64,000 nucleotides of DNA from Stackebrandtia nassauensis DSM 44728. GTDB lineage: Bacteria; Actinomycetota; Actinomycetes; Mycobacteriales; Micromonosporaceae. Each line of letters begins with the position of its first letter. Positions within the stretch are counted from its first letter, which is position 1. Of the stretch, positions 1 to 64,000 are shown piece after piece. The notes under the pieces are model-generated. The model searched no databases. It saw only the letters and a list, made by a program, of their open reading frames with translations, and was not told the DNA's origin. Both the position numbers and the translations under genes were made by a program. The stretch covers positions 3,224,001-3,288,000 of the forward strand of contig NC_013947.1 of NCBI RefSeq assembly GCF_000024545.1. The letters are read 5' to 3'.

Positions 1-1
1 C

Positions 2-619
2 CAACACCTCGCCACGGTCCGCTGCGGCCACATCGAGAGCGACGGCTGGTGGGGCCCAGGCCGCTTGGGAGACTGGAGCGACGCCATAGCGGCGGCCCGC
101 ACCATCGCCTCGGCCTCCGGCGTCGAACTCGAAGTCCGCCAAGCCCAACACGCCCCCTGGCACCCGGGCCGCTGCGCCGAACTGCTCCACAACGACACCG
201 TCGTGGGCCACGCGGGCGAACTCCACCCGAGCGTCTGCGACGCCCTGGAGGTACCCCGCCGCACCTGCGCGGTCGAGATCAACCTCGACGCCATCGGCTT
301 CCCCGAGGTCCCACCAGGCCCATCGATCTCCCACTACCCGGTGGCCCTGATCGACGTCGCGGTGGTCGTCGACGCCACCACCCCGGCAGCCCAAGTGGCC
401 AGCGCCCTCTCCGAAGGCGCGGGTGACCTCCTGGAGGACATCCGCCTGTTCGACGTCTTCTCCGGCGAACAACTCGGCGAGAACCGCAAATCGCTGGCCT
501 ACAAACTCACCTTCCGCGCCCCGGACCGCACCCTCACCGCGGACGAGACGGTCGAGGCCCGCGACCGAGCAGTCGCCCTCGCCGCCGACCGCCACGGCGC
601 GGTACTGCGCGGGGCGTGA
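2..619 (+). CDS. pheT: phenylalanyl-tRNA synthetase beta subunit, C-terminal part
   Basis: The reading frame is open from the first complete codon, so the gene starts before the window; 205 residues remain. PheT forms the alpha2beta2 enzyme that charges tRNA-Phe in the cytoplasm. The visible part holds the end of the synthetase-like core (a GWWGPG segment and the HPGRCAELL stretch) followed by a full FDX-ACB anticodon-binding domain. That domain shows the family blocks [30 protein letters not shown] and DRTLTADE, and the protein ends in AVLRGA. A hairpin 36 bases past the stop closes the unit. The identification is secure; only the N-terminal portion is missing. Confidence 0.95.
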
Positions 620-654
620 TTTCTCGCCTGGTCATGATCGACGCGATCGGATAG

Positions 655-690
655 CGAGTGGTGGGCGCCGAGTGCCCACCACTCGTCTAA
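655..690 (+). terminator. hairpin terminator after pheT
   Basis: Arms at 655-666 and 674-685 are perfect 12-base complements around a 7-base loop, followed by TCTAATT. The position just after the pheT stop fits the end of a pheST-type unit. A strong T-run is lacking, as is common in high-GC actinobacteria. Confidence 0.75.
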
Positions 691-942
691 TTCCACACCT
701 GATTTCGCCGATTCCAGGTCGGGATAGGACTGTCTTGGAAAACATCGAAAAACTCAGCAAACCCACTTTCTAAAACAAACTGACAATGCAATCTACACGC
801 GCAGAGGGTTGTTCGTCGTATTGGCGACACAACCCTGTCTACAACCATTCAACGGATGGACACTTATAGATGCAGACGCACCCCAAGCCGCTTCGGCACC
901 GGGGTTGCACGGGACCACAAGCGCGTTCTAGGTGGGGCGTAG
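691..942. other. intergenic stretch, no gene seen
   Basis: This fills most of the 323-base gap between pheT and the next gene. It is visibly richer in A and T than the flanking operons. No convincing ORF, tRNA or repeat was found. It must carry the promoter of the gene at 943, but I cannot place one with confidence. Confidence 0.5.
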
Positions 943-1818
943 ATGAGTCAAATCGACCTCAAACAAATCGTAGCGGTGGCCCTGGCGGCTGAAATCGCGA
1001 AGAAGATCGTCACTGCGGCATTTCTCGCATGTGGTGCGGTGTCCACATGGTTTGCCGGAGCGGGGAGTGCGAGCGTGAGCACTCTAGGGTGGCCGATTGT
1101 CGCTACAGTCGTATTTGGAGCCGCCTTGGCATTCCTGGTGATCGCGCAGCGTCAGAGCATATATAGGTGTCGTTATCCGGCGATAGCTTTCCAAACGGAG
1201 ATTCTTGAGAAGAGCTGCAGCTATGTTATCAATGAGCATGGCGAGCTATTGTATTCCAAACGAATAAAGCTCAAGGCCCTGCGTGACCAAATGGATGAAT
1301 ATATTGACAGATATTTCTGGTCTGGAGGCGGTGTGCCCAAACCGGAGCCGGGTGAGGGTGCTCAGGAGATCACTGAAGTGGCTCGCGTTGGAGTATGGGA
1401 ATATTATCGTATCTTCTTTGGCCGCGTCCTGCACCGAGGCGATGTTCACGAAATAGAGATCACGTGGCCGTTGACGAACTGGCGCGACTCGTCGCCCTTT
1501 GTGGCACTCTCCACCAGAGAACCGACGCATAAACTTGTCTTCGATGTCAAGCTGCCTGCCGATGAAGTCGGTGGAAGTGTTCTGGCGGAGGAAATCGCGG
1601 GCATCGACTCCATCTATCCTTTCAACACGGAGGAGATCGAACTCGACCATGGTCGGTGCAGGTGGGTAGTGGACAGGCCATCGCTCTACACGCAGTACCG
1701 GCTACGTTGGACTTGGAAGGGTGCGCAGGCCAAGACAATTCCCGTTTTGGTGGAAGAGGCCAAAGCGGTTGAAGGTACTGACCGCGAAGCCGGGCCAACA
1801 AGAGTCCCCCATCTTTAA
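943..1818 (+). CDS. two-helix membrane protein with beta-rich soluble domain (unknown function)
   Basis: A 291-residue protein that I do not recognise by name. Residues about 8-35 and 47-68 are hydrophobic and would form two transmembrane helices. The rest is soluble and looks beta-rich. A block reading YVINEHGELLYSKRIKLKAL is followed by a YFWSGGG turn, a WEYYRIFFGRVLHRGD segment and a LVFDVKLPADEV strand. Small proteins with two helices plus a beta-rich domain include CBASS effectors such as Cap15, but no cyclase or other defence partner lies next to it, so that link is only a possibility. Codon use (many A/T-ending codons such as AAA, ATA, TAT) is unlike the neighbouring arg genes and suggests horizontal acquisition. 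An AGGTGGGG stretch precedes the ATG. Confidence 0.7.
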   Translation: MSQIDLKQIVAVALAAEIAKKIVTAAFLACGAVSTWFAGAGSASVSTLGWPIVATVVFGAALAFLVIAQRQSIYRCRYPAIAFQTEILEKSCSYVINEHGELLYSKRIKLKALRDQMDEYIDRYFWSGGGVPKPEPGEGAQEITEVARVGVWEYYRIFFGRVLHRGDVHEIEITWPLTNWRDSSPFVALSTREPTHKLVFDVKLPADEVGGSVLAEEIAGIDSIYPFNTEEIELDHGRCRWVVDRPSLYTQYRLRWTWKGAQAKTIPVLVEEAKAVEGTDREAGPTRVPHL

Positions 1819-1915
1819 TCGAATTGACCGTGCTGGCGGCACATCTTTGTTAGAGTGCTCCCTGATAAAGGGGGCATTTATGGATGAATAATTATTTGTC
1901 GATATGTAAGCCAAT

Positions 1916-1941
1916 GGGCGGCCGGGTATTCCGGTCGTCCG
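1916..1941. terminator. hairpin at convergent gene ends
   Basis: A 10-base stem (two pairs are G-U in RNA from the plus strand) with loop GTATT lies between the convergent ends of the gene at 943 and the regulator ending at 1960. It could serve either strand. Confidence 0.45.
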
Positions 1942-1959
1942 CTTTACGTTTCAGCGTGA

Positions 1960-4900
1960 CTACGTATCCCAATGGGGTGGACGCTGGCCATGGCCAAGCG
2001 GCACCTCGCGACTTTCTTCGACCGGAATTCCGAGGCGAGTGAAGATTTCGAGCGCCGACTCACGGTCGCGTTGGGCAGAAAGTTTGTCGCCTCCCGTGTC
2101 GTGCGCTTCGGCGAGGGCCACCAAGGTTCTGGCCTCCAACAGGGGGCGTGGCATCGAACGGAACGCCGCCAGCGCCGCGTCGCCATAGTTGATCGCCGTA
2201 TCACCGTCGCCAAGGCGCGCGTGCGCGAGGCAAAGTAGACGGTCAGCCTGAGCTCGCTGCAATGCTCCCATCTGATCGGTGTTGGCCGGGTGGGAGGACA
2301 TGAGCCGGTCAATGGCCTGGCGGGGATGGCCGGTTTGGATTTCGAGTTCGGCCATCCCGCATTCAGCCATGTCGCGCAAGCCGGAGCGGTCGGTCTGGGA
2401 CGCGTGGCGCAGCGCCTCGGCCAGGTCCTCATGCGCGGCGTCGTAGCGGCCGCGCGCCCGGTTGATCTCGGCGCGGAGGATCAGGGTGAGGGCATGGTAC
2501 TTGGCGCCGCTGGAATCCGGTTGGTTCAGGATGTCGGTGATCAGTGGTTCGGCGTCACTGAAGCGACGGGAGCTGACGTATTGTTCGCACAGGCAGTAGC
2601 TGATGCCTTGGCGGAAGAATCGCAGGGATGGTTGCTCAGTCAGCTTCAGCGCCATCGTTGTCCACTTCTCGCCTTCTCCGTAATCGCCCAACTCGGCGTA
2701 GAGGGTTCCAAGGGTGGAGGCGCGGATGGTCGCGAAGAGGTCGTCGCCGGTGGCCACCGCGGCGTTGTACGACTCGAGGACGAGGGGGACGGCCTCGGCG
2801 ACGCGGCCCATGTCGCCCAGGTAGAGACCGAGGTTGCCCACGTACTTGCCCACCGGGTCGTCCACGTCGTGATCGCGCATGATCTGGACGGCTTCCCGCG
2901 CATACTCGATGGCGGTGGTCCGGTGGCCCATTTCCCGGTGGACGATGGCCAGGGTTGAGTTCATCTGGCAGCGGCCGGGGTGGTCCTGGTTGTGTTCGGC
3001 TTTGCTCAGTTCGTGTCTCAGTAGTTCGAGTTGCCGGGGCAGGTCGGGTCCGTAGTGGACGAACCTGCCGAGAACCGCCGCCAGGCGCCAGGAGTCGGGG
3101 CGGTGGTTCCAGGCGGAGAGCATTCGCAGGACGTTGTCGCGTTCGTCGGTGGGCAGGGTGGCTTTGTTGTGGTCGTACCAGCCGATGACGCGGGTGACGG
3201 CCTCGCCGCGGTCGGCGTCGTCCCACTGCGATGCTCGGGCGTTGGCGTATTCGCGAACCAGGTCGTGGAAGCGCAGCCGGTTGTCGTGGTGGCTCTCGAC
3301 GAGGTGGGCAGCTTCCAGTTCGTTGATCGCTCGCGGAGCGTCGTCGGTGACGGTTCCGGCCAGGTGGGCGGCCAGGTCGTGTGAGAAGTCCTCGCCCGGC
3401 AGGATTCCCAGCAGGGTGAACAACTGCCGCGCGGCCGGGGTGAGGGCGCTGACGGACAGGTGGAGGGTCCGGGTGATGGCGACGGCGGGGTCGTCGGGGG
3501 CGGTCAGCTTCTGGAGTCGTTGCGGCCCTTCGAGTTCGGCCACGAACTGGGTGACGTTGGTTTCGGGCCGGTCGGCAAGGTTGGCTCCGGCGATGCGCAA
3601 CGCCAGGGGGAGGTGGCCGCACAGTCGCGCCAGCTGATGGGTGGCTTCGGGTTCGGAGTGGAGACGGACGGGGTCGACGAGGTTGGACAGCAGATCCACC
3701 GACTCCTCGTGGCTCAGCGTGTCGATGCGCAGCGGGGCGACGTCGTCGAGGGCTACCAGGCTGGTGAGGCGGTCGCGGCTGGTGATGAGGGCGAAGTTTC
3801 CGCCGCCGCCGGGGAGGAGGGGGCGGACCTGGGCGGCGTCGCGGGCGTTGTCGAGGAGGATGAGCATGCGTTGGTCGGCGAGCAGGGAGCGGTACATGGC
3901 TCCGGCTTCGTCGGGGTCGGTGGGGATCGCGGCGCCGGGTTGGCCCAGGGCGTTGAGGAAGCGGGTGAGGGCGTCTGCGGGGGAGACCGGGGCGGCTTCG
4001 TCGTAGCCGCGCAGGTTGATGTAGAGCTGGCCGTCGGGGAATCGGTCGCGGACGTGGTGGGCCCAGTGGACGGCGAGGGCGGTTTTGCCCGCGCCGCCCA
4101 TGCCCGCGATGGCGGACACGACCGTGGCGGTGCGGCCGTCGGCCAGGAGGTTGTCGAGGGCTGCGAGTTGTTCTTCGCGGCCGGTGAAGGTGGCGGTGTC
4201 GGCGGGGAGTTGGGCCGGGCGGGGTGCCGAGGGTGGGGTGGGTTCGGTGGTGGGGGTGTCGAGGTCGCCGCGCAGGATCTCGCCGTGGAGGCGGTTCAGG
4301 TCGGGGTCGGGGTCGAGGCCGAGTTCGTCGGACAGGCGGGCCCGGACTTCGGTGAAGACCTCGAGGGCTTCGGGGGTTCGTCCGCTGTGGTGCAGGGCGG
4401 TCATGAGCAGACCGGCGACGCGTTGGCGGTAGGGGTGGTGTTCCAGGAGTTCGCGCAGTTCGCCGACGACCTGGCCGTGGCGGCCCAGCGCGATGTCGAT
4501 GTCGCAGCGGTCTTCGATCGCGGACAGGCGGGATTCGTTGAGGCGCACCACTGCCGCTTCGACGACGCGGCCGGACAGGCCCGCGAGGGCTTCGCCTCGC
4601 CACAGGGCGAGGGCTTCGGCGAACAGGCGGGACGCCGTGGGGAGGTCGTTGGTGTCGCGGGCGGTGCGGGCTTGGCGGACCAGGTCGGTGAAGCATTGGG
4701 CGTCAACGGTTTTGGCGGGTACCAGGAGTCGGTAGCCTTCGCCGGTGGCTTCCAGGGTGGGGGAGTCGTCGCCCGCCAGTTGGCGGCGCAGGCTGGCCAT
4801 GGTGTTCTGGATCTGGCGGCGGGCCGTGGCGGGCGGGTCGTTTTCCCAGAGGGCGTCGACGAGTCGGGAGACGGTGACGACGCGGCCGGTCTCGAGGAGC

Positions 4901-5004
4901 AGCAGGGCGAGCAGTTTCGGATGGTGTCTGCCCGATATGGTCACCGGCTCGCCGTCGCGGGACACCTCCAGTGGTCCCAAGATCCGAAACTTCACGCCGC
5001 CCAC
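1960..5004 (-). CDS. AfsR/SARP-type transcriptional regulator with NB-ARC and TPR domains
   Basis: A 1014-residue cytoplasmic regulator of the AfsR architecture. Residues about 4-95 form the OmpR-like winged helix (FRILGPLEV start, GEGYRLLV end). Residues about 100-245 form the bacterial transcriptional activation domain. An NB-ARC ATPase follows with P-loop GMGGAGKTALAVHWA and a Walker B-like MLILLDNARD. From about 640 onward the protein is helical and TPR-like. Such proteins activate antibiotic or developmental genes after ATP-dependent oligomerisation. Both GTG at 5004 and GTG at 4995 are possible starts; the second gives the usual VKFRILGPLEV N-terminus. No biosynthetic cluster is adjacent, so its target is unknown. 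It sits upstream of nothing in operon, ending convergently with the orphan membrane gene. Confidence 0.88.
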   Translation of the reverse strand: MGGVKFRILGPLEVSRDGEPVTISGRHHPKLLALLLLETGRVVTVSRLVDALWENDPPATARRQIQNTMASLRRQLAGDDSPTLEATGEGYRLLVPAKTVDAQCFTDLVRQARTARDTNDLPTASRLFAEALALWRGEALAGLSGRVVEAAVVRLNESRLSAIEDRCDIDIALGRHGQVVGELRELLEHHPYRQRVAGLLMTALHHSGRTPEALEVFTEVRARLSDELGLDPDPDLNRLHGEILRGDLDTPTTEPTPPSAPRPAQLPADTATFTGREEQLAALDNLLADGRTATVVSAIAGMGGAGKTALAVHWAHHVRDRFPDGQLYINLRGYDEAAPVSPADALTRFLNALGQPGAAIPTDPDEAGAMYRSLLADQRMLILLDNARDAAQVRPLLPGGGGNFALITSRDRLTSLVALDDVAPLRIDTLSHEESVDLLSNLVDPVRLHSEPEATHQLARLCGHLPLALRIAGANLADRPETNVTQFVAELEGPQRLQKLTAPDDPAVAITRTLHLSVSALTPAARQLFTLLGILPGEDFSHDLAAHLAGTVTDDAPRAINELEAAHLVESHHDNRLRFHDLVREYANARASQWDDADRGEAVTRVIGWYDHNKATLPTDERDNVLRMLSAWNHRPDSWRLAAVLGRFVHYGPDLPRQLELLRHELSKAEHNQDHPGRCQMNSTLAIVHREMGHRTTAIEYAREAVQIMRDHDVDDPVGKYVGNLGLYLGDMGRVAEAVPLVLESYNAAVATGDDLFATIRASTLGTLYAELGDYGEGEKWTTMALKLTEQPSLRFFRQGISYCLCEQYVSSRRFSDAEPLITDILNQPDSSGAKYHALTLILRAEINRARGRYDAAHEDLAEALRHASQTDRSGLRDMAECGMAELEIQTGHPRQAIDRLMSSHPANTDQMGALQRAQADRLLCLAHARLGDGDTAINYGDAALAAFRSMPRPLLEARTLVALAEAHDTGGDKLSAQRDRESALEIFTRLGIPVEESREVPLGHGQRPPHWDT

Positions 5005-5061
5005 GTTAGAGGTTCAGGTGAACGGATGTCGACTTGGTTGCCGCGTTTGGGTAGTCGTGCG

Positions 5062-5568
5062 CTAATAGGACTCGGTGATCGCGTCGGCGTTGCCGTGGCC
5101 GAAGGTCGGGAACGGGTCGATGTTGCCGTAGGCGTGGACCGTGCCGCCCGCGTCGTCGACCATTTTGGTCCAGCAGCTGGTGTTCTCGCCCGGCGGGCTG
5201 GCGCAGCTGTAGGTGAGGCCGTCGGAGTCGCGGACGACGTCGGCGAAGCCGACGTGGGCGTCGCCGGGTACGTGCTCCATGTCGTTGTGGAGCCGGGCCC
5301 AGGCGGTGTGGCAGAAGTGGCTGTAGCGCAGTTCCACGGTGCCGAGCCGGTTGCCCTTGTACTCGATGTCGGCGGACGCGACGGTGGCGGCGTCGTTGTT
5401 GCACGTTGTGCCTTGTGGATTGACGCCGTCCCAGTCGCGCAGGTCGGCGGCCTGGGCGGGTTTGGTGAGGGCCAGTGTGACGAACAGGATCGTGACGGCG
5501 GCGGCGATGCCGAAGCGGACGGCGCGGCTCATGCGGTGTGTATGTGGATTGGTCGACGGCGTATTCAT
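5062..5568 (-). CDS. secreted DUF2690-family protein
   Basis: A 168-residue protein with a Sec signal peptide (hydrophobic stretch IAAAVTILFVTLAL, cleavage likely after AQA near residue 40). The mature part has the DUF2690 signature: a DGVNPQGTTCNNDAATVAS block followed by GTVELRYSHFCHTAWARL. Four cysteines are visible in the mature part, plausibly in disulphides. GGGAGG lies six bases before the ATG, which supports the start. The family occurs in actinobacteria as secreted or membrane-tethered proteins of unknown role. It is transcribed toward the AfsR-like gene, 57 bases away, but a functional link is not evident. Confidence 0.75.
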   Translation of the reverse strand: MNTPSTNPHTHRMSRAVRFGIAAAVTILFVTLALTKPAQAADLRDWDGVNPQGTTCNNDAATVASADIEYKGNRLGTVELRYSHFCHTAWARLHNDMEHVPGDAHVGFADVVRDSDGLTYSCASPPGENTSCWTKMVDDAGGTVHAYGNIDPFPTFGHGNADAITESY

Positions 5569-5726
5569 GGCGTCCCTCCCCAGGTGATGCGGCTCGTGGT
5601 TGGGCCGATCGGTGTCGATCTTTCCGGAAGTCGGGCGACGTGGGGGCGGGTCGCGGCAGCCGGGGTGGGGAGAATTGTCGGATATGTGACGAAACGTCGC
5701 AGAGTGCCACGCCGACTACTTATGGT

Positions 5727-5761
5727 GATGGCTCGATGTGTCGCGGACACATCGAGCCATC
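5727..5761 (-). terminator. perfect 16-bp hairpin after the DUF6528-like gene
   Basis: Arms 5727-5742 and 5746-5761 are exact inverted complements with a 3-base loop. They begin 10 bases beyond the stop codon of the minus-strand gene at 5771, as expected for its terminator. Confidence 0.8.
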
Positions 5762-5770
5762 GGGGTGGGT

Positions 5771-6673
5771 CTATTCGAAGGCGGCCTCGACGATGCGCGC
5801 CTTGTAGAACTGCGCGTCGGCGAGGGTCTTGTCGCCGGAGTCGAAGTGGACGGTGGGGCTGCTCCAGGGGCGGGGTTCGACGTTCTCGGCGCGCACCCAC
5901 AGGTACTCGCCGGAACGGTGGCGCACGAAGGCCTTGATGCGGGTCTCGGCGCGCAGGACCTTGGCGGTCAGCGCGGCGGTGTCCACTTCGTAGGCGGCCT
6001 TGGTGTCGGTGACGACGAGCTTGCCGGGGTTGGTGTAGTCGGGTTGCAGGTCGTGGCCGCCGCCGGGCAGCGCGACGGATTTGCCGGTGTCCTTCAGCCG
6101 GGTCTCGCGGTAGGAGCCGGTGACCTGGTAGGCGCGCACGACGTAGTCGCCGATGGCCCACAGGACGTTGAGGCTCGGGTCCCACAGGACGCCGTGGGCG
6201 CCGGGCAGGTTGACCGTCTGGACCTTGGCCAGGGTGGAGGGGTCGGTGATCTTGGTGGGGCCGTAGACGTTGAGGTAACCGCCCGAGCTGGCGGTGACGA
6301 TGGCGGCGATGTTGGGTATGCGTTCGATGGCGTGCGGGTTGCCGCCGGGTTCGCCGGTCCACAGGACCTTGCCCGCCGAGGTGATGATCCCGGCGTATCC
6401 GCCGCTGGCGGCGGCCAGCACGACTCGGCCGAAGTGCTTGGTGTCGCGAAACCTCACGTCCGACAGGTTGGACCAGCCTCGCGACGTCGAGCCCCATTTC
6501 CACTTGATGGTGCTCTCGTTCCAGGCGTCGTCCTTGTTGAAGACGAGGATGCGGTTGGTGCGCTGCTCGGTCATGGCGACCTGGTAGTTCTCCGAGGCTG
6601 ACGCGGTGGTGGCGAGGAGGGGGACGGTGGCGGCGCCGACGGCGGCTCCGCGCAGCAGGGTACGACGTTTCAT
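5771..6673 (-). CDS. secreted Tat-type beta-propeller-like protein (DUF6528-like)
   Basis: A 300-residue exported protein. The N-terminus MKRRTLLRGAAVG is a twin-arginine-type signal, ending near ATTASA. The mature part is a run of short blade-like repeats (NRILVFNKDD, GGYAGIITSAGKVLW, GGYLNVYGPTKI, HGVLWDPSLNVLWAIGDYVV), typical of a beta-propeller, and a GGGHDLQPDY segment. This matches my memory of the actinobacterial DUF6528 family, whose function is unknown. GGAGGT precedes the ATG at optimal spacing. The gene is divergent from the arg operon, so its promoter shares the 6674-6822 interval with the ARG box. Confidence 0.75.
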   Translation of the reverse strand: MKRRTLLRGAAVGAATVPLLATTASASENYQVAMTEQRTNRILVFNKDDAWNESTIKWKWGSTSRGWSNLSDVRFRDTKHFGRVVLAAASGGYAGIITSAGKVLWTGEPGGNPHAIERIPNIAAIVTASSGGYLNVYGPTKITDPSTLAKVQTVNLPGAHGVLWDPSLNVLWAIGDYVVRAYQVTGSYRETRLKDTGKSVALPGGGHDLQPDYTNPGKLVVTDTKAAYEVDTAALTAKVLRAETRIKAFVRHRSGEYLWVRAENVEPRPWSSPTVHFDSGDKTLADAQFYKARIVEAAFE

Positions 6674-6762
6674 GGATTACCTCCGGGAGACGGGCACTTA
6701 GGAGTATGTCAGCGGCGGAGGCACGCGTCACTGTCTCGCACGTCGATAACCCATAGACCACC

Positions 6763-6800
6763 CATATGCATGGTGATACGATGCTCTGCATAGAAATACA
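6763..6800 (+). promoter_or_regulatory. candidate ARG box (ArgR operator) before argC
   Basis: The stretch contains TATGCATGG followed about 17 bases later by CTGCATAGA. These are two copies of the TGCAT core in an arrangement like that of Streptomyces ARG boxes. It lies 23-60 bases ahead of the argC start and in front of an operon that itself encodes ArgR, so arginine-dependent autoregulation is the expected logic. Confidence 0.6.
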
Positions 6801-6822
6801 CAAACCCGAAGAGGTGGACTCC

Positions 6823-7839
6823 ATGGGAAACCGGATCGCGGTGGCCGGTGCCAGCGGCTACGCGGGAGGTGAGGTGCTGCGGCTGCTCGCCGGGCACCCG
6901 AATATCGAGATAGCGGCGGTGACGGCCCACAGCAAGGCCGGTCAGCCGGTCACCGACACCCACCCGCACCTGCGATCCCTGGCCGGGCGCACCTTCGCCG
7001 AGACCACCGTGGACGCGCTGGCCGAGGCCGACCTCGTCGTCATCACCCTGCCGCACGGCCAGTCGGCGGAACTGGCGGCGAAACTGCCGGCCGACGCGAA
7101 GATCGTCGACCTGGGTGCCGATCACCGGCTCGTCGACGCCGCCGCCTGGGAGGCCTACTACGACGGCCCGCACGCCGGCGCCTGGACCTACGGACTGCCG
7201 GAACTGCCCGGCGGCCGGGAGGCCATCGCCGCGTCCAAGCGGGTCGCCGCCACCGGCTGCTACGCCGTTGCCACCACGCTGGCGCTCGCGCCGATCCTGG
7301 CCTCGGGTATCGGACAGCCGGACGACGTCGTCGTCGTTGCCGCCTCGGGCACCTCGGGCGCGGGCAGCGCAGCCAAGCCGCACCTGATGGCCAGCGAGGT
7401 CGCCGGTTCGCTCAGTCCCTACAAGGTCGGCGCGCACCAGCACGTTCCCGAGATCAAACAGGCCACGCGGGCCCGGTCGCTGTCGTTCACGCCGGTGCTG
7501 GCGCCGATGCCGCGGGGCATCCTGTCGACCGTGACGGTCAAACCCGCCGACGCCGGGCTGACCACCGCCGAGGTCCACGAGGTGCTGGCCGCCGCCTACG
7601 CCGACGAACCGTTCGTCCACGTGCTGCCGAACGGCAGCTGGCCGCGCACCGCCGACACGCTGGGATCCAACTCGTGTCACCTGCAGGCCACGATGGACTC
7701 CGACGCCGATCGCATCATCGTCACCGCCGCCATCGACAACCTCGGCAAGGGCGCGGCCGGACAGGTCGTCCAGTGCGCCAACCTGATGCTGGGCCTCGAC
7801 GAAACCGCCGGACTCAATGTGGATGGAGTCGCGCCATGA
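6823..7839 (+). CDS. argC: N-acetyl-gamma-glutamyl-phosphate reductase
   Basis: ArgC makes N-acetylglutamate semialdehyde from the acyl phosphate with NADPH, the third step of arginine synthesis. The 338-residue product begins MGNRIAVAGASGYAGGEVLR, a classic NADP-binding fold opening (GASGYAGG). The active-site cysteine lies in AATGCYAVATTL, and a SGTSGAG loop follows. I chose ATG 6823 because GAGGTGG lies just upstream and the protein then starts as its homologues do; an in-frame upstream ATG at 6766 would fall inside the operator. It is the first gene of an eight-gene operon and overlaps argJ by four bases. Confidence 0.95.
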   Translation: MGNRIAVAGASGYAGGEVLRLLAGHPNIEIAAVTAHSKAGQPVTDTHPHLRSLAGRTFAETTVDALAEADLVVITLPHGQSAELAAKLPADAKIVDLGADHRLVDAAAWEAYYDGPHAGAWTYGLPELPGGREAIAASKRVAATGCYAVATTLALAPILASGIGQPDDVVVVAASGTSGAGSAAKPHLMASEVAGSLSPYKVGAHQHVPEIKQATRARSLSFTPVLAPMPRGILSTVTVKPADAGLTTAEVHEVLAAAYADEPFVHVLPNGSWPRTADTLGSNSCHLQATMDSDADRIIVTAAIDNLGKGAAGQVVQCANLMLGLDETAGLNVDGVAP

Positions 7840-8984
7840 CCGTCACCGTTCCCCAGGGCTTCACCGCCGCCGGAATCGCCGCCGGGATCAAGGCGGGCAA
7901 ACGCGATCTGGCGCTGGTCGTCAACAACGGTCCCCAGTACACCGCCGCCGGGGTCGTCACCAAGAACCGCATCAAGGCCGCCCCGGTCCTGTGGACCCAG
8001 CAGGTCATCAAGGACGGGAAACTGCGGGCCGTCGTGCTGAACTCCGGCGGCGCCAACGCCTGCACCGGACCGGCCGGGTTCGCCGACACCCACCACACCG
8101 CAGAGAAGGTCGCCGAGGTGCTCGACATCGGCTCGGCCGACGTCGCGGTGTGCTCCACCGGGCTGATCGGTGAACGGCTGCCCATGGACGCGATCCTGTC
8201 CGGTGTGGACAAGGTCGCCGCCGAGCTGTCCGCCACCGGCGGGGCCGACGCCGCCGAGGCGATCATGACCACCGACACGAAGCCCAAGGACACCGTGGTG
8301 CGCGGCGACGGCTACTGCATCGGCGGCATCGGCAAGGGCGCGGGAATGCTGGCCCCCGGACTGGCCACCATGCTGTGCGTCTTCACCACCGACGCGCTGA
8401 TCGAGCCCGACATCGCCGCGGCCGCGCTGACCGAGGCCTGCCGCCTCACCTTCGACCGGCTCGACTCCGACGGATCGATGTCCACCAACGACACCGTGCT
8501 GCTGCTGGCCTCGGGCGCCTCGGGCGTCATCCCCGACGTCAAGGGCTTCACCAGCGAACTCACCCACGCGTGCGGATCCATCGCCCGGCAACTGATGTCC
8601 GACGCCGAAGGCTCCACCAAGGACGTCACCATCACCGTGACCGGCGCCGCCGACACCGACGACGCGGTCGAGGTGGGCCGGGCCGTGGCCCGCGACAACC
8701 TGGTCAAGACCGCGCTGTTCGGCTGCGACCCGAACTGGGGCCGGATCCTGGCCGCCGTGGGCACCACGGCCGCCGCCTTCGAACCCGACGCGGTGGACGT
8801 GGCCGTCAACGGCGTGTGGATCTGTCGCGACGGCGCCGCTGCCGAAGACCGGTCCGGAGTGGACCTGTCGGGACGCGAGGTCGACATCACTATCGACCTG
8901 CGCAGCGGCCGCGACTCGGCCACCATCTGGACCAACGACCTGTCGCACGCCTACGTCCACGAGAACTCGGCGTACTCGTCATGA
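7836..8984 (+). CDS. argJ: glutamate N-acetyltransferase / amino-acid acetyltransferase
   Basis: ArgJ transfers the acetyl group from N-acetylornithine to glutamate, closing the cyclic arginine pathway. The 382-residue precursor shows the self-cleavage site in [16 protein letters not shown], where the Thr of ATML becomes the N-terminal nucleophile of the beta chain. The [10 protein letters not shown] oxyanion segment, [10 protein letters not shown] and the C-terminal [15 protein letters not shown] block are all present. It starts inside the argC stop (ATGA). No alternative family is likely. Confidence 0.95.
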
Positions 8985-9874
8985 CCGAGCAGCTCACCGA
9001 CAACGTCCGCGACGCCCTCGGCAAGGCGCAGACCCTCGTGGAGGCCCTGCCGTGGCTGGAACGGTTCCACGGCAAGACCGTCGTGGTCAAGTACGGCGGC
9101 CACGCCATGGTGGACCCCGGACTGCGGGAGGCCTTCGCCAAGGACATGGTGTTCCTGCGCTACGCCGGGCTCAAGCCCGTCGTCGTGCACGGCGGCGGAC
9201 CGCAGATATCGTCCATGCTGGACAAACTCGGCATCGCCTCGGAGTTCCGGGGCGGGCTGCGGGTCACCACCTCCGAGGCCATGGACGTGGTGCGGATGGT
9301 CCTGGTCGGGCAGGTCGGCCGGGAACTGGTCGGTCTCATCAACGAACACGGGCCGTTCGCCGTCGGCATGTCCGGCGAGGACGCCCGGCTGTTCACCGCC
9401 AAACGCCGCAAGGCCATGGTGGACGGTGAAGCCGTCGACATCGGCCAGGTCGGCGACGTCGCGCGGGTCAACACCGACGCCGTCACCGACCTGATCGCGG
9501 CGGGCCGCATCCCGGTCATCTCCACCGTCGCCCCCGACGTCGACGGCGTCGTCCACAACGTCAACGCCGACACCGCCGCCGCGGCGCTGGCGCAGGCGCT
9601 CCAGGCCCAGAAGCTGGTCGTCCTGACCGATGTGGACGGCCTGTACGGCGACTGGCCCGACACCACCAGCCTGATCCGCCAGATCAGCGCCCCCGAGCTG
9701 AAACACCTGCTGCCCAGCCTGTCGGCCGGTATGGCGCCCAAAATGGAGGCCTGCCTGCGCGCCGTCGAGGGCGGGGTACCGCAGGCACACGTCATCGACG
9801 GCAGGGTGCCCCACTCCCTGCTGCTGGAAGTCTTCACATCCGAAGGAGTCGGAACCATGGTGGTGCCCCAATGA
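8981..9874 (+). CDS. argB: acetylglutamate kinase
   Basis: ArgB phosphorylates N-acetylglutamate and is usually the arginine-feedback point. The 297-residue protein belongs to the amino-acid kinase family: [10 protein letters not shown] (phosphate loop), [11 protein letters not shown] (substrate loop), [15 protein letters not shown] and [11 protein letters not shown] are all visible. The N-terminal helix preceding the kinase core is long (about 30 residues), as in arginine-sensitive enzymes that form hexamers, so feedback inhibition is plausible. The start is the ATGA overlapping argJ. Confidence 0.95.
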
Positions 9875-11076
9875 CGGCCACACAGGACCTCAGGGAGCGG
9901 TTCACCGACGCCCTGATGCCCAACTACGGGACGCCCGGCGTCGCGCTGTCGCACGGCGACGGCACCACCGTCTACGACGTCGACGGCAACGAGTACCTCG
10001 ACTTCATCGGCGGCATCGCCGTGTCGGCATTGGGACACGCCCACCCGGCACTGGTCACCGCCGTTTCCGAACAGGTCGCCCGGATCGCCCACACCTCCAA
10101 CCTGTTCCTGCACGAACCCGAGGTCGCGCTCGCCGAGAAACTGCTGTCGCTCGTGGGCGAACCCGGCAAGGTGTTCTTCTCCAACAGCGGCACCGAAGCC
10201 AACGAATGCGCCCTCAAACTCGCCATCGCCAACGGCAAAGCCAAGGGCCGCACCTACTTCGTCGCCAGCACCGACGGCTTCCACGGCCGCAGCATGGGGG
10301 CGCTGGCCCTGACCGGCAAGGCCGCGATCCGGGAACCCTTCGCGCCCTTCGGTATCGACGTGCGGTTCGTGCCCTACGGTGACGCCGCCGCCCTCAACGA
10401 CGCCGTGGACGAATCCTGCGCCGCGGTGATCCTGGAACCCACCCAGGGCGAGACCGGCGTCGTGCCGCCGCCCGAGGGCTACTTCGCCGCTGTGCGCGAC
10501 ATCTGCGACACCACCGGGGCGCTGTTCATCGCCGACGAGATCCAGTCCGGCATCGGTCGCACCGGAACCTGGTTCGCCTACCAGCAGACCGGCATCGTCC
10601 CCGACGTCGTCACCCTCGCCAAGGGACTCGGCGGGGGACTGCCCATCGGCGCCTGTATCGGCATCGGCGCCTACGGCGACGTCTTCGCCAAGGGCGACCA
10701 CGGTTCCACCTTCGGCGGCAACCCGGTCGCCACCGCCGCGGCGCTGGCGGTACTGGACACCATCGAGTCCGACAAACTCACCGAAGCCGCCGCCGACAAG
10801 GGAAAGCGGCTCGCCGAGGGCATCCGGGCACTGAACCACCCGCTGGTCGCCGAGGTCCGGGGCAAGGGCCTGTGGCTGGGCGTCGAGCTGACCGCCGAGG
10901 TTGCCGCCGACGTCGACTCGACGCTGCGCTCGTCCGGCGTCCTCGCCAACCCGGTGCGCCCCAACGTCATCCGGCTCGCGCCGCCGCTGGTCGTCACCGA
11001 CGCCCAGATCGACGCGTTCCTGAGCGTGCTTCCCCGCGCGCTCGACGCGGCCTACCCGCCGGGAGGACGACCGTGA
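9871..11076 (+). CDS. argD: acetylornithine aminotransferase
   Basis: A 401-residue class III PLP aminotransferase that converts N-acetylglutamate semialdehyde to N-acetylornithine using glutamate. Landmarks are [31 protein letters not shown], the [14 protein letters not shown] aspartate block and the PLP lysine in [14 protein letters not shown]. The start overlaps the argB stop by four bases. In actinobacteria this protein often doubles as succinyldiaminopimelate aminotransferase; that cannot be told from sequence alone. Confidence 0.94.
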
Positions 11077-12032
11077 AGCACTTCCTCAGGGACGACGACC
11101 TCGACTTCGCCAGTCAGTGCGCCCTCATCGACCTGGCCAGGGCCTTCAAGGCCGAGCCGCTGGCCGCCCGGCCGCTGTCCGGTCCGAAATCCGTGGCCGT
11201 GGTGTTCGAGAAGGAATCCACGCGCACCCGGATGTCCTTCCAGGTCGGCATCACCCAACTGGGCGGCAACCCCGTCATCGTGGACGCCCAGTCCAGCCAC
11301 CTGTCCCGCGGTGAGACCATAGAGGACACCGCCCGGGTTCTGTCCGGTTATGTGGACGCCATCGTGATCCGCACCTACGGCGACGACCGGATCCAGGCGC
11401 TGGCCGCCGCGGCCACCGTCCCCGTCGTCAACGCCCTCACCGACGGCTTTCACCCCTGCCAGCTGCTGGCCGACCTGCAGACCGTCTCCGAGGAGTTCGG
11501 GTCGATCGCCGGACGCACCATCGCCTACGTCGGCGACGCCGCCAACAACATGGCCCACTCCAACCTGCTGGCCGGAGCGTTGGCAGGCGCGCACGTCCGG
11601 GTCGCCGGACCGCCCGGCTACCAGCCCGACCCCGGCATCCTCGACCAGGCCACCGCCCTGGCCGCCCGCCACGGCGGCAGCGTCACCGCCACCACCGACG
11701 TGGCAGCGGCCGTGGCCGGAGCCGACGTCGTCGCCACCGACACCTGGGTCTCCATGGGACACGCCGACCGCGACGAACGGCTCGACACCCTGGCGCCCTA
11801 CCAGGTCAACGCGGAACTGCTCGACCTCGCCGCCGACCACGCCATCGTCCTGCACTGCCTGCCCGCCCACCGTGGCGAGGAGATCACCGACGAGGTCATG
11901 GACGGTCCACAATCGCGGGTCTTCCAGCAGGCCGAGAACCGGCTGCACGCGCAGAAGGCGCTGCTGACCCGGCTGGTCACCGGCTCCTTCGACGTACCGG
12001 AGTTCACCCAGTCGTGGGAGGTGACCTCGTGA
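11073..12032 (+). CDS. argF: ornithine carbamoyltransferase
   Basis: The 319-residue enzyme joins carbamoyl phosphate and ornithine to give citrulline. The carbamoyl-phosphate motif is [12 protein letters not shown], the second domain has [14 protein letters not shown], and the C-terminal ornithine loop is [11 protein letters not shown]. The start is GTG 11073, preceded by GGGAGGACGACC and overlapping the argD stop. The length is normal for the family and all key residues are intact. Confidence 0.95.
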
Positions 12033-12585
12033 ACGCACCCGTCACCAAAGCCGCCCGGCACGCCCGCATCGCCGCGATCATCGACGCCAACCCGGTGCAG
12101 TCGCAGACGGCGCTGGCCGGGATGCTCGCCGACGAGGGCATCTCCGTCACCCAGGCCACGCTGTCGCGCGACCTGGAGGAACTGGGCGCGGTCAAGGTGC
12201 GCGGCACCGACGCCGCCCCCGCCACCTATGCGATCTTCCCCGAAGGGGACGGTCCACTGCGGAGCGCCACCCGGCCGCCCGAGCGACTGCTGCGACGACT
12301 GCGGGAACTGCTCACCGGCGCCGACCACTCCGGCAACCTCGCGGTCCTGCGAACCCCGCCCGGGGCCGCGCAGTTCCTCGCCAGCGTCATCGACCGCTCC
12401 GGCCTGGCCGACATCGTCGGCACCATCGCCGGGGACGACACGATCCTGGTCGTCGCCCGCGACGGCCTGTCGGGCGCCGAACTGGCCGAGCAACTGCTGT
12501 CCTGGGCGGGAAAAGACTCGGAGACCAACAACGCCAAAGCCAACCGGGCCACCACGCCACGGTTCGACACGGAAAAGGAAAACTC

Positions 12586-12589
<4 letters not shown>
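12029..12589 (+). CDS. argR: arginine repressor
   Basis: A 186-residue ArgR. The N-terminal winged helix reads [20 protein letters not shown], the family DNA-recognition helix. The C-terminal hexamerisation and arginine-binding half has [17 protein letters not shown] short charged tail follows, slightly longer than in Bacillus or E. coli. The GTG start overlaps the argF stop. Placement inside the operon it should control implies autoregulation through the ARG box at 6763-6800. Confidence 0.94.
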
Positions 12590-15203
<2,614 letters not shown>

Positions 15204-15214
15204 AACCTCCCGAA

Positions 15215-15254
15215 CCCCCGTCGGCGGGTGTTAGCGTGAGCCCGCCGACGGGGG
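15215..15254 (+). terminator. terminator of the arg operon
   Basis: Arms 15215-15228 and 15241-15254 are perfect 14-base complements with a 12-base loop, directly after the argH stop. Confidence 0.8.
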
Positions 15255-15263
15255 GAGTCCACT

Positions 15264-16141
15264 GTGTGTACGAGCGTGCCGTTTCGGGCCGTTGTCGTGG
15301 TGTTGGCCGGTGTGATGGCGCTGACGGCGCTGTCGATCACCCCGGCGGGGGCGGACACTGCGACACCGAGACTGTCGAAGCGGACCCACTGCAAGTCCGA
15401 CAGGACCGCGTGGTGCGCCATGCTCACGGTCCCGGTGAACCAAACCCACCGACACGATCTCGCTGCGCGTCATCAAACGCGAAGCCACCGGAACCGCCGC
15501 CGAGAAACGGGGCGTCCTGTTCGTGGACTGGGGTGGTCCGGACGGCACCAGCGCGTCGGACCTTCTCAACCGCGACGGCCAAGCGCCGTACAAGAACTTC
15601 AGCAAGAAGCTGCGAAAGAGAGCCTCACCCTCGTCGGCATCAACGAACGCGAGGGCCGTGCCAACTGTGACGACTCGTTGAACACCAAACTTGACGAGCG
15701 TGCCCTGCTTCCCATGACCCAGGCCAAATACGACTCGCAGCGAAAACTGACCGCCGACTACGGCACCGTCAAGGGACAGACCTACGCCCGCCTGGTCGGC
15801 CCGAGGGTGCGAGCGATGGTCCTGGACAGCAACCAGGACCACGCACTGACCACGAAGGACTATCTGACGACCGCGACCTGGAAGGCCAGCAAGACGGCCG
15901 CGCCGCACTCGGGGTACCGCTGGCGACAGCCGCGATGCGGCATGACTACGCCACACCGCACCGGTCGTCGAAGGACGTCGCCGACCGCAACGACGCTCCA
16001 CTGTTGACCTACGACGGCTTCGGCCACATCGCGTACCGCTCCGGCCGCGACTGCGTGTCCAAGGCCCTGGACGCGTTCCTCATCGACAAGACCCCGGTGC
16101 CCGACGGCACCGTGTGTCCCGGAGCGACCACTGTGCCGTGA
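15264..16141 (+). pseudogene. decayed secreted alpha/beta hydrolase (tripeptidyl-aminopeptidase type)
   Basis: Homologous pieces lie in three frames. Frame one opens at 15264 with a signal peptide (VVVLAGVMALTALS, end near AGADT) and the WCAMLTVPVN segment. From about 15451 the frame changes and reads GVLFVDWGGPDGTSASDLL, the oxyanion region of S33-type hydrolases. From about 15615 the first frame returns with LTLVGINEREGRANC and GQTYARLVGPRVRAMVLDSN. From about 15900 a third frame gives VPLATAAMRHDY and the C-terminal DAPLLTYDGFGHIAY block with the catalytic His. The nucleophile-elbow serine motif that should precede GQTYARL is gone, and the segment between elbow and C-terminus is too short. 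At least three shifts plus deletions make it non-functional. Confidence 0.82.
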
Positions 16142-16187
16142 CCACCAGGCCTGGAGCCCATGACCCACGTCACTGGGAGCGTGTCGC

Positions 16188-16216
16188 TTGGCATATTTGT
16201 CGGTCCGTGGTACTTA
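16188..16216 (+). promoter_or_regulatory. sigma-70-like promoter of the NmrA-family gene
   Basis: TTGGCA at 16188-16193 and TACTTA at 16211-16216 are separated by exactly 17 bases. Transcription would begin about 16223, only a few bases before ATG 16226, giving a leaderless or nearly leaderless mRNA. No Shine-Dalgarno sequence is present between the -10 element and the ATG. Confidence 0.6.
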
Positions 16217-16225
16217 GCTGAAACC

Positions 16226-17056
16226 ATGGCTGACAATACGATTCTGGTCATCGGCAGCACCGGCAAGATCGGGCGCCATGTCGCCGAACGGCTACGCGAG
16301 CGCGACGTCACCGTCAAGGCGGCGTCCCGGTCCGGCCCGGTCCACTTCGACTGGCACGACGAGGCCACCTGGCCGGGTGCCCTCGACGGCGCGCAGGGCG
16401 CCTATCTCGTCGACTCCCAGGACGCCGATCGCGTCCCGCTGCTGCGCCGCTTCAGCGCGCTGGCCGCCCACCGGGGCCTGCGCCGTCTGGTGTTCCTGTC
16501 GGCCCGCGAGGCCGAGAGCGTCAACCCCACCCTGGAGGAGAAGGAGGCGGCCATCAAGGACGCCGGTACCGAGTGGACGATCCTGCGTCCGGTCTGGTTC
16601 AACCAGAACTTCTCCGAGGTCGCGGCGTTCCGGGAACCATTGCGGGCGGGGGAGTTGCGCCTGCCCGCCGGGGACGGTCCGCAACCCTTCATCGACGCCG
16701 AGGACATCGCCGAGGTCGCCGCCGCCGCGCTGACCACCGACGGCCACCACGGCCGCACCTACGACCTGTCCGGGCCGGAGGCGATCAGCTTCGGCGAGGC
16801 CGTCGCCCACATCGCCAAGGCCACCGGCCGCGACCTGCGCTACCGCCCGGTCAGCGCTGAAGATTACGTCGCCGACCCGGCCGCGTTCGGCGCCCAGCCC
16901 GGCCAGGCCGAGGGGTACGCGCTGCTCATGGCCGCGATCGCCGAGGGCAAGACGTCGCACCTGTCCGACGGCGTGAAGCAGGCGCTGGGCCGCGATCCGC
17001 GCGGCTTCGCCGAATACGCCGTCAAGACCGCCGCCACCGGCGTGTGGGACGCCTGA
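16226..17056 (+). CDS. NmrA-like NAD(P)-binding reductase
   Basis: A 276-residue atypical short-chain dehydrogenase. The N-terminus TILVIGSTGKIGRHVAERL is the dinucleotide fold, with the acidic/basic turn ASRSGPVHFDW. Middle landmarks are GLRRLVFLSAREAE, WTILRPVWFNQNFSE and the PFIDAEDIAEVAAAAL block. The Tyr-xxx-Lys catalytic pair of classical SDRs is missing, as is usual for NmrA-type proteins that sense or reduce with NADP(H). I prefer ATG 16226 over an in-frame upstream ATG at 16160, which would lie ahead of the promoter and has no family counterpart. Confidence 0.85.
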   Translation: MADNTILVIGSTGKIGRHVAERLRERDVTVKAASRSGPVHFDWHDEATWPGALDGAQGAYLVDSQDADRVPLLRRFSALAAHRGLRRLVFLSAREAESVNPTLEEKEAAIKDAGTEWTILRPVWFNQNFSEVAAFREPLRAGELRLPAGDGPQPFIDAEDIAEVAAAALTTDGHHGRTYDLSGPEAISFGEAVAHIAKATGRDLRYRPVSAEDYVADPAAFGAQPGQAEGYALLMAAIAEGKTSHLSDGVKQALGRDPRGFAEYAVKTAATGVWDA

Positions 17057-17126
17057 GCCGCGACCGAACCCGAACGGGGCGGGGCGGACGAGTCGATCGT
17101 CCGGCCCGCCCCGCTGAGCGCGGCAC

Positions 17127-18293
17127 TCACTCGTGCCGGTACACCTCGACGCCGTCCACAAAGGCGGTCTCGACCCGGCTGTAGACGTCCAGCGGATCTC
17201 CCGACCACAAGCACAGGTCGGCGTCCTTGCCGGGCGTCAGCGAACCGATCCGATCGTCGACGCCCATGATGCGGGCCGGGTTGATCGTCACCGCCCGCAG
17301 CGCGGCGTCGCGGTCGAGACCGTCGCGCACCGCCAACGTCACCTGGGTGATCAGATGCGCGATCGGCACCACCGGGTGGTCGGTGGTGATCGCGATGGTG
17401 ACCCCGGCGGCGTCCAGCTTGCCCGGGTTGGCCACCGACCGGTTGCGCACCTCCACCTTCACCCGCGAGACCATCAGCGGACCGATGATCACGGGAATGT
17501 CCTTGGCCGCGATGATGTCGGCCAGCAGGTGCGCCTCGGTGCCGTGGTCGAGCACCAGCTTGTACCCGAACTCCTCGGCGATGCGCATGGCGGTGGCGAT
17601 GTCGTCGGCACGGTGGCAGTGCTGCCGCCACGGGATCTCCCGCTCCAGCACCAGCGCCAGCGCCTCCGATTTCAGATCCCGGTCCACCGGCGCGTCGGAG
17701 TCGGCGGCCAGCTTCGCCCGGTAGTTCTGCGCGTCCACCATGGCGCCGCGGATCGTGGCGGCGGTGCCCAGCCGGGTGCTGGGCGTCTTCTTCTGCTCGC
17801 CGTACACCCGCTTGGGGTTCTCACCGAGCGCCGACTTGATGCCACTGGGCGCCCGCAGCGCCATCTCCTCAACGGTGCGTCCGACGCACTTGATGGCCGC
17901 GGTCTGCCCGCCGATCGGGTTGCCCGAACCCGGATTGACGTTGACGGCCAGCACGCCCGCCGCGATCGCGTCGCTGAAACCCTGCTCGGCCGGGTTGATG
18001 GCGTCCACGACCCGCACTTGCGAACACACCGGGTCTGTCATCTCGTTGGTGTCCTGGCCCGCCCAGCCCTCACCCTCCTCGTGGACACCCAGGTGCACGT
18101 GGGCGTCGATGAGCCCCGGCACGATCCACTTCCCGGCCACGTCGACGACCCGCACGTCCCCGGGAACCGGGGTGTTCGCGTCACCGACGGCCTCGATCCG
18201 GCCGCCCCGCACCACGACGACCCCGTCGTCGATCCGGTCGCCGTCAATGGGAATCACGATCCCGCCGCGCAACGCGAACGAAGACTCACTCAT
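17127..18293 (-). CDS. metal-dependent amidohydrolase (imidazolonepropionase-like)
   Basis: A 388-residue member of the amidohydrolase superfamily. The N-terminal beta-sandwich reads FALRGGIVIPIDG. The first metal site is GLIDAHVHLGVHEEGEGW (HxH), and further ligands appear in WRQHCHRADDI, LDHGTEAHL and ITTDHPVV (the catalytic Asp). The C-terminus DDRIGSLTPGKDADLCLWSG closes the sandwich. No signal peptide. AGGCGG lies seven bases before ATG 18293; a TTG five codons upstream is less likely. The substrate (a cyclic amide or dipeptide) cannot be inferred from the neighbours. Confidence 0.85.
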   Translation of the reverse strand: MSESSFALRGGIVIPIDGDRIDDGVVVVRGGRIEAVGDANTPVPGDVRVVDVAGKWIVPGLIDAHVHLGVHEEGEGWAGQDTNEMTDPVCSQVRVVDAINPAEQGFSDAIAAGVLAVNVNPGSGNPIGGQTAAIKCVGRTVEEMALRAPSGIKSALGENPKRVYGEQKKTPSTRLGTAATIRGAMVDAQNYRAKLAADSDAPVDRDLKSEALALVLEREIPWRQHCHRADDIATAMRIAEEFGYKLVLDHGTEAHLLADIIAAKDIPVIIGPLMVSRVKVEVRNRSVANPGKLDAAGVTIAITTDHPVVPIAHLITQVTLAVRDGLDRDAALRAVTINPARIMGVDDRIGSLTPGKDADLCLWSGDPLDVYSRVETAFVDGVEVYRHE

Positions 18294-18397
18294 GGAATAC
18301 CGCCTCAAGATTCAAAGAATGGAACCCTCATACAACCACGGGCGCCGACGGTCATGGGTCTTGCCGAGCTCGGTCGTTACCGGTAGCCTCAACGGCC

Positions 18398-20173
18398 ATG
18401 ATCGCGCCGACCGAGCTCGTCCTGCTGCCCCGCCCCCGCCACCTCGACGTCACCGGCGACGGTCCGCCCACCACCACCGAAGCCGTCGAGCACCAGGCCA
18501 CCGACCTCGAACCGCAGGGCTTCGAACTCCACATCAGCGACACGACGATCAACCTGCGCTACCGCGACGACGCCGGACTGCGCTACGGCCGCGCCACCCT
18601 CGCCCAGCTGCGCGCCCAGTTCCCCGACCGGCTGCCCGCCCTGTCCATCAAGGACTGGCCCGACTTCGCCACCCGCGGCTACATGCTCGACGTCAGCCGA
18701 GGCCGGGTCCCCACCCGCGACACCCTCGAACGCATCGTCGGCCTGCTGGAACTGCTGCGCGTCAACCACTTCCAGCTCTACACCGAGCACACCTTCGCCT
18801 ACACGGCCCACGAAACCGTGTGGCGCGACGCCAGCCCCATGACCCCCGACGACATCCGCTGGCTCGACGAACGCTGCACCGAAGCCGGTATCGAACTGGC
18901 CGCCAACCAGAACTGCTTCGGCCACTTCGAACACTGGCTCAAACACGACGCCTACCGCGACCGCGCCGAACTGGCCGAGGGCTTCGAACTGATGGGCCGC
19001 CACCGCCCCGCCACCACCCTCGCCCCCACACAGGACAACGCCGACTTCGCGCTGGACCTGGTCCGCGAACTGGTCCCCAACTTCTCCAGCCGCCGCGTCA
19101 ACATCGGCTGCGACGAAACCTGGGAACTGGGCCGGGGCGTATCGAAGGCGGCGGCCGACGCCAAAGGCAAGGGCCGGGTCTACCTGGAACACCTCCACCG
19201 CCTGGTCAACCCGCTGATCGCCGACGGCCTCGACGTCCAGTTCTGGGGCGACATCATCGCCAACCACCCCGAACTGGCCACCGAACTGCCACAAGGCGCC
19301 ACCGCCGTGGCCTGGTGGTACGAGGCCCCCTGGGACCCCGAAGAGCAGGAACGACTGCTGTGGGAAGTCGGCGACCGTTTCCTGGACGCCGGGGTCGACC
19401 TCAGCAAGAAACTGGGCGGCTTCGCGGGCGAGGCCGCACCCTTCCTCGAATCCAGCTACCCACTGTGGGTCGCACCCGGCACCGGCACCTGGCGTTCCCT
19501 GCTGGGCCGACTCCGCACCGCTTACGGCAACATGCTCGACACCGTCAACGTCGGCCTGTCCGGCGGCGTCGAAGGCGTCCTCATCACCGACTGGGGCGAC
19601 GGCGGCCACCCGCAACCCCCCTCAGTCACCTTCCCGCCCCTGGCCTACGGCGCCGCACTCTCCTGGTGCCGCGACGCCAACCACGACCTCAACGTCCCCG
19701 CCGTCCTCGACCACTTCGTCTTCCCCGGCACCAACATCGGCGCGGCACTCGAAGCCCTGGGCCACCTCAACGACCGCACCGGCCAGATCGCCTTCAACTC
19801 CAGCCCCCTCCAACTGGCCCTGGAACCCAACGCCCACCACGTCGGAGTAGGCGACCCGGACCCGAAGGCCCTGGCGGGAGTCGTCGACGACATCGACGCC
19901 CTCATCGCCACCGTCAACTCCGGCAGCGGCGCCTTCGGCGACCACGAGATCGTCCAAAACGAACTCACCGCCGCCGCCCGCCAAGCCCGCCATGGAGCCT
20001 GGCGCCTACTGCGCCAAGCCGGAGCCCCGGCCCCCGACACCGCCGCCATGCGCGCCGACCTGGCCGAAACCACCGAACTCCACCGTCGAGCCTGGCTCTC
20101 CCGCGCCCGACCGGGTGGCATGGAAACCTGGATGACAACCCTGACAGCGCTGGCCAAGACCTACGACTCCTGA
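18398..20173 (+). CDS. GH20-like beta-N-acetylhexosaminidase, cytoplasmic
   Basis: A 591-residue protein with the layout of GH20 enzymes. A short GH20b-like domain (residues about 10-85, RYGRATLAQLRAQFP at its end) is followed by a TIM barrel that opens RGYMLDVSRGRVPT and carries the catalytic acid pair in NIGCDETWELGRG. Further barrel strands are VQFWGDIIANHP, TAVAWWYEAPWD and VLITDWGDGGH. There is no signal peptide, so it would act on imported chitobiose or muropeptide sugars inside the cell. A role in amino-sugar recycling is inference. The last 120 residues are helical. Confidence 0.8.
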   Translation: MIAPTELVLLPRPRHLDVTGDGPPTTTEAVEHQATDLEPQGFELHISDTTINLRYRDDAGLRYGRATLAQLRAQFPDRLPALSIKDWPDFATRGYMLDVSRGRVPTRDTLERIVGLLELLRVNHFQLYTEHTFAYTAHETVWRDASPMTPDDIRWLDERCTEAGIELAANQNCFGHFEHWLKHDAYRDRAELAEGFELMGRHRPATTLAPTQDNADFALDLVRELVPNFSSRRVNIGCDETWELGRGVSKAAADAKGKGRVYLEHLHRLVNPLIADGLDVQFWGDIIANHPELATELPQGATAVAWWYEAPWDPEEQERLLWEVGDRFLDAGVDLSKKLGGFAGEAAPFLESSYPLWVAPGTGTWRSLLGRLRTAYGNMLDTVNVGLSGGVEGVLITDWGDGGHPQPPSVTFPPLAYGAALSWCRDANHDLNVPAVLDHFVFPGTNIGAALEALGHLNDRTGQIAFNSSPLQLALEPNAHHVGVGDPDPKALAGVVDDIDALIATVNSGSGAFGDHEIVQNELTAAARQARHGAWRLLRQAGAPAPDTAAMRADLAETTELHRRAWLSRARPGGMETWMTTLTALAKTYDS

Positions 20174-20182
20174 CCGTCTCGG

Positions 20183-20701
20183 TCAGCCGGGCTGCCGGTA
20201 ATACCGCATCGTCGGAATGTCCCCATTGGGCAGCCGCCACTCGGCTGGCCGAGTCGTGATGAACCGCCACCCCAACCGCTCATAGAACCCGCTGGCGTCC
20301 CCAACACCTTCCACCACCGACAGAATCACGCCCAACCCCCGCCGCCGCGCCTCGGCCACACACGTGCCCACCAACCGCGCCGCGGTCCCCGTGCCCCGAG
20401 CCGCCGGAGTCACGAACAACCGCGAGATACTCGCCAACCCATCCGGCAGATCCACCTCCTCGTCGGCGCACTCGTCCCGCTCATGCTTCCCATCGCGCAA
20501 CAACACCTGCCCGACAACAGCTTCGCCGTCCACCGCCACCCAGGCGTCCAACACATCCGACGGCGTCAAAAACCCCGTAGCGTCCTCAGGCCACCGAGCG
20601 GGATACCCATCGGCTTCGTGAACGAGCCGCATCGCGTCCACACACGACGGCAGGTCACCGTCGCGGCGCCGCCGGATCTCAGGAGTCATCACAACGGACA
20701 T
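20183..20701 (-). CDS. GNAT-family N-acetyltransferase
   Basis: A 172-residue acetyl-CoA-dependent acyltransferase. The acetyl-CoA loop is LFVTPAARGTGTAARLV (the R/Q-x-x-G-x-A/G pattern), preceded by the strand LASISRLFV and followed by GFYERLGWRFI. The substrate is unknown. No clear Shine-Dalgarno sequence marks the start; ATG 20701 (SVVMTPEIR) and ATG 20689 (TPEIRRR) are both possible. It is convergent with the glycosidase, nine bases away, and divergent from the HIRAN protein. Confidence 0.82.
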   Translation of the reverse strand: MSVVMTPEIRRRRDGDLPSCVDAMRLVHEADGYPARWPEDATGFLTPSDVLDAWVAVDGEAVVGQVLLRDGKHERDECADEEVDLPDGLASISRLFVTPAARGTGTAARLVGTCVAEARRRGLGVILSVVEGVGDASGFYERLGWRFITTRPAEWRLPNGDIPTMRYYRQPG

Positions 20702-20782
20702 GATGGCAAGGGCGAAGTTCCCGACGCGGCGGGCCCATCGACCCACCTCGGTAATGGAACGATCGCATTACGCTGTCCGGCC

Positions 20783-22537
20783 ATGACATGGCGATTCCAT
20801 TCGCCGCCCGGCTGGCCCCCACCTCCGGTGGGATTCGTGCCTGCGCCAGGGTGGCTTCCCGATCCCTCGTGGCCTGCGGCTCCGCAGGGCTGGAACTTCT
20901 GGATTGAAGACGACGGGACGCTTCCCGGATATGAGCCCACGGCTTCCGGGCCGCTCCGATTGGCGGCCGCGGACGGCACGGCGATCCTGGACGACTCGAC
21001 ACTGACCTTCGAGTTCACCGCCAGCGGCTGGCGGCAACCGTTCAAAGCGGCCGTGGGCCAGCGAGTGTTTCCACTGGACGCCATCGATGACGTCACCTAC
21101 AAAGTGCCGGGAAGGGTCCGTAATGGATCAGTCTCGTTGAAGCTCAAACAGGGAAGAGACAACCTGCGGGAGTTTCTCAAGGACGACAAGCCGTCGGACA
21201 GCATGGACCCCGATTGTCTGGTGATCGCCCCCGAACAGGCGGCATATGCCGAGTTGTTCGTGGCACGCCTGCGCAACGTCATCGTCCAGGCTGCCGCCTC
21301 CGACCGCCCGGTGACAACCGGAACGCTACCGATCGAGCTGAAAGGATCGGACGGCACAGCCTTCTTCGACGGTCACCACCTGTACCTGGAGTTCAGTGGC
21401 TGGACCACCGACCGGGCGAAGAAGGACCTCGGTGGTCGGTCGGTACCGGTCACCGCGATTCGGGGCGTACAGGTCCGCCACCCCGGCATGAGCGGCTGGA
21501 TCCGGTTCGTACCGGTCGAAGGACCGCCCCGGTCGGACCTGTCACCAACCCAAGACCCGCATACGCTGTGCCTGAACGCGGACGCCGCCAGCCGATACGT
21601 CATCTTCGCCGCAGCGGTAGCGCGGGCACTACCCCGACAGCCGCTTTCGGCCGCAGAGCATTCGCCGAAGGCCGCACCGAACAAACCCAAACCCAAGCCC
21701 GCTCCCGCACCATCGCCGCCCCATGGTGCTACGACGGTGATCCCGATGCTTTCTCTGAGCCGTGAAGTGGCATTGACGCACTCGTCAGGGCTGCGCCTTC
21801 GCCGTCTGCCGACAGGAGGCGAACGGGTCGAGGTGGTGGGGGAGTCCTACTACCAACCCGCACTGCGAACCGTCGCCGAAGGCAGAACCGTCGCGCCCGG
21901 GGCACTGGGCGACGCGATCGAGGCCATCGCCGTGCTGGTGCCCGAACCGCACAACCGCTACGACTCGAAAGCAGTGCGCATCGATCTGCTCGACAAACGC
22001 GGAAAGCCGCACAAAGCCGGATACCTGCCCCGCTATCTCGCGGCGACCTGCCACGATGACTTGGCGCGCATGGGAAAGGAGTTCGGTTACTGCCCGGCGA
22101 GGATCATGGGCGGCGGACGAGGGCGCTCATACGGGGTACACCTGCACCTCAGCCTGGACGTCATCCGACCATTTCGGAATCCCCATACGACCGGCTTCCT
22201 GCTGCACCCTGACCGCCAGGTCACCGTCACCAAGGAGCACTCCCACCAAGCGGTCCTGTCCCGGTTCGCGCCAGGACCCGATGAGCCACGCGCGTGGGTC
22301 ATGGCGGAACTGTCCCTGGTGGGGATCACCTCCGGCAAATATCGCGGCGAGCAAGCCATCGAGGTGAGCCTCGACGGAGAGCGGGTCGGTGAGACCACCC
22401 GCAACCAGGCACGATATTACGAACGCTTCGTTCGCGAGATCCGCGCCGATGGCGGGCAGGCGCTCTGCGAGGGCTACGTGTACCCCAAGAACGGCGAGCA
22501 ACTGGAGGTCGAGTTGTTCCTGCCGAAACCAGGTTGA
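20783..22537 (+). CDS. DUF4429 tandem + HIRAN domain protein
   Basis: A 584-residue soluble protein with four parts. Residues 1-45 form a Pro/Trp-rich PPGWP/PDPSWP/APQGW tail typical of actinobacterial surface-tethered or membrane-linked proteins. Two DUF4429-like beta domains follow (about 50-165 and 170-295; the second has DGTAFFDGHHLYLEFSG). A Pro/Lys linker leads to a HIRAN domain (about 345-445) with GDAIEAIAVLVPEPHNRYD, SKAVRIDLL and HKAGYLPRYLA, the expected binding residues for DNA 3' ends. The C-terminus (VSLDGERVGETT) looks like a second, degenerate HIRAN-like unit. HIRAN usually accompanies helicases or nucleases, and none is nearby. I chose ATG 20783 because the frame upstream has no family similarity. 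Confidence 0.78.
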   Translation: MTWRFHSPPGWPPPPVGFVPAPGWLPDPSWPAAPQGWNFWIEDDGTLPGYEPTASGPLRLAAADGTAILDDSTLTFEFTASGWRQPFKAAVGQRVFPLDAIDDVTYKVPGRVRNGSVSLKLKQGRDNLREFLKDDKPSDSMDPDCLVIAPEQAAYAELFVARLRNVIVQAAASDRPVTTGTLPIELKGSDGTAFFDGHHLYLEFSGWTTDRAKKDLGGRSVPVTAIRGVQVRHPGMSGWIRFVPVEGPPRSDLSPTQDPHTLCLNADAASRYVIFAAAVARALPRQPLSAAEHSPKAAPNKPKPKPAPAPSPPHGATTVIPMLSLSREVALTHSSGLRLRRLPTGGERVEVVGESYYQPALRTVAEGRTVAPGALGDAIEAIAVLVPEPHNRYDSKAVRIDLLDKRGKPHKAGYLPRYLAATCHDDLARMGKEFGYCPARIMGGGRGRSYGVHLHLSLDVIRPFRNPHTTGFLLHPDRQVTVTKEHSHQAVLSRFAPGPDEPRAWVMAELSLVGITSGKYRGEQAIEVSLDGERVGETTRNQARYYERFVREIRADGGQALCEGYVYPKNGEQLEVELFLPKPG

Positions 22538-22551
22538 CCACGTGACCGCGG

Positions 22552-23679
22552 TCAGTTCGGGGGTGTGGGGGCGGGGCCGGGCCTGGGGTTGGGGGTCGGG
22601 GGTGGTTTGACCGGGTAGCCGGTGTGGCCCCCGTGTTGTTCGGCGTCGGCTTCGTAGCGGTTGGTGTAGTCCAGCCGCCAGGCGTGGAACTCCTCCTCGA
22701 TGTACTTGCGGCCGAAGCTGACGCCGTGTTTGCGCCATTGTTCGTCGCGGTGGTGTTTCTCGTGGTTCATCAGGTCGTTGAGGTTTTGGTTGGGGTCGTT
22801 TTCGAGGTCGGACCAGGTTTTGTGCCTGCTGACGAAGGTGTCGCCGAAGGTGGTGCCCCCGCGTTCGTACATGTAGTCGGGGGCGCCCACGCAGGCCATC
22901 ATGCCGTTGACGATCTTGCATTCGCCGCCAGCGCGTTCCACTTCGGTCTTGACGAAGTCGCCGATGGCCGCGGACTGTTCGGCCGGGGTGCCGTCGATGA
23001 AGGGTTCGGCGGACATGATGGAGCCGAGTTTGAGGTACCAGTCGCCAGCGCCCGACAGGAAGGTGTCGGGCCAGTCGACCTTGCCGTTGTCGGGGAGTGT
23101 GATGGTGCCGTCGGTCTTGGCGTTGGGGTTGAAGTCGAGGTTCTTGGGTTCGTCGAGGTTGGCCGCCGCTCGGAGGGCCGTGGCTACTAGGCCGTCGAGT
23201 TGGCGGGCGTCGGCGAGGGTGTCCTTGATGTCGTCGTTGAAGCGGGAGGCGATGACGCGCAGTTGGATGTAGTGGGTGCCGAACAGGCCGCCGCCGCCCA
23301 GCATGTCCTTCCAGTCGGGTTTGTCCACTGAGACGTGACCGCTGTCGTCGAGGTTGAGTTTGTCGTAGTCCTTGACGTCGGCGATGATGTCGTTGAGGCG
23401 TTTCTTGCTGCCGTTGAAGGCCGTGACCGCTTGTTTGAGGATGCCGTGGATGGCTTCGCCCTCGGTTTGTCCGGCTTCGGTTTGGGCTTCGAGGAAGCCG
23501 ACGCGGGTGGTGGCGGTCTGGGCGGCTTGGCCGGTCCAGGCGCCCGAACGGATGCGGTTGCCGACGTGGTTGGTCGCCGTGTCGGAGCCGGTTTCGAGTT
23601 TGCCGGTGGCCTTGCTCCACGGCTCGACGAGTTTTTCGAGGCTGGCGACGTCGGCGTCGCGCAACTGCTTGAAGTCCAC
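22552..23679 (-). CDS. WXG-type polymorphic toxin with C-terminal zincin-like domain
   Basis: A 375-residue protein. The N-terminal 120 residues are helical with a central GAWTGQAA turn (W-x-G), the form of ESX/WXG100-type export substrates. The C-terminal domain (about 240-340) carries RGGTTFGDTFVSRH and then LMNHEKHHRDEQW, in which HEKHH fits the HExxH zinc-protease motif, and a downstream EEFHAWRLDYTNRYEAD segment that could give a third ligand. The end is a Pro-rich tail (PPPTPNPRPGPAP). A secreted metallopeptidase toxin is the best reading. No immunity gene is recognisable next to it. The start is GTG 23679, which shares its first base with a TAG in the neighbouring frame. Confidence 0.75.
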   Translation of the reverse strand: MDFKQLRDADVASLEKLVEPWSKATGKLETGSDTATNHVGNRIRSGAWTGQAAQTATTRVGFLEAQTEAGQTEGEAIHGILKQAVTAFNGSKKRLNDIIADVKDYDKLNLDDSGHVSVDKPDWKDMLGGGGLFGTHYIQLRVIASRFNDDIKDTLADARQLDGLVATALRAAANLDEPKNLDFNPNAKTDGTITLPDNGKVDWPDTFLSGAGDWYLKLGSIMSAEPFIDGTPAEQSAAIGDFVKTEVERAGGECKIVNGMMACVGAPDYMYERGGTTFGDTFVSRHKTWSDLENDPNQNLNDLMNHEKHHRDEQWRKHGVSFGRKYIEEEFHAWRLDYTNRYEADAEQHGGHTGYPVKPPPTPNPRPGPAPTPPN

Positions 23680-23986
23680 TACTTAAGTCCTTGACTCCCA
23701 CGTTGACGTTGGGGAAGTGGAAACTGTTCTCCTTGTCGGCGGCGACGATGTGTTCGCCGGTTTCCTTGAGCGCCAGGGCGAAGTACTCCCAGCGGCCCGC
23801 GCATCGGCCGGTCTTCCTGTCCCACTGGTCACTGACTTCGGTTACGGCGCTTTGGGTCTTGAAGCCGGTGAGGTTGGGGGCGCCCGCGTCCTTGACGATC
23901 TTCTGGGCGTCCTTGGCGTTGCCCTGGATGTCGCTGGCCTTGCCGGACATCTCGTCCAGGTCCTTTTTGGTGAGTTTGACGGTCAT
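23679..23986 (-). CDS. small WXG100-like helical partner, with apparent 1-nt shift before its stop
   Basis: About 101 codons, helical, starting MTVKLTKKDLDEM and containing VSDQWDRKTGRC and ALKETGEHIVAADKENSF. Size, composition and position between a YbaB-like gene and a toxin suggest an ESX-type secretion partner or chaperone. The ATG overlaps the upstream stop by four bases. The frame itself has no stop at the expected end: it would run through the toxin gene as an Arg/Pro-rich shadow to 22127. One extra base near GACTTAAG would give VKDLK-stop at 23679-23681, overlapping the toxin GTG. Whether this is a real frameshift, a programmed slip or a sequence error is open. Confidence 0.6.
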
Positions 23987-24516
23987 GTGTCGGCTCCGTG
24001 GCGGCGTTCGTGTGGCTCTACAAGGGTGGAATGGAGTCGCGCGGCTTCTACCGTGTACTTGGCCTGCGCCAGGGTGACGGCGTCGTTGATGTCCTCGGAC
24101 ACCGCGGTCTCGCTGGCGAACATGGCGTGTTCGTGGACCGTCACCGAGCAGGTGTTGCTCTTCCACACGACGGTGACGGTGCCGCGGGCGCCGGTGGCCT
24201 CGGCCGACAGGTCGGCGAGGGCGTCGAGGTAGGGGCGCAGGGCGCGGCCTTCAGCGGTGGCGCGCAGGCGTTCGAGCTCGGCTTCGCCGTGTTCGCGTTC
24301 GAAGATCGTCTGACCGGCGGTGCGGAAGCCGCGCAGGGCCCGGTTGATGGTCTCGGCGATCTGTTCGGCGAGGCTCGCGGGGGTGCTGGTCGCGATCGTG
24401 CCGGGTTTGATGCGCACCAGCAGGCCCTCGTGGTAGGTGAGCGAGGCTCGAACGGTCTTGTCGGGAGACTGCGCGCGAATGGTCACCGGGTCCAGCTGCT
24501 CGGCGAGAATTCCCAC
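23983..24516 (-). CDS. YbaB/EbfC-like protein heading the toxin operon
   Basis: A 177-residue protein. The first half (TVRASLTYHEGLLVRIKPGT, then SLAEQIAETINRAL) has the fold pattern of YbaB/EbfC nucleoid-associated proteins. The second half is an unfamiliar alpha/beta extension (GTVTVVWKSNTCSVTVHE). In actinobacteria such proteins often stand first in operons with WXG-type exported effectors. I place the start at GTG 24516 because AAGGAG lies six bases upstream; longer forms to 24579 or 24663 lack a ribosome-binding site. DNA binding is inferred from the family only. Confidence 0.68.
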   Translation of the reverse strand: MGILAEQLDPVTIRAQSPDKTVRASLTYHEGLLVRIKPGTIATSTPASLAEQIAETINRALRGFRTAGQTIFEREHGEAELERLRATAEGRALRPYLDALADLSAEATGARGTVTVVWKSNTCSVTVHEHAMFASETAVSEDINDAVTLAQAKYTVEAARLHSTLVEPHERRHGADT

Positions 24517-24637
24517 GGTGGGCTCCTTAAGGGTCACAGGGTTTCCCCATTGTGCCCAAGGCCCGCGCGATACCGCCATAACTGGGGTACGAAAGTTGCG
24601 GCGGCGTGTTTTAAGCGGCGGACGGTATGGTTCGCGG

Positions 24638-25300
24638 ATGCGTTTTTCTCCTGGTGACACCATCGTGCGGCGCTATATCCACCATGACGGCCGCATCGGT
24701 TGGGTGGTGTCGGCGCGGGTGGTGTCGGACGACGACCGGGGACTGTTGACCTGGGTGAGCAAGGACAGCGCGACAGCGCAGCGGTTCACGTTGACGGGTG
24801 AGGCGACCCGGAACCTGACGGTGGACGAGAAGTTCTCGCAGCCGACGATGCACACCGTCGCGGGCTGGCGCGGCCACGGGGTGCTGATGTTCTCGCCGCC
24901 GGGCGCGGCGCACTCGGTGTGGTGGTTCTTCGAGGCCGACGGCGGTTTCAAGGGCTGGTACGTGAACCTGGAGAAGCCGGGGCGGCGCTGGGCCGGTGGC
25001 CGTGACTGTTTCGATCAGGCTCTGGACGTGTGGATCTATCCCGACCGGAGCTGGAACTGGAAGGACGAGGACGAGTTCGCCGACTACGCCGGTCGTCCCG
25101 GGTACTGGGACGAGGCGGAGGCCGCGGTGATCCGCGCGGAGGGCGAAGCGGTCGTCAAACGGGCCGAGGCGGGGCAGTTCCCGTTCGATGGGACCTGGTG
25201 CGATTTCGCGCCGGACCCGTCCTGGAAGCCGACGACGCTGCCGTGGTGGTGGGACCAGACCCCGGACCAGACCGGATACGTGCGCCCCGAGATCGACTGA
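24638..25300 (+). CDS. DUF402-domain protein
   Basis: A 220-residue cytoplasmic protein of the DUF402 family. The core includes PGDTIVRRYIHHDGRIGWVV, HSVWWFFEADGGFKGWYVNL and DQALDVWIYPDRSWNWKDED, the conserved Trp/Asp-rich pattern. Some relatives hydrolyse nucleoside phosphates, which is the most that can be suggested here. It is divergent from the YbaB/toxin operon, with a shared 121-base promoter interval. Confidence 0.8.
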   Translation: MRFSPGDTIVRRYIHHDGRIGWVVSARVVSDDDRGLLTWVSKDSATAQRFTLTGEATRNLTVDEKFSQPTMHTVAGWRGHGVLMFSPPGAAHSVWWFFEADGGFKGWYVNLEKPGRRWAGGRDCFDQALDVWIYPDRSWNWKDEDEFADYAGRPGYWDEAEAAVIRAEGEAVVKRAEAGQFPFDGTWCDFAPDPSWKPTTLPWWWDQTPDQTGYVRPEID

Positions 25301-25394
25301 GCGGCTGCGGCCCGGTCGGATCCGCCGCGCCTCGTGAATCCGGCCGCGTTAGCATGTTGTGCGAGTACCTCGCGCCGCCTCGCGGCGCGGTCGG

Positions 25395-25464
25395 GGCCGA
25401 GAGGCGCTGCGACGGATCTTTCCGCCACGCTCGGTCCGCGATCTAACGACTTAAGGGCGCCTCC
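25395..25464 (+). ncRNA. SAH riboswitch upstream of ahcY
   Basis: The conserved core is present. GCCGAG pairs with CTCGGT (P1), GCTGCGAC and CCACGCTCG are the ligand-binding segments, and GAGGCGC (25401-25407) is the exact complement of GCGCCTC (25457-25463), the pseudoknot strand. It sits about 120 bases before ahcY, the usual place. SAH binding should turn the gene on. Confidence 0.88.
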
Positions 25465-25495
25465 GGAATAACTCGGAGGTGGCGGTCCCATTTTC
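25457..25495 (+). terminator. riboswitch-controlled terminator of ahcY leader
   Basis: CCTCCG at 25460-25465 can pair with CGGAGG at 25474-25479. With one bulge the stem extends to CGCC/GGCG, and it is followed by a short T-run (CATTTTC). The left arm overlaps the pseudoknot strand at 25457-25463, so ligand-bound and terminator forms exclude each other. Confidence 0.6.
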
Positions 25496-25581
25496 AACCC
25501 GGTCACCGGTCGGCATCGGCCGTGCCGTGCCGTCGTGTGGACCTGCCGGACGAGCCATCCCGACCATCAGGAAGGACACAA

Positions 25582-27036
<1,455 letters not shown>

Positions 27037-27048
27037 GCAACGAAACGG

Positions 27049-27088
27049 CACTGCCCCCGCTTCGGATTCTTCCGAAGCGGGGGCAGTG
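27049..27088. terminator. 18-bp terminator after ahcY
   Basis: Arms 27049-27066 and 27071-27088 are perfect complements around TTCT, followed by TTTCCTTT on the plus strand. The hairpin lies between the convergent ahcY and M64 peptidase genes and can serve both. Confidence 0.9.
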
Positions 27089-27112
27089 TTTCCTTTGGGG
27101 AGAATAAGGTCC

Positions 27113-28381
27113 TCAAGCCACCGTCCACGTGAACGTGTCGGTGAGGTTGTCGGCGCGCAGTTTCTCGTCCCGCACCCAGTCGGTGGTGTCGGTGACAGTC
27201 ACGCTGACCTCGTGTTTGCCGGAGTCCAGTTTCAGTCCGCCGGTGTCGAGGCTTGTCTTGCCGGACGCGGACTTCACCACCTTGCCGTCCACTTTCCACT
27301 CGATGGTGTGGTCGCCGTGGACGTCGGGCAGTTCCAGACCCAGTTCCTCACCGACGGCGACTTTCTGCTTGGTGGGCACCGTCGGGGACGCGACCGCCGC
27401 CGAGTCGTGGAACGCGCCGATCATGGCCTCGCGGCCGGGCAGGTTGAACTCGCGGCCCAGTTCCCGCATGATCGAGTTGTCGCTGGGCCGGAAGATCCCG
27501 TGTTCGTAGTAGCGGCAACCGTCGTAGGTGTCGATGGTGCCGCCGTCGGGGGTCTCCTCGCCCATCCACTGGTGCCACTTGACCTTCTCGGACTCCTGGG
27601 TGGCACGGTCCTTGATGGAAGCGTTCACCTCGCCGACCTCGGGGCCGGTGTAGGTGTCGCCGCCGCCGTAGGTGTACTCGTCGGCGAGGTCACCGATGGA
27701 GTGCCCGAACTCGTGTACCACGACCTGACCGGCCTGCTCGTTGCCGCCCGAGGAGGTGCCGACGTCCTCGCTCGGGTAACCGGCGCCGCCGTACTTGGTG
27801 GAGTTGCCCAGCGCCAGCACCTGGTCGACGTCGGGGGCCTCGGCGGCGTACTGCTTGGCCTTGGTGGTGTTGACGCACAGCAGCCGTTCGGTGTCGCCGC
27901 ACCAGAACTCCATGTCCAGGGCGGTGTCGCGCAGGGTCCCCTGCGGGTCGTGGTCGACGCCGGACTCCTTGGAGACGACCTTGACCATCCAGACGTTGAA
28001 CTGGTCCTTGTAGCTCTTGAAGGGCTCGACGGCGAACACTTCGTCCATCTTGGAGCGGGTGTGTTCCTCGTAGGTGGCCATGTCGGCCTCGGTGTAGCCG
28101 TCGCCGACGACGACGATGTCGAGCTTCTCCTCGGTGGGGCCGTTGTCGAGGATCGGGACGACCTCGGCCTTCCTGACCGTCGAGCGCGGCGCCGGGTCGT
28201 CCTTCACCTCGCGGGTGACCTTCTTGCGGTCGATGTCCCCGTTGGGGGAGAAGACCTCGTGGGACTCGGTGACCTTCTCGCCGTTGTCGTCCGCGGATGC
28301 CGGGATCGTGAACGCGGCCACCGCGGTCGCCGTGCCGAGGACAGCGACGGCCGCGATGATGGTTCGGGGTCTGAATCGCAT
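27113..28381 (-). CDS. secreted M64-family (IgA peptidase-like) metalloprotease
   Basis: A 422-residue exported protein with a signal peptide (IIAAVAVLGTATAVAAF, cleavage near ASADD). The peptidase M64 domain spans about residues 75-320: an EEKLDIVVVGDGYTEADM opening strand and the zinc site VVVHEFGHSIGDLADEYTYG, in which HEFGH supplies two ligands and the following Asp/Glu region the rest. A beta-sandwich (about 330-420, LELPDVHGDHTIEWKVDGK) follows, probably a binding module. The mature protein is likely released outside. A perfect TTGGCA-type dyad lies about 40 bases upstream of the ATG and may be its operator. Confidence 0.87.
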   Translation of the reverse strand: MRFRPRTIIAAVAVLGTATAVAAFTIPASADDNGEKVTESHEVFSPNGDIDRKKVTREVKDDPAPRSTVRKAEVVPILDNGPTEEKLDIVVVGDGYTEADMATYEEHTRSKMDEVFAVEPFKSYKDQFNVWMVKVVSKESGVDHDPQGTLRDTALDMEFWCGDTERLLCVNTTKAKQYAAEAPDVDQVLALGNSTKYGGAGYPSEDVGTSSGGNEQAGQVVVHEFGHSIGDLADEYTYGGGDTYTGPEVGEVNASIKDRATQESEKVKWHQWMGEETPDGGTIDTYDGCRYYEHGIFRPSDNSIMRELGREFNLPGREAMIGAFHDSAAVASPTVPTKQKVAVGEELGLELPDVHGDHTIEWKVDGKVVKSASGKTSLDTGGLKLDSGKHEVSVTVTDTTDWVRDEKLRADNLTDTFTWTVA

Positions 28382-28421
28382 GGGGGGTGCATGCCTTTCG
28401 AAAAGGGGGTGGCATAGCCGT

Positions 28422-28437
28422 ATTGGCAGATGCCAAT
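28422..28437. promoter_or_regulatory. perfect inverted repeat upstream of the M64 gene
   Basis: ATTGGCA-GA-TGCCAAT is an exact dyad 40-56 bases ahead of the ATG at 28381. Spacing and symmetry suit a dimeric repressor site; the protein is unknown. Confidence 0.45.
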
Positions 28438-28551
28438 CTTTCCGAAAGGGAGAGATAAAATCAAGACCGGAACCTTGCCCGTGACTTAAGCGAGTTAGTC
28501 GTTGCGGCGCAATGGTTCCCGGTCTTGAAGGTCAGTGCTGCGCGACGGCGC

Positions 28552-28875
28552 TCAGCCGTCGAGCGATCCGCCGGTCATGGCGGCCGACAGCCGCATGTAC
28601 CGCACCGCCTCGTCGTCGCGGCCCTGTCGTTGCAGGGTGCGCCCCAGCATCAGGTACGCGTACGCCTCGACCGGGTTGCGCTCGATGATCTCGCGCAGTT
28701 GGGATTCGGCGCGCCCCAGCTGGGCGGAGTGGTAGTAGGCGCGCGCCAGCAGCATCCGGGCCGCCTCGTGGCCGGGCTCGGCGTCGACGACCTCGGCCAG
28801 CCAGCCTGCGGCAGTGATGAAGTCGCGCGCGTCGAAGAACAGTTTGCCGGTGTCGTAGCGCATGGCGAGATCCAT
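28552..28875 (-). CDS. small TPR protein
   Basis: A 107-residue protein made almost entirely of about two and a half tetratricopeptide repeats (HEAARMLLARAYYHSAQLGRA, then VEAYAYLMLGRTLQRQGRDDEA). It is cytoplasmic, without a signal peptide. AAGGAGG lies seven bases before ATG 28875, one of the best ribosome sites in the window. It probably acts as a protein-protein scaffold; the partner is unknown. It follows the hydroxyacid dehydrogenase gene by 43 bases on the same strand and may be co-transcribed with it. Confidence 0.78.
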   Translation of the reverse strand: MDLAMRYDTGKLFFDARDFITAAGWLAEVVDAEPGHEAARMLLARAYYHSAQLGRAESQLREIIERNPVEAYAYLMLGRTLQRQGRDDEAVRYMRLSAAMTGGSLDG

Positions 28876-28918
28876 GGTCGTCCTCCTTCGCGGCGTTCAA
28901 ACAGGTCAGGGGCCGAGA

Positions 28919-29872
28919 TTATTTCCCGGACGCTATTTCCGCCAGCGCCTTTTCCAGGTGCGCGGCCCGCAGCACCGCCGACTCGGGCAGGCTGAACGCC
29001 CCGCCCCGGTGCGGGCTGAGCACGACGTTGGGCAGCTCGTGGAACGGATACGCCGAGGCCGGCACCCCGTGCACGGCGTCGGGCTCGATGGCCTCGTCCC
29101 ACCACACGTCCAGCCCCGCCGCCAGGTCGCCGCCGCGCAGCTTCTCGTACAGCGCCTTCTCGTCGACGACGGTGGCGCGGGAGACGTTGACCAGCGTCGC
29201 GGGCACCGGCAGCAGCGCCAGCTCCGCCTCGCCGATCAGCCCGGTCGTGGCCGGGCTCGCCGGGACGGTCAGCACCAGCACCCGCGAATCGGGCAGCAGC
29301 TCCGTAAGCGCATCGGCGGGCCGGACCTCGACGTCACCGTCGGTATACGCCGACGTGACGCTCGCGCGGGTCGCTCGCACCCTCATCCCCAGCGCGGCAA
29401 GACCTCGGGCCACACGTCGGCCGATCTCGCCATATCCGACCACTGTGGCGCCGTGGCCGTCCAGCAGCATGGTCGGACGCGGCGGTACGAACCGCGAGGT
29501 CCAGTCGCCGCTCCGCATCCCGGTGTCGGCGGGCACGATGCCCCGGGCCGCGGCCAGCACCAGGCCCAGCGCCAGTTCCGCCGTCGGCCCGGCGTTGTGG
29601 TGCAGGCTGCGCAACTCCAGGTGCGGAAAGTCCGCCATCACCTCACGGGTGACGGCGGGTACCCCGGAGAACGGCAGCTGCACCGTCGTCAGCCGCGGGC
29701 TGGCGCTGAGCAACTCCCGGGTGGGCCGCGACGCGATCAGCACCTGGTAGCCCGCGTCGGCCGGAGGCTCGTCGCCGATCGTGAACCGCCAGTGCGGGTT
29801 GCGCTCGACCAGCACCCGCAATTCGGCCTCGAGGGTGAAGTTGGGGTGCGCGCTGACGACGTGAATCCACAT
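28919..29872 (-). CDS. D-isomer-specific 2-hydroxyacid dehydrogenase family protein
   Basis: A 317-residue NAD(P)-dependent oxidoreductase. The Rossmann motif is VVGYGEIGRRVARGL; the catalytic triad is readable as Arg in VNVSRATVVDEKAL, a Glu around EAIEPD and His in VLSPHRGG. The N-terminal substrate domain has the LPFSGVPAVTREVM segment. The substrate (glyoxylate, phosphoglycerate-like or other 2-oxoacid) is not deducible. The stop lies 43 bases ahead of the TPR gene. Confidence 0.85.
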   Translation of the reverse strand: MWIHVVSAHPNFTLEAELRVLVERNPHWRFTIGDEPPADAGYQVLIASRPTRELLSASPRLTTVQLPFSGVPAVTREVMADFPHLELRSLHHNAGPTAELALGLVLAAARGIVPADTGMRSGDWTSRFVPPRPTMLLDGHGATVVGYGEIGRRVARGLAALGMRVRATRASVTSAYTDGDVEVRPADALTELLPDSRVLVLTVPASPATTGLIGEAELALLPVPATLVNVSRATVVDEKALYEKLRGGDLAAGLDVWWDEAIEPDAVHGVPASAYPFHELPNVVLSPHRGGAFSLPESAVLRAAHLEKALAEIASGK

Positions 29873-29947
29873 CCGCGCATTATGCGCGTCCGTGGCCGCG
29901 AAGTGATCCGGCCCCGGGCGGCGATGTGGGGGTGCTGACGCCCGCGC

Positions 29948-31150
29948 TCAGCCGTCCCCACGGTGCGCGTCGATCCAGGCGCGGACGGCGTCGGGGGTCA
30001 GGAACTCGTCGAAGACCAGCTCCATCGCGCCGAGGATCGGGCCGCGCCGACCCAGCCGGGTGGCCACGATCGCGGGCGGGGCGTCGCGGTGGAAGGTCAT
30101 CAGCGCCTCCAGGTACGACTGCCGCACCAGCTCGGGCGCGAAGTCGTGGATCGCCACCCCGAAACCCGACAGCGTGATCAGCTCCGGGTCGTTGGCGTTG
30201 ACGAGCGCACCCAGCCCGGCACCGAGCGCGCTGGCGTTGGCCCGCAACGCCTGCGCCGCCTGCGGGGACCGGCCCGTGATCGCCTGCTCCAGCAGTCGCT
30301 CCGCCTGGGCGCGTCCGCGTCCGTACCCGGCCTGTTCGCCCAGTGCCCGCAGCAGCGTGTTGGCGCCGATCTCCAGCCCCCAGCAGCCCCGGGCCCCGCA
30401 CATGCACGGCGCGGTGCCGCCGGTCAGTCGCATGTGGCCGAACTCCCCGGCGATTCCGGTCGCGCCGCCCAGCGGACGGCCGTCGACGACCAGCGACCCG
30501 CCCACGTCGAAGTCCACGTACAGGTGGATCCCGGTGCCGATTCCGCGCAGCGCGCCCCGCCGGGCCTCGGCCAGCGCCGCCAGCGTGGCGTCGTTGCCCA
30601 GCAGCACCGGCACCCCGACGTCGGCCAGCAGCTCGGACACGTCGGTGGCGTCCCAGGCCAGGTGGGGGACATGTACGAGCCGGCCGTCGCGGACCGGACC
30701 GGCCACCGACATCCCCACCCCCACGACCCGCCCGCCCGACAGCTCGACCTCGTGGCGCAGCGTGTTGGCCAGCTCGGCGAACACCCGCTGCGGTGAGCCG
30801 CTGTGTCCGGCCGTTGCCAGCGTTTCGGTGACGCCGCCCAGCTCACCGGCGGCCAGCTCCCAGCCGTCCTCGCGCAGGTCGACTGTCAGCGCGATGGGCC
30901 CGTGCGGATGCGGCCCGGGGATCCGGGTGGGACGGCCCCGGCTCGCGGTGGGGGCGGGTGTCTCGGCCAGCAGCCGCGCGTCGATGAGCTCGGCGACCAG
31001 TACCGAGGCGGTGCCGCGCGCCATGCCCAGCTCGCGGGTGAGCAGCGACCGCGTCGCGGTGGCCTGCCCGTCGTGGATGGCCCGCAGCAGGCGGGTCTCA
31101 TTGTGGACCCGCAGGTCCTCGCTCGTCCGAAGTCGCGGCACGAAAACCAT
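29948..31150 (-). CDS. ROK-family transcriptional regulator
   Basis: A 400-residue repressor-type ROK protein. Residues about 5-70 are a MarR-like winged helix (RLLRAIHDGQATATRSLLTR). The ROK fold follows with GVGMSVAGPV, the GNDATLAALAEARRG block, GEFGHMRLTGG and a zinc motif written CMCGARGCWG. Sugar or sugar-phosphate binding is the family rule. It is divergent from an MFS permease 50 bases away, which is the probable target. Upstream ATGs at 31165 and 31171 are less likely because they would eat into the shared promoter. Confidence 0.87.
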   Translation of the reverse strand: MVFVPRLRTSEDLRVHNETRLLRAIHDGQATATRSLLTRELGMARGTASVLVAELIDARLLAETPAPTASRGRPTRIPGPHPHGPIALTVDLREDGWELAAGELGGVTETLATAGHSGSPQRVFAELANTLRHEVELSGGRVVGVGMSVAGPVRDGRLVHVPHLAWDATDVSELLADVGVPVLLGNDATLAALAEARRGALRGIGTGIHLYVDFDVGGSLVVDGRPLGGATGIAGEFGHMRLTGGTAPCMCGARGCWGLEIGANTLLRALGEQAGYGRGRAQAERLLEQAITGRSPQAAQALRANASALGAGLGALVNANDPELITLSGFGVAIHDFAPELVRQSYLEALMTFHRDAPPAIVATRLGRRGPILGAMELVFDEFLTPDAVRAWIDAHRGDG

Positions 31151-31171
31151 TGTCGCAGAGCCCATCCTCAT

Positions 31172-31194
31172 TTATGCTCGCGGTGAGAACATAA
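31172..31194. promoter_or_regulatory. imperfect dyad between ROK regulator and MFS gene
   Basis: TTATG at 31172-31176 mirrors CATAA at 31190-31194, with further matches inside (CTC/GAG offset by single mismatches). It lies within the 52-base divergent interval, just before the AAGGAG of the MFS gene, where a ROK repressor could block both promoters. Confidence 0.4.
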
Positions 31195-31202
31195 GGAGCT
31201 CC

Positions 31203-32450
31203 ATGCGCAACCCCTTCACCCCGAGGGCCGAGCCCGCCCTGGTCCGTGCCCGCGTCGGCGTCTTCGGCTACTTCGCGACCTCGGGCTTCGTCATGGGCAC
31301 CTGGGCCGCGGGCCTGCCCGCCGTCGACGAACGGCTCCACCTCGGCCCCGGACGCCTGGGCACCGCCCTGCTGCTCATCGCCGGGGGAGCACTGGTGTCC
31401 ATGCTCGTCGTCGGGCGCGTCAGCGACCGGTTCACCTCCCGCGTCGTCGCGCGGATCTCCGGGCCCGTCGCCGCCCTGCTGCTGTTGGGCCCGGTACTGG
31501 CCCCGTCCTATTCGTGGCTGCTGATCTGCTCGGCCGTCTACGGCATCAGCGTCGGCTTCATCGAGGTGTCGATGAACGTCAACTCCATCGAGGTCGAAGT
31601 CCGCTATGGACGCCCGATCGTGTCGGCCTTCCACGGCCTGTGGAGCCTGGGCGGCGCGGCCGGGGGAGCGCTGACCACCGCCGGACTGCACGCCCACCTC
31701 GACCCGCAGGCGATGCTGATCGGCTTCATCCTGCTGTCCACCGTCGCGTTCGGGTACTTCGGACGGATGCTGCTGCCGCCCCCGTCGCGACCCGAACCCG
31801 ACCCGGCCACGGCCGGTGCGAAACCGGGACGCGGCCTCGGGATCGGCATGGGAATCGTGCTGCTGCTGGGGATCGTGGCCTTCGGCGGCCACCTGGCCGA
31901 GGGCGCCGCGATCGACTGGGCCGCCATCCACGCCCGCCGGGTGCTGGACACGCCGCTGTCGAACGCGCCGATCGCCTACACCGTCTTCGGCACCGCCATG
32001 ACCCTGGTGCGACTGGCGGGCGACCCGATCCGGTCCCGGCTGGGCCCGGGCCGGACGCTGCTGCTGGCCGGGGTGCTGTCGACCGCCGGATACGGGCTGG
32101 TGCTGCTGTCACCGGTCGCCGGGGGCGCGGGACTCGTCGTGGCCTGCGTCGGCTGGGCGCTGACCGGCATGGGACTGGCCACGGTGGTCCCGGTGGTGTT
32201 CTCCGCGATCGGGGCCGCGCACGGAGCCGTGGGCAAGGCGCTGTCACTGGTGACCGTGTTCGGCAGCGCCGGACTGCTCGTCGGCCCGGCCGTCATCGGC
32301 CACCTCGCCGAGGCGACCAGCCTGCCGACGGCGCTGATCGTGCCCGCGGTGCTGGCGGCGGTGGTGGCGTTGGCCGGTCCGTCCGCGATCAAGGCGCTGG
32401 GCCTGGGCCGCACGACCCGACCGGCGGAGCCGGTCGCCGAGCCGGTCTGA
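31203..32450 (+). CDS. MFS transporter
   Basis: A 415-residue integral membrane protein with about twelve hydrophobic segments in two halves and a charged loop (PSRPEPDPATAGAKPGRG) near the middle. The first-loop MFS signature appears as VVGRVSDRFTSRVVARISG. The layout (FATSGFVMGTWAAGLPAV and GFIEVSMNVNSIEVE) resembles FucP/YbjJ-like permeases. AAGGAG precedes ATG 31203. Control by the divergent ROK protein suggests a sugar-like substrate; this is inference. Confidence 0.85.
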   Translation: MRNPFTPRAEPALVRARVGVFGYFATSGFVMGTWAAGLPAVDERLHLGPGRLGTALLLIAGGALVSMLVVGRVSDRFTSRVVARISGPVAALLLLGPVLAPSYSWLLICSAVYGISVGFIEVSMNVNSIEVEVRYGRPIVSAFHGLWSLGGAAGGALTTAGLHAHLDPQAMLIGFILLSTVAFGYFGRMLLPPPSRPEPDPATAGAKPGRGLGIGMGIVLLLGIVAFGGHLAEGAAIDWAAIHARRVLDTPLSNAPIAYTVFGTAMTLVRLAGDPIRSRLGPGRTLLLAGVLSTAGYGLVLLSPVAGGAGLVVACVGWALTGMGLATVVPVVFSAIGAAHGAVGKALSLVTVFGSAGLLVGPAVIGHLAEATSLPTALIVPAVLAAVVALAGPSAIKALGLGRTTRPAEPVAEPV

Positions 32451-32480
32451 CGAGGCGGCGCGCCCCGCAGCCGAGCCGCG

Positions 32481-33440
32481 CTAGTCGGCGGTCGCGGGTG
32501 CGACCTCCGGAACCACCTTCGCCTTGCGGCGCGGGCGGCTGCGCGAGACCGCGACCCCGACCAGGCACAGTGCGCCGCCGAGCATGGCCAGCAGACCGGG
32601 GATCTCGCCCAGCACCAGCCAGGACATGATCACGACGATGGCCGGGACGATGTAGGTGGTCGCGCCCATCTTGCCCGCCGTGGTGCGCGCCAGCGCGTAG
32701 AACCACGTGGTGAACGCGATCGCCGTGGGGAAGACGCCGAGGTAGACGACGTTGAGGGTCGCCGACAGCGACGCCGTGGCCACGTCGGACACCAGCTGTC
32801 CGGCGAACGGCAGGCACGCCACCGCGCCGATCATGGCGCCGAAGGTGGTGGCCTGCAACGGGGAGGTGGTCTTGAGGACCGGCTTCTGGCTGACGACGCC
32901 ACCGGCGTAACACACCGCCGCCAACAGGCACAGCAGCACGCCCAGCGTCGAGCCCTCCTCGTCACCGTTCGACATCGACAGTCCCACGAGGACGGCGCCG
33001 AGGAACGACACGCCCAGGCCCGCGAACAGTCGCGGCGGCATGCCCTCCTTGAGCAACCAGCCGCCCAACAGCGCCATCAGGATCGGACCGATGTTGACGA
33101 TCATGGCGGCGGTTCCGGCGTCCACGAGCTGTTCGCCCCAGTTGAGGACGATCATGTACAGGCCGAACCAGAAGATGCCCGAGAAGATGATCCCGGGCCA
33201 GGCCGATTTGGGCGGCAGGCCCTCGCCCTTGATGAGCAGGAAGGCCAGCAGGAAGATCGCGGCCACCAGCATCCGGCCCAGGGCCATCGATCCCGGTGAA
33301 TACTCTTCGACCGCGACGCGGATGGAGACGAAGGCCGAAGCCCAGGCCAGGAGGGTGACCGAGACGGCGAGGATCACCTTGATGTCGATGGCGGACTTGA
33401 CGGGGGCGGAGGCAGGTGCGGACACTCGGCAAGTCAACAC
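32481..33440 (-). CDS. EamA/DMT-family transporter
   Basis: A 319-residue membrane protein with about ten hydrophobic segments and two EamA repeats (ILAVSVTLLAWASAFVSIRV opening the first and LGVLLCLLAAVCYAGGVVSQ opening the second). The C-terminus is basic (SRSRPRRKAK). Family members export amino acids or small metabolites. The start is GTG 33440, or GTG 33425 five codons later; neither has a strong ribosome site. Confidence 0.85.
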   Translation of the reverse strand: MLTCRVSAPASAPVKSAIDIKVILAVSVTLLAWASAFVSIRVAVEEYSPGSMALGRMLVAAIFLLAFLLIKGEGLPPKSAWPGIIFSGIFWFGLYMIVLNWGEQLVDAGTAAMIVNIGPILMALLGGWLLKEGMPPRLFAGLGVSFLGAVLVGLSMSNGDEEGSTLGVLLCLLAAVCYAGGVVSQKPVLKTTSPLQATTFGAMIGAVACLPFAGQLVSDVATASLSATLNVVYLGVFPTAIAFTTWFYALARTTAGKMGATTYIVPAIVVIMSWLVLGEIPGLLAMLGGALCLVGVAVSRSRPRRKAKVVPEVAPATAD

Positions 33441-33491
33441 CCGCCGTCAACCCACGTCTAGCGAAATTGCGACACGGTCATCGACGTCACA

Positions 33492-33770
33492 TCAGCCGCG
33501 ACGGCGGATGAGCCGTCCGAGGAGCCACAGCACGGCGCCCTGAACGAGGCCGAGCGCGGTGATCACCACAACCACGATCAGGGGCGACATCGAGTTCAAC
33601 GACAGCAGCGAGATGACCAGCGACAGTGGCAGGCTGATGATGAACAGCCACGGCGCGGCGAAACTGATGCCGTCCTGACCGACGCCGATGCCGACGTATA
33701 TCGCAAGGGCCGCGAGGACCCCGCAGTAGCCGAGACTGATCCATTGTAGAGACTTGCCGAAGGTCCGCAT
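33492..33770 (-). CDS. small three-helix membrane protein (SCO4225-like)
   Basis: A 92-residue protein with three hydrophobic stretches (ISLGYCGVLAALAIYVGI, PWLFIISLPLSLVISLL, LIVVVVITALGLVQGAVLW) and a basic C-terminus RLIRRRG. Size and pattern resemble the actinobacterial SCO4225 membrane family, of unknown role. ATG 33770 is chosen; the frame further upstream reads as a shadow of the next gene. Confidence 0.65.
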   Translation of the reverse strand: MRTFGKSLQWISLGYCGVLAALAIYVGIGVGQDGISFAAPWLFIISLPLSLVISLLSLNSMSPLIVVVVITALGLVQGAVLWLLGRLIRRRG

Positions 33771-33847
33771 CGCTGGTCGTCTTTCGTTTCGGCTGTAGGG
33801 GACCGGACTATGATGCCGGGTTCGCGCGCGGAGCCTTCGGCTGGGCT

Positions 33848-34684
33848 CTAGCGTTCGGTGTCCATCATGGCCCCGGCCTCGCGCGCCGCCGGGTCGGCGG
33901 TGAAGCCGAAGCTTCCCTTCTCGGCGACCTCGCGGGCCCCCGACAGCGCCGCCCCGTACGCGGCGGACGACAGCGCCGATCCCAGGCTGATGCGCTTGGC
34001 CCCGGCCTCGGCGAGCTGTTCGACCGTCCACGCCGGGTTGAGCGGCAGCACGTTGACCGGCTTGTCGACCGCCGAGCACACGGCCCGCACCTGGTCGATG
34101 TCGGTGATGCCGGGGCAGTAGAGGACGTCGGCTCCGGCGGCCTCGAAGGCGCGCAACCGGGCGATGGTGTCGTCCAGGTCGGTGATGCCGTGCAGGAAGT
34201 TCTCGGACCGGGCGGTGAGCGTGAACGGGAACGGCAGTTCCCCGGCGGCGGCGACGGCTGCCTTCACTCGCTCCACAGCCACGTCAAGAGGATATATCGG
34301 CTGCGAGACATTTCCAGAGGCATCCTCAATCGAACCCCCGACGACGCCGGCCGCGGCCGCCAGCCGGATCGTCTCGCCGACCCCGTCGGGAGTCTCGGCG
34401 TAGCAGTTCTCCAGGTCGGTCGAGACCGGCAACTCGGTCGCGGCCGCGATGGCCGCCGCGTTGGCCAGGGTCTCCTCGCGGGTCACCAGCGCCAGGCCAC
34501 CGTCCCGCACCCCGAGACTGGCCGCCAGGCCGCTGCTGGTGGTGGCCAGCGCCTTGAAACCGAGCCGCGCCAGGATCTTGGCCGAACCGGCGTCCCACGG
34601 GTTGGGGATGACGAAGGCGTCGGCGGCCTCGTGCAGTTCGCGGAACGCGACGGCCCGGGCGGTCTGGGCTTCGATGGAGTTCAT
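33848..34684 (-). CDS. isocitrate lyase/PEP mutase-family protein
   Basis: A 278-residue single-domain TIM barrel. Landmarks are FVIPNPWDAGSAKILARLG, TTSSGLAASLG, the metal-site STDLENCYAETP and a GGSIEDASGN loop. The Cys of the ICL/methylisocitrate lyase KKCGH motif is absent, so it belongs to the broad PEP-mutase-like group of carboligases or lyases. The precise reaction cannot be assigned. Confidence 0.85.
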   Translation of the reverse strand: MNSIEAQTARAVAFRELHEAADAFVIPNPWDAGSAKILARLGFKALATTSSGLAASLGVRDGGLALVTREETLANAAAIAAATELPVSTDLENCYAETPDGVGETIRLAAAAGVVGGSIEDASGNVSQPIYPLDVAVERVKAAVAAAGELPFPFTLTARSENFLHGITDLDDTIARLRAFEAAGADVLYCPGITDIDQVRAVCSAVDKPVNVLPLNPAWTVEQLAEAGAKRISLGSALSSAAYGAALSGAREVAEKGSFGFTADPAAREAGAMMDTER

Positions 34685-34802
34685 AGTCAGTGCTCAACCT
34701 TTCGCGACGGCCCCGCCGGGATCAGCGAGGACATGGTGGTCAGTAAACACCTCGGCTCCGACACCGGCTGGCGGAAAAACGACATCGACGTCGAACACGC
34801 CG

Positions 34803-35330
34803 CTACCGCGCCGCCAGCCGCCCCAGGACGAAATCCCGGCGCTGCTCCACGTCGACCAGCGGCAGCTCCACGGGGGAGTAGCCGAACTCCCGGTAGGCGG
34901 CCACGACCGCCTCGCAGGTCGCCTTCGCGACTTCAGGCGACTGCTTGCGCTCGGCGTCCTGTGTGTAGATCTCCGGCCAGTACGGAGCCACGAACACCGC
35001 GTCGTACCCGAACGCCCGGGCCGCCGTCAGCAGATGCTCGGGCACCGGTCGCCCCTCCAGTCGCAGATACCCGACGGTGTCGACGATCCCGCGATCGAAG
35101 AACGTCGTCCCGTCGGCCTCGCCGTGGGAACGCAGATCGAAGGCGAGCATCAGCTCGGCGAACAACTCGACGTCGGCCCACGGCAACGCCCGGCCGCCGA
35201 TCGCCACCTGGTCCCGGATGATGGCGCGCCCGGCCTCGGGCGCGTGCGGGTAGCCCTGGCGGGCCAGGGCCTCGATCAGGCTGCTCTTGCCGCCGCCGGG
35301 GCCTCCAGTCAGGACGATACGACGGGGCAC
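34803..35330 (-). CDS. P-loop NTPase (AAA_28-like)
   Basis: A 175-residue single-domain protein. It opens VPRRIVLTGGPGGGKSSLIE (Walker A GGPGGGKS), with FFDRGIVDTVGYLRL as the second acidic motif and a C-terminal block FGYSPVELPLVDVEQRRDFV. This pattern fits the small AAA_28 ATP-binding proteins, some of which are kinases or thiamine-triphosphatase-like. GTG 35330 follows GAGGAGAACC, which decides the start. It lies 32 bases after the SRPBCC gene on the same strand and is likely co-transcribed. Confidence 0.8.
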   Translation of the reverse strand: MPRRIVLTGGPGGGKSSLIEALARQGYPHAPEAGRAIIRDQVAIGGRALPWADVELFAELMLAFDLRSHGEADGTTFFDRGIVDTVGYLRLEGRPVPEHLLTAARAFGYDAVFVAPYWPEIYTQDAERKQSPEVAKATCEAVVAAYREFGYSPVELPLVDVEQRRDFVLGRLAAR

Positions 35331-35362
35331 GGTTCTCCTCGGGGATGAAGGGGGATTGAGTC

Positions 35363-35848
35363 TCAGCTTCGCGGGCTGTCGGCCTCGAGCACGGTCTTGA
35401 GCTTGCTGAGGATCTGCGGCCACCCCTCGCTGACACCCGCCAGCATCTGGCTGCCCTCGGCGAAGCCATCGTGGACCATGGTGAGTTTGGTGGCCGCGTC
35501 GCCGACGGGTTCGAGGTCGAAGGTGACCGTGGAGACCGGCTCGCGGCGAAGCTCGGCCAGTCTATCGCCGGTCCACTCGGGGAAGTACTTGGCCATCTCG
35601 GGTTCGTAGTTGTGCCACGTGTACGACAGCCGCCGCTCCGGTGTGGACTCCAGCACCCGCTGCCCCCAGTCGTGGTACGGCTCGCCCTCCTCGGTGCACC
35701 ACTCCACAGTCGAGCCGACCCGCCAGTTCGAACGTGGACCGGCGTTGTCGAAGTACAGCGCGATATAGCCCGGGTCGGTCAGCGCCCGCCAGACCTGTCG
35801 CGGTGTGGCCTCGATGAGCGAGACGTAGACGTACGAAGCGCCGTTCAT
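35363..35848 (-). CDS. SRPBCC/AHSA1-type protein
   Basis: A 161-residue START-fold protein. YVYVSLIEATPRQVWRALTD is the typical opening, followed by GSTVEWCTEEGEPYHDWGQ, RLSYTWHN and the C-terminal helix GWPQILSKLKTVLE. Such proteins bind hydrophobic ligands or modulate Hsp90-like partners. Many are paired with ArsR regulators, but none is adjacent here. GAGGGG precedes the ATG. Confidence 0.83.
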   Translation of the reverse strand: MNGASYVYVSLIEATPRQVWRALTDPGYIALYFDNAGPRSNWRVGSTVEWCTEEGEPYHDWGQRVLESTPERRLSYTWHNYEPEMAKYFPEWTGDRLAELRREPVSTVTFDLEPVGDAATKLTMVHDGFAEGSQMLAGVSEGWPQILSKLKTVLEADSPRS

Positions 35849-35933
35849 GGTTTCCCCTCAAGGTCGTCATCCCCGTTACCCGCTGCGTCGCGATCGTATC
35901 GGGGTACCGGCGACGGAGAGGTAGATTTCATCG

Positions 35934-38660
35934 ATGTCGCATGGAACCAAAGGATTCGCGGTCGTGGCGCTGGCCGCCCTGGCAGTCCCGGCGGGGGTCG
36001 GCGGTGTCCTCAAGAACGCGGTGGCGTCCAACCCGCTGACCGCGGTGCTGTTCCTCATCATCTACTGGCTGCTGCTGGCGGTGGCGGCCCTGGTGTCGAC
36101 GGCGGCGCGCGGGCCGCTGCAACGCCGGGCGGCGCAGCTGGGCGACTGGGTCGACGCCGTGCTGGGACGCAGGTTCTCCCGCTACGCCCGCCAGTACCGG
36201 CATCACATGCTGTCGGTCAACCGGTGGGTCGACTTCAAGGGTCTGAGCATTGTGGGCGACCATACGCCCGAACTGGACGCGGTGTTCGTAGACGTGTCGG
36301 TGGAGAGCGCCCCGGTCGACCGGGTTCCCGGCGGCCTCGTCGACGGCGGCACCGGCACAAGGGACGGTTCCCGGCACTCGATCCACAAGTTCCTGGACGG
36401 CAGGAAGGGCGGAGTACTGGCCGTCATCGGCGGCCCCGGCTGCGGCAAGACCACGCTGCTGCGGCACCTGGCCCGCGACACCGCACGCGACAAGACCAAC
36501 CGGCGCCGGATCCCGGTGTTCCTGGCCCTGAGCCGACTGTCCACACCCATCAACGACGAGCCGAGCCTGCCGCAGCTCTTGCGCATCCGGCCGCCGGAAC
36601 TGCGGGTCCCCGAACCGAAGGGCTGGTGGGAACAGCAACTGCACCAGGGCAACTGTCTGGTGCTCATGGACGGTCTGGACGAGGTCGCCGACAACCAGGA
36701 CCGGCGCAAGGTCGCCGAGTGGATCGGCGACCAGGTGGCGGCCTTCCCCGACAACGACTTCGTCATCACCTCCCGGCCCGGCGGTTACGGGCAGGCACCC
36801 ATCGAGGGCGCACGGGTGCTGGCGGTGCAGCCGTTCAGCCGGGAACAGATCGAGCGGTTCCTGCGCGGCTGGTACCTGGCCACCGAACGCGAGGCCACCG
36901 GCGTCGACGACTCCGGAGTGGACGCCATCGCCGCGGAGAAGGCCAACGACCTCATCGACCGGCTCAAGGACGCGCCCGGCCTGGACGAGCTGACCGCCAA
37001 TCCGTTGCTGCTGACCATGATCGCGCTGGTGCACCGGTACCGCAGCGCGCTGCCACGGGGTCGCGCCGACCTGTACGAGGAGATCTGCCGGGCGATGCTG
37101 TGGAGCCGCCACGAGGCCCGGGGCGTGACGGTGGCGCTGTCGGGCGAGGCGAAGTGGGAGGTACTGGCCCAGCTGGCCTTCAACCTGATGAAGTCGCGGC
37201 TGCGCGAGATCAAGGGCTCCGACGTACCGCCGATGATCGAGGACGCGCTGGAGGCGAGTCTGCCGGGCACCGAGTCCGAACAGTTCCTGCGCGAGGTGTG
37301 CGGCAACGGCCTGCTGGTGGAGATGGAACGCGGCGTCTACGCGTTCGCGCACCAGACGATCGGGGAGTACCTGGCCGCCAAGCACATCATCGACTGCGGC
37401 ATCGAGGACGAACTGGTCACCTTCGTCGACGACGTGTGGTGGGCCGAGACGCTGGAGCTGTACGCCGCCTGCGCCCGCTCCATCGACAAGCTCGTGGAAG
37501 CCTGTCTGCGCAAGGGAACCGAGGGCGCGATCGCGCAGGCTTTCACGTGCGCCAACTACGGCGGCCGCCTGGAGCGGCGACTGCGGGACCGGTTGCGGCG
37601 GCTGGAGGAGCAGGCGTTCACGCCCCGCGCGGACCCGGCGGTGCGCCGGGCCGTGGCCCGGGCGCTGGTGTCGCGACACCTGAGCAGACTGAAGCGGCTG
37701 AGCGACAGCGACTTCTACTGTCCACAACCGATCACCGAGGACCTGTACTGGCTGTTCCGCTGCGCGACCGGCGACGGCGACACCGCCAGCCGCAACCCCG
37801 ACGGCGAGCACGCGGTGGGCGGGCTGTGGCCCGCCGACGTGAAGAACTTCGTCGACTGGATCAACACCATCGGCCGCTACAGCGACCGCACCGACTCCCC
37901 GTTCCGGTTGCCGCGCCGCGACGAGGTGGAACTCATCCGGGGCTCGGGCGGTCTCGACGAAACCGCTTCGCTTCAGGCCACGGCGCCGATCTGGCGCGCC
38001 ACCGCCCGGGGACCGGAACTGCCGTACACCGTGACCGGCGAGGAACTGATCGCGGCCGTCACCGCCGACATCGAGGAGACCGGTCTGTGGATTCCGGCCC
38101 GGATGGCCTTGGCCGCCAACCGGGTCACCGCCGGGGCCGCACCGGATCTGGCGTCCTATCACGACACGCTGGCGCCGGAGTTCGGTTGGCTGCCCGGCGA
38201 CGCGGCGATCTTCTCCGAGACCGACAGCGGCTGGGTGAACGACCTGGTGGACCGGCTGCTGTCCGAGTCCGACGGTGAGGCGGCGTCGGTCTTCGCCGAG
38301 ATCCTGGCCATCCGGGCCGGGGTCTGGGACACCGAGGGAATCGCGACCGTCGTCAGCTCGCCGTCCCCGGCCCCGCGACAGTCCGACGGCTCGGCTGACT
38401 CGGCCAGCCCGCTGCCGTGGCACGACGCCGCCAGCCGCAGCCTCGCCGACCGGGCCCGCACCGCGTTCGCGCGCAAACCGCCGCCCGAATCGCCGTGGCT
38501 GCTGCGACTGCCCGCGCTGCTGCTGGCGGCTGAGTTCAACGCCAGCCGCAACGACCTCAACCGCGACGCCTGCCTCGGCATCGCCGCCACGCTCACGTTC
38601 CGGGAATGCCGCGCCCGCGACGACTACCCCGGCGAGGCCCTGATCCTGGTGCGGGACTGA
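35934..38660 (+). CDS. membrane-anchored NACHT ATPase with FGE-like C-terminal segment
   Basis: A 908-residue STAND ATPase. Two hydrophobic helices (about 8-26 and 34-57) anchor the N-terminus. A linker with VDFKGLSIVGDHTPELDAVF leads to the NACHT domain, with Walker A VIGGPGCGKTTLL (Lys172) and Walker B CLVLMDGLDEVAD (Asp246-Glu250). ITSRPGGYG is the sensor-like strand, and LTANPLLLTMIALVH and FAHQTIGEYLAAKHI are the winged-helix markers of NACHT proteins. Residues about 630-670 read NFVDWINTIGRYSD then SPFRLPRRDEVELIRG. This recalls the FceW...yRLPteaEWE core of formylglycine-generating-enzyme/lectin-like folds, in degenerate form. Bacterial NACHT proteins of this build act in antiphage defence; here that is inference. 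A strong terminator follows directly, so the gene is a single unit. Confidence 0.85.
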   Translation: MSHGTKGFAVVALAALAVPAGVGGVLKNAVASNPLTAVLFLIIYWLLLAVAALVSTAARGPLQRRAAQLGDWVDAVLGRRFSRYARQYRHHMLSVNRWVDFKGLSIVGDHTPELDAVFVDVSVESAPVDRVPGGLVDGGTGTRDGSRHSIHKFLDGRKGGVLAVIGGPGCGKTTLLRHLARDTARDKTNRRRIPVFLALSRLSTPINDEPSLPQLLRIRPPELRVPEPKGWWEQQLHQGNCLVLMDGLDEVADNQDRRKVAEWIGDQVAAFPDNDFVITSRPGGYGQAPIEGARVLAVQPFSREQIERFLRGWYLATEREATGVDDSGVDAIAAEKANDLIDRLKDAPGLDELTANPLLLTMIALVHRYRSALPRGRADLYEEICRAMLWSRHEARGVTVALSGEAKWEVLAQLAFNLMKSRLREIKGSDVPPMIEDALEASLPGTESEQFLREVCGNGLLVEMERGVYAFAHQTIGEYLAAKHIIDCGIEDELVTFVDDVWWAETLELYAACARSIDKLVEACLRKGTEGAIAQAFTCANYGGRLERRLRDRLRRLEEQAFTPRADPAVRRAVARALVSRHLSRLKRLSDSDFYCPQPITEDLYWLFRCATGDGDTASRNPDGEHAVGGLWPADVKNFVDWINTIGRYSDRTDSPFRLPRRDEVELIRGSGGLDETASLQATAPIWRATARGPELPYTVTGEELIAAVTADIEETGLWIPARMALAANRVTAGAAPDLASYHDTLAPEFGWLPGDAAIFSETDSGWVNDLVDRLLSESDGEAASVFAEILAIRAGVWDTEGIATVVSSPSPAPRQSDGSADSASPLPWHDAASRSLADRARTAFARKPPPESPWLLRLPALLLAAEFNASRNDLNRDACLGIAATLTFRECRARDDYPGEALILVRD

Positions 38661-38669
38661 GCAAAAAGC

Positions 38670-38700
38670 GGGCGGCGCCGGAAGGATTCCGGCGCCGCCC
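38670..38700. terminator. terminator between NACHT gene and P450
   Basis: Arms of at least 13 bases (38670-38682 and 38688-38700) are perfectly complementary. The A-run before it (CAAAAAG) would be a U-run on the minus strand, so it can end both convergent genes. Confidence 0.85.
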
Positions 38701-38760
38701 CATTCGTGCACCCGGTCGACCTGGCCCGACCGGGCACGTTCGGCCACCAGCCCGTGCGGG

Positions 38761-40164
38761 CTACTGGCCGGACGCCGAGGCACCCGAGGCCGTCGCCACG
38801 GGTGCGGGTGTCACGGGTTTGGCTCCCACCGCGAGGCTGATGTCCGTGACCGGCATCGCCATCGGCAGCGGCTTGTCCGGGGCCAGCCGCGGCGTGTTGA
38901 GCCGGACGTAGGCCTGTCGCAGCAGCGCGGCGCAGCCCGCGGTGGCCAGCAGTCCGCCCAGCATCGCTCCGGCGCACCTGGCCGGTCCCAGGCTGAACGG
39001 CATGATCGTCCAGTCCCGGTCCAGGCCGCCGTCCAGCCAGCGTTCCGGCGTGAACCGGTGCGCGAACCGGCCCTGGCGCCGTGACCGGGCGTGGTACAGC
39101 GCCGGGATCACCATCGTGGTCCCGGTCTTGAGGATCACGCCGTCCCAGTCGAGTGGCCGGGTGGTCGCCCGCGCCAGGTTCGGCACCGCCGGCCACAACC
39201 GGGCCGCCTCCATGACGCACGCCTGCAGGTACGGCTGCGCCGCGATCGAGGCGGCCGTGGACGCGCCGTGGTGGGCGTCGGCGGCGGCCAGTTCCTCGTT
39301 GGCGCGCGCGAAGTGCTCCGGGTGCGAGGCCAGCAGCGCCAGCGTCCGCGCCGCCAGCACCGGCACCATGTCCAGGGCCGTCAGCCACTGCGTCACCTGC
39401 CCCAGCGGACGCACCTCGGTCTCGGCGTAGGTGTCGGTGACCCTGCCGATGAGACTGTCGGCCGGGGCGGACTCGGCGTAGCGTGCCAGCCGGTTGTCCC
39501 AGTCGGCCTTCCAGGCCGCGACGCGTCGGCGGGTGCCGGGTTTGGCGCCCAGCGAGTTGGCCTCGCGGCGCAGCTTCGCCAGCAGCCGGGTGGAGTCGAC
39601 GTCCTCGCGGGCGCCGTCGCCCAGCACCACCCGCCGGGCCACACAGTCGAAGGCGCGTTTGATCTCCGGCCAGATCAGGGTGCCGTCGCGGCCCGGCCCG
39701 GTCATCATGGCGTCGATCTCGGCGGCCACGATCCGGGCGTAGCGTTCGGCGTGCGCGGGCTGGGACGTGTCGAGGATGGCCTCGTTGAACTGCCGCCGTT
39801 TCACGCGCAGTTCGCCGCGCGACACGATCACCCCGTGCGGCTGGAACACCCCCAGTGCGCGGTGTTTGTCCTTGGTGTCGGGTGTGTACAACTGGTCCGA
39901 GCCGCCCAGCACCCGTTCGACGTGGCGGGGGGACAACAGCAGCAGGGTGGGGCCGTTGACCGAGCTGATCCACACCGGCAGCCCCCGGTAGCGCTCGCGC
40001 AGCCGGTCGAACAGGTCCACCATGCGCCGGTCCACCTGCAGCCGGTTCAACAGCGACACGGTCTTGGGGCGCGCGATGGCGATGCCCCGCGCGAAGGCGG
40101 GCAAGGTGTTCAGCAATGTCACCTGTAGACGTTCGGTGGTGGTCAGGCGCGGGAACCTCTTCAT
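38761..40164 (-). CDS. cytochrome P450 (atypical I-helix)
   Basis: A 467-residue P450-fold protein. The ExxR motif is E319-AAR-322 in VMEAARLWPAV, the heme-binding loop is FSLGPARCAGAMLG (Cys397), and a PERW segment (FTPERWLDGG) precedes it. The I-helix (about 258-278), where most P450s have an AGxDT oxygen-activation motif, reads QWLTALDMVPVLAARTLALL and lacks the acid-Thr pair in that place. A C-terminal Ala/Pro/Ser-rich tail ends the chain. The N-terminus starts in a basic segment without a clear membrane anchor. Its ATG overlaps the stop of the small ORF at 40161-40331, suggesting coupled translation. No ferredoxin gene is adjacent. Confidence 0.85.
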   Translation of the reverse strand: MKRFPRLTTTERLQVTLLNTLPAFARGIAIARPKTVSLLNRLQVDRRMVDLFDRLRERYRGLPVWISSVNGPTLLLLSPRHVERVLGGSDQLYTPDTKDKHRALGVFQPHGVIVSRGELRVKRRQFNEAILDTSQPAHAERYARIVAAEIDAMMTGPGRDGTLIWPEIKRAFDCVARRVVLGDGAREDVDSTRLLAKLRREANSLGAKPGTRRRVAAWKADWDNRLARYAESAPADSLIGRVTDTYAETEVRPLGQVTQWLTALDMVPVLAARTLALLASHPEHFARANEELAAADAHHGASTAASIAAQPYLQACVMEAARLWPAVPNLARATTRPLDWDGVILKTGTTMVIPALYHARSRRQGRFAHRFTPERWLDGGLDRDWTIMPFSLGPARCAGAMLGGLLATAGCAALLRQAYVRLNTPRLAPDKPLPMAMPVTDISLAVGAKPVTPAPVATASGASASGQ

Positions 40165-40331
40165 CGTGTCTCCTCACGGGACTGCTCGGGGACCGCCGCT
40201 GTCGCGTCACTGAGTGCCGCGTCGGCGTCGGCCAGCTGCGCCGCCCGGGCCGGGACGGCGGGGACATCGGTGGCGTCGCCAGGGTTGACCGGCTCCCGAT
40301 TCCCGGTAATCTGGGTAGTTCCGTCGGCCAT
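40161..40331 (-). CDS. small acidic/Ala-rich ORF coupled to the P450
   Basis: A 56-residue candidate peptide, MADGTTQITGNREP followed by an Ala/Asp-rich stretch (ARAAQLADADAALSDATAAV). It has no cysteines, signal peptide or recognisable domain. GAGGGGG precedes ATG 40331, and its TGA overlaps the P450 ATG by four bases, which favours real translation. Longer versions from upstream starts reach into the divergent promoter and look like non-coding sequence. A leader, chaperone or peptide substrate of the P450 are all possible; none can be shown. Confidence 0.45.
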   Translation of the reverse strand: MADGTTQITGNREPVNPGDATDVPAVPARAAQLADADAALSDATAAVPEQSREETR

Positions 40332-40584
40332 GCGCGCCCCCTCGCGAGCCGGTAATGTGAGTTCGCACCCCATTGTGACCAAAGCGTCACCGCGATACAG
40401 GCGAATAATCGTTTCCGTGTGGTCCAAACGGAAGCCGGGCAGTGGCATGCTGTGGTGAGTGACACTAAGTGCCATCTTTATGGAAGCACCATGGACTACC
40501 CGGAAGTAACGTGGATTGTTCGAGACAGAGGTACCGGCACTTGACCCAGTTTCCGGCACCTCCCGAGGCGACGAGGAGGTCGCG

Positions 40585-41721
40585 ATGACCACTTTGGTGG
40601 ATGTACCCAAGGGCCTTGCCGGGGTTGTGGTAACCGATACCCAGATCGGTGACGTGCGTGGAGAAGAGGGTTTCTACCACTATCGGCAGTACTCGGCCAT
40701 TGACCTGGCCCAGAACTGTTCCTTTGAGGAAGTCTGGTACCTGATGTTCAACGGCGCGCTGCCGACGCGCGCCCAGCTTGACGAGTTCCGGGCCAAGGTG
40801 GCGCCGCTGCGGCACCTGTCTCCCGGATTGACGGCGTTGCTGCCCTCGCTGGCCGGTGCCAAACCGCTGGAGGGCCTGCGCACCGCGCTGTCCTTCGCCG
40901 CCGCCGAGCGCGGCATGCGGCCGTTGCTGGACACCGACGAGACCGAACGCACCGAGGACGTGCTGTTCGCCTGCGCCCAGGTGCCCACGATCCTGACCGC
41001 GCTGTACCGGCTCAACACCGGCAAGGACCCGATCGCGCCCCGCGACGACCTGCCGTACGCGTCGAACTACCTGTACATGCTCACCGGTGCCGAGCCGAGC
41101 GTCGAATACGGGCACGCCATCGAGCGGTACCTGATCTCGACCGTCGACCACGGTTTCAACAACTCCACCTTCACCGCCCGCACCATCGCCTCCACCGGCG
41201 CCGACGCCGGTGCCTGCCTGGTCGGCGCCATCGGTTCGCTGTCGGGCCCGCTGCACGGCGGCGCCCCCTCCCGGGCGCTGGCGGCGCTGGAGGAGATCGG
41301 CAGCCCCGACAAGATCGACAACTGGGTGCGCCACAAGGTCGAATCCGGTGACCGCATCATGGGCTTCGGGCACGCGGTCTACAAGACCGACGACCCGCGC
41401 TCGCTGATGCTGCGCGACGTGGCCACCTCGCTGGGCGGCGACCTGGCCGACTTCGCCAAGCAGGTCGAGCGCCGCGTGGTGGAGATCCTGGCCGAGCTCA
41501 AGCCCGGCCGCAACCTCTACACCAACGTGGAGTTCTACGCCGGGGTCGTCATGGAGCAGTGCGGCGTGCCGCGCGACATGTTCACCCCGACCTTCACCGC
41601 CTCGCGGATGGTCGGCTGGAGCGCCAACATCCTCGAACAGGCCAACGACTCCAAGATCATCCGCCCGCGGGCCCGCTACACCGGAGTGGAAGCGCCGCAG
41701 CCGGTCGTCAAGCCGGAATAA
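40585..41721 (+). CDS. citrate synthase (2-methylcitrate synthase type possible)
   Basis: A 378-residue enzyme condensing acetyl-CoA and oxaloacetate. It has the short, type I length. Catalytic blocks are DHGFNNSTFTARTIASTG, SGPLHGGAPSRAL (first His), GFGHAVYKTDDPR (second His) and the Asp-bearing NVEFYAGVVM. The N-terminal GVVVTDTQIGDVRGEEGFYHYR is characteristic of actinobacterial secondary citrate synthases (CitA), some of which prefer propionyl-CoA. No prpB or prpD is nearby. GAGGAGG before ATG 40585 decides the start over an in-frame upstream codon at 40516. Confidence 0.9.
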   Translation: MTTLVDVPKGLAGVVVTDTQIGDVRGEEGFYHYRQYSAIDLAQNCSFEEVWYLMFNGALPTRAQLDEFRAKVAPLRHLSPGLTALLPSLAGAKPLEGLRTALSFAAAERGMRPLLDTDETERTEDVLFACAQVPTILTALYRLNTGKDPIAPRDDLPYASNYLYMLTGAEPSVEYGHAIERYLISTVDHGFNNSTFTARTIASTGADAGACLVGAIGSLSGPLHGGAPSRALAALEEIGSPDKIDNWVRHKVESGDRIMGFGHAVYKTDDPRSLMLRDVATSLGGDLADFAKQVERRVVEILAELKPGRNLYTNVEFYAGVVMEQCGVPRDMFTPTFTASRMVGWSANILEQANDSKIIRPRARYTGVEAPQPVVKPE

Positions 41722-41755
41722 ACGGAATAGATCACCGGGGTCACGTCCCTTACAA

Positions 41756-41780
41756 CCCGGCCGCCTGACGGGCGGCCGGG
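41756..41780 (+). terminator. terminator after citrate synthase
   Basis: CCCGGCCGCC at 41756-41765 pairs with GGCGGCCGGG at 41771-41780, loop TGACG, followed by TAATTC. Confidence 0.75.
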
Positions 41781-41805
41781 TAATTCATGGAGTTAGTGTC
41801 CCCTC

Positions 41806-43347
41806 ATGCGTGATCTTCTACTGACCGGAGACGGCTACTCCATCGAGGACGTCCACGCGGTGGCCCACCGCCGCGCCCGGGTACGCCCCGGCCCCGGACT
41901 GGCCGAGCGGATGGCCTCCGCCCGCGCCGTCGTCACCGAGGCGGTGCGCCGCAAGGACGTCGTCTACGGCGTCACCACCGGCTTCGGGGCGCTGGCCGAC
42001 ACCACGATCGGCGCCGACGACCTCGCCAAACTCCAGGTCGGGATCGTGCGCAGCCACGCCGCCGCCGTGGGCACCCCGCTGTCGGACCCCATCGTCCGCT
42101 CGCTGCTGCTGCTGCGGGCCCGCACCCTGTCGGCCGGATACTCCGGCGTCCGCCCCGAACTGCCGCTGTTCTTCCTGACCCTGCTGGAGCACGACCTGCT
42201 GCCGGTGATCCCGGAGAAGGGCTCGGTGGGCGCCTCGGGCGACCTGGCCCAGCTGGCGCACCTGGCGCTGCCGGTCATCGGCGAGGGACGACTGCGCGCC
42301 CCCGGCGACCCCGTCGCGGGCCGCCCCGCCGCCGAAGTGCTGGCCGAACACGACATCACGCCGCTGGTCCTCGACCCCAAGGAGGGCCTGTCGCTCATCA
42401 ACGGCACCGAGCCGATGCAGGCGGTACTGGCGCTGGCCATCATGGAGGCCGAGGCGCTGTGCAAGATCGCCGACATCGCCTGCGCCATGAGCGTGGAGGC
42501 CCTGTACGGCACCGACCGCGCCTACGACCCCCGCGTCCAGGTCATCCGGCCGCACCCCGGCCAGCTGGACTCCGCGGCCAACCTGCGCGACCTGCTTGAC
42601 GGCAGCCCGCTTCTGGCCAGCCACCGCGACAGCGACCACGCCGTCCAGGACTCCTACGCGCTGCGCTGCGCCCCGCAGGTCCACGGCTCCAGCCGCGACC
42701 TGATCACGCATTGCCGCAACGTGCTCAGCATCGAACTGAAGTCCATCGTCGACAACCCCGTGGTCGTGCGCGGCCCCGGCGGCGACGGCTTCGAGGTGAT
42801 GAGCACCGGCAACTTCCACGGCCAGCCGCTGGCCTTCTCCGCCGACGCCCTGGCCATGGCCTCCGCCGAACTGGGCAGCATCGCCGAACGCCGGGTCTAC
42901 CGGATGCTCGACCCGGCCACCTCCCGGGGCCTGCCGCCGTTCCTGGCCCCCGACGCGGGCACCAACTCCGGGTTCATGCTGGCGCAGTACACCGCCGCCA
43001 GCCTCGTCAGCGAGAACAAGGTGCTGTGCCATCCGGCCGGCGTGGACTCCATCGTCACCTCCGGCAACCAGGAGGACCACGTGTCGATGGGCTGGCACGC
43101 GGTCCGCAAGGCCCGCGAGGTCATCGACAACGTCCGCAGCGTGCTGGCCATCGAGCTGCTGTGCGCCGCCCAGGGACTGGACCTGCGCGGCGACGTCGCG
43201 AAACCCAGCCCCGCCACCGGCGCCGTGCTGGAGCGGGTCCGTCAGGACGTCGCCGCCATGCCCGTCGACCGGGAACTGGCCCCCCAGATCGAGGCGGTGC
43301 GCGACATGCTCGACGACCTCATCGACGTGGCCGGTGACCTTCGGTAA
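41806..43347 (+). CDS. hutH: histidine ammonia-lyase
   Basis: A 513-residue MIO-type lyase that deaminates histidine to urocanate. The cofactor forms from the ASG in GSVGASGDLAQLAHL. YGVTTGFGALAD, NGTEPMQAVLAL, QDSYALRCAPQVHG and GNFHGQPLAFSADALAMA are family signatures, and a His (rather than aromatic-lyase) selectivity is suggested by overall similarity to HutH and the length. No hutU, hutI or hutG follows, so the catabolic genes must be elsewhere. It is 84 bases past the citrate synthase stop with a terminator between. Confidence 0.92.
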   Translation: MRDLLLTGDGYSIEDVHAVAHRRARVRPGPGLAERMASARAVVTEAVRRKDVVYGVTTGFGALADTTIGADDLAKLQVGIVRSHAAAVGTPLSDPIVRSLLLLRARTLSAGYSGVRPELPLFFLTLLEHDLLPVIPEKGSVGASGDLAQLAHLALPVIGEGRLRAPGDPVAGRPAAEVLAEHDITPLVLDPKEGLSLINGTEPMQAVLALAIMEAEALCKIADIACAMSVEALYGTDRAYDPRVQVIRPHPGQLDSAANLRDLLDGSPLLASHRDSDHAVQDSYALRCAPQVHGSSRDLITHCRNVLSIELKSIVDNPVVVRGPGGDGFEVMSTGNFHGQPLAFSADALAMASAELGSIAERRVYRMLDPATSRGLPPFLAPDAGTNSGFMLAQYTAASLVSENKVLCHPAGVDSIVTSGNQEDHVSMGWHAVRKAREVIDNVRSVLAIELLCAAQGLDLRGDVAKPSPATGAVLERVRQDVAAMPVDRELAPQIEAVRDMLDDLIDVAGDLR

Positions 43348-43382
43348 CGGGCGAAGGCCATCGGCACCGTTGCCAGAGCAGA

Positions 43383-43434
43383 AGGGCCCCGAAACCCATA
43401 GTCGTGTGTCTCTGCCTCGCGGGGTCCGGGCCCT
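43383..43434 (+). terminator. weak hairpin after hutH
   Basis: AGGGCCC at 43383-43389 pairs with GGGCCCT at 43428-43434, with an inner ACCC/GGGT stem. The long loop makes it a tentative terminator. Confidence 0.35.
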
Positions 43435-43449
43435 GAAACACTGGGCGGA

Positions 43450-43944
43450 ATGGAGGGTCACGGCGACACCGAGAACAACAACGCGCACGCCTCAGAGGCG
43501 GTAAGTCGCGGTAACGGTGTTGTGACCCTGGACACGATCACTACCCGTGAGTGCGTGGATCTGCTCCGTGAATCCACCGTCGGGCGGCTGGGAGTCACCG
43601 ATCGGGCAATGCCGATGATCCTGCCGGTCAATTTCCAGGTCTACAATGATTGGGTCGTGGTCCGCACCGTCCCCGGCAGCACGATGGCCGAGGCGGCCCG
43701 CAACTCGGTTGTGGCTTTTGAGGTGGATCAGGCGGATTTCAGTAAACGGACAGGTTGGAGCGTTGTCGTCGTCGGACACGCGAGTCTGATCAGCGGCGGC
43801 CCGGTCTTCGAAACGCTGTGTGGACTGGACCTGCTGGCATGGGCACCGCACGAAGAGGACGGTTTCCTGGTCATTAAGATGGAGCGTGTTTCCGGTCGGC
43901 GCCTTGCGATTGCCGCCGAATCCGGTACCGGAATCCAGAAATAA
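43450..43944 (+). CDS. pyridoxamine 5'-phosphate oxidase-family flavin-binding protein
   Basis: A 164-residue split-barrel protein. TITTRECVDLLRESTVGRLG opens the barrel, PMILPVNFQVYNDWVVVRT and RNSVVAFEVDQADFSKRTGW are the cofactor-facing strands, and GWSVVVVGHASLI continues it. This is the Pyridox_oxase_2 type that binds FMN or F420. Similar genes often lie beside DosS-like kinases, as here (the kinase starts 53 bases downstream on the same strand). The first 25 residues are low-complexity, and a GTG near codon 23 could be an alternative start. Confidence 0.82.
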   Translation: MEGHGDTENNNAHASEAVSRGNGVVTLDTITTRECVDLLRESTVGRLGVTDRAMPMILPVNFQVYNDWVVVRTVPGSTMAEAARNSVVAFEVDQADFSKRTGWSVVVVGHASLISGGPVFETLCGLDLLAWAPHEEDGFLVIKMERVSGRRLAIAAESGTGIQK

Positions 43945-43996
43945 CACAGTAGTGTTTGTCAGGTGACCCGTTGTACCCCTGCGTCTGGAGAAACCC

Positions 43997-45733
43997 ATGC
44001 CGGACGACGAATCTCGCGTCCTGAATGACCCGGTGCCGCGGACGGTAGCCGATACCCTCTCCGGACTTCGCCTCAACGAGCTGCTCGCCGAGGTGCAGGA
44101 ACGGATCGGACAGATCGCCGCCACCCGCGACCGGTTGCAGCGTCTCCTGGACGCCATCACGATGGTGGCCGGGGACCTCGACCTGGACTCGACGCTGCGC
44201 CGCATCACCGAGGCCGCCGTCGGGCTCGTCGACGCCCGCTACGGTGCGCTGGGCGTGCTCGCCGCGCCCGGAGACCGCAACCGGCTGCGCAGCTTCGTCA
44301 CCGTCGGCATGAGCGAGGACGAACGGTCCCATATCGACCACGAGCCGCACGGTGAGGGCATCCTGGGGCTGCTCATCAACCACCCGCAGGTCATCCGGTT
44401 GTCGGCGCTCAACAAGCACCCCGACTCGGTGGGATTCCCCGCCAACCATCCCAAGATGGCCAGCTTCCTGGGTGCCCCGATCCAGGTGCGCGACGAGGTG
44501 TTCGGCAACCTCTACCTGTCGGAGAAGCGCGGCGCCTCGGAGTTCAACAGCGACGACGAGGTCGTCATCCAGGCGCTGGCCGCCGCGGCGGGTATCGCCA
44601 TCGAGAACGCCCGCATGTACGAGCAGGCCACGGTGCGGCGGCGCTGGCTGGCCGCCTCGTCCAAACTCCAGGCCGAACTGCTCAGCGGCGCCACCCTGGA
44701 GTCGGCGCTGGGGCTGGCGGCCGTGCACACCCGGGAACTGCTCAAGGCCGACACCGTCTTCATCGCGCTGCCGGAGCCCTACGAGGACGACCTGCTGCGC
44801 GTCAAGGCCGTGGACGGCGACTTCGACGACCGGCTCATGGGCATCACGCTGACCGCGCCGGTGATGAGCGAAGTGCTCAAGGCCGGTGTCAGCGAGGTCG
44901 AGGGCGAGTTCGCCGCCCTGCTGGCCGCCGCCGCCAAGACCCCGCCGGGGGAGTTCGCGGCGGTGCTGGCGGTGCCGATCCAGATCTCCGACACCGGGGA
45001 GGGCACGCTGGTGGCGTTGCGGCACCGGGGATCGCCGCTGTTCTCGTCACTGAAACTGCCCGACGTGGTGTCCTTCGCGCAGGACGCGGCGCTGGCGATC
45101 CGCGCCGCCGAGGGCCAACGCGCCCAGCACCTGCTGGACGTGCTGTCGGACCGCGAGCGCATCGCCGCCGACCTGCACGACCACGTCATCCAGCGGCTGT
45201 ACGGCTGCGGCATGAACCTGCAGGCGACCCTGCCCAGGGTCAACGAACCCGGGGCCCGGCGCCGGATCCAGACCGTCGTGGAGGAACTGGACACCACGAT
45301 CCGCGAGATCCGCACCTCGATCTTCGCGCTCCAGTCCACCAGCGAGGACTCCAGCGGCAGCCTGCGACGGCGACTGCTGGACGCGACCGCGCAGATGTCG
45401 GCCGACAGCAAACTCTCCCCGGCGGTGTACCTGTCGGGCGCCGTGGACACGCTGGTGCCGGTGGAGATCGCCGACCACGCCGAGGCCGTGGTGCGCGAGG
45501 CCGTCAGCAACGCCGTGCGCCACGCCCACGCCAGTCACATCGTCGTCAGCGCCGAGGCCGGGGACGACCTGGTCATCGACGTCACCGACGATGGTAAGGG
45601 CATCCCGGAGGAGGTCGTGCACAGTGGCCTGGCCAATATGGAGCGGCGAGCGCAGACCTGCGGCGGCAACCTGACGATCGCGCCGATGCCCGAAGGCGGC
45701 ACCCGGATCACCTGGCAGGTCCCGCTGCCGTGA
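43997..45733 (+). CDS. DosS/DevS-like GAF sensor histidine kinase
   Basis: A 578-residue cytoplasmic kinase. GAF-A (about 50-200) contains GFPANHPKMASFLGAPI, aligning with the loop that carries the heme-ligand His in mycobacterial DosS; one His of that pair is kept and one is Asn. GAF-B spans about 230-370. The HisKA_3 dimerisation helix has the phospho-accepting His in RIAADLHDHVIQRLYGCG, and the HATPase domain shows REAVSNAVRHAHA and DVTDDGKGIPEEV. No membrane segments. Redox, NO, CO or O2 sensing is the family role and is inferred here. It is convergent with its likely response regulator, two bases apart, instead of in one operon. Confidence 0.88.
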   Translation: MPDDESRVLNDPVPRTVADTLSGLRLNELLAEVQERIGQIAATRDRLQRLLDAITMVAGDLDLDSTLRRITEAAVGLVDARYGALGVLAAPGDRNRLRSFVTVGMSEDERSHIDHEPHGEGILGLLINHPQVIRLSALNKHPDSVGFPANHPKMASFLGAPIQVRDEVFGNLYLSEKRGASEFNSDDEVVIQALAAAAGIAIENARMYEQATVRRRWLAASSKLQAELLSGATLESALGLAAVHTRELLKADTVFIALPEPYEDDLLRVKAVDGDFDDRLMGITLTAPVMSEVLKAGVSEVEGEFAALLAAAAKTPPGEFAAVLAVPIQISDTGEGTLVALRHRGSPLFSSLKLPDVVSFAQDAALAIRAAEGQRAQHLLDVLSDRERIAADLHDHVIQRLYGCGMNLQATLPRVNEPGARRRIQTVVEELDTTIREIRTSIFALQSTSEDSSGSLRRRLLDATAQMSADSKLSPAVYLSGAVDTLVPVEIADHAEAVVREAVSNAVRHAHASHIVVSAEAGDDLVIDVTDDGKGIPEEVVHSGLANMERRAQTCGGNLTIAPMPEGGTRITWQVPLP

Positions 45734-45735
45734 GG

Positions 45736-46395
45736 TCAGTCCTCCTCTTGCGGGGCGCGCTGCCCGGTGCGCACCTCGGTGGCCAGCACCGCCGCCTGGG
45801 TGCGGCTGGTCATGCCGAGCTTGGCCAGCAGGTGTGACACGTAGTTCTTGACGGTCTTCTCGGCCAGGAACATCCGCCCGGCGATCTGCCGGTTGGTCAG
45901 GCCGAGACCGATGAGCTCCAGGACCTTGCGTTCCTGTTGCGACAGTTCGCACAGCGGGTCGACCTGGCTCTGCTCGCGGCGCAGCCGGTTCATCAGCGCC
46001 GTGGTGGTCTTGGTGTCCAGCAGCGACTGTCCGGTGGCGACGGTGCGCACCGCGCCCAGCAGGTCGGCGCCCAGCACCTGCTTGAGGACGAAGCCCGAAG
46101 CTCCGGCCATGATCGCGTCGAACAGTGCCTCGTCGTCGGCGAACGAGGTCAGCATCAGGCAGTTGAGCTTGGGAAGTTTGGACTTCAGTTCCCGGCACAC
46201 CTCGACGCCGTTGCCGTCGGGCAGCCGGACGTCCAGGATCGCCACGTCGGGATCGGCCGCGGGGACCCGGGCCTCGGCCTCGGCGGCGGTGGCGGCCTCA
46301 CCGACGATGGTGAACTCGGGCTCGGCTTCGAGCACGTTGGCCAGTCCGCGGCGTACGATCTCGTGATCGTCGACCAGGAATACGCGTACGGTCAC
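45736..46395 (-). CDS. DosR/DevR-like response regulator (NarL type)
   Basis: A 219-residue two-domain regulator. The receiver has [14 protein letters not shown] (acid pair) and [17 protein letters not shown] (phospho-Asp), with [19 protein letters not shown] and the Lys in [13 protein letters not shown]. These closely follow the DosR pattern. The C-terminal LuxR helix-turn-helix is [20 protein letters not shown] with [21 protein letters not shown] eight bases before GTG 46395 supports that start; a GTG at 46404 is the alternative. It ends convergently with the DosS-like kinase. Confidence 0.9.
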
Positions 46396-46574
46396 GTCCC
46401 GCACCTTTCATTCCGTCGGGCAATGGGGTTGATCGGCCGCGCGGCGAGGAGCGTGCTGTACGGGCCGGTGCGTATGGATACCCAGTCAACCGTGTCGCCA
46501 GGATGAAAGTTCAGGGACGAAGGACTCTGGTTCCAAGGTCCTTTCGAACCGTGACCGTCGGTAGTGGCGACGCT

Positions 46575-47006
46575 TCACCGGTCGGCGAGCAACTTGGCGA
46601 CCGTGGCGTCCATGTCTAGACTATCGCCCTCTTTCCCCTTGGGAACCAACGCATAGCTGCGTCTCAGAAACCGGGACACCAGCGACCGGGACACCTCGAA
46701 CAGGGCGTTCCCGTCGGGGGAGGACAGGGCCAGCGCGATCGCGTCCCCACGCGGCGTCGACCAGGGCCACACCCTCACATCGCCCATGCCGGTGGGTTCG
46801 ACGAGACCGGCGGCCAACAGCTCCCGGGCGAAGGACCAGCTGACCTGTTCGGCGTCGGGGTTGCCGGGGTGGAACATGACGTGTATCGCGTACGGGTCGT
46901 CGGCGTCGTAGCGCATGCTGGCGCGCACGTTGACCGTGGTGAAATCGGTCGCGACGAACCGCATGGTGGTATCGACCTCGACGGTCGCGGGACGTGTGGT
47001 CGCCAT
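46575..47006 (-). CDS. SsgA-like (SsgB-type) sporulation/cell division protein
   Basis: A 143-residue protein of the SsgA family, found only in morphologically complex actinomycetes, where SsgB recruits FtsZ at septation. RASMRYDADDPYAIHVMFHP, VSWSFARELLAAGL, GDVRVWPW and SRSLVSRFLRRSYALVP are the family blocks in order. GGGGGG precedes ATG 47006. The divergent gene starts 240 bases away, across an interval with repeats. An imperfect inverted repeat at 46519-46546, beyond the stop, may be its terminator. Confidence 0.87.
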   Translation of the reverse strand: MATTRPATVEVDTTMRFVATDFTTVNVRASMRYDADDPYAIHVMFHPGNPDAEQVSWSFARELLAAGLVEPTGMGDVRVWPWSTPRGDAIALALSSPDGNALFEVSRSLVSRFLRRSYALVPKGKEGDSLDMDATVAKLLADR

Positions 47007-47173
47007 CGTGTGCCCCCCGGGCTGCTCGGGCGAGTCCCAGTACTCGCCATTTCCATATCTGGTGTCTACCACTCTTAGCGACCGACCGCTTGCTGATCCG
47101 TGATTGTCACCAGGGTATGTTTCACCGCCATTGCTGCCAAATCACCTCAAAGGTGACAGTCAGTTCTGTGACA

Positions 47174-47186
47174 GTTGTTGAACAAC
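47174..47186. promoter_or_regulatory. perfect GTTGTT-G-AACAAC dyad with flanking GTGACA repeats
   Basis: The 13-base palindrome lies in the 240-base interval between the ssgA-like gene and the PGPGW gene. GTGACA occurs at 47153, 47168 and 47188 and its complement TGTCAC at 47105. It is a candidate binding site for a developmental regulator; the factor is not identified. Confidence 0.4.
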
Positions 47187-47246
47187 GGTGACAATGCACC
47201 CGATCGAGGTAGTGTCGATCTGGGGCGTAACGGGTAGGGGTGACAC

Positions 47247-47678
47247 GTGGCCGAAACACGGACCGACGACAAGCCCGCCGACGAGGCGCGCGGCGGCATC
47301 CACGGCTTCCTCGACCGGTTCCGCACCACCAGGATGGGACGACTGGGAGTGCGGATCGCGGTGACCGCCGTGGGCGGGGCCGTCGTCGTCGCGGGACTGA
47401 TCATGATCCCGTTCCCCGGGCCCGGCTGGGCCGTCGTCATCGCGGGCCTGGCGATCCTGGCGCTGGAATACGTGTGGGCCCACCATCTGATGTCCTTCAC
47501 CTCCCGGCAGGTCAAGGCCTGGCTGCACTGGGTCGGCCGCCAGCACCTGGCGGTGCGGCTGCTGATCGGCGTGGGCTGCTTCGTGTTCGTGGCCGCGATC
47601 CTGTGGATCAGCCTCAAACTCAGCTTCGGCTTCGACTACATCCAGTGGGGACTGGGGGAGCTGGGCACCCCCACCTGA
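47247..47678 (+). CDS. PGPGW-domain (TIGR02611-like) membrane protein
   Basis: A 143-residue integral membrane protein with three hydrophobic stretches (IAVTAVGGAVVVAGLIMI, AVVIAGLAILALEYVW, LLIGVGCFVFVAAILWISL). The defining motif PFPGPGWAVVIAGLAIL lies between the first two. The N-terminus is charged and soluble. The family is restricted mostly to actinobacteria and its function is unknown. GTG 47247 is used; GGGTAGGGG lies upstream. Confidence 0.8.
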   Translation: MAETRTDDKPADEARGGIHGFLDRFRTTRMGRLGVRIAVTAVGGAVVVAGLIMIPFPGPGWAVVIAGLAILALEYVWAHHLMSFTSRQVKAWLHWVGRQHLAVRLLIGVGCFVFVAAILWISLKLSFGFDYIQWGLGELGTPT

Positions 47679-47811
47679 GCCGGCCGTTCGGGCATTGACG
47701 CAAATACGACTGATTTTTCGGCATCCGAGCGGGTGTCTCAGACGTGTCTACTCCGATGGTTTCGCATACCGGGTATTTTCCGGCGCCTATCCGGACCAAG
47801 GAGTGAGAACA

Positions 47812-48600
47812 GTGGACATTCGATTGCTCGGTTCGGTCGAAGTGCGCGTCGGCGACGTGTCCGTGGCACTGGGAGGGCCGAAACAGGCAGGACTGTTCAC
47901 TTTAATAGCGCTGCACCGCAACGAGACGGTGAGCATCGACCGGATCGTGGAGGCCACCTGGCAGGGCGCCCCGCCCTCGGGTGTACGCGGCCAGATCCAG
48001 GTCTACGTGTCCAATCTGCGCCGTGCCCTGGCCGAGGCCGGAGGCGACCGGGACCGGATCCAGACCCGCCGCAGCGGCTACACGCTGTGCGCCGAGGCCG
48101 AGGAGATCGACCTGGCCCGGTTCGAGGCACTGACCGCCGAGGCCCGCGAAGCGTTGCGGCAGGGCCGTCTCGACACCGCCTCGGCGCTGTTGCGCGACGC
48201 GCTGGCACTGTGGCGCGGCGACGCGTTCGAGGACATCCGGGTGGGCTTCGCCGAGGCCGAGGCGGCCCGGCTCGAGGCCATGCGACTGGCGGCGCTGGGT
48301 ACCCGCTTGATCGTCGACCTGGCGCTGGGACGCTGCGCCGAGGTCGCCGCCGAGTCCCAGGCCCTGGTTCGCACCTACCCTCTCCATGAGGGACTGTGGG
48401 CGCGGCTTATGCTTGCGCTGCACTGCGACGGCCGCTCGGCCGAAGCCCTCGACACCTACCGCCGCGCCCGCACCGTCCTGAGGTCACAGGTCGGCATGGA
48501 GCCCGGCCCCGAACTTCGCAACGTCGCCAGTCTGGTGTGGAACGGTGAGCCCGGTGAGGCTCAGATCGCCCGCTGGACCGGCGCGTTGGCGGGGGTGTGA
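47812..48600 (+). CDS. SARP-type regulator (winged helix + BTAD) with TTA codon
   Basis: A 262-residue short SARP. The winged helix spans about 1-95 (IRLLGSVEVRVGDVSVALGG, GQIQVYVSNLRRAL, RRSGYTL) and the BTAD about 98-245 (DLARFEALTAEAREAL, LHEGLWARLMLALH). No ATPase or TPR follows. AAGGAG seven to twelve bases upstream decides GTG 47812. Codon 31 is TTA (47902-47904), a rare leucine codon in this DNA and a mark of bldA-type developmental control. A hairpin follows the stop at once. The target genes are unknown. Confidence 0.87.
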   Translation: MDIRLLGSVEVRVGDVSVALGGPKQAGLFTLIALHRNETVSIDRIVEATWQGAPPSGVRGQIQVYVSNLRRALAEAGGDRDRIQTRRSGYTLCAEAEEIDLARFEALTAEAREALRQGRLDTASALLRDALALWRGDAFEDIRVGFAEAEAARLEAMRLAALGTRLIVDLALGRCAEVAAESQALVRTYPLHEGLWARLMLALHCDGRSAEALDTYRRARTVLRSQVGMEPGPELRNVASLVWNGEPGEAQIARWTGALAGV

Positions 48601-48636
48601 GAGGTGGTTCGCCGGATCCCTCCGGCGAACCACCTC
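48601..48636. terminator. 16-bp hairpin after the SARP gene
   Basis: Arms 48601-48616 and 48621-48636 are perfect complements with loop TCCC, starting directly after the stop codon. It lies eight bases from the end of the convergent secreted-protein gene and can end both. Confidence 0.85.
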
Positions 48637-48643
48637 AATGGAG

Positions 48644-49027
48644 CTAGCAGTGGTAGTCACTGCCGCCGTCGGTCAGTTCCTCGTCGTTGACCCACCCCTG
48701 GTTGCCGGTGGCGACGTTGCGCAGATAGGTGTATGAGTCCCCGCCCGCCATCACGTAACAGTGGTAGTCGGTGCGCTGCCCGGACTTGGCGACCTCGATG
48801 ACCTCGCAGGTCTCGTGCGGACCGTGCAGCACCACCACCTCGTCGGTGGCGAAGGTGTAGTCGTAGTCGCGGTGGTCGAGATCGGCGAAGGCGTCGCCGC
48901 ACGTCAGCGTGCCGACGTCGGTGCGGACCCCCGAGTTGTGGGCCGAGGCGGCCGTCGCGGTGGCGGCGATGGCCAGGCCGCAGGCCGCGGCGGTACCGGC
49001 GATGAGGGCGATCGTGCGATTGACCAT
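48644..49027 (-). CDS. small secreted cysteine-containing protein (SH3-like)
   Basis: A 127-residue exported protein. The signal peptide is IALIAGTAAACGLAIAAT, with cleavage near ASAHN. The mature part (about 95 residues) has four cysteines (LTCGDAF, ETCEV, YHCYV and the final YHC), enough for two disulphides. A GWVNDEELTDGGS end resembles bacterial SH3b folds (typically GWV...). Its role is unknown. ATG 49027 follows AGGAG at a slightly long spacing. Confidence 0.68.
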   Translation of the reverse strand: MVNRTIALIAGTAAACGLAIAATATAASAHNSGVRTDVGTLTCGDAFADLDHRDYDYTFATDEVVVLHGPHETCEVIEVAKSGQRTDYHCYVMAGGDSYTYLRNVATGNQGWVNDEELTDGGSDYHC

Positions 49028-49265
49028 GGGGATCAGACTCCTATACGGTGCTTCGTGCGGACCATCGGGTGCATACCCGGTACATGGTCGCAGTCGCGTC
49101 CATATATTCACTTAAAGTCGGCTTAACGCCACGGTGACCTCGTCGCCAGGCGGGAATATCTCATCGAAGCCGGGCGATCAACGGTCGATTTGTGGTGCTT
49201 CTAAGATGCCTAACCAACTGCCCCAAAATTCATCGACTCAGATATCTAAGAACACGGAGATGCGC

Positions 49266-50282
49266 ATGTCGAACAGCACAAAGGCGTCGACGCCGAAAGG
49301 GTTTTCCCGGCGTTCGGTGCTGACCCTCGCCGGAGCCTCGCTGCTGCCACTGGGCGCGGCGGCCTGTGGCACCGGTGCCGGCGACGACTACCCCTCCAAG
49401 ACCGTCCGGATCATGGCTCCCGCCAACAAGGGCGGTGGCTGGGACCTCACCGCCCGTGCCCTGCAGGAGGCGATGACGAAGGCCAAGATCGCCGACGACG
49501 CCGAGGTCTACAACGTGAAAAGCGTCGCGGGAACCGCCGGGCTGAAGCAGTTCGTCAAGAAGGCGCACGGCAACCCGTACGAGCTGATGGTCATGGGCCT
49601 GGTCATGGTCGCCGGCATCATCGACCAGCAGTCGTCCACCGGCATGTCGCACGTGACCCCGATCGCCACGCTCACCTACGAGCAAGAGGTCATCTGCGTC
49701 CACAAGGACTCGCCGTACAAGACGATCGACGAGCTCATGGAGGGCCTCAAGTCGGAGAAGTCCAAGCTGATCTGGGGCGGCGGCTCCAAGGGCGGCACCG
49801 ACGAGGTGGTGGCGCTGCTGCTGGCCCAGGCGGCCGGAGCCGACCCCAAGGACGTCAAGTACATCGGTGACTCCGGCGGCGGCGACTCCATCAAGGACCT
49901 CATGAACGGCGACCTCGACGTCGCCATCTCCGGTCCCAGTGAGTACACCGAGCAGATCAAGAACGGCGACTTCCGGGCCCTGGCGGTCACCGGCACCGAA
50001 GCCATCGACACCGGAGCCGGGGAGACCAAGACCCTCACCGACCTCGGCTACAAGGTCGAGGTCCTCAACTGGCGCGGCATCGTCGCCCCCAAGGGCATCA
50101 ACGACGACCAGAAGAAGGACATCACCAAGCTGATCACCGACACGGTCGGCACCAAGGAGTGGAAGGCCAAGGTCGACAAGGAGGGCTGGACCCCCATGGT
50201 CAAGACTGGCGAGAAGTGCGACACCTACTTCGACGACGAGAACGCCCGCGTCACCAAGATCTTCGACGAAGTGGGCCGATAA
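49266..50282 (+). CDS. tctC: TctC-type tricarboxylate-binding lipoprotein
   Basis: A 338-residue extracytoplasmic solute receptor. The N-terminus FSRRSVLTLAGASLLPLGA is a twin-arginine signal leading to AAACG, a lipobox-like Cys. The Bug/TctC core shows PSKTVRIMAPANKGGGWDLT, GGGSKGGTDEVVALLLA, DVAISGPSEYTEQI and LNWRGIVAPKGI. It should deliver a carboxylate to TctAB. GGAG lies six bases before ATG 49266; ATG 49260 is the alternative. tctB follows after three bases. Confidence 0.9.
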   Translation: MSNSTKASTPKGFSRRSVLTLAGASLLPLGAAACGTGAGDDYPSKTVRIMAPANKGGGWDLTARALQEAMTKAKIADDAEVYNVKSVAGTAGLKQFVKKAHGNPYELMVMGLVMVAGIIDQQSSTGMSHVTPIATLTYEQEVICVHKDSPYKTIDELMEGLKSEKSKLIWGGGSKGGTDEVVALLLAQAAGADPKDVKYIGDSGGGDSIKDLMNGDLDVAISGPSEYTEQIKNGDFRALAVTGTEAIDTGAGETKTLTDLGYKVEVLNWRGIVAPKGINDDQKKDITKLITDTVGTKEWKAKVDKEGWTPMVKTGEKCDTYFDDENARVTKIFDEVGR

Positions 50283-50285
50283 CCG

Positions 50286-50897
50286 ATGGAGAAGTCGGCG
50301 TCGCCCCGACGCCGCGGCCGGGCACCGCTGGGACCGAGAATATTCGGCGGCGGTGCCCTGCTCGTTGGCGCACTGGCATTCACCCTTGCCCTCTCCGACC
50401 TGAACGAGGGCCGGGACGCCGAGTTCACCCCGGTGAACGCGGCCTTCGCACCACTGATCATCACCGGTCTGTGGGTGCTGTTCGCGGCGATCTACTTCGT
50501 CAAACAGCTGATCAACCCGTACGCCGACTACCCCGAGTTCGCCGAGGAACCCCCACCGGCGCGCACCGACGACGCCTACCCCGAGCCGGACGGCGATGAC
50601 GGTGAACCCAAGCCGGACGGCGAACCCGACGCCGACCAGGCCGACGCCCACCCCGCCGACGTGCAGTGGAAACCAGCCGCACTGGTCGCCGTCGCGCTGA
50701 TGGTCTACGTGCTGCTGCTGGACACGGTCGGCTTCGTGCTCCTGACACCGCTGTTCTTCGTCGCCATCACCTGGATCTTCGGCAGCCGCAAGATCATCCG
50801 CGACGTGATCGTCGCGGTCGTGTTGACCGTCGGTACCTACCTGCTGTTCACCTCGGTGCTCGGCCTGACCCTCGCGGAAGGACTGTTCGCGCCATGA
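50286..50897 (+). CDS. tctB: TctB-type small membrane subunit
   Basis: A 203-residue protein with about four transmembrane helices (GGGALLVGALAFTLALSD, PLIITGLWVLFAAIYFV, AALVAVALMVYVLLLD, VIVAVVLTVGTYLLFTSVL). Between helices two and three is a long acidic, Pro-rich cytoplasmic loop of about 45 residues (EPDGDDGEPKPDGEPDADQ), unusual in length. The end overlaps tctA by four bases. Confidence 0.85.
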   Translation: MEKSASPRRRGRAPLGPRIFGGGALLVGALAFTLALSDLNEGRDAEFTPVNAAFAPLIITGLWVLFAAIYFVKQLINPYADYPEFAEEPPPARTDDAYPEPDGDDGEPKPDGEPDADQADAHPADVQWKPAALVAVALMVYVLLLDTVGFVLLTPLFFVAITWIFGSRKIIRDVIVAVVLTVGTYLLFTSVLGLTLAEGLFAP

Positions 50898-52456
50898 CCG
50901 AACTGCTTGAGGGCTTCGCGGCGGTCCTGACACCGCTCAACCTGCTGTACGCCGCCATCGGCGTCACCCTGGGCACCTTCGTGGGCATGCTGCCGGGAAT
51001 CGGTCCGGCGCTGACGATCGCGCTGCTGTTGCCGGTCGCCACCGCCACCACCGACGAGTCCAGCGCCATCGGCGCGCTGATCATGTTCGGCGGCATCTAC
51101 TCCGGCGCCATGTACGGCGGCTCCACGACGTCCATTCTGCTCAACACACCCGGCGAGTCCAATTCGGTGGCCACATCCCTTGAGGGATACCAGATGGCCC
51201 GGCGGGGCCGGGCCAGATCCGCGCTGGCCACCGCCGCCATCGGCTCCTTCGTGGCCGGAACCATCTCGGTGATCGCGCTGAGCCTGTTCGCCGCGCCGCT
51301 GGCCCAACTGGCCGTCCGGGTGCGCGCCTCCGACGAGTTCGCGCTGGCACTGCTGGCACTGGTCTCGGTGACCGCGCTGATGGGCAAGTCGCTGCTGCGC
51401 GGCATGATGGCGCTGACCTTCGGACTGTTCCTGGGCACCATCGGCATGGACAGCCTGTTCGGCACCGAACGGCTGACGTTCTGGCAGTTCGACTGGGCCG
51501 AGGGATTCAAATCCGACCTGGCGATCGGCATCGACATCACGCTGATCATCGTCGGCCTGTTCGCCATCGGCGAGACCATCTACACCGCCGGACGGCTGCA
51601 CCGGCTGCCCACCAAGGTCGCTCCACTGAGCACCAAGGGCTCCGGTGGCTGGATGACCCGCGAGGACTGGCGCCGCTCCTGGAAACCGTGGCTGCGCGGC
51701 ACCGCGCTGGGTTTCCCGTTCGGCACCCTGCCCTCCGGTGGCGCCGAGATCCCGACGTTCCTGTCGTACAACATGGAGAAACGCCGCTCCAAACACAAGG
51801 AGCAGTTCGGCAAGGGCGCCATCGAAGGCGTCGCCGGTCCCGAGGCCGCCAACAACTCGGCCTTCACCGGCGTGCTGGTTCCGTTGCTGACACTGGGTAT
51901 CCCGACCTCGGCCACCGCCGGTGTCATGCTCGCCGCGTTCAACTCCTTCGACATCCCGGCCGGGCCGAGCCTGTTCGAGGACCACAGCCTGATCGTGTGG
52001 GCGCTCATCGCCTCGCTGTACATCGGCAACGTCATGCTGCTGGTACTGAACCTGCCCCTGATCAAGGTGTGGGTGATGGTGCTGCGCACCCCCCGGCCGC
52101 TGCTGTACGCGGGCATCCTGATGTTCGCCGTCGTCGGCATGTACGGGGCGGCGGTCTCGCCGTTCATGTTGATGCTGACCGTCGTCATCGGTGTGATCGC
52201 GGTGTTCATGCGCATGTACGGCTTCCCGATCGCGCCGGTCATCCTCGGCGTGATCATCGGGCCCATGATGGACGAGAAGTTCCGCAAGTCCGTCGAGGGA
52301 TCCGACGGCGACCTGTCCATCTTCTGGACCCGGCCGCTGACCGCCGGTCTGCTGCTGCTCGCGGTGGTCTCGCTGGTGCTGCCGTACCTGCCGCGCATCA
52401 TCGCGAAAGCCAAGGGCCGCAAGGCGGAGAAGCTCACCGTGGGTGACGGAGACTAA
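50894..52456 (+). CDS. tctA: TctA-type large permease subunit
   Basis: A 520-residue permease with about twelve hydrophobic segments. [39 protein letters not shown] and [26 protein letters not shown] are the TctA signatures forming the substrate site in two repeats. With tctC and tctB it makes a complete secondary tripartite tricarboxylate transporter. No two-component tctDE lies beside it. The start is the ATGA overlap. Confidence 0.93.
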
Positions 52457-52538
52457 TCGCACACCCGGTGCGTCGCGAACCGTGAAGTCGCGTCTACTGT
52501 CACGCCGTGGGGTCGCACACGGTGATCAGGAGGCGACG

Positions 52539-53366
52539 ATGTCTTTCGAGTACCTACAACCCACGCTGCGCTCGGACTGGGACAGAACCGGCTGGAGCCG
52601 GTTCCTGCCATTCGAAGGCGAGGTGTTGTGGCATGTGTTCTGCGACGCGACCCAGTGGGGCATCGACGGCGATATCGCCGTCCTGTTCGACTGGCAGGAG
52701 TCGATGCACCCGGTGCTGAGTCCCGGCGCCGGGGAACGGGAGTGGCTGCCCGAACCCCGGCGCCGGCGTCCACCGCGGCGGGTGATCGCGCGGTTGTTGG
52801 CCGACTCGGGGGAGGAATACCCCACGACGGTCGGTGAGGTGGCCGAACTGGGCGTCAGCCTCGGCCTGTACCGGCGCGAGAACGACGGCACCACGGTGCG
52901 CTGGCGGGTGCCCGCCGCGCTGCCGCTCCCGACCGAGGTGCTGCCGATGACGCTGCGGCAGCGGCGGGTCGAGGACGAGTACCGATGGCTTTTGGGCGGC
53001 GCCGAGATCGCCCGCGACCTCGCCGAGTACCTTGTGGACTGCGGCGAGGCGCCCGAGAGCGTCACCAGCGTCCGGCACTTGGCCGACTCGCTGCACTGCG
53101 AGCCCGACTCGGTGCGGCACGGCCTGGAGTACCTGTGCGCCCCGCTGGCGGGCGGCGCCTTCATCCGGGTGTACCTGGGCAACGGTTCCCGGCGGCGACG
53201 GCAGGTCAGCCCCGAACGCCTCGACGTCGACGACCCGTGCGTGATCGTTCCACAGTGGCGAAAACTGTGGAAACGGTTCGGGCTGGTCTGGCACCTGGAG
53301 GGCCGGGGCGAGTTCCTCTTACTCGGACACCCGGTCCAGCCACTCCCCGACGAGGGCCGCGAATAG
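52539..53366 (+). CDS. uncharacterised 275-residue protein
   Basis: I do not recognise the family with confidence; it recalls actinobacterial DUF6042-type proteins. It is soluble, with a Trp-rich N-terminus (RTGWSRFLPFEGEVLWHV), a Pro/Arg linker (PEPRRRRPPRR) and a helical C-terminal half containing SVRHLADSLHCEPDSVRHGL, which could be a winged helix. AGGAGG precedes ATG 52539. Codon 261 is TTA. The last 48 bases overlap the end of the convergent hydrolase gene. Confidence 0.6.
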   Translation: MSFEYLQPTLRSDWDRTGWSRFLPFEGEVLWHVFCDATQWGIDGDIAVLFDWQESMHPVLSPGAGEREWLPEPRRRRPPRRVIARLLADSGEEYPTTVGEVAELGVSLGLYRRENDGTTVRWRVPAALPLPTEVLPMTLRQRRVEDEYRWLLGGAEIARDLAEYLVDCGEAPESVTSVRHLADSLHCEPDSVRHGLEYLCAPLAGGAFIRVYLGNGSRRRRQVSPERLDVDDPCVIVPQWRKLWKRFGLVWHLEGRGEFLLLGHPVQPLPDEGRE

Positions 53367-54125
53367 CCGCGGTTGCTCGATCTGCAGGTTGTGACCGGCG
53401 CGGTCGAGGATCGCGAAGGAAGCGCGCGGATAGTCGTCCAGCAGCCGATAGACGTCGGCGTACCCGGTCGAGGAGTCCTGCCGCCCGGTGAGGATCAACG
53501 TCGGCCGTTCGAAACGGCCGCGCGCCTCAGGGGAGGTGCTCAGCTCCCAGCGCCGCCCGATCCGTTCCACGGCGGCGGTGTCGGTCAGCGCCAGACCGGG
53601 CGCCACGTCCTCACGGAACCGCCGCAGCGACTCGGCGTCCTGCACCACCGCGATCTCGGCGAAGTCGGTGTCGGGCCCCGACAGCGACGCGATCAACTCC
53701 GGATCGGACACCACCACGGTGTGCGGCGGCACGTCGCGTTCGGCGCGGGGCACGATCGCACCGATCGGGCAGATCAACCCCAGTCCCAGCACCTGCTGTG
53801 GCCGGGCGCACGCGATGGCCCGGCTCAGGTAACCGCCATACGACTCTCCGATGAGGAGGAACGGTTCGGTGCCGATGTGCTCGTCGACGAAGGCCTCGAG
53901 CGCGGCCAGGACGTCGTCCGACGAGGCCACCGACTCCGGTGCCGGACTCTTGCCCATCCCCGGCAGATCCGGGTACAGCCGCCGGTAACCGGGCCGCTGA
54001 GCGAACACCGGCTCCAGGCAGCCGGTCATCAGACGGTGGTCCGGGGTCCAGCCGTGGACGGCGAGTACGGGCACGCCCTCGCCGTGTTCGGCGAAGTGCA
54101 GTCGGGTGTGGGCGGTCGTTGACAT
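53319..54125 (-). CDS. alpha/beta hydrolase
   Basis: A 268-residue cytoplasmic hydrolase. The oxyanion segment is VLAVHGWTPDHRLM, the nucleophile elbow FLLIGESYGGYLS (Ser in GESYG), the acid probably in LILTGRQDSSTGYA, and the His in ILDRAGHNLQIEQP. The cap region is small. The substrate is unknown. ATG 54125 is used; TTG 54134 is possible. It overlaps the preceding plus-strand gene tail-to-tail by 48 bases. Confidence 0.86.
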   Translation of the reverse strand: MSTTAHTRLHFAEHGEGVPVLAVHGWTPDHRLMTGCLEPVFAQRPGYRRLYPDLPGMGKSPAPESVASSDDVLAALEAFVDEHIGTEPFLLIGESYGGYLSRAIACARPQQVLGLGLICPIGAIVPRAERDVPPHTVVVSDPELIASLSGPDTDFAEIAVVQDAESLRRFREDVAPGLALTDTAAVERIGRRWELSTSPEARGRFERPTLILTGRQDSSTGYADVYRLLDDYPRASFAILDRAGHNLQIEQPRLFAALVGEWLDRVSE

Positions 54126-54263
54126 GAGCGTCAACCTATCCGGCCCTTACGACAACAGACAGTCACTTATGGGGGATTTGTACGTACCTACCAAATATGT
54201 CGTACTAGACATGAGGTCGATATGTCCCCGTGTCCCCGAATTGCCCCGAGGAGAACGACACAT

Positions 54264-55178
54264 ATGTCAACGGACACAACGCGTCCGGGCCGCAGACTGC
54301 GGCGCTGGTTTACCGGCAGAACCAAGCTGAGCCTGTTGGCCGTCACCGTGGTGGCGGCCGTCGCCGTTCCGGTCGGCTTCGCCGTGGCCGAGCCCGAAAC
54401 CCGAGCGGTGAACTTCGAGGTTCCGTTCGGCTGTGGCCAGTCGTGGGAAGGTCAGACCCGCACCAACCACAACCCGCAGAACTCGATCGACTTCAACCGC
54501 GCCGGCGACGACGGCGACGCCGTGGCGTCCAGCGCCGCCGGAACCGTGGCGACGGTCCGCGACCTGGGCGGTTCCAGCTACGGCAAGTACGTCGTGGTCA
54601 GCCACGGCTCCGGCTGGCAGACCCTGTACGCGCACCTGAAGTCGTTCTCGGTGAAGGTCGGCCAGAAGGTCAACACCGGCAGCAAGATCGGCACGGTCGG
54701 CTCCACCGGCGGCTCCACCGGACCCCACCTGCACTACGAGCAGAAGCTCAACGGCAGCGCCGTCAAGATCAAGTTCGACGGCAAGGGCGCCTACTACTGG
54801 GGCTCGCGCACCTACAAGAGCAGCAACAACTGCGGCGGCAACCCCTACAGCGCCGAGCAGGTGTGCGGCAGCGGCTACAAGCAGGTCGACTCCAAGGCCA
54901 TCAACGCCGGTGGCAAGCGACAGGGAACCGTGTACCTGCTGTACAACGCCAGCAAAGGCAACAACTGCGTGGCGACCATGAAGGCCGTCAGCCTCGGCAA
55001 GAAGACCGCCACCTCGGCGTTCCTGGAGGTCAAGGGCAGTAAGAAGGTCACCGACTCCGGTAACTTCGCCTACTACTCCGGCCCGGTGCGCAAGTACGCC
55101 AAGGGCACCTGCGTGAAGTGGGGCGGCTCCGTCGGCAGCACCACAGTCAACAGTGGTGATTGGAGTCACTGCGGCTAG
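54264..55178 (+). CDS. secreted M23-family (LytM-like) peptidase
   Basis: A 304-residue exported protein. The signal peptide is KLSLLAVTVVAAVAVPVGFA, ending AVAEP. The lysostaphin-type zinc domain (about 45-175) has NHNPQNSIDFNRAGDDGD (first His and Asp ligands), LYAHLKSFSV and the HxH ligand pair in STGPHLHYEQKL. A Lys-rich C-terminal domain of about 120 residues with five cysteines (VCGSGYK, NNCVATM, GTCVKW, HCG) follows and may bind cell wall. GAGGAGA precedes ATG 54264. A terminator ends the unit before the B12 riboswitch. Confidence 0.87.
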   Translation: MSTDTTRPGRRLRRWFTGRTKLSLLAVTVVAAVAVPVGFAVAEPETRAVNFEVPFGCGQSWEGQTRTNHNPQNSIDFNRAGDDGDAVASSAAGTVATVRDLGGSSYGKYVVVSHGSGWQTLYAHLKSFSVKVGQKVNTGSKIGTVGSTGGSTGPHLHYEQKLNGSAVKIKFDGKGAYYWGSRTYKSSNNCGGNPYSAEQVCGSGYKQVDSKAINAGGKRQGTVYLLYNASKGNNCVATMKAVSLGKKTATSAFLEVKGSKKVTDSGNFAYYSGPVRKYAKGTCVKWGGSVGSTTVNSGDWSHCG

Positions 55179-55200
55179 AACCGACGAGATCCCAGCTCAC

Positions 55201-55228
55201 GGTGCCCCGGCGGCCTCGCCGGGGCACC
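55201..55228 (+). terminator. terminator after the M23 peptidase gene
   Basis: GGTGCCCCGGCG and CGCCGGGGCACC are perfect 12-base arms with loop GCCT, then TTATTG. It isolates the following riboswitch operon from read-through. Confidence 0.88.
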
Positions 55229-55274
55229 TTATTGCGTTGTATCTGGACGATCGGTGGATTGACGGTCACCCCGG

Positions 55275-55398
55275 GTTCTGCCATGCTTCGAGCCATCCAG
55301 TCGGTGGGGGAAGTCCGGTCGAAGTCCGGCGCTGACCCGCAACGGTAGGCGCGCCATCAGTGGCGCGCGAGCCCGAGTACCCGTTGACTGGCCGCCCC
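55275..55398 (+). ncRNA. cobalamin riboswitch
   Basis: The conserved core reads GGGGGAAGTCCGG, then CGAAGTCCGGCGCTGACC and CGCAACGGT, followed by a GC-rich arm (GGCGCGCC/GGCGCGC) and the B12-box form GCGAGCCCGAGTACCCG. Downstream, CGGCCT (55500-55505) can pair with AGGCCG (55514-55519), a hairpin that takes up part of the GAAAGG ribosome site of the next gene. Translation of the operon should fall when cobalamin is plentiful. Confidence 0.9.
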
Positions 55399-55523
55399 CT
55401 TGTTCCTCCCGTCGTGGTCTACGGGATAGAACCGCAGGTGACGGACACCGACGACGATCTCAGCTCCCGGTACCCCGCCCGCGATTCACGCCCTTGGCCC
55501 GGCCTGTGCTGAAAGGCCGCTCC

Positions 55524-56732
55524 ATGCCCTCCAACCAACCCGCTGCCCGCTCGCGGCGCTACGCCGCCCGCGGCGCCGTCGCCCTGGTGGCCGCCGCGGT
55601 CACCGTCGCCTTCGCCGCCCCGGCCTCGGCCGCCGAACCCGACGGCGGCACCGCCGCCGGATGGCTCGCCGCCCAAGCCGACGGCCCGCACTTCGGCGAG
55701 CCGGGCGTCACCGCCGACGCCGTCATGGCGTTCGTGGCCGCCGACTCCGCGTCGGCCGCGACGAAGTCCGCGATCGAGTGGCTGGACGACCCGGCCGTGA
55801 TCGACCCCTATATCGGTACCGGCTCCGACCGCTCGGCGGCGAAGGTCGCCAAGATCCTGTTGGCCGCCAAGGCCGCTGGCGCGGAGTCCACGCTGGGTGG
55901 GGTCGACCTAGAGAAGGTGCTGCGCGACCTTGAAGGTGACGATGGCCTTTTCACCGGTGGCTTCACCAGCGTTCTGGGCCAGTCGCTCGCCATCTTGAGT
56001 TTGGACCGCACCTCTGAGGGCGTTTCGTCCAAGGCGGTGGAAGCGTTGGAGAAGGGACAGTGCGCCGACGGCTCGTTCAAGTTCACGTTCGGCAGCTGCG
56101 ATGACGCCAATGCCCCTGGCGATGTCGACGCAACCGGTTACGCGGCCTCGGCACTCTTGGCCGCCAGCCCTGGCAGCGCCTCCGACAACGCTCTGGACTG
56201 GCTGGAGAGCCAGCAGAAGGACAACGGCTCCTTCGTCGCCGGATACCCCGGCGCACCGGAGAACACCAACTCCACCGCGATGGCCGCGCAGGCGCTTGCG
56301 TCCGGTGGACGCGACGCGGCCGCCGAGAAAGCCCGCGGCTTCATCTCCAGCCTGCAAAACGGCTGCGACGCCGCCGAAGGCAACCGTGGCGGCGTCGCCT
56401 ACGACGCCTCCGGTTTCGACCCCGACAACGCGGTCATGGCCACCGTGCAAGCGGTCCCGGCGCTGACCGGCGAGGGACTCGTCGAACTGGACCCCTCCGA
56501 TGACAAGACCGACGTGCCCACCCTGGACTGCTCCAACGGCGGTGACGGAGACGGCGACGGCAATGGTGATGGAAACGGTGACGGTTCCGGCGACGGCGAC
56601 TCGGCCGGACAGCTGCCGGTCACCGGCAACGCGCTGACCCTGCCGATCGCGCTGGGTGGCGCGGCGGTGCTGGCCGGTGCCGTGCTCGTGTTCGTCTCGC
56701 GCCGTAACCGTGCCGGGAAGCAGTCGTCATGA
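55524..56732 (+). CDS. LPVTG-anchored alpha/alpha-toroid surface protein (intrinsic-factor alpha-domain-like)
   Basis: A 402-residue surface protein. The signal peptide ends near ASAAEP. The body (about 40-330) is a set of prenyltransferase/squalene-cyclase-type helical repeats: GTAAGWLAAQADG, KAVEALEKGQCADGSFKF and ALDWLESQQKDNGSFVAGYP, each with a Q..DGSF-like turn. The same fold makes the alpha-domain of animal cobalamin binders. A Gly/Asp/Asn linker leads to LPVTG (364-368), a hydrophobic helix and a basic tail, a standard sortase signal. It is the first gene behind the cobalamin riboswitch and overlaps the next by four bases. Corrinoid binding is inferred from fold and context, not from any known binding residue. 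Confidence 0.8.
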   Translation: MPSNQPAARSRRYAARGAVALVAAAVTVAFAAPASAAEPDGGTAAGWLAAQADGPHFGEPGVTADAVMAFVAADSASAATKSAIEWLDDPAVIDPYIGTGSDRSAAKVAKILLAAKAAGAESTLGGVDLEKVLRDLEGDDGLFTGGFTSVLGQSLAILSLDRTSEGVSSKAVEALEKGQCADGSFKFTFGSCDDANAPGDVDATGYAASALLAASPGSASDNALDWLESQQKDNGSFVAGYPGAPENTNSTAMAAQALASGGRDAAAEKARGFISSLQNGCDAAEGNRGGVAYDASGFDPDNAVMATVQAVPALTGEGLVELDPSDDKTDVPTLDCSNGGDGDGDGNGDGNGDGSGDGDSAGQLPVTGNALTLPIALGGAAVLAGAVLVFVSRRNRAGKQSS

Positions 56733-57595
56733 CCCGCATGCGTTTCGGCCTGCGGCACCTGGCCGCGATACTGGGCCTGACCGTCGCCGCGTTGCCACCG
56801 GTCGTCCTCGCCGACGCCCCGGCCGCGCACGCGGCGGTGTGCTCGCCGGGCTCGGGCGTCAGCGTCATCGTCGACTTCGGAGCACTTGGGTCGGTGAAGT
56901 CCGGTTGCGCGTCCGGGGCACCGTCCACCGGCCTGAAAGCCTTGAGCGGTGCGGGTTTCAGCTACAGCTACGTACCCGGCCAGACCGGGATGGTCTGCCG
57001 CATCAACAGCCTGCCCGACCCGTGCCCCTCGGGCGGCCCGCCGGTGGACAAGTACTGGTCCTACTGGGTCGCCGAGCGCGGCGGCACCTGGAAGTACAGC
57101 TCAAAGGGCGCCGGGAACCGCACCCCACCCGTGGGCAGTGTGGACGGTTGGGCCTTCGGTGCCGGGAAACCGCCCGCGACGGCGCCGCCCGCCAAGGGAT
57201 CCTCCTCGGGCGGTGGCGGCGACAGCGACGGCGGTGGCGACGGTTCCGGTGACGGCGGCGGCAGTGGCGGTGGCGGAAAGGACGACGGCGGCTCGAAGAA
57301 GTCCGGCAAGCCCGGCGACCCCTCGGCGTCCGACAAGAAGAAGGACCGCGACTCGCCCTCGGCCAGCGGCTCGGGCAGCCAGACCGCGCCCGGCGCCGAG
57401 GATCCGGCGGCGGACCCCGGTTCGGGCTCCGATGGCTACGACAACGCGTCCAACGTGGGCTCCCAGATGGGCACGGTCGGCGGCATCTTCGGTGCCGGGA
57501 TCGTGCTGGTGCTGCTGGCGGCACTGGGCTGGCGCACCTGGCAACGCCGACGCGGCGAAACGGAGCCGGTCGAAGCGGCGGAACCGTCCGAATGA
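56729..57595 (+). CDS. membrane-anchored DUF4430-like surface protein (transcobalamin beta-domain-like)
   Basis: A 288-residue exported protein. The signal peptide ends near AHAAV. Residues about 40-150 form a compact domain with VSVIVDFGALGSVKSGC, AGFSYSYVPGQTGMVCRI, KYWSYWVAERGGTWKYSSKG and VDGWAFG, the pattern of DUF4430/transcobalamin-like beta-domains, with four cysteines. A Gly/Ser/Asp/Lys linker of about 85 residues crosses the wall, and one helix (IFGAGIVLVLLAALGW) plus RTWQRRR anchors it in the membrane. Overlaps of four bases on both sides tie it to the toroid protein and the ECF permease. A hand-over role between wall and transporter is inference. Confidence 0.77.
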   Translation: MTRMRFGLRHLAAILGLTVAALPPVVLADAPAAHAAVCSPGSGVSVIVDFGALGSVKSGCASGAPSTGLKALSGAGFSYSYVPGQTGMVCRINSLPDPCPSGGPPVDKYWSYWVAERGGTWKYSSKGAGNRTPPVGSVDGWAFGAGKPPATAPPAKGSSSGGGGDSDGGGDGSGDGGGSGGGGKDDGGSKKSGKPGDPSASDKKKDRDSPSASGSGSQTAPGAEDPAADPGSGSDGYDNASNVGSQMGTVGGIFGAGIVLVLLAALGWRTWQRRRGETEPVEAAEPSE

Positions 57596-58698
57596 CGCGT
57601 GCCGGGCGGCTGCATCCGGTGGCGTGGTGGGTGTGGGCGGTGTGCCTGGCCACCGCCGCCAGCCGCGTCACCAACCCGTGGCTGCTGCTGATGATCATGG
57701 CGGTCGCCGGTTACGTGGTGACCGCCCGCCGCGGCGACGAACCCTGGTCGAACGCCTACCGGGTGTTCCTGATGATCGGGTTCATCGCCATCGGCATCCG
57801 GCTGGTGTTCCACATCCTGTTGGGCGGCGTGCAGGGCCCGACGGTGCTGTTCGAGCTGCCGTCGCTGACGCTTCCCGAATGGACGCAAGGGATCCGCATC
57901 GGTGGACCCGTCACCCTCGAAGGGGTGCTGTTCGCCGTGTACGACGGGCTGCGGTTGGCGACGCTGCTGGCCTGCGTCGGGGCCGCCAACGCGCTGGCCA
58001 GCCCTCGGCGGCTGGTGCGCAGCATGCCCGCCGCGCTGTACGAGGTGAGCGTGGCCGTGGTGGTGGCGCTGACCGTCGCGCCGCAGCTGGTCACCAGTAC
58101 CCAACGGGTCCACCGGGCCCGGCAGCTGCGCGGCGACACCTCGAAGCGGCCCGGGCACGTGCTGCGGCGCGTGGTGGCGCCGGTGCTGCACGACGCCCTG
58201 GACCGGTCGCTGTCGCTGGCGGCGGCGATGGACTGCCGGGGCTATGGACGCAAGACCGGCATCCCGAAACCGGCCCGGCGGGCCACGGCGGCGCTGCTGT
58301 TGCTGGGGCTGTTGGGTTTGTGCGTCGGGGCATACGGGCTGCTGGGCGCGCAGACCTCCCCGACGGCCGCGGCCGCGCTGCTGACCGGCGGCGCGGTGCT
58401 CGCGGGCGGCGGCATCGTGCTGGCGGCCCGGCGGGTGCCGCGCACCCGCTACCGTCCAGACCCGTTCGGGGTTCGGGAGTGGACGGTCGTGGCCAGCGGG
58501 CTGGCCGTGCTCGCGGCGATCATCGTTTCCGAGGTGCTGTCACCGGCCGGCCTCATCGCCGAGACCCAACCGGCTCAGCTGCCGCCGCTGCCGTTGCTGG
58601 CGGCACTCGGCATCCTCATCGGACTCGTCCCGGCGGCCGCGGCCCCGGCAACACGCACCGTCGTGACGGCGACGGTGAAACGCGAGGTGGCGGCATGA
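57592..58698 (+). CDS. ECF transporter T component
   Basis: A 368-residue membrane protein with about eight hydrophobic segments. The EcfT coupling helices carry the short A/Arg-Gly motifs in RVHRARQLRGD and AAAMDCRGYGRK, which contact the two ATPase subunits. The family core is extended by extra C-terminal helices (GLAVLAAIIVSEVLSPAG, PLLAALGILIGLVPAAA). It is translationally coupled on both sides. Substrate specificity comes from the S component and the riboswitch suggests a corrinoid. Confidence 0.85.
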   Translation: MTRAGRLHPVAWWVWAVCLATAASRVTNPWLLLMIMAVAGYVVTARRGDEPWSNAYRVFLMIGFIAIGIRLVFHILLGGVQGPTVLFELPSLTLPEWTQGIRIGGPVTLEGVLFAVYDGLRLATLLACVGAANALASPRRLVRSMPAALYEVSVAVVVALTVAPQLVTSTQRVHRARQLRGDTSKRPGHVLRRVVAPVLHDALDRSLSLAAAMDCRGYGRKTGIPKPARRATAALLLLGLLGLCVGAYGLLGAQTSPTAAAALLTGGAVLAGGGIVLAARRVPRTRYRPDPFGVREWTVVASGLAVLAAIIVSEVLSPAGLIAETQPAQLPPLPLLAALGILIGLVPAAAAPATRTVVTATVKREVAA

Positions 58699-60317
58699 TC
58701 GTTTTCGACGACGTCTCGGTTCGCTACCCCGAAGCCGACCACGACGTCCTCAGCCGGGTGAACCTCGAGATACCCGAGGGGGAGCTGTGCCTCGTCGTGG
58801 GCGCCACCGGTTCCGGGAAGTCCACACTGCTGTCGTGCGTCAACGGCCTGGTCCCGCACTTCACCGGCGGCGAGGTCACCGGACGCATCACCGTGGACGG
58901 ACGCTCCACGCGCGACAACCGGCCCGCCGAACTGGCCGACGTCGTCGGCTACGTCGGCCAGGATCCGTTGGCGGGCTTCGTCTCCGAGTACGTCGAGGAG
59001 GAGCTGGCCTACGCGATGGAGTCGCTGGGCACCTCCGACGAGGTGATGCGCAAACGAGTCACCGAGACCGTGGACCTGCTGGGGCTGGCCGACCTGCGCG
59101 ACCGTCCGCTGGGGAGCCTGTCGGCGGGACAGCGGCAGCGCGTCGCCATCGGGGCGGCCCTGACCGCGCAGCCACGGATCCTGGTCCTGGACGAACCGAC
59201 CTCGGCGCTGGACCCCGGCGCGGCCGAGGAGGTGCTGGCGGCCCTGCACCGGCTCGTCCACGACCTCGGCGTGACGGTGCTGCTGGCCGAGCACCGGCTG
59301 GAGCGGGTGGTGCAGTACGCCGACCGCGTCGTCCTGGTGCGCGGCGGCGAAACCGGTGTGACGGCGGGAGAACCGGGGGAGGTGCTGCGGTCGTCGCCGG
59401 TGGCGCCGCCGGTGGTGCGACTGGCCAAGGCCATGGCGTGGCCGACCGTCCCGGTGTCGGTGCGGCAGGCCCGGCGAGCGGCCACCGACCTGCGGCAGCG
59501 GCTCACGGACACGACCGAGCCCCCACCCCCGAATGCCCCCGCGAACGCCGACCGCCCCTTTGTCGAAGTGCGTCGCCTGACCGTCCGCTACCCCGGAGTC
59601 GAAGCGGTGCGCGGCATCGACCTCGACATCGCCGAAGGCGAACGCGTCGCCGTCATGGGCCGCAACGGTTCCGGCAAGTCGAGCCTGCTGTGGGCGATGC
59701 AGGGCACCGGACGGCGCGACGCCGGGACGGTACGCGTCGCGGGCCGCGACCCGAAGACGCTCGACCCCCGTGAACGACGCCAGCTCGCCGGGCTGGTGCC
59801 CGCCGAACCCACCGACCTGCTGTACGCCGAGACCGTCGCCGCCGAATGCGAACAGGCCGACCGCGAATCGGATGCGCCGCCCGGCCGCTGCCGCGACATC
59901 CTGTCCACACTCGTGTCCGATGTCGACCCCGCCACCCACCCCCGGGACCTGTCGGAAGGGCAGCGACTCGCGCTCGCGGTGGCCGTGTCCATGACCGCCG
60001 AACCCGCACTGCTGCTCATGGACGAACCCACCCGCGGCCTCGACTACCCCGCCAAAGCCGAACTGGCCACGATGCTGCACGCCCTGTCCGCCACCGGAAA
60101 GACCAGCCTCGTCACCACTCACGACGTCGAGTTCGCCGCCGAATACGCCACCCGCGTCATCGTGGTGTCCGACGGCGAGATCGTCGCCGACGGGCCCGCC
60201 CGCGACATCGTGACGTCCTCGGCCATCTTCGCCCCACAGGTGTCCAAAGTGCTGGCACCGGCCCCGTACCTGACGGTGTCCGAAGTGGTCCAGGCACTCG
60301 GGGAGGTACCGGCATGA
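58695..60317 (+). CDS. ECF transporter ATPase, two ABC domains fused
   Basis: A 540-residue protein containing both nucleotide-binding domains. The first has GATGSGKSTLLSCVNGLVPH, signature LSAGQRQRVAIG and Walker B ILVLDEPTSALD. The second has GRNGSGKSSLLWAMQG, a variant signature LSEGQRLALAVAV and LLMDEPTRGLD. A linker of about 50 residues with Pro-rich sequence (TTEPPPPNAPAN) joins them. In most ECF systems these are two proteins, EcfA and EcfA'. It is cytoplasmic and coupled to the T component by a four-base overlap. Confidence 0.92.
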   Translation: MIVFDDVSVRYPEADHDVLSRVNLEIPEGELCLVVGATGSGKSTLLSCVNGLVPHFTGGEVTGRITVDGRSTRDNRPAELADVVGYVGQDPLAGFVSEYVEEELAYAMESLGTSDEVMRKRVTETVDLLGLADLRDRPLGSLSAGQRQRVAIGAALTAQPRILVLDEPTSALDPGAAEEVLAALHRLVHDLGVTVLLAEHRLERVVQYADRVVLVRGGETGVTAGEPGEVLRSSPVAPPVVRLAKAMAWPTVPVSVRQARRAATDLRQRLTDTTEPPPPNAPANADRPFVEVRRLTVRYPGVEAVRGIDLDIAEGERVAVMGRNGSGKSSLLWAMQGTGRRDAGTVRVAGRDPKTLDPRERRQLAGLVPAEPTDLLYAETVAAECEQADRESDAPPGRCRDILSTLVSDVDPATHPRDLSEGQRLALAVAVSMTAEPALLLMDEPTRGLDYPAKAELATMLHALSATGKTSLVTTHDVEFAAEYATRVIVVSDGEIVADGPARDIVTSSAIFAPQVSKVLAPAPYLTVSEVVQALGEVPA

Positions 60318-61138
60318 CGACCCTGCGGCTGCGCTGGGGCACCGCCCTCACCCTGACCGTCGGCGGCCTGTTCGGCGTCGCCGCCGTCGGCTGGCCACTG
60401 CTGATCACCCCCTCCTCGCACCTGTCCGAGGGCCTCACCGGCCCGTGGCTGTTCGCCGGGCTGCTGCCGCTGGTCCTGGCCGCGATGCTGGTCCAGATAT
60501 CCGAAGGCGGCCTCGACGCCAAAGCGGTGGCCATGCTCGGCGTCCTGTCGGCGGTCATCGCCGCGGTGCGGCCGTTCGGCGCCGGAACCGCCGGGGTGGA
60601 GACGGTGTTCTTCCTGCTGCTCCTCGCCGGACGGGTCTACGGCCCCGGCTTCGGTTTCGTCCTCGGCAACACCGCGCTGTTCGCCTCGGCGCTGCTGACC
60701 GGCGGCGTCGGGCCGTGGCTGCCGTTCCAGATGCTCGGCGCGGCCTTCTTCGCCCTCGGGGCCGGGCTGCTGCCGCGCGCCCGCGGCTGGTGGGAACTCG
60801 TCATGCTGTCCGGATACGGCGCGGTCGCGAGCCTGGGCTTCGGCCTGATGCTGAACCTGTCGTTCTGGCCGTACGCGGTCTCCGACGGCTCACCGCTGTC
60901 CTATGAGGCCGGCGCCTCGGTCGCCGAGAACCTGTCCCGACTGGTCGCGTTCAACCTGGCCACCTCGCTGGGCTGGGACATCGGCCGGGCCATCACCACG
61001 ACCGTCCTCATCCTCACCTGCGGGCCGGTGCTGCTGCGGGTGTTCCGCCGCGCGGCTCGCAAAGCCCGCTGGCACAACGAGACCCGGCCGGTGCCGCGCG
61101 TGGCGGAACCGGCCGGGTCGACAGTCTCGCCGTCCTAG
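60314..61138 (+). CDS. ECF transporter S component (probably corrinoid-specific)
   Basis: A 274-residue membrane protein with six or seven hydrophobic segments. GPWLFAGLLPLVLAAMLVQI, GVLSAVIAAVRPFGAGTAGV and RVYGPGFGFVLGNTALFASA follow the pattern of S components close to the CbrT group, in which the AVRPFGAG and GPGFGF loops line the substrate pocket. As the last gene of the riboswitch operon it should define the imported vitamin. The stop codon TAG lies in CTAG, which is also the stop of typA on the other strand. Confidence 0.82.
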   Translation: MTTLRLRWGTALTLTVGGLFGVAAVGWPLLITPSSHLSEGLTGPWLFAGLLPLVLAAMLVQISEGGLDAKAVAMLGVLSAVIAAVRPFGAGTAGVETVFFLLLLAGRVYGPGFGFVLGNTALFASALLTGGVGPWLPFQMLGAAFFALGAGLLPRARGWWELVMLSGYGAVASLGFGLMLNLSFWPYAVSDGSPLSYEAGASVAENLSRLVAFNLATSLGWDIGRAITTTVLILTCGPVLLRVFRRAARKARWHNETRPVPRVAEPAGSTVSPS

Positions 61139-62997
61139 CGGGGCGCGCCGGTGCGGCGGGAACGCTCGCGCAGCTTCGCGTCCAGCTCGACCTTGCGGAT
61201 CCGGATCGCCTCCGGGGTCACCTCGACGCACTCGTCGCCACGGCAGAACTCCAGCGCCTGCTCCAGCGACAGCTTGCGCGGCGGTACCAGACGCTCCAGC
61301 TCCTCGCCCGTGGACTGCCGGACGTTGGTGAGCTTCTTCTCCTTGCAGATGTTGACGTCCATGTCGTCGGCGCGCGAGTTCTCGCCCACGATCATGCCCT
61401 CGTAGACCTCGGTGGTCGGTTCCACGAACAGGGTGCCGCGTTCCTGCAGGTTGAACATGGCGTAGCTCGCCGCGACCCCGGAGCGGTCGGCGACCAGCGA
61501 ACCCGACGGACGGGTGCGCAGCTCCCCGAACCACGGCTCGTAGCTTTCGAAGACGTGGTGGGCGATACCGGTGCCGCGGGTCTCGGTCAGGAACTCGGTG
61601 CGGAAGCCGATCAGGCCGCGCGCCGGGATCAGCCACTCCATCCGGATCCAGCCGGTGCCGTGGTTGACCAGCTGCTCCATCCGGCCCTTGCGGGTGGCCA
61701 GCAGCTGCGTGATCGCGCCCAGGTACTCGTCGGGGGCGTCGATGGTCAGCCGTTCCACCGGTTCGCAGGTCTTGCCGTCGATCTCACGCGTGACGACCTG
61801 CGGCTTGCCGACGGTCAGCTCGAAGCTCTCGCGCCGCATCTGCTCGACCAGGATCGCCAGCGCCAGTTCGCCACGGCCCTGCACCTCCCAGGCGTCGGGA
61901 CGCTCGGTGGGCAGCACCCGCAGCGACACGTTGCCGATCAGCTCCCGGTCCAGGCGGTCCTTGAGCTGACGGGCGGTCACCTTGGCGCCCTTGACCTTCC
62001 CGGTCAGCGGCGAGGTGTTGGTGCCGATGGTCATGGAGATCGCCGGTTCGTCCACCCGGATCAGTGGCAGCGGCTCGGGGTGTTCGGCGTGGGCGAGGGT
62101 CTCGCCGATCATGATCTCGGGGATACCGGCCACGGCGATGATGTCGCCCGGGCCGGCCTCGGCGGCGGGCTTGCGCTCCAGGCCCTCGGTCATGAGCAGC
62201 TCCGAGACCCGCACCTTGGCGACGGTCCCGTCGGTGCGGCACCAGGCCACGGTCTCACCCTTGTGGATCGTTCCCTGCCGCACCCGGCACAGCGCCAGCC
62301 GTCCCAGGAACGGGGACGCGTCCAGGTTGGTGACGTGCGCCTGCAACGGCGCGCCTTCGTCGAAGGTCGGCGCGGGGACGGTGTCCAGCAGCGTCTGGAC
62401 CAGCGGCTGCAGGTTCGTCGAATCGGCGGGCACCTGACCGTTGCCGGGTTCCGACAGCGAGGCGATGCCGTCGCGGGCACAGGCGTACACGATCGGGAAG
62501 TCGATCTGGGTCTCGTCGGCGTCCAGGTCGAGGAACAGCTCGTAGACCTCGTCGACGACCTCCTTGATGCGGGCGTCGGGCCGGTCGACCTTGTTGATGA
62601 CCAGGACGATCGGCAGTTTCGCCGCCAGCGCCTTGCGCAGCACGAACCGGGTCTGCGGCAGCGGTCCCTCGGACGCGTCCACCAGCAGCAGCACCCCGTC
62701 GACCATGGTCAGGCCGCGTTCGACCTCACCGCCGAAGTCGGCGTGGCCGGGGGTGTCGATGATGTTGATGGTCAGTTCCTGGCCGTCGGGCGTGTGATGG
62801 TGCACGGCGGTGTTCTTGGCCAGGATGGTGATGCCCTTTTCCCGTTCCAGGTCCATGGAGTCCATGACCCGGTCGTCCACGTCCGCGCCGGGGCGGAAGG
62901 CACCGGCCTGGCGCAGCATGGCGTCGACCAGAGTGGTCTTCCCGTGGTCGACGTGGGCGATGATCGCGACATTGCGCAGGTCAGTGCGTTTTGACAT
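61135..62997 (-). CDS. typA: translational GTPase TypA/BipA
   Basis: A 620-residue ribosome-binding GTPase of the EF-G group, linked to stress growth and ribosome assembly. G1 is [17 protein letters not shown]3 [14 protein letters not shown] and G4 [10 protein letters not shown]. Domains II, III and V follow, and the BipA-specific C-terminal domain has [19 protein letters not shown] and [14 protein letters not shown] 62997 gives SKRTDLRN, as in homologues; ATG 63006 is an alternative. It ends on the palindromic CTAG shared with the ECF S gene. The 256-base interval to the divergent Hsp70 gene holds both promoters. Confidence 0.95.
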
Positions 62998-63253
62998 GAT
63001 GTCCATTCTCGGTTACGGGCGTATCCGGTCGGGAGGCGGGCCGTGTGACCGGCGGCACGCTCGGCGACGGGAAAAATGTATTCATATACCCCAATTGTGC
63101 CGTTCGAATCGCCGGAATCGGACGCTTCCGGTCTTTCCTCGCCGTGGCCCGGAGAATCGCGGCGCGGCAACGTACTCTAAAACGTCCACAGTGCTTACGT
63201 TTCCGGGGGTGAGGGCCCGCGACCGACTGTGGCGAGTGTCCTATTGTCGGAGT

Positions 63254-64000
63254 ATGTCGGCGTCGGCGACCCAGGTGCGCCTGGGAATCGATTTCGGGAC
63301 CTCCAACACCATCGCGGTCATGGAACGTCCTGGCCTTCCGGCTACCCCGCTGCTGTTCGACGGTTCCCCGGTGCTGCCCTCGGCCGTGTTCGCCACCGAA
63401 GGCAAACTGCTGGTCGGCCGCGACGCCGAGCGCGCCGCCATGTCCGACCCCGCCAGCTTCGAACCGCACCCCAAGCGCTGCATCGCCGACACCACCGTCC
63501 TGCTGGGACAGCGGGAGTTCAAGGCCGTCGACCTGGCCGCCGCCGTGCTGGCCCGCGTCGCCGCCGAGGCCCAGCGGGTTGCGGGCGTCATGCCCGGCAC
63601 CGTGGTGCTCACCCACCCGGCGGGCTGGGCCAACGAGCGGCTGAAGCTGCTGAGCACCGCCGCCTACCAGGCCGGACTGCCGCCGCCGCGCTTCGCCTCC
63701 GAACCGGTCGCGGCGGCCACCCACTTCGTCACCCACCTGGGCCACACCTTCCCCGACGGCAGCCACATCGTCGTCTACGACCTGGGCGGCGGCACCTTCG
63801 ACGTCAGCGTGGTCCGGATGGCGGGGGACAACCTCGAGGTCACCGCGACCGGTGGCCTGCCCGACGTGGGCGGCGTCGACATCGACTTCGCGATCGTGCG
63901 GCACCTGGAACAGACCTACCCGGGCGAGGACGGCCAGTGGCGGCGGCTGCGCGAACCCGAAAGCCCCGCCGACCGTCGGCACCGCCGGGGCCTGTGGCGG
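63254..64000 (+). CDS. Hsp70-family protein, N-terminal part
   Basis: Open from ATG 63254 to the end of the window (249 codons), so the C-terminus is missing. The actin-like ATPase fold is plain: VRLGIDFGTSNTIAVMERPG is phosphate loop 1, PGTVVLTHPAGWANERLKLL follows, and VVYDLGGGTFDVSVVRM is phosphate loop 2. The sequence differs from housekeeping DnaK (no IINEPTAAAL; SEPVAAATHFVTH instead), so this is one of the actinobacterial Hsp70-like proteins that often carry a membrane or substrate-binding tail. The tail cannot be seen here. Confidence 0.88.
   Translation, partial: MSASATQVRLGIDFGTSNTIAVMERPGLPATPLLFDGSPVLPSAVFATEGKLLVGRDAERAAMSDPASFEPHPKRCIADTTVLLGQREFKAVDLAAAVLARVAAEAQRVAGVMPGTVVLTHPAGWANERLKLLSTAAYQAGLPPPRFASEPVAAATHFVTHLGHTFPDGSHIVVYDLGGGTFDVSVVRMAGDNLEVTATGGLPDVGGVDIDFAIVRHLEQTYPGEDGQWRRLREPESPADRRHRRGLWR

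Follow-up and report, generated by a model that had tools for sequence, protein, structure and literature searches.

A cobalamin-riboswitch operon of Stackebrandtia nassauensis that probably encodes its own ECF-type corrinoid importer and a split extracellular receptor

The operon described here, from the soil-type bacterium Stackebrandtia nassauensis DSM 44728, is probably a corrinoid uptake system repressed by B12, in which a dedicated ECF importer is served by an extracellular receptor split over two chains. It lies in a stretch of 64,000 nucleotides (NC_013947.1, positions 3,224,001 to 3,288,000; hereafter the window, whose numbering is used), in which a cobalamin riboswitch is followed by five genes, reaching to 61138, for an alpha/alpha-toroid protein (c1), a beta-grasp protein (c2), EcfT, a double EcfA ATPase (EcfAA) and an S component (Table 1). 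When cobalamin is scarce the riboswitch would allow expression of the operon; c1 would be tied to the cell wall by sortase, and c2, a predicted transcobalamin-type beta-grasp domain, would stand on the membrane by means of a flexible linker. The two chains may thus represent the halves of an intrinsic-factor-like carrier, with the corrinoid caught between them or by each successively, and the corrinoid would then be delivered to the S component and imported through the EcfT/EcfAA module. This reading draws on gene order, anchoring signals, predicted folds, co-inheritance, riboswitch linkage and gene fusions, from which we infer the ligand, the closure of the two chains and the direction of hand-over.

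Table 1. Features of the riboswitch-preceded operon in the window.
Feature	Position	Strand	Evidence
Cobalamin riboswitch RF00174	55285-55402	+	cmscan 31.6 bits, gathering 31.5, E 3.2e-4
c1, secreted alpha/alpha-toroid protein with sortase tail	55524-56732 (or from TTG 55494)	+	ORF list; NF053823
c1 toroid domain, modelled	55635-56513	+	predicted structure
LPVTG sorting motif of c1	56613-56627	+	TIGR01167 19.1 bits, cut-off 15.9
c2, secreted membrane-tethered beta-grasp protein	56729-57595	+	ORF list; NF040672
c2 intrinsic-factor/transcobalamin beta-type domain, modelled	56825-57184	+	predicted structure
EcfT (CbiQ family), transmembrane component	57592-58698	+	PF02361 45.2 bits, cut-off 25, E 1.2e-11
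EcfA-EcfA' double ATPase	58695-60317	+	PF00005, two stretches, E 1e-50; TIGR04520 E 1.4e-82, under its cut-off
S component, substrate-binding membrane protein (predicted)	60314-61138	+	PF12822 24.9 bits, cut-off 30.7, E 2.3e-5

All four gene junctions read in the sequence are ATGA overlaps, in agreement with the five genes with four-base overlaps of the original prediction. The riboswitch, likewise foreseen ahead of the operon, passes the RF00174 gathering threshold by just 0.1 bit, a score which is marginal taken alone and is supported by the recurrence of the element at the same place in relatives. Riboswitches of this family allow the downstream operon to be expressed when cobalamin is scarce. 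A whole-genome scan (one contig, 6,841,557 bases) found four RF00174 riboswitches, that of the window included. In the same genome a strong cobalamin riboswitch (98.5 bits) is present at L054 6073-6273, and no target of it was identifiable from the ORF list of that locus. Both metE and a BtuFCD-like system, whose matches lie under the NCBIfam cut-offs, stand behind cobalamin riboswitches in this host, and no match to CobI/CbiL, the single enzyme searched for, passed its cut-off; on these grounds the host suits a scavenger life. Directly upstream of the window riboswitch an M23 peptidase-family protein is encoded (54222-55178; PF01551, E 1.6e-26), which is probably a unit apart from the operon.

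The first gene had been predicted to encode an alpha/alpha-toroid wall protein, and the modelled toroid together with an LPVTG sorting tail scoring over the TIGR01167 cut-off bears this out. From a signal-peptide-like start, c1 continues into an all-helical domain, and its C-terminus has the elements expected of an LPXTG sortase substrate, LPVTG followed by a hydrophobic stretch and then a basic tail; PF00746 falls slightly under its cut-off (18.3 against 20 bits). In c2 a signal-peptide-like start leads into a domain of some 120 residues, which a Gly/Ser-rich linker joins to a single hydrophobic stretch at the C-terminus (hydropathy and inspection by eye served to call signal peptides and membrane stretches). 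The genome contains a single match each for c1 and c2. Against the NCBIfam families SCO2321 (NF053823) and SCO2322 (NF040672), c1 gave E 2.6e-22 at 79.3 bits (cut-off 300) and c2 gave E 1.2e-5 over a 40-residue stretch at 25.7 bits (cut-off 85), so that neither curated cut-off is reached; circular permutation of the two families, described below, would account for these partial matches.

The description of c2 as a DUF4430-like membrane-tethered protein stood as regards the linker, the C-terminal hydrophobic stretch and the modelled beta-domain, and failed as regards a match to the protein itself: Pfam gave none at E<=1 on window c2, DUF4430 (PF14478) included, and the label therefore comes from the relatives and the model. 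Two of 34 c2 family members match PF14478, L053 above the cut-off, and the c2 family profile aligned with actinobacterial DUF4430 domains at E 1.9e-5 and a probability of 77.7. The DUF4430 alignment (A3) was built with 22 of 30 seeds, the other eight having stops in the added flank. DUF4430 domains were placed in the locus maps with an HMM from 23 of 30 seeds, some of them on the wrong strand; these rows give position only and agree in place with the Pfam matches.

Animal intrinsic factor, transcobalamin and haptocorrin combine an alpha/alpha toroid with a beta-grasp beta-domain. A structural match of both chains to these domains had been set as a test of the prediction, and both were found, the toroid in the c1 model and the beta-type domain in the c2 model; the two domains, which make one chain in the animal proteins, are two ORFs with an ATGA overlap in the window and one chain in a relative (L135). 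The c1 model aligned to the intrinsic factor toroid across 232 residues. For the c2 model, the Foldseek E-value against transcobalamin is only 0.025; DSSP gives its beta-domain the order E E H E E E E, in which helix 36-42 is directly followed by the strands at 47-50 and 53-60, and by this order of elements it fits the insert. Sequence-only searches with the window proteins failed, phmmer of c1 and of c2 against the PDB giving no meaningful match, and the intrinsic-factor link accordingly relies on structure, on the PF14478 matches of two relatives and on a match to the eukaryotic family PF01122 (Cobalamin_bind) in one of 36 c1 family members (E 8.3e-4; two later scans did not pinpoint the member). 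With profiles, c2 retrieved from the PDB only TIM-barrel, antibody and one more unrelated entry (best E 0.014), and DUF4430 had as its top match the beta-domain region of haptocorrin 4kki (E 0.3).

Taken alone, c1 is a generic toroid that resembles intrinsic factor less closely than it does terpene cyclases. Its top structural and sequence neighbours are terpene cyclases and prenyltransferases, with GH76 and other sugar enzymes close, and these would suit an extracellular enzyme with a terpene-cyclase or glycosidase-like toroid, unconnected to B12 capture and sharing the operon by chance. The riboswitch in front, the long alignment to the intrinsic factor toroid and the fusions of c1 with the S component and with c2 speak against such an enzyme, which we consider highly unlikely.

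The two EcfA ATPase domains and EcfT (PF00005, PF02361) place the operon's transporter in the ECF class, as predicted; the S component is a putative one, assigned by its sub-cut-off PF12822 match and its neighbourhood in relatives. A system of this kind might also import cobalt or another B12-related small molecule, such as dimethylbenzimidazole, the riboswitch merely tying it to the need for B12: the Pfam family of EcfT bears the name cobalt transport protein, and some nickel/cobalt transporter operons are described as preceded by B12 riboswitches (PMC2667541). The S component, however, has its matches to PF12822 and, at a low score, to the folate family TIGR04518 (18.2 bits against 60), both under cut-off, and the Pfam and NCBIfam scans listed no cobalt S family; moreover, a bare metal ion would hardly call for two extracellular chains with intrinsic factor folds. 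We consider import of cobalt or a related molecule highly unlikely.

To follow the company of the genes, 41 nearest-relative genomes were used, the own genome included, among which 20 (the own genome counted) contain c2 homologues; 20 stretches were drawn from the 19 others. c1 adjoins c2 in 19 of these stretches, and EcfT/EcfAA, plus S unless the contig ends, come next in 17 (S stands beside EcfT/EcfAA in 16); with the operon recurring to this extent, chance is a poor rival. At two detached loci (L035, L042) S is located elsewhere in the genome, and G008 has a c2 without a neighbouring c1. For 21 of the 26 pairs or operons there is a riboswitch that either lies no more than 400 bases upstream or overlaps the longest frame at its 5' end; 12 of them are above the gathering score and nine under it at E<=0.001 per genome. 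None was found for G016, G018, G021 and G008 (incomplete genome) despite the presence of upstream sequence, and G037, whose contig starts within c1, is counted among the misses. L051 and L052 have two c2 genes in succession after a c1 whose ORF runs about 460 residues past the toroid, and no same-strand riboswitch directly upstream.

The same association extends beyond the nearest relatives. Among 197 class genomes, 88 have a match to the SCO2322 profile, 67 of them above the cut-off, and at 20 such loci examined the full ECF set is alongside the gene in 17 and a same-strand riboswitch upstream in 18 (six above the gathering score, 12 under). One SCO2322-type gene, in G169, has no adjoining riboswitch, and no S homologue was found there. 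Pfam DUF4430 matches occur in 34 genomes; in the 18 searched for riboswitches, 14 have one on the same strand within about 3.5 kb upstream. Of the 39 riboswitches counted in the relatives' c1/c2 and SCO2322-type sets, 21 score under the gathering threshold. Genomes of 1.4-10.7 Mb carry at most 10 riboswitches each, and the linkage therefore appears to be far above chance. Homologous pairs thus regularly sit with both B12 riboswitches and ECF genes, the co-occurrence which had been proposed as a second test.

These counts also bear on how strictly two-part the receptor is. c1 is absent at 10 of the 20 SCO2322-type loci, and eight of those 10 genomes are without any c1 match, so that the toroid appears dispensable there and c2 with ECF would have to work without it. 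Moreover, the beta-domain of human transcobalamin was solved alone, apo and cyanocobalamin-bound (titles of 5no0 and 5np4), which indicates that such a domain can bind alone. Both findings would agree with a serial relay in which c1 and c2 each bind the corrinoid on their own, or c1 serves only as a spacer in the wall or binds glycans, and in which it is left to c2 to present the corrinoid to S. A relay leaves less room for the neighbourhood of c1 and c2 in 19 of 20 relatives' stretches, for their fusion in L135 and for their permutation in the same loci, and we regard it as unlikely. The fusions comprise a single open frame of 1214 residues in L135 (G192), made up of a c2 domain and two c1-like domains, and, in L132 (1919-3871, minus strand) and L133 (1917-3953, minus strand), an S component fused to a c1 toroid, with a hydrophobic stretch at the C-terminus. 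They join exactly the partners required by a split receptor serving the importer and, as far as sequence can tell, support joint work of these partners. The predicted split transcobalamin-like pair serving an ECF importer is consequently backed by folds, co-occurrence and fusions; its strict two-part clamp is not, given the loci without c1.

In six of 18 DUF4430 stretches (L124, L128-L130, L132, L133) actinobacterial operons show the order DUF4430-ecfT-ecfAA-S-c1, in which c1 is last, whereas it is first in the window, and the beta-domain is recognised by Pfam. The c1 of one of them (L129) matches the SCO2321 family NF053823 at E 3.1e-27, an independent link between the branches; another c1 comparison, at E 9.5e-64, was dropped as not independent, six of the seven A4 proteins being also rows of A2. 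At L128 (7303-9921, minus strand) and L129 (4573-7251, plus strand) a large, apparently secreted PQQ-propeller and DUF5719 protein is encoded between the riboswitch and the DUF4430-ECF genes. In one genome a DUF4430-like protein (L117 12436-13137) lies behind a native c2-ecfT-ecfAA-S-c1 operon.

The SCO2321 and SCO2322 families, whose function NCBIfam does not name, share gene positions, riboswitch and ECF genes with the window, and are circular permutants of c1 and c2: at their loci (L137-L156) the two parts of both partners are in swapped order relative to the window proteins. Permuted forms account for all 10 c1 found at the 20 loci and for c2 at all 20, against 33 native c2 domains elsewhere; c2 is permuted at all 10 loci with a permuted c1. 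Since a shift of register between repeats could mimic permutation in a protein such as c1, a rotation scan in steps of 12 columns was used. All ten SCO2321-type proteins scored best at rotation 108-120 of 307 columns (gain 33-63 bits), as against native controls, of which four were best at 0 and two at 300 (gain <2 bits), all six controls, and in part L140 among the ten, being rows of the model's alignment. Half-profiles showed the swapped order in the same ten proteins. Two further candidates, L137 12882-14597 and L139 2899-4761, were dropped as permuted c1; their half-matches overlap and they look like generic toroids. For c2 an HMM rotation scan was indecisive, and hhalign, with nine of 18 sequences retained by the trimming rule, aligned 42 columns unrotated (score 78) and 112 columns after rotation by 80 (score 104.7, E 4.5e-18).

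Since the native order matches DUF4430 and the c1 of DUF4430-type operons, the permutation looks derived. One genome, G201, holds both forms (L134 native, L137 permuted). On the ecfAA tree, which includes under the native label an unrelated ABC protein (L117 555-2192) with a very long branch, the permuted label takes four changes, one of which is forced by starred branches; the tree is compatible with a single origin of the permutation as well as with several. One possibility is that the joint permutation shifts the C-terminal anchor with respect to where the ligand binds.

Anchoring itself varies among the relatives. Of 34 c1 tails inspected by eye, 14 are LPXTG-/LAXTG-like, 12 have a membrane stretch only and eight have neither; by the same inspection, 21 of 33 c2 relatives have a C-terminal membrane stretch. 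The sortase wall anchor of c1 is thus not general. At five loci (L034, L037, L038, L039, L041) the frames of both c1 and c2 stop directly behind their domains and have neither a sorting signal nor a membrane stretch, and each of these pairs is preceded by a riboswitch match. The anchorless pair of L034 itself heads the ECF operon. The genomes of the other four have a second pair beside ECF, whose c1 ends in an LPTTG tail and whose c2 has a membrane stretch in three, the c2 frame in the L039 genome ending without one. An anchorless c1 was also found at L040 and an anchorless c2 by itself at L035; the L040 pair was left out of the count as its c2' runs off the contig.

Our guess is that an anchorless pair is a secreted, diffusible B12 catcher. 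More tentatively than the uptake system as a whole, we suggest that the halves are held apart, in the window one on the wall and the other on the membrane, and bridge the gap to the importer on closing round the corrinoid; the anchorless pair of some relatives would be a diffusible 'B12-phore' docking on the anchored pair, and the SCO2321/SCO2322 permutation would have re-routed the anchors with the binding interface kept. This elaboration is less likely than not, and the finding that the c1 wall anchor is not general lowers its probability somewhat.

Cobalamin ECF systems of actinobacteria (CbrTUV) were reportedly predicted by Rodionov et al. in 2009. For ECF-CbrT of Lactobacillus delbrueckii, likewise an ECF-type system with EcfT, two ATPases and an S component, B12 import was shown biochemically (PMC5997447). 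The ECF module of that system also serves other S components, and no toroid/beta-grasp pair is mentioned in the available part of the paper, whereas the module in the window is a dedicated one within one operon. An 'additional lipoprotein component of putative cobalamin ECF transporter' appears in a lactobacillus proteomics table (PMC9963975). The closest precedent is the transcobalamin-like clade of beta-grasp (SLBB) proteins described by Burroughs et al. in 2007 (PMC1796856) in low-GC Gram-positives, planctomycetes and some archaea, often toroid-fused, encoded in CbiO/CbiQ operons and proposed to act in B12 scavenging. The two domains, the extracellular location and the operon kind are the same as in the window; several of those proteins have Gram-positive anchors, with paralogues side by side. 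There the toroid is fused to the SLBB domain, and the sections available do not mention the actinobacterial branch, split anchored chains, riboswitches, S and toroid fusions or circular permutation; in those of the follow-up (PMC1949818) circular permutation is mentioned only for the E1 UFD domain. The suggestion that the pairing might be undescribed therefore does not stand for toroid and transcobalamin-like domains in CbiO/CbiQ operons; for the actinobacterial branch, split anchoring and permutation no paper was found in the one open-access library searched. Split anchoring and circular permutation are two unexpected twists on a known kind of system.

The animal carriers are one soluble chain taken up through receptors, unlike the window proteins, which are two chains with different anchors, an ECF operon and putative corrinoid binding. 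The analysis connects the B12 carriers of animals with a bacterial system of two chains that can be purified and examined one by one, so that the domain division of corrinoid capture becomes directly testable, and it offers a concrete role for two families that NCBI names by locus only (SCO2321, SCO2322). If the anchorless pairs are true carriers, bacteria would use a secreted carrier to fetch B12, as they do for iron and heme. An importer accompanied by two surface proteins resembling the halves of human intrinsic factor points to how these bacteria may catch extracellular B12.
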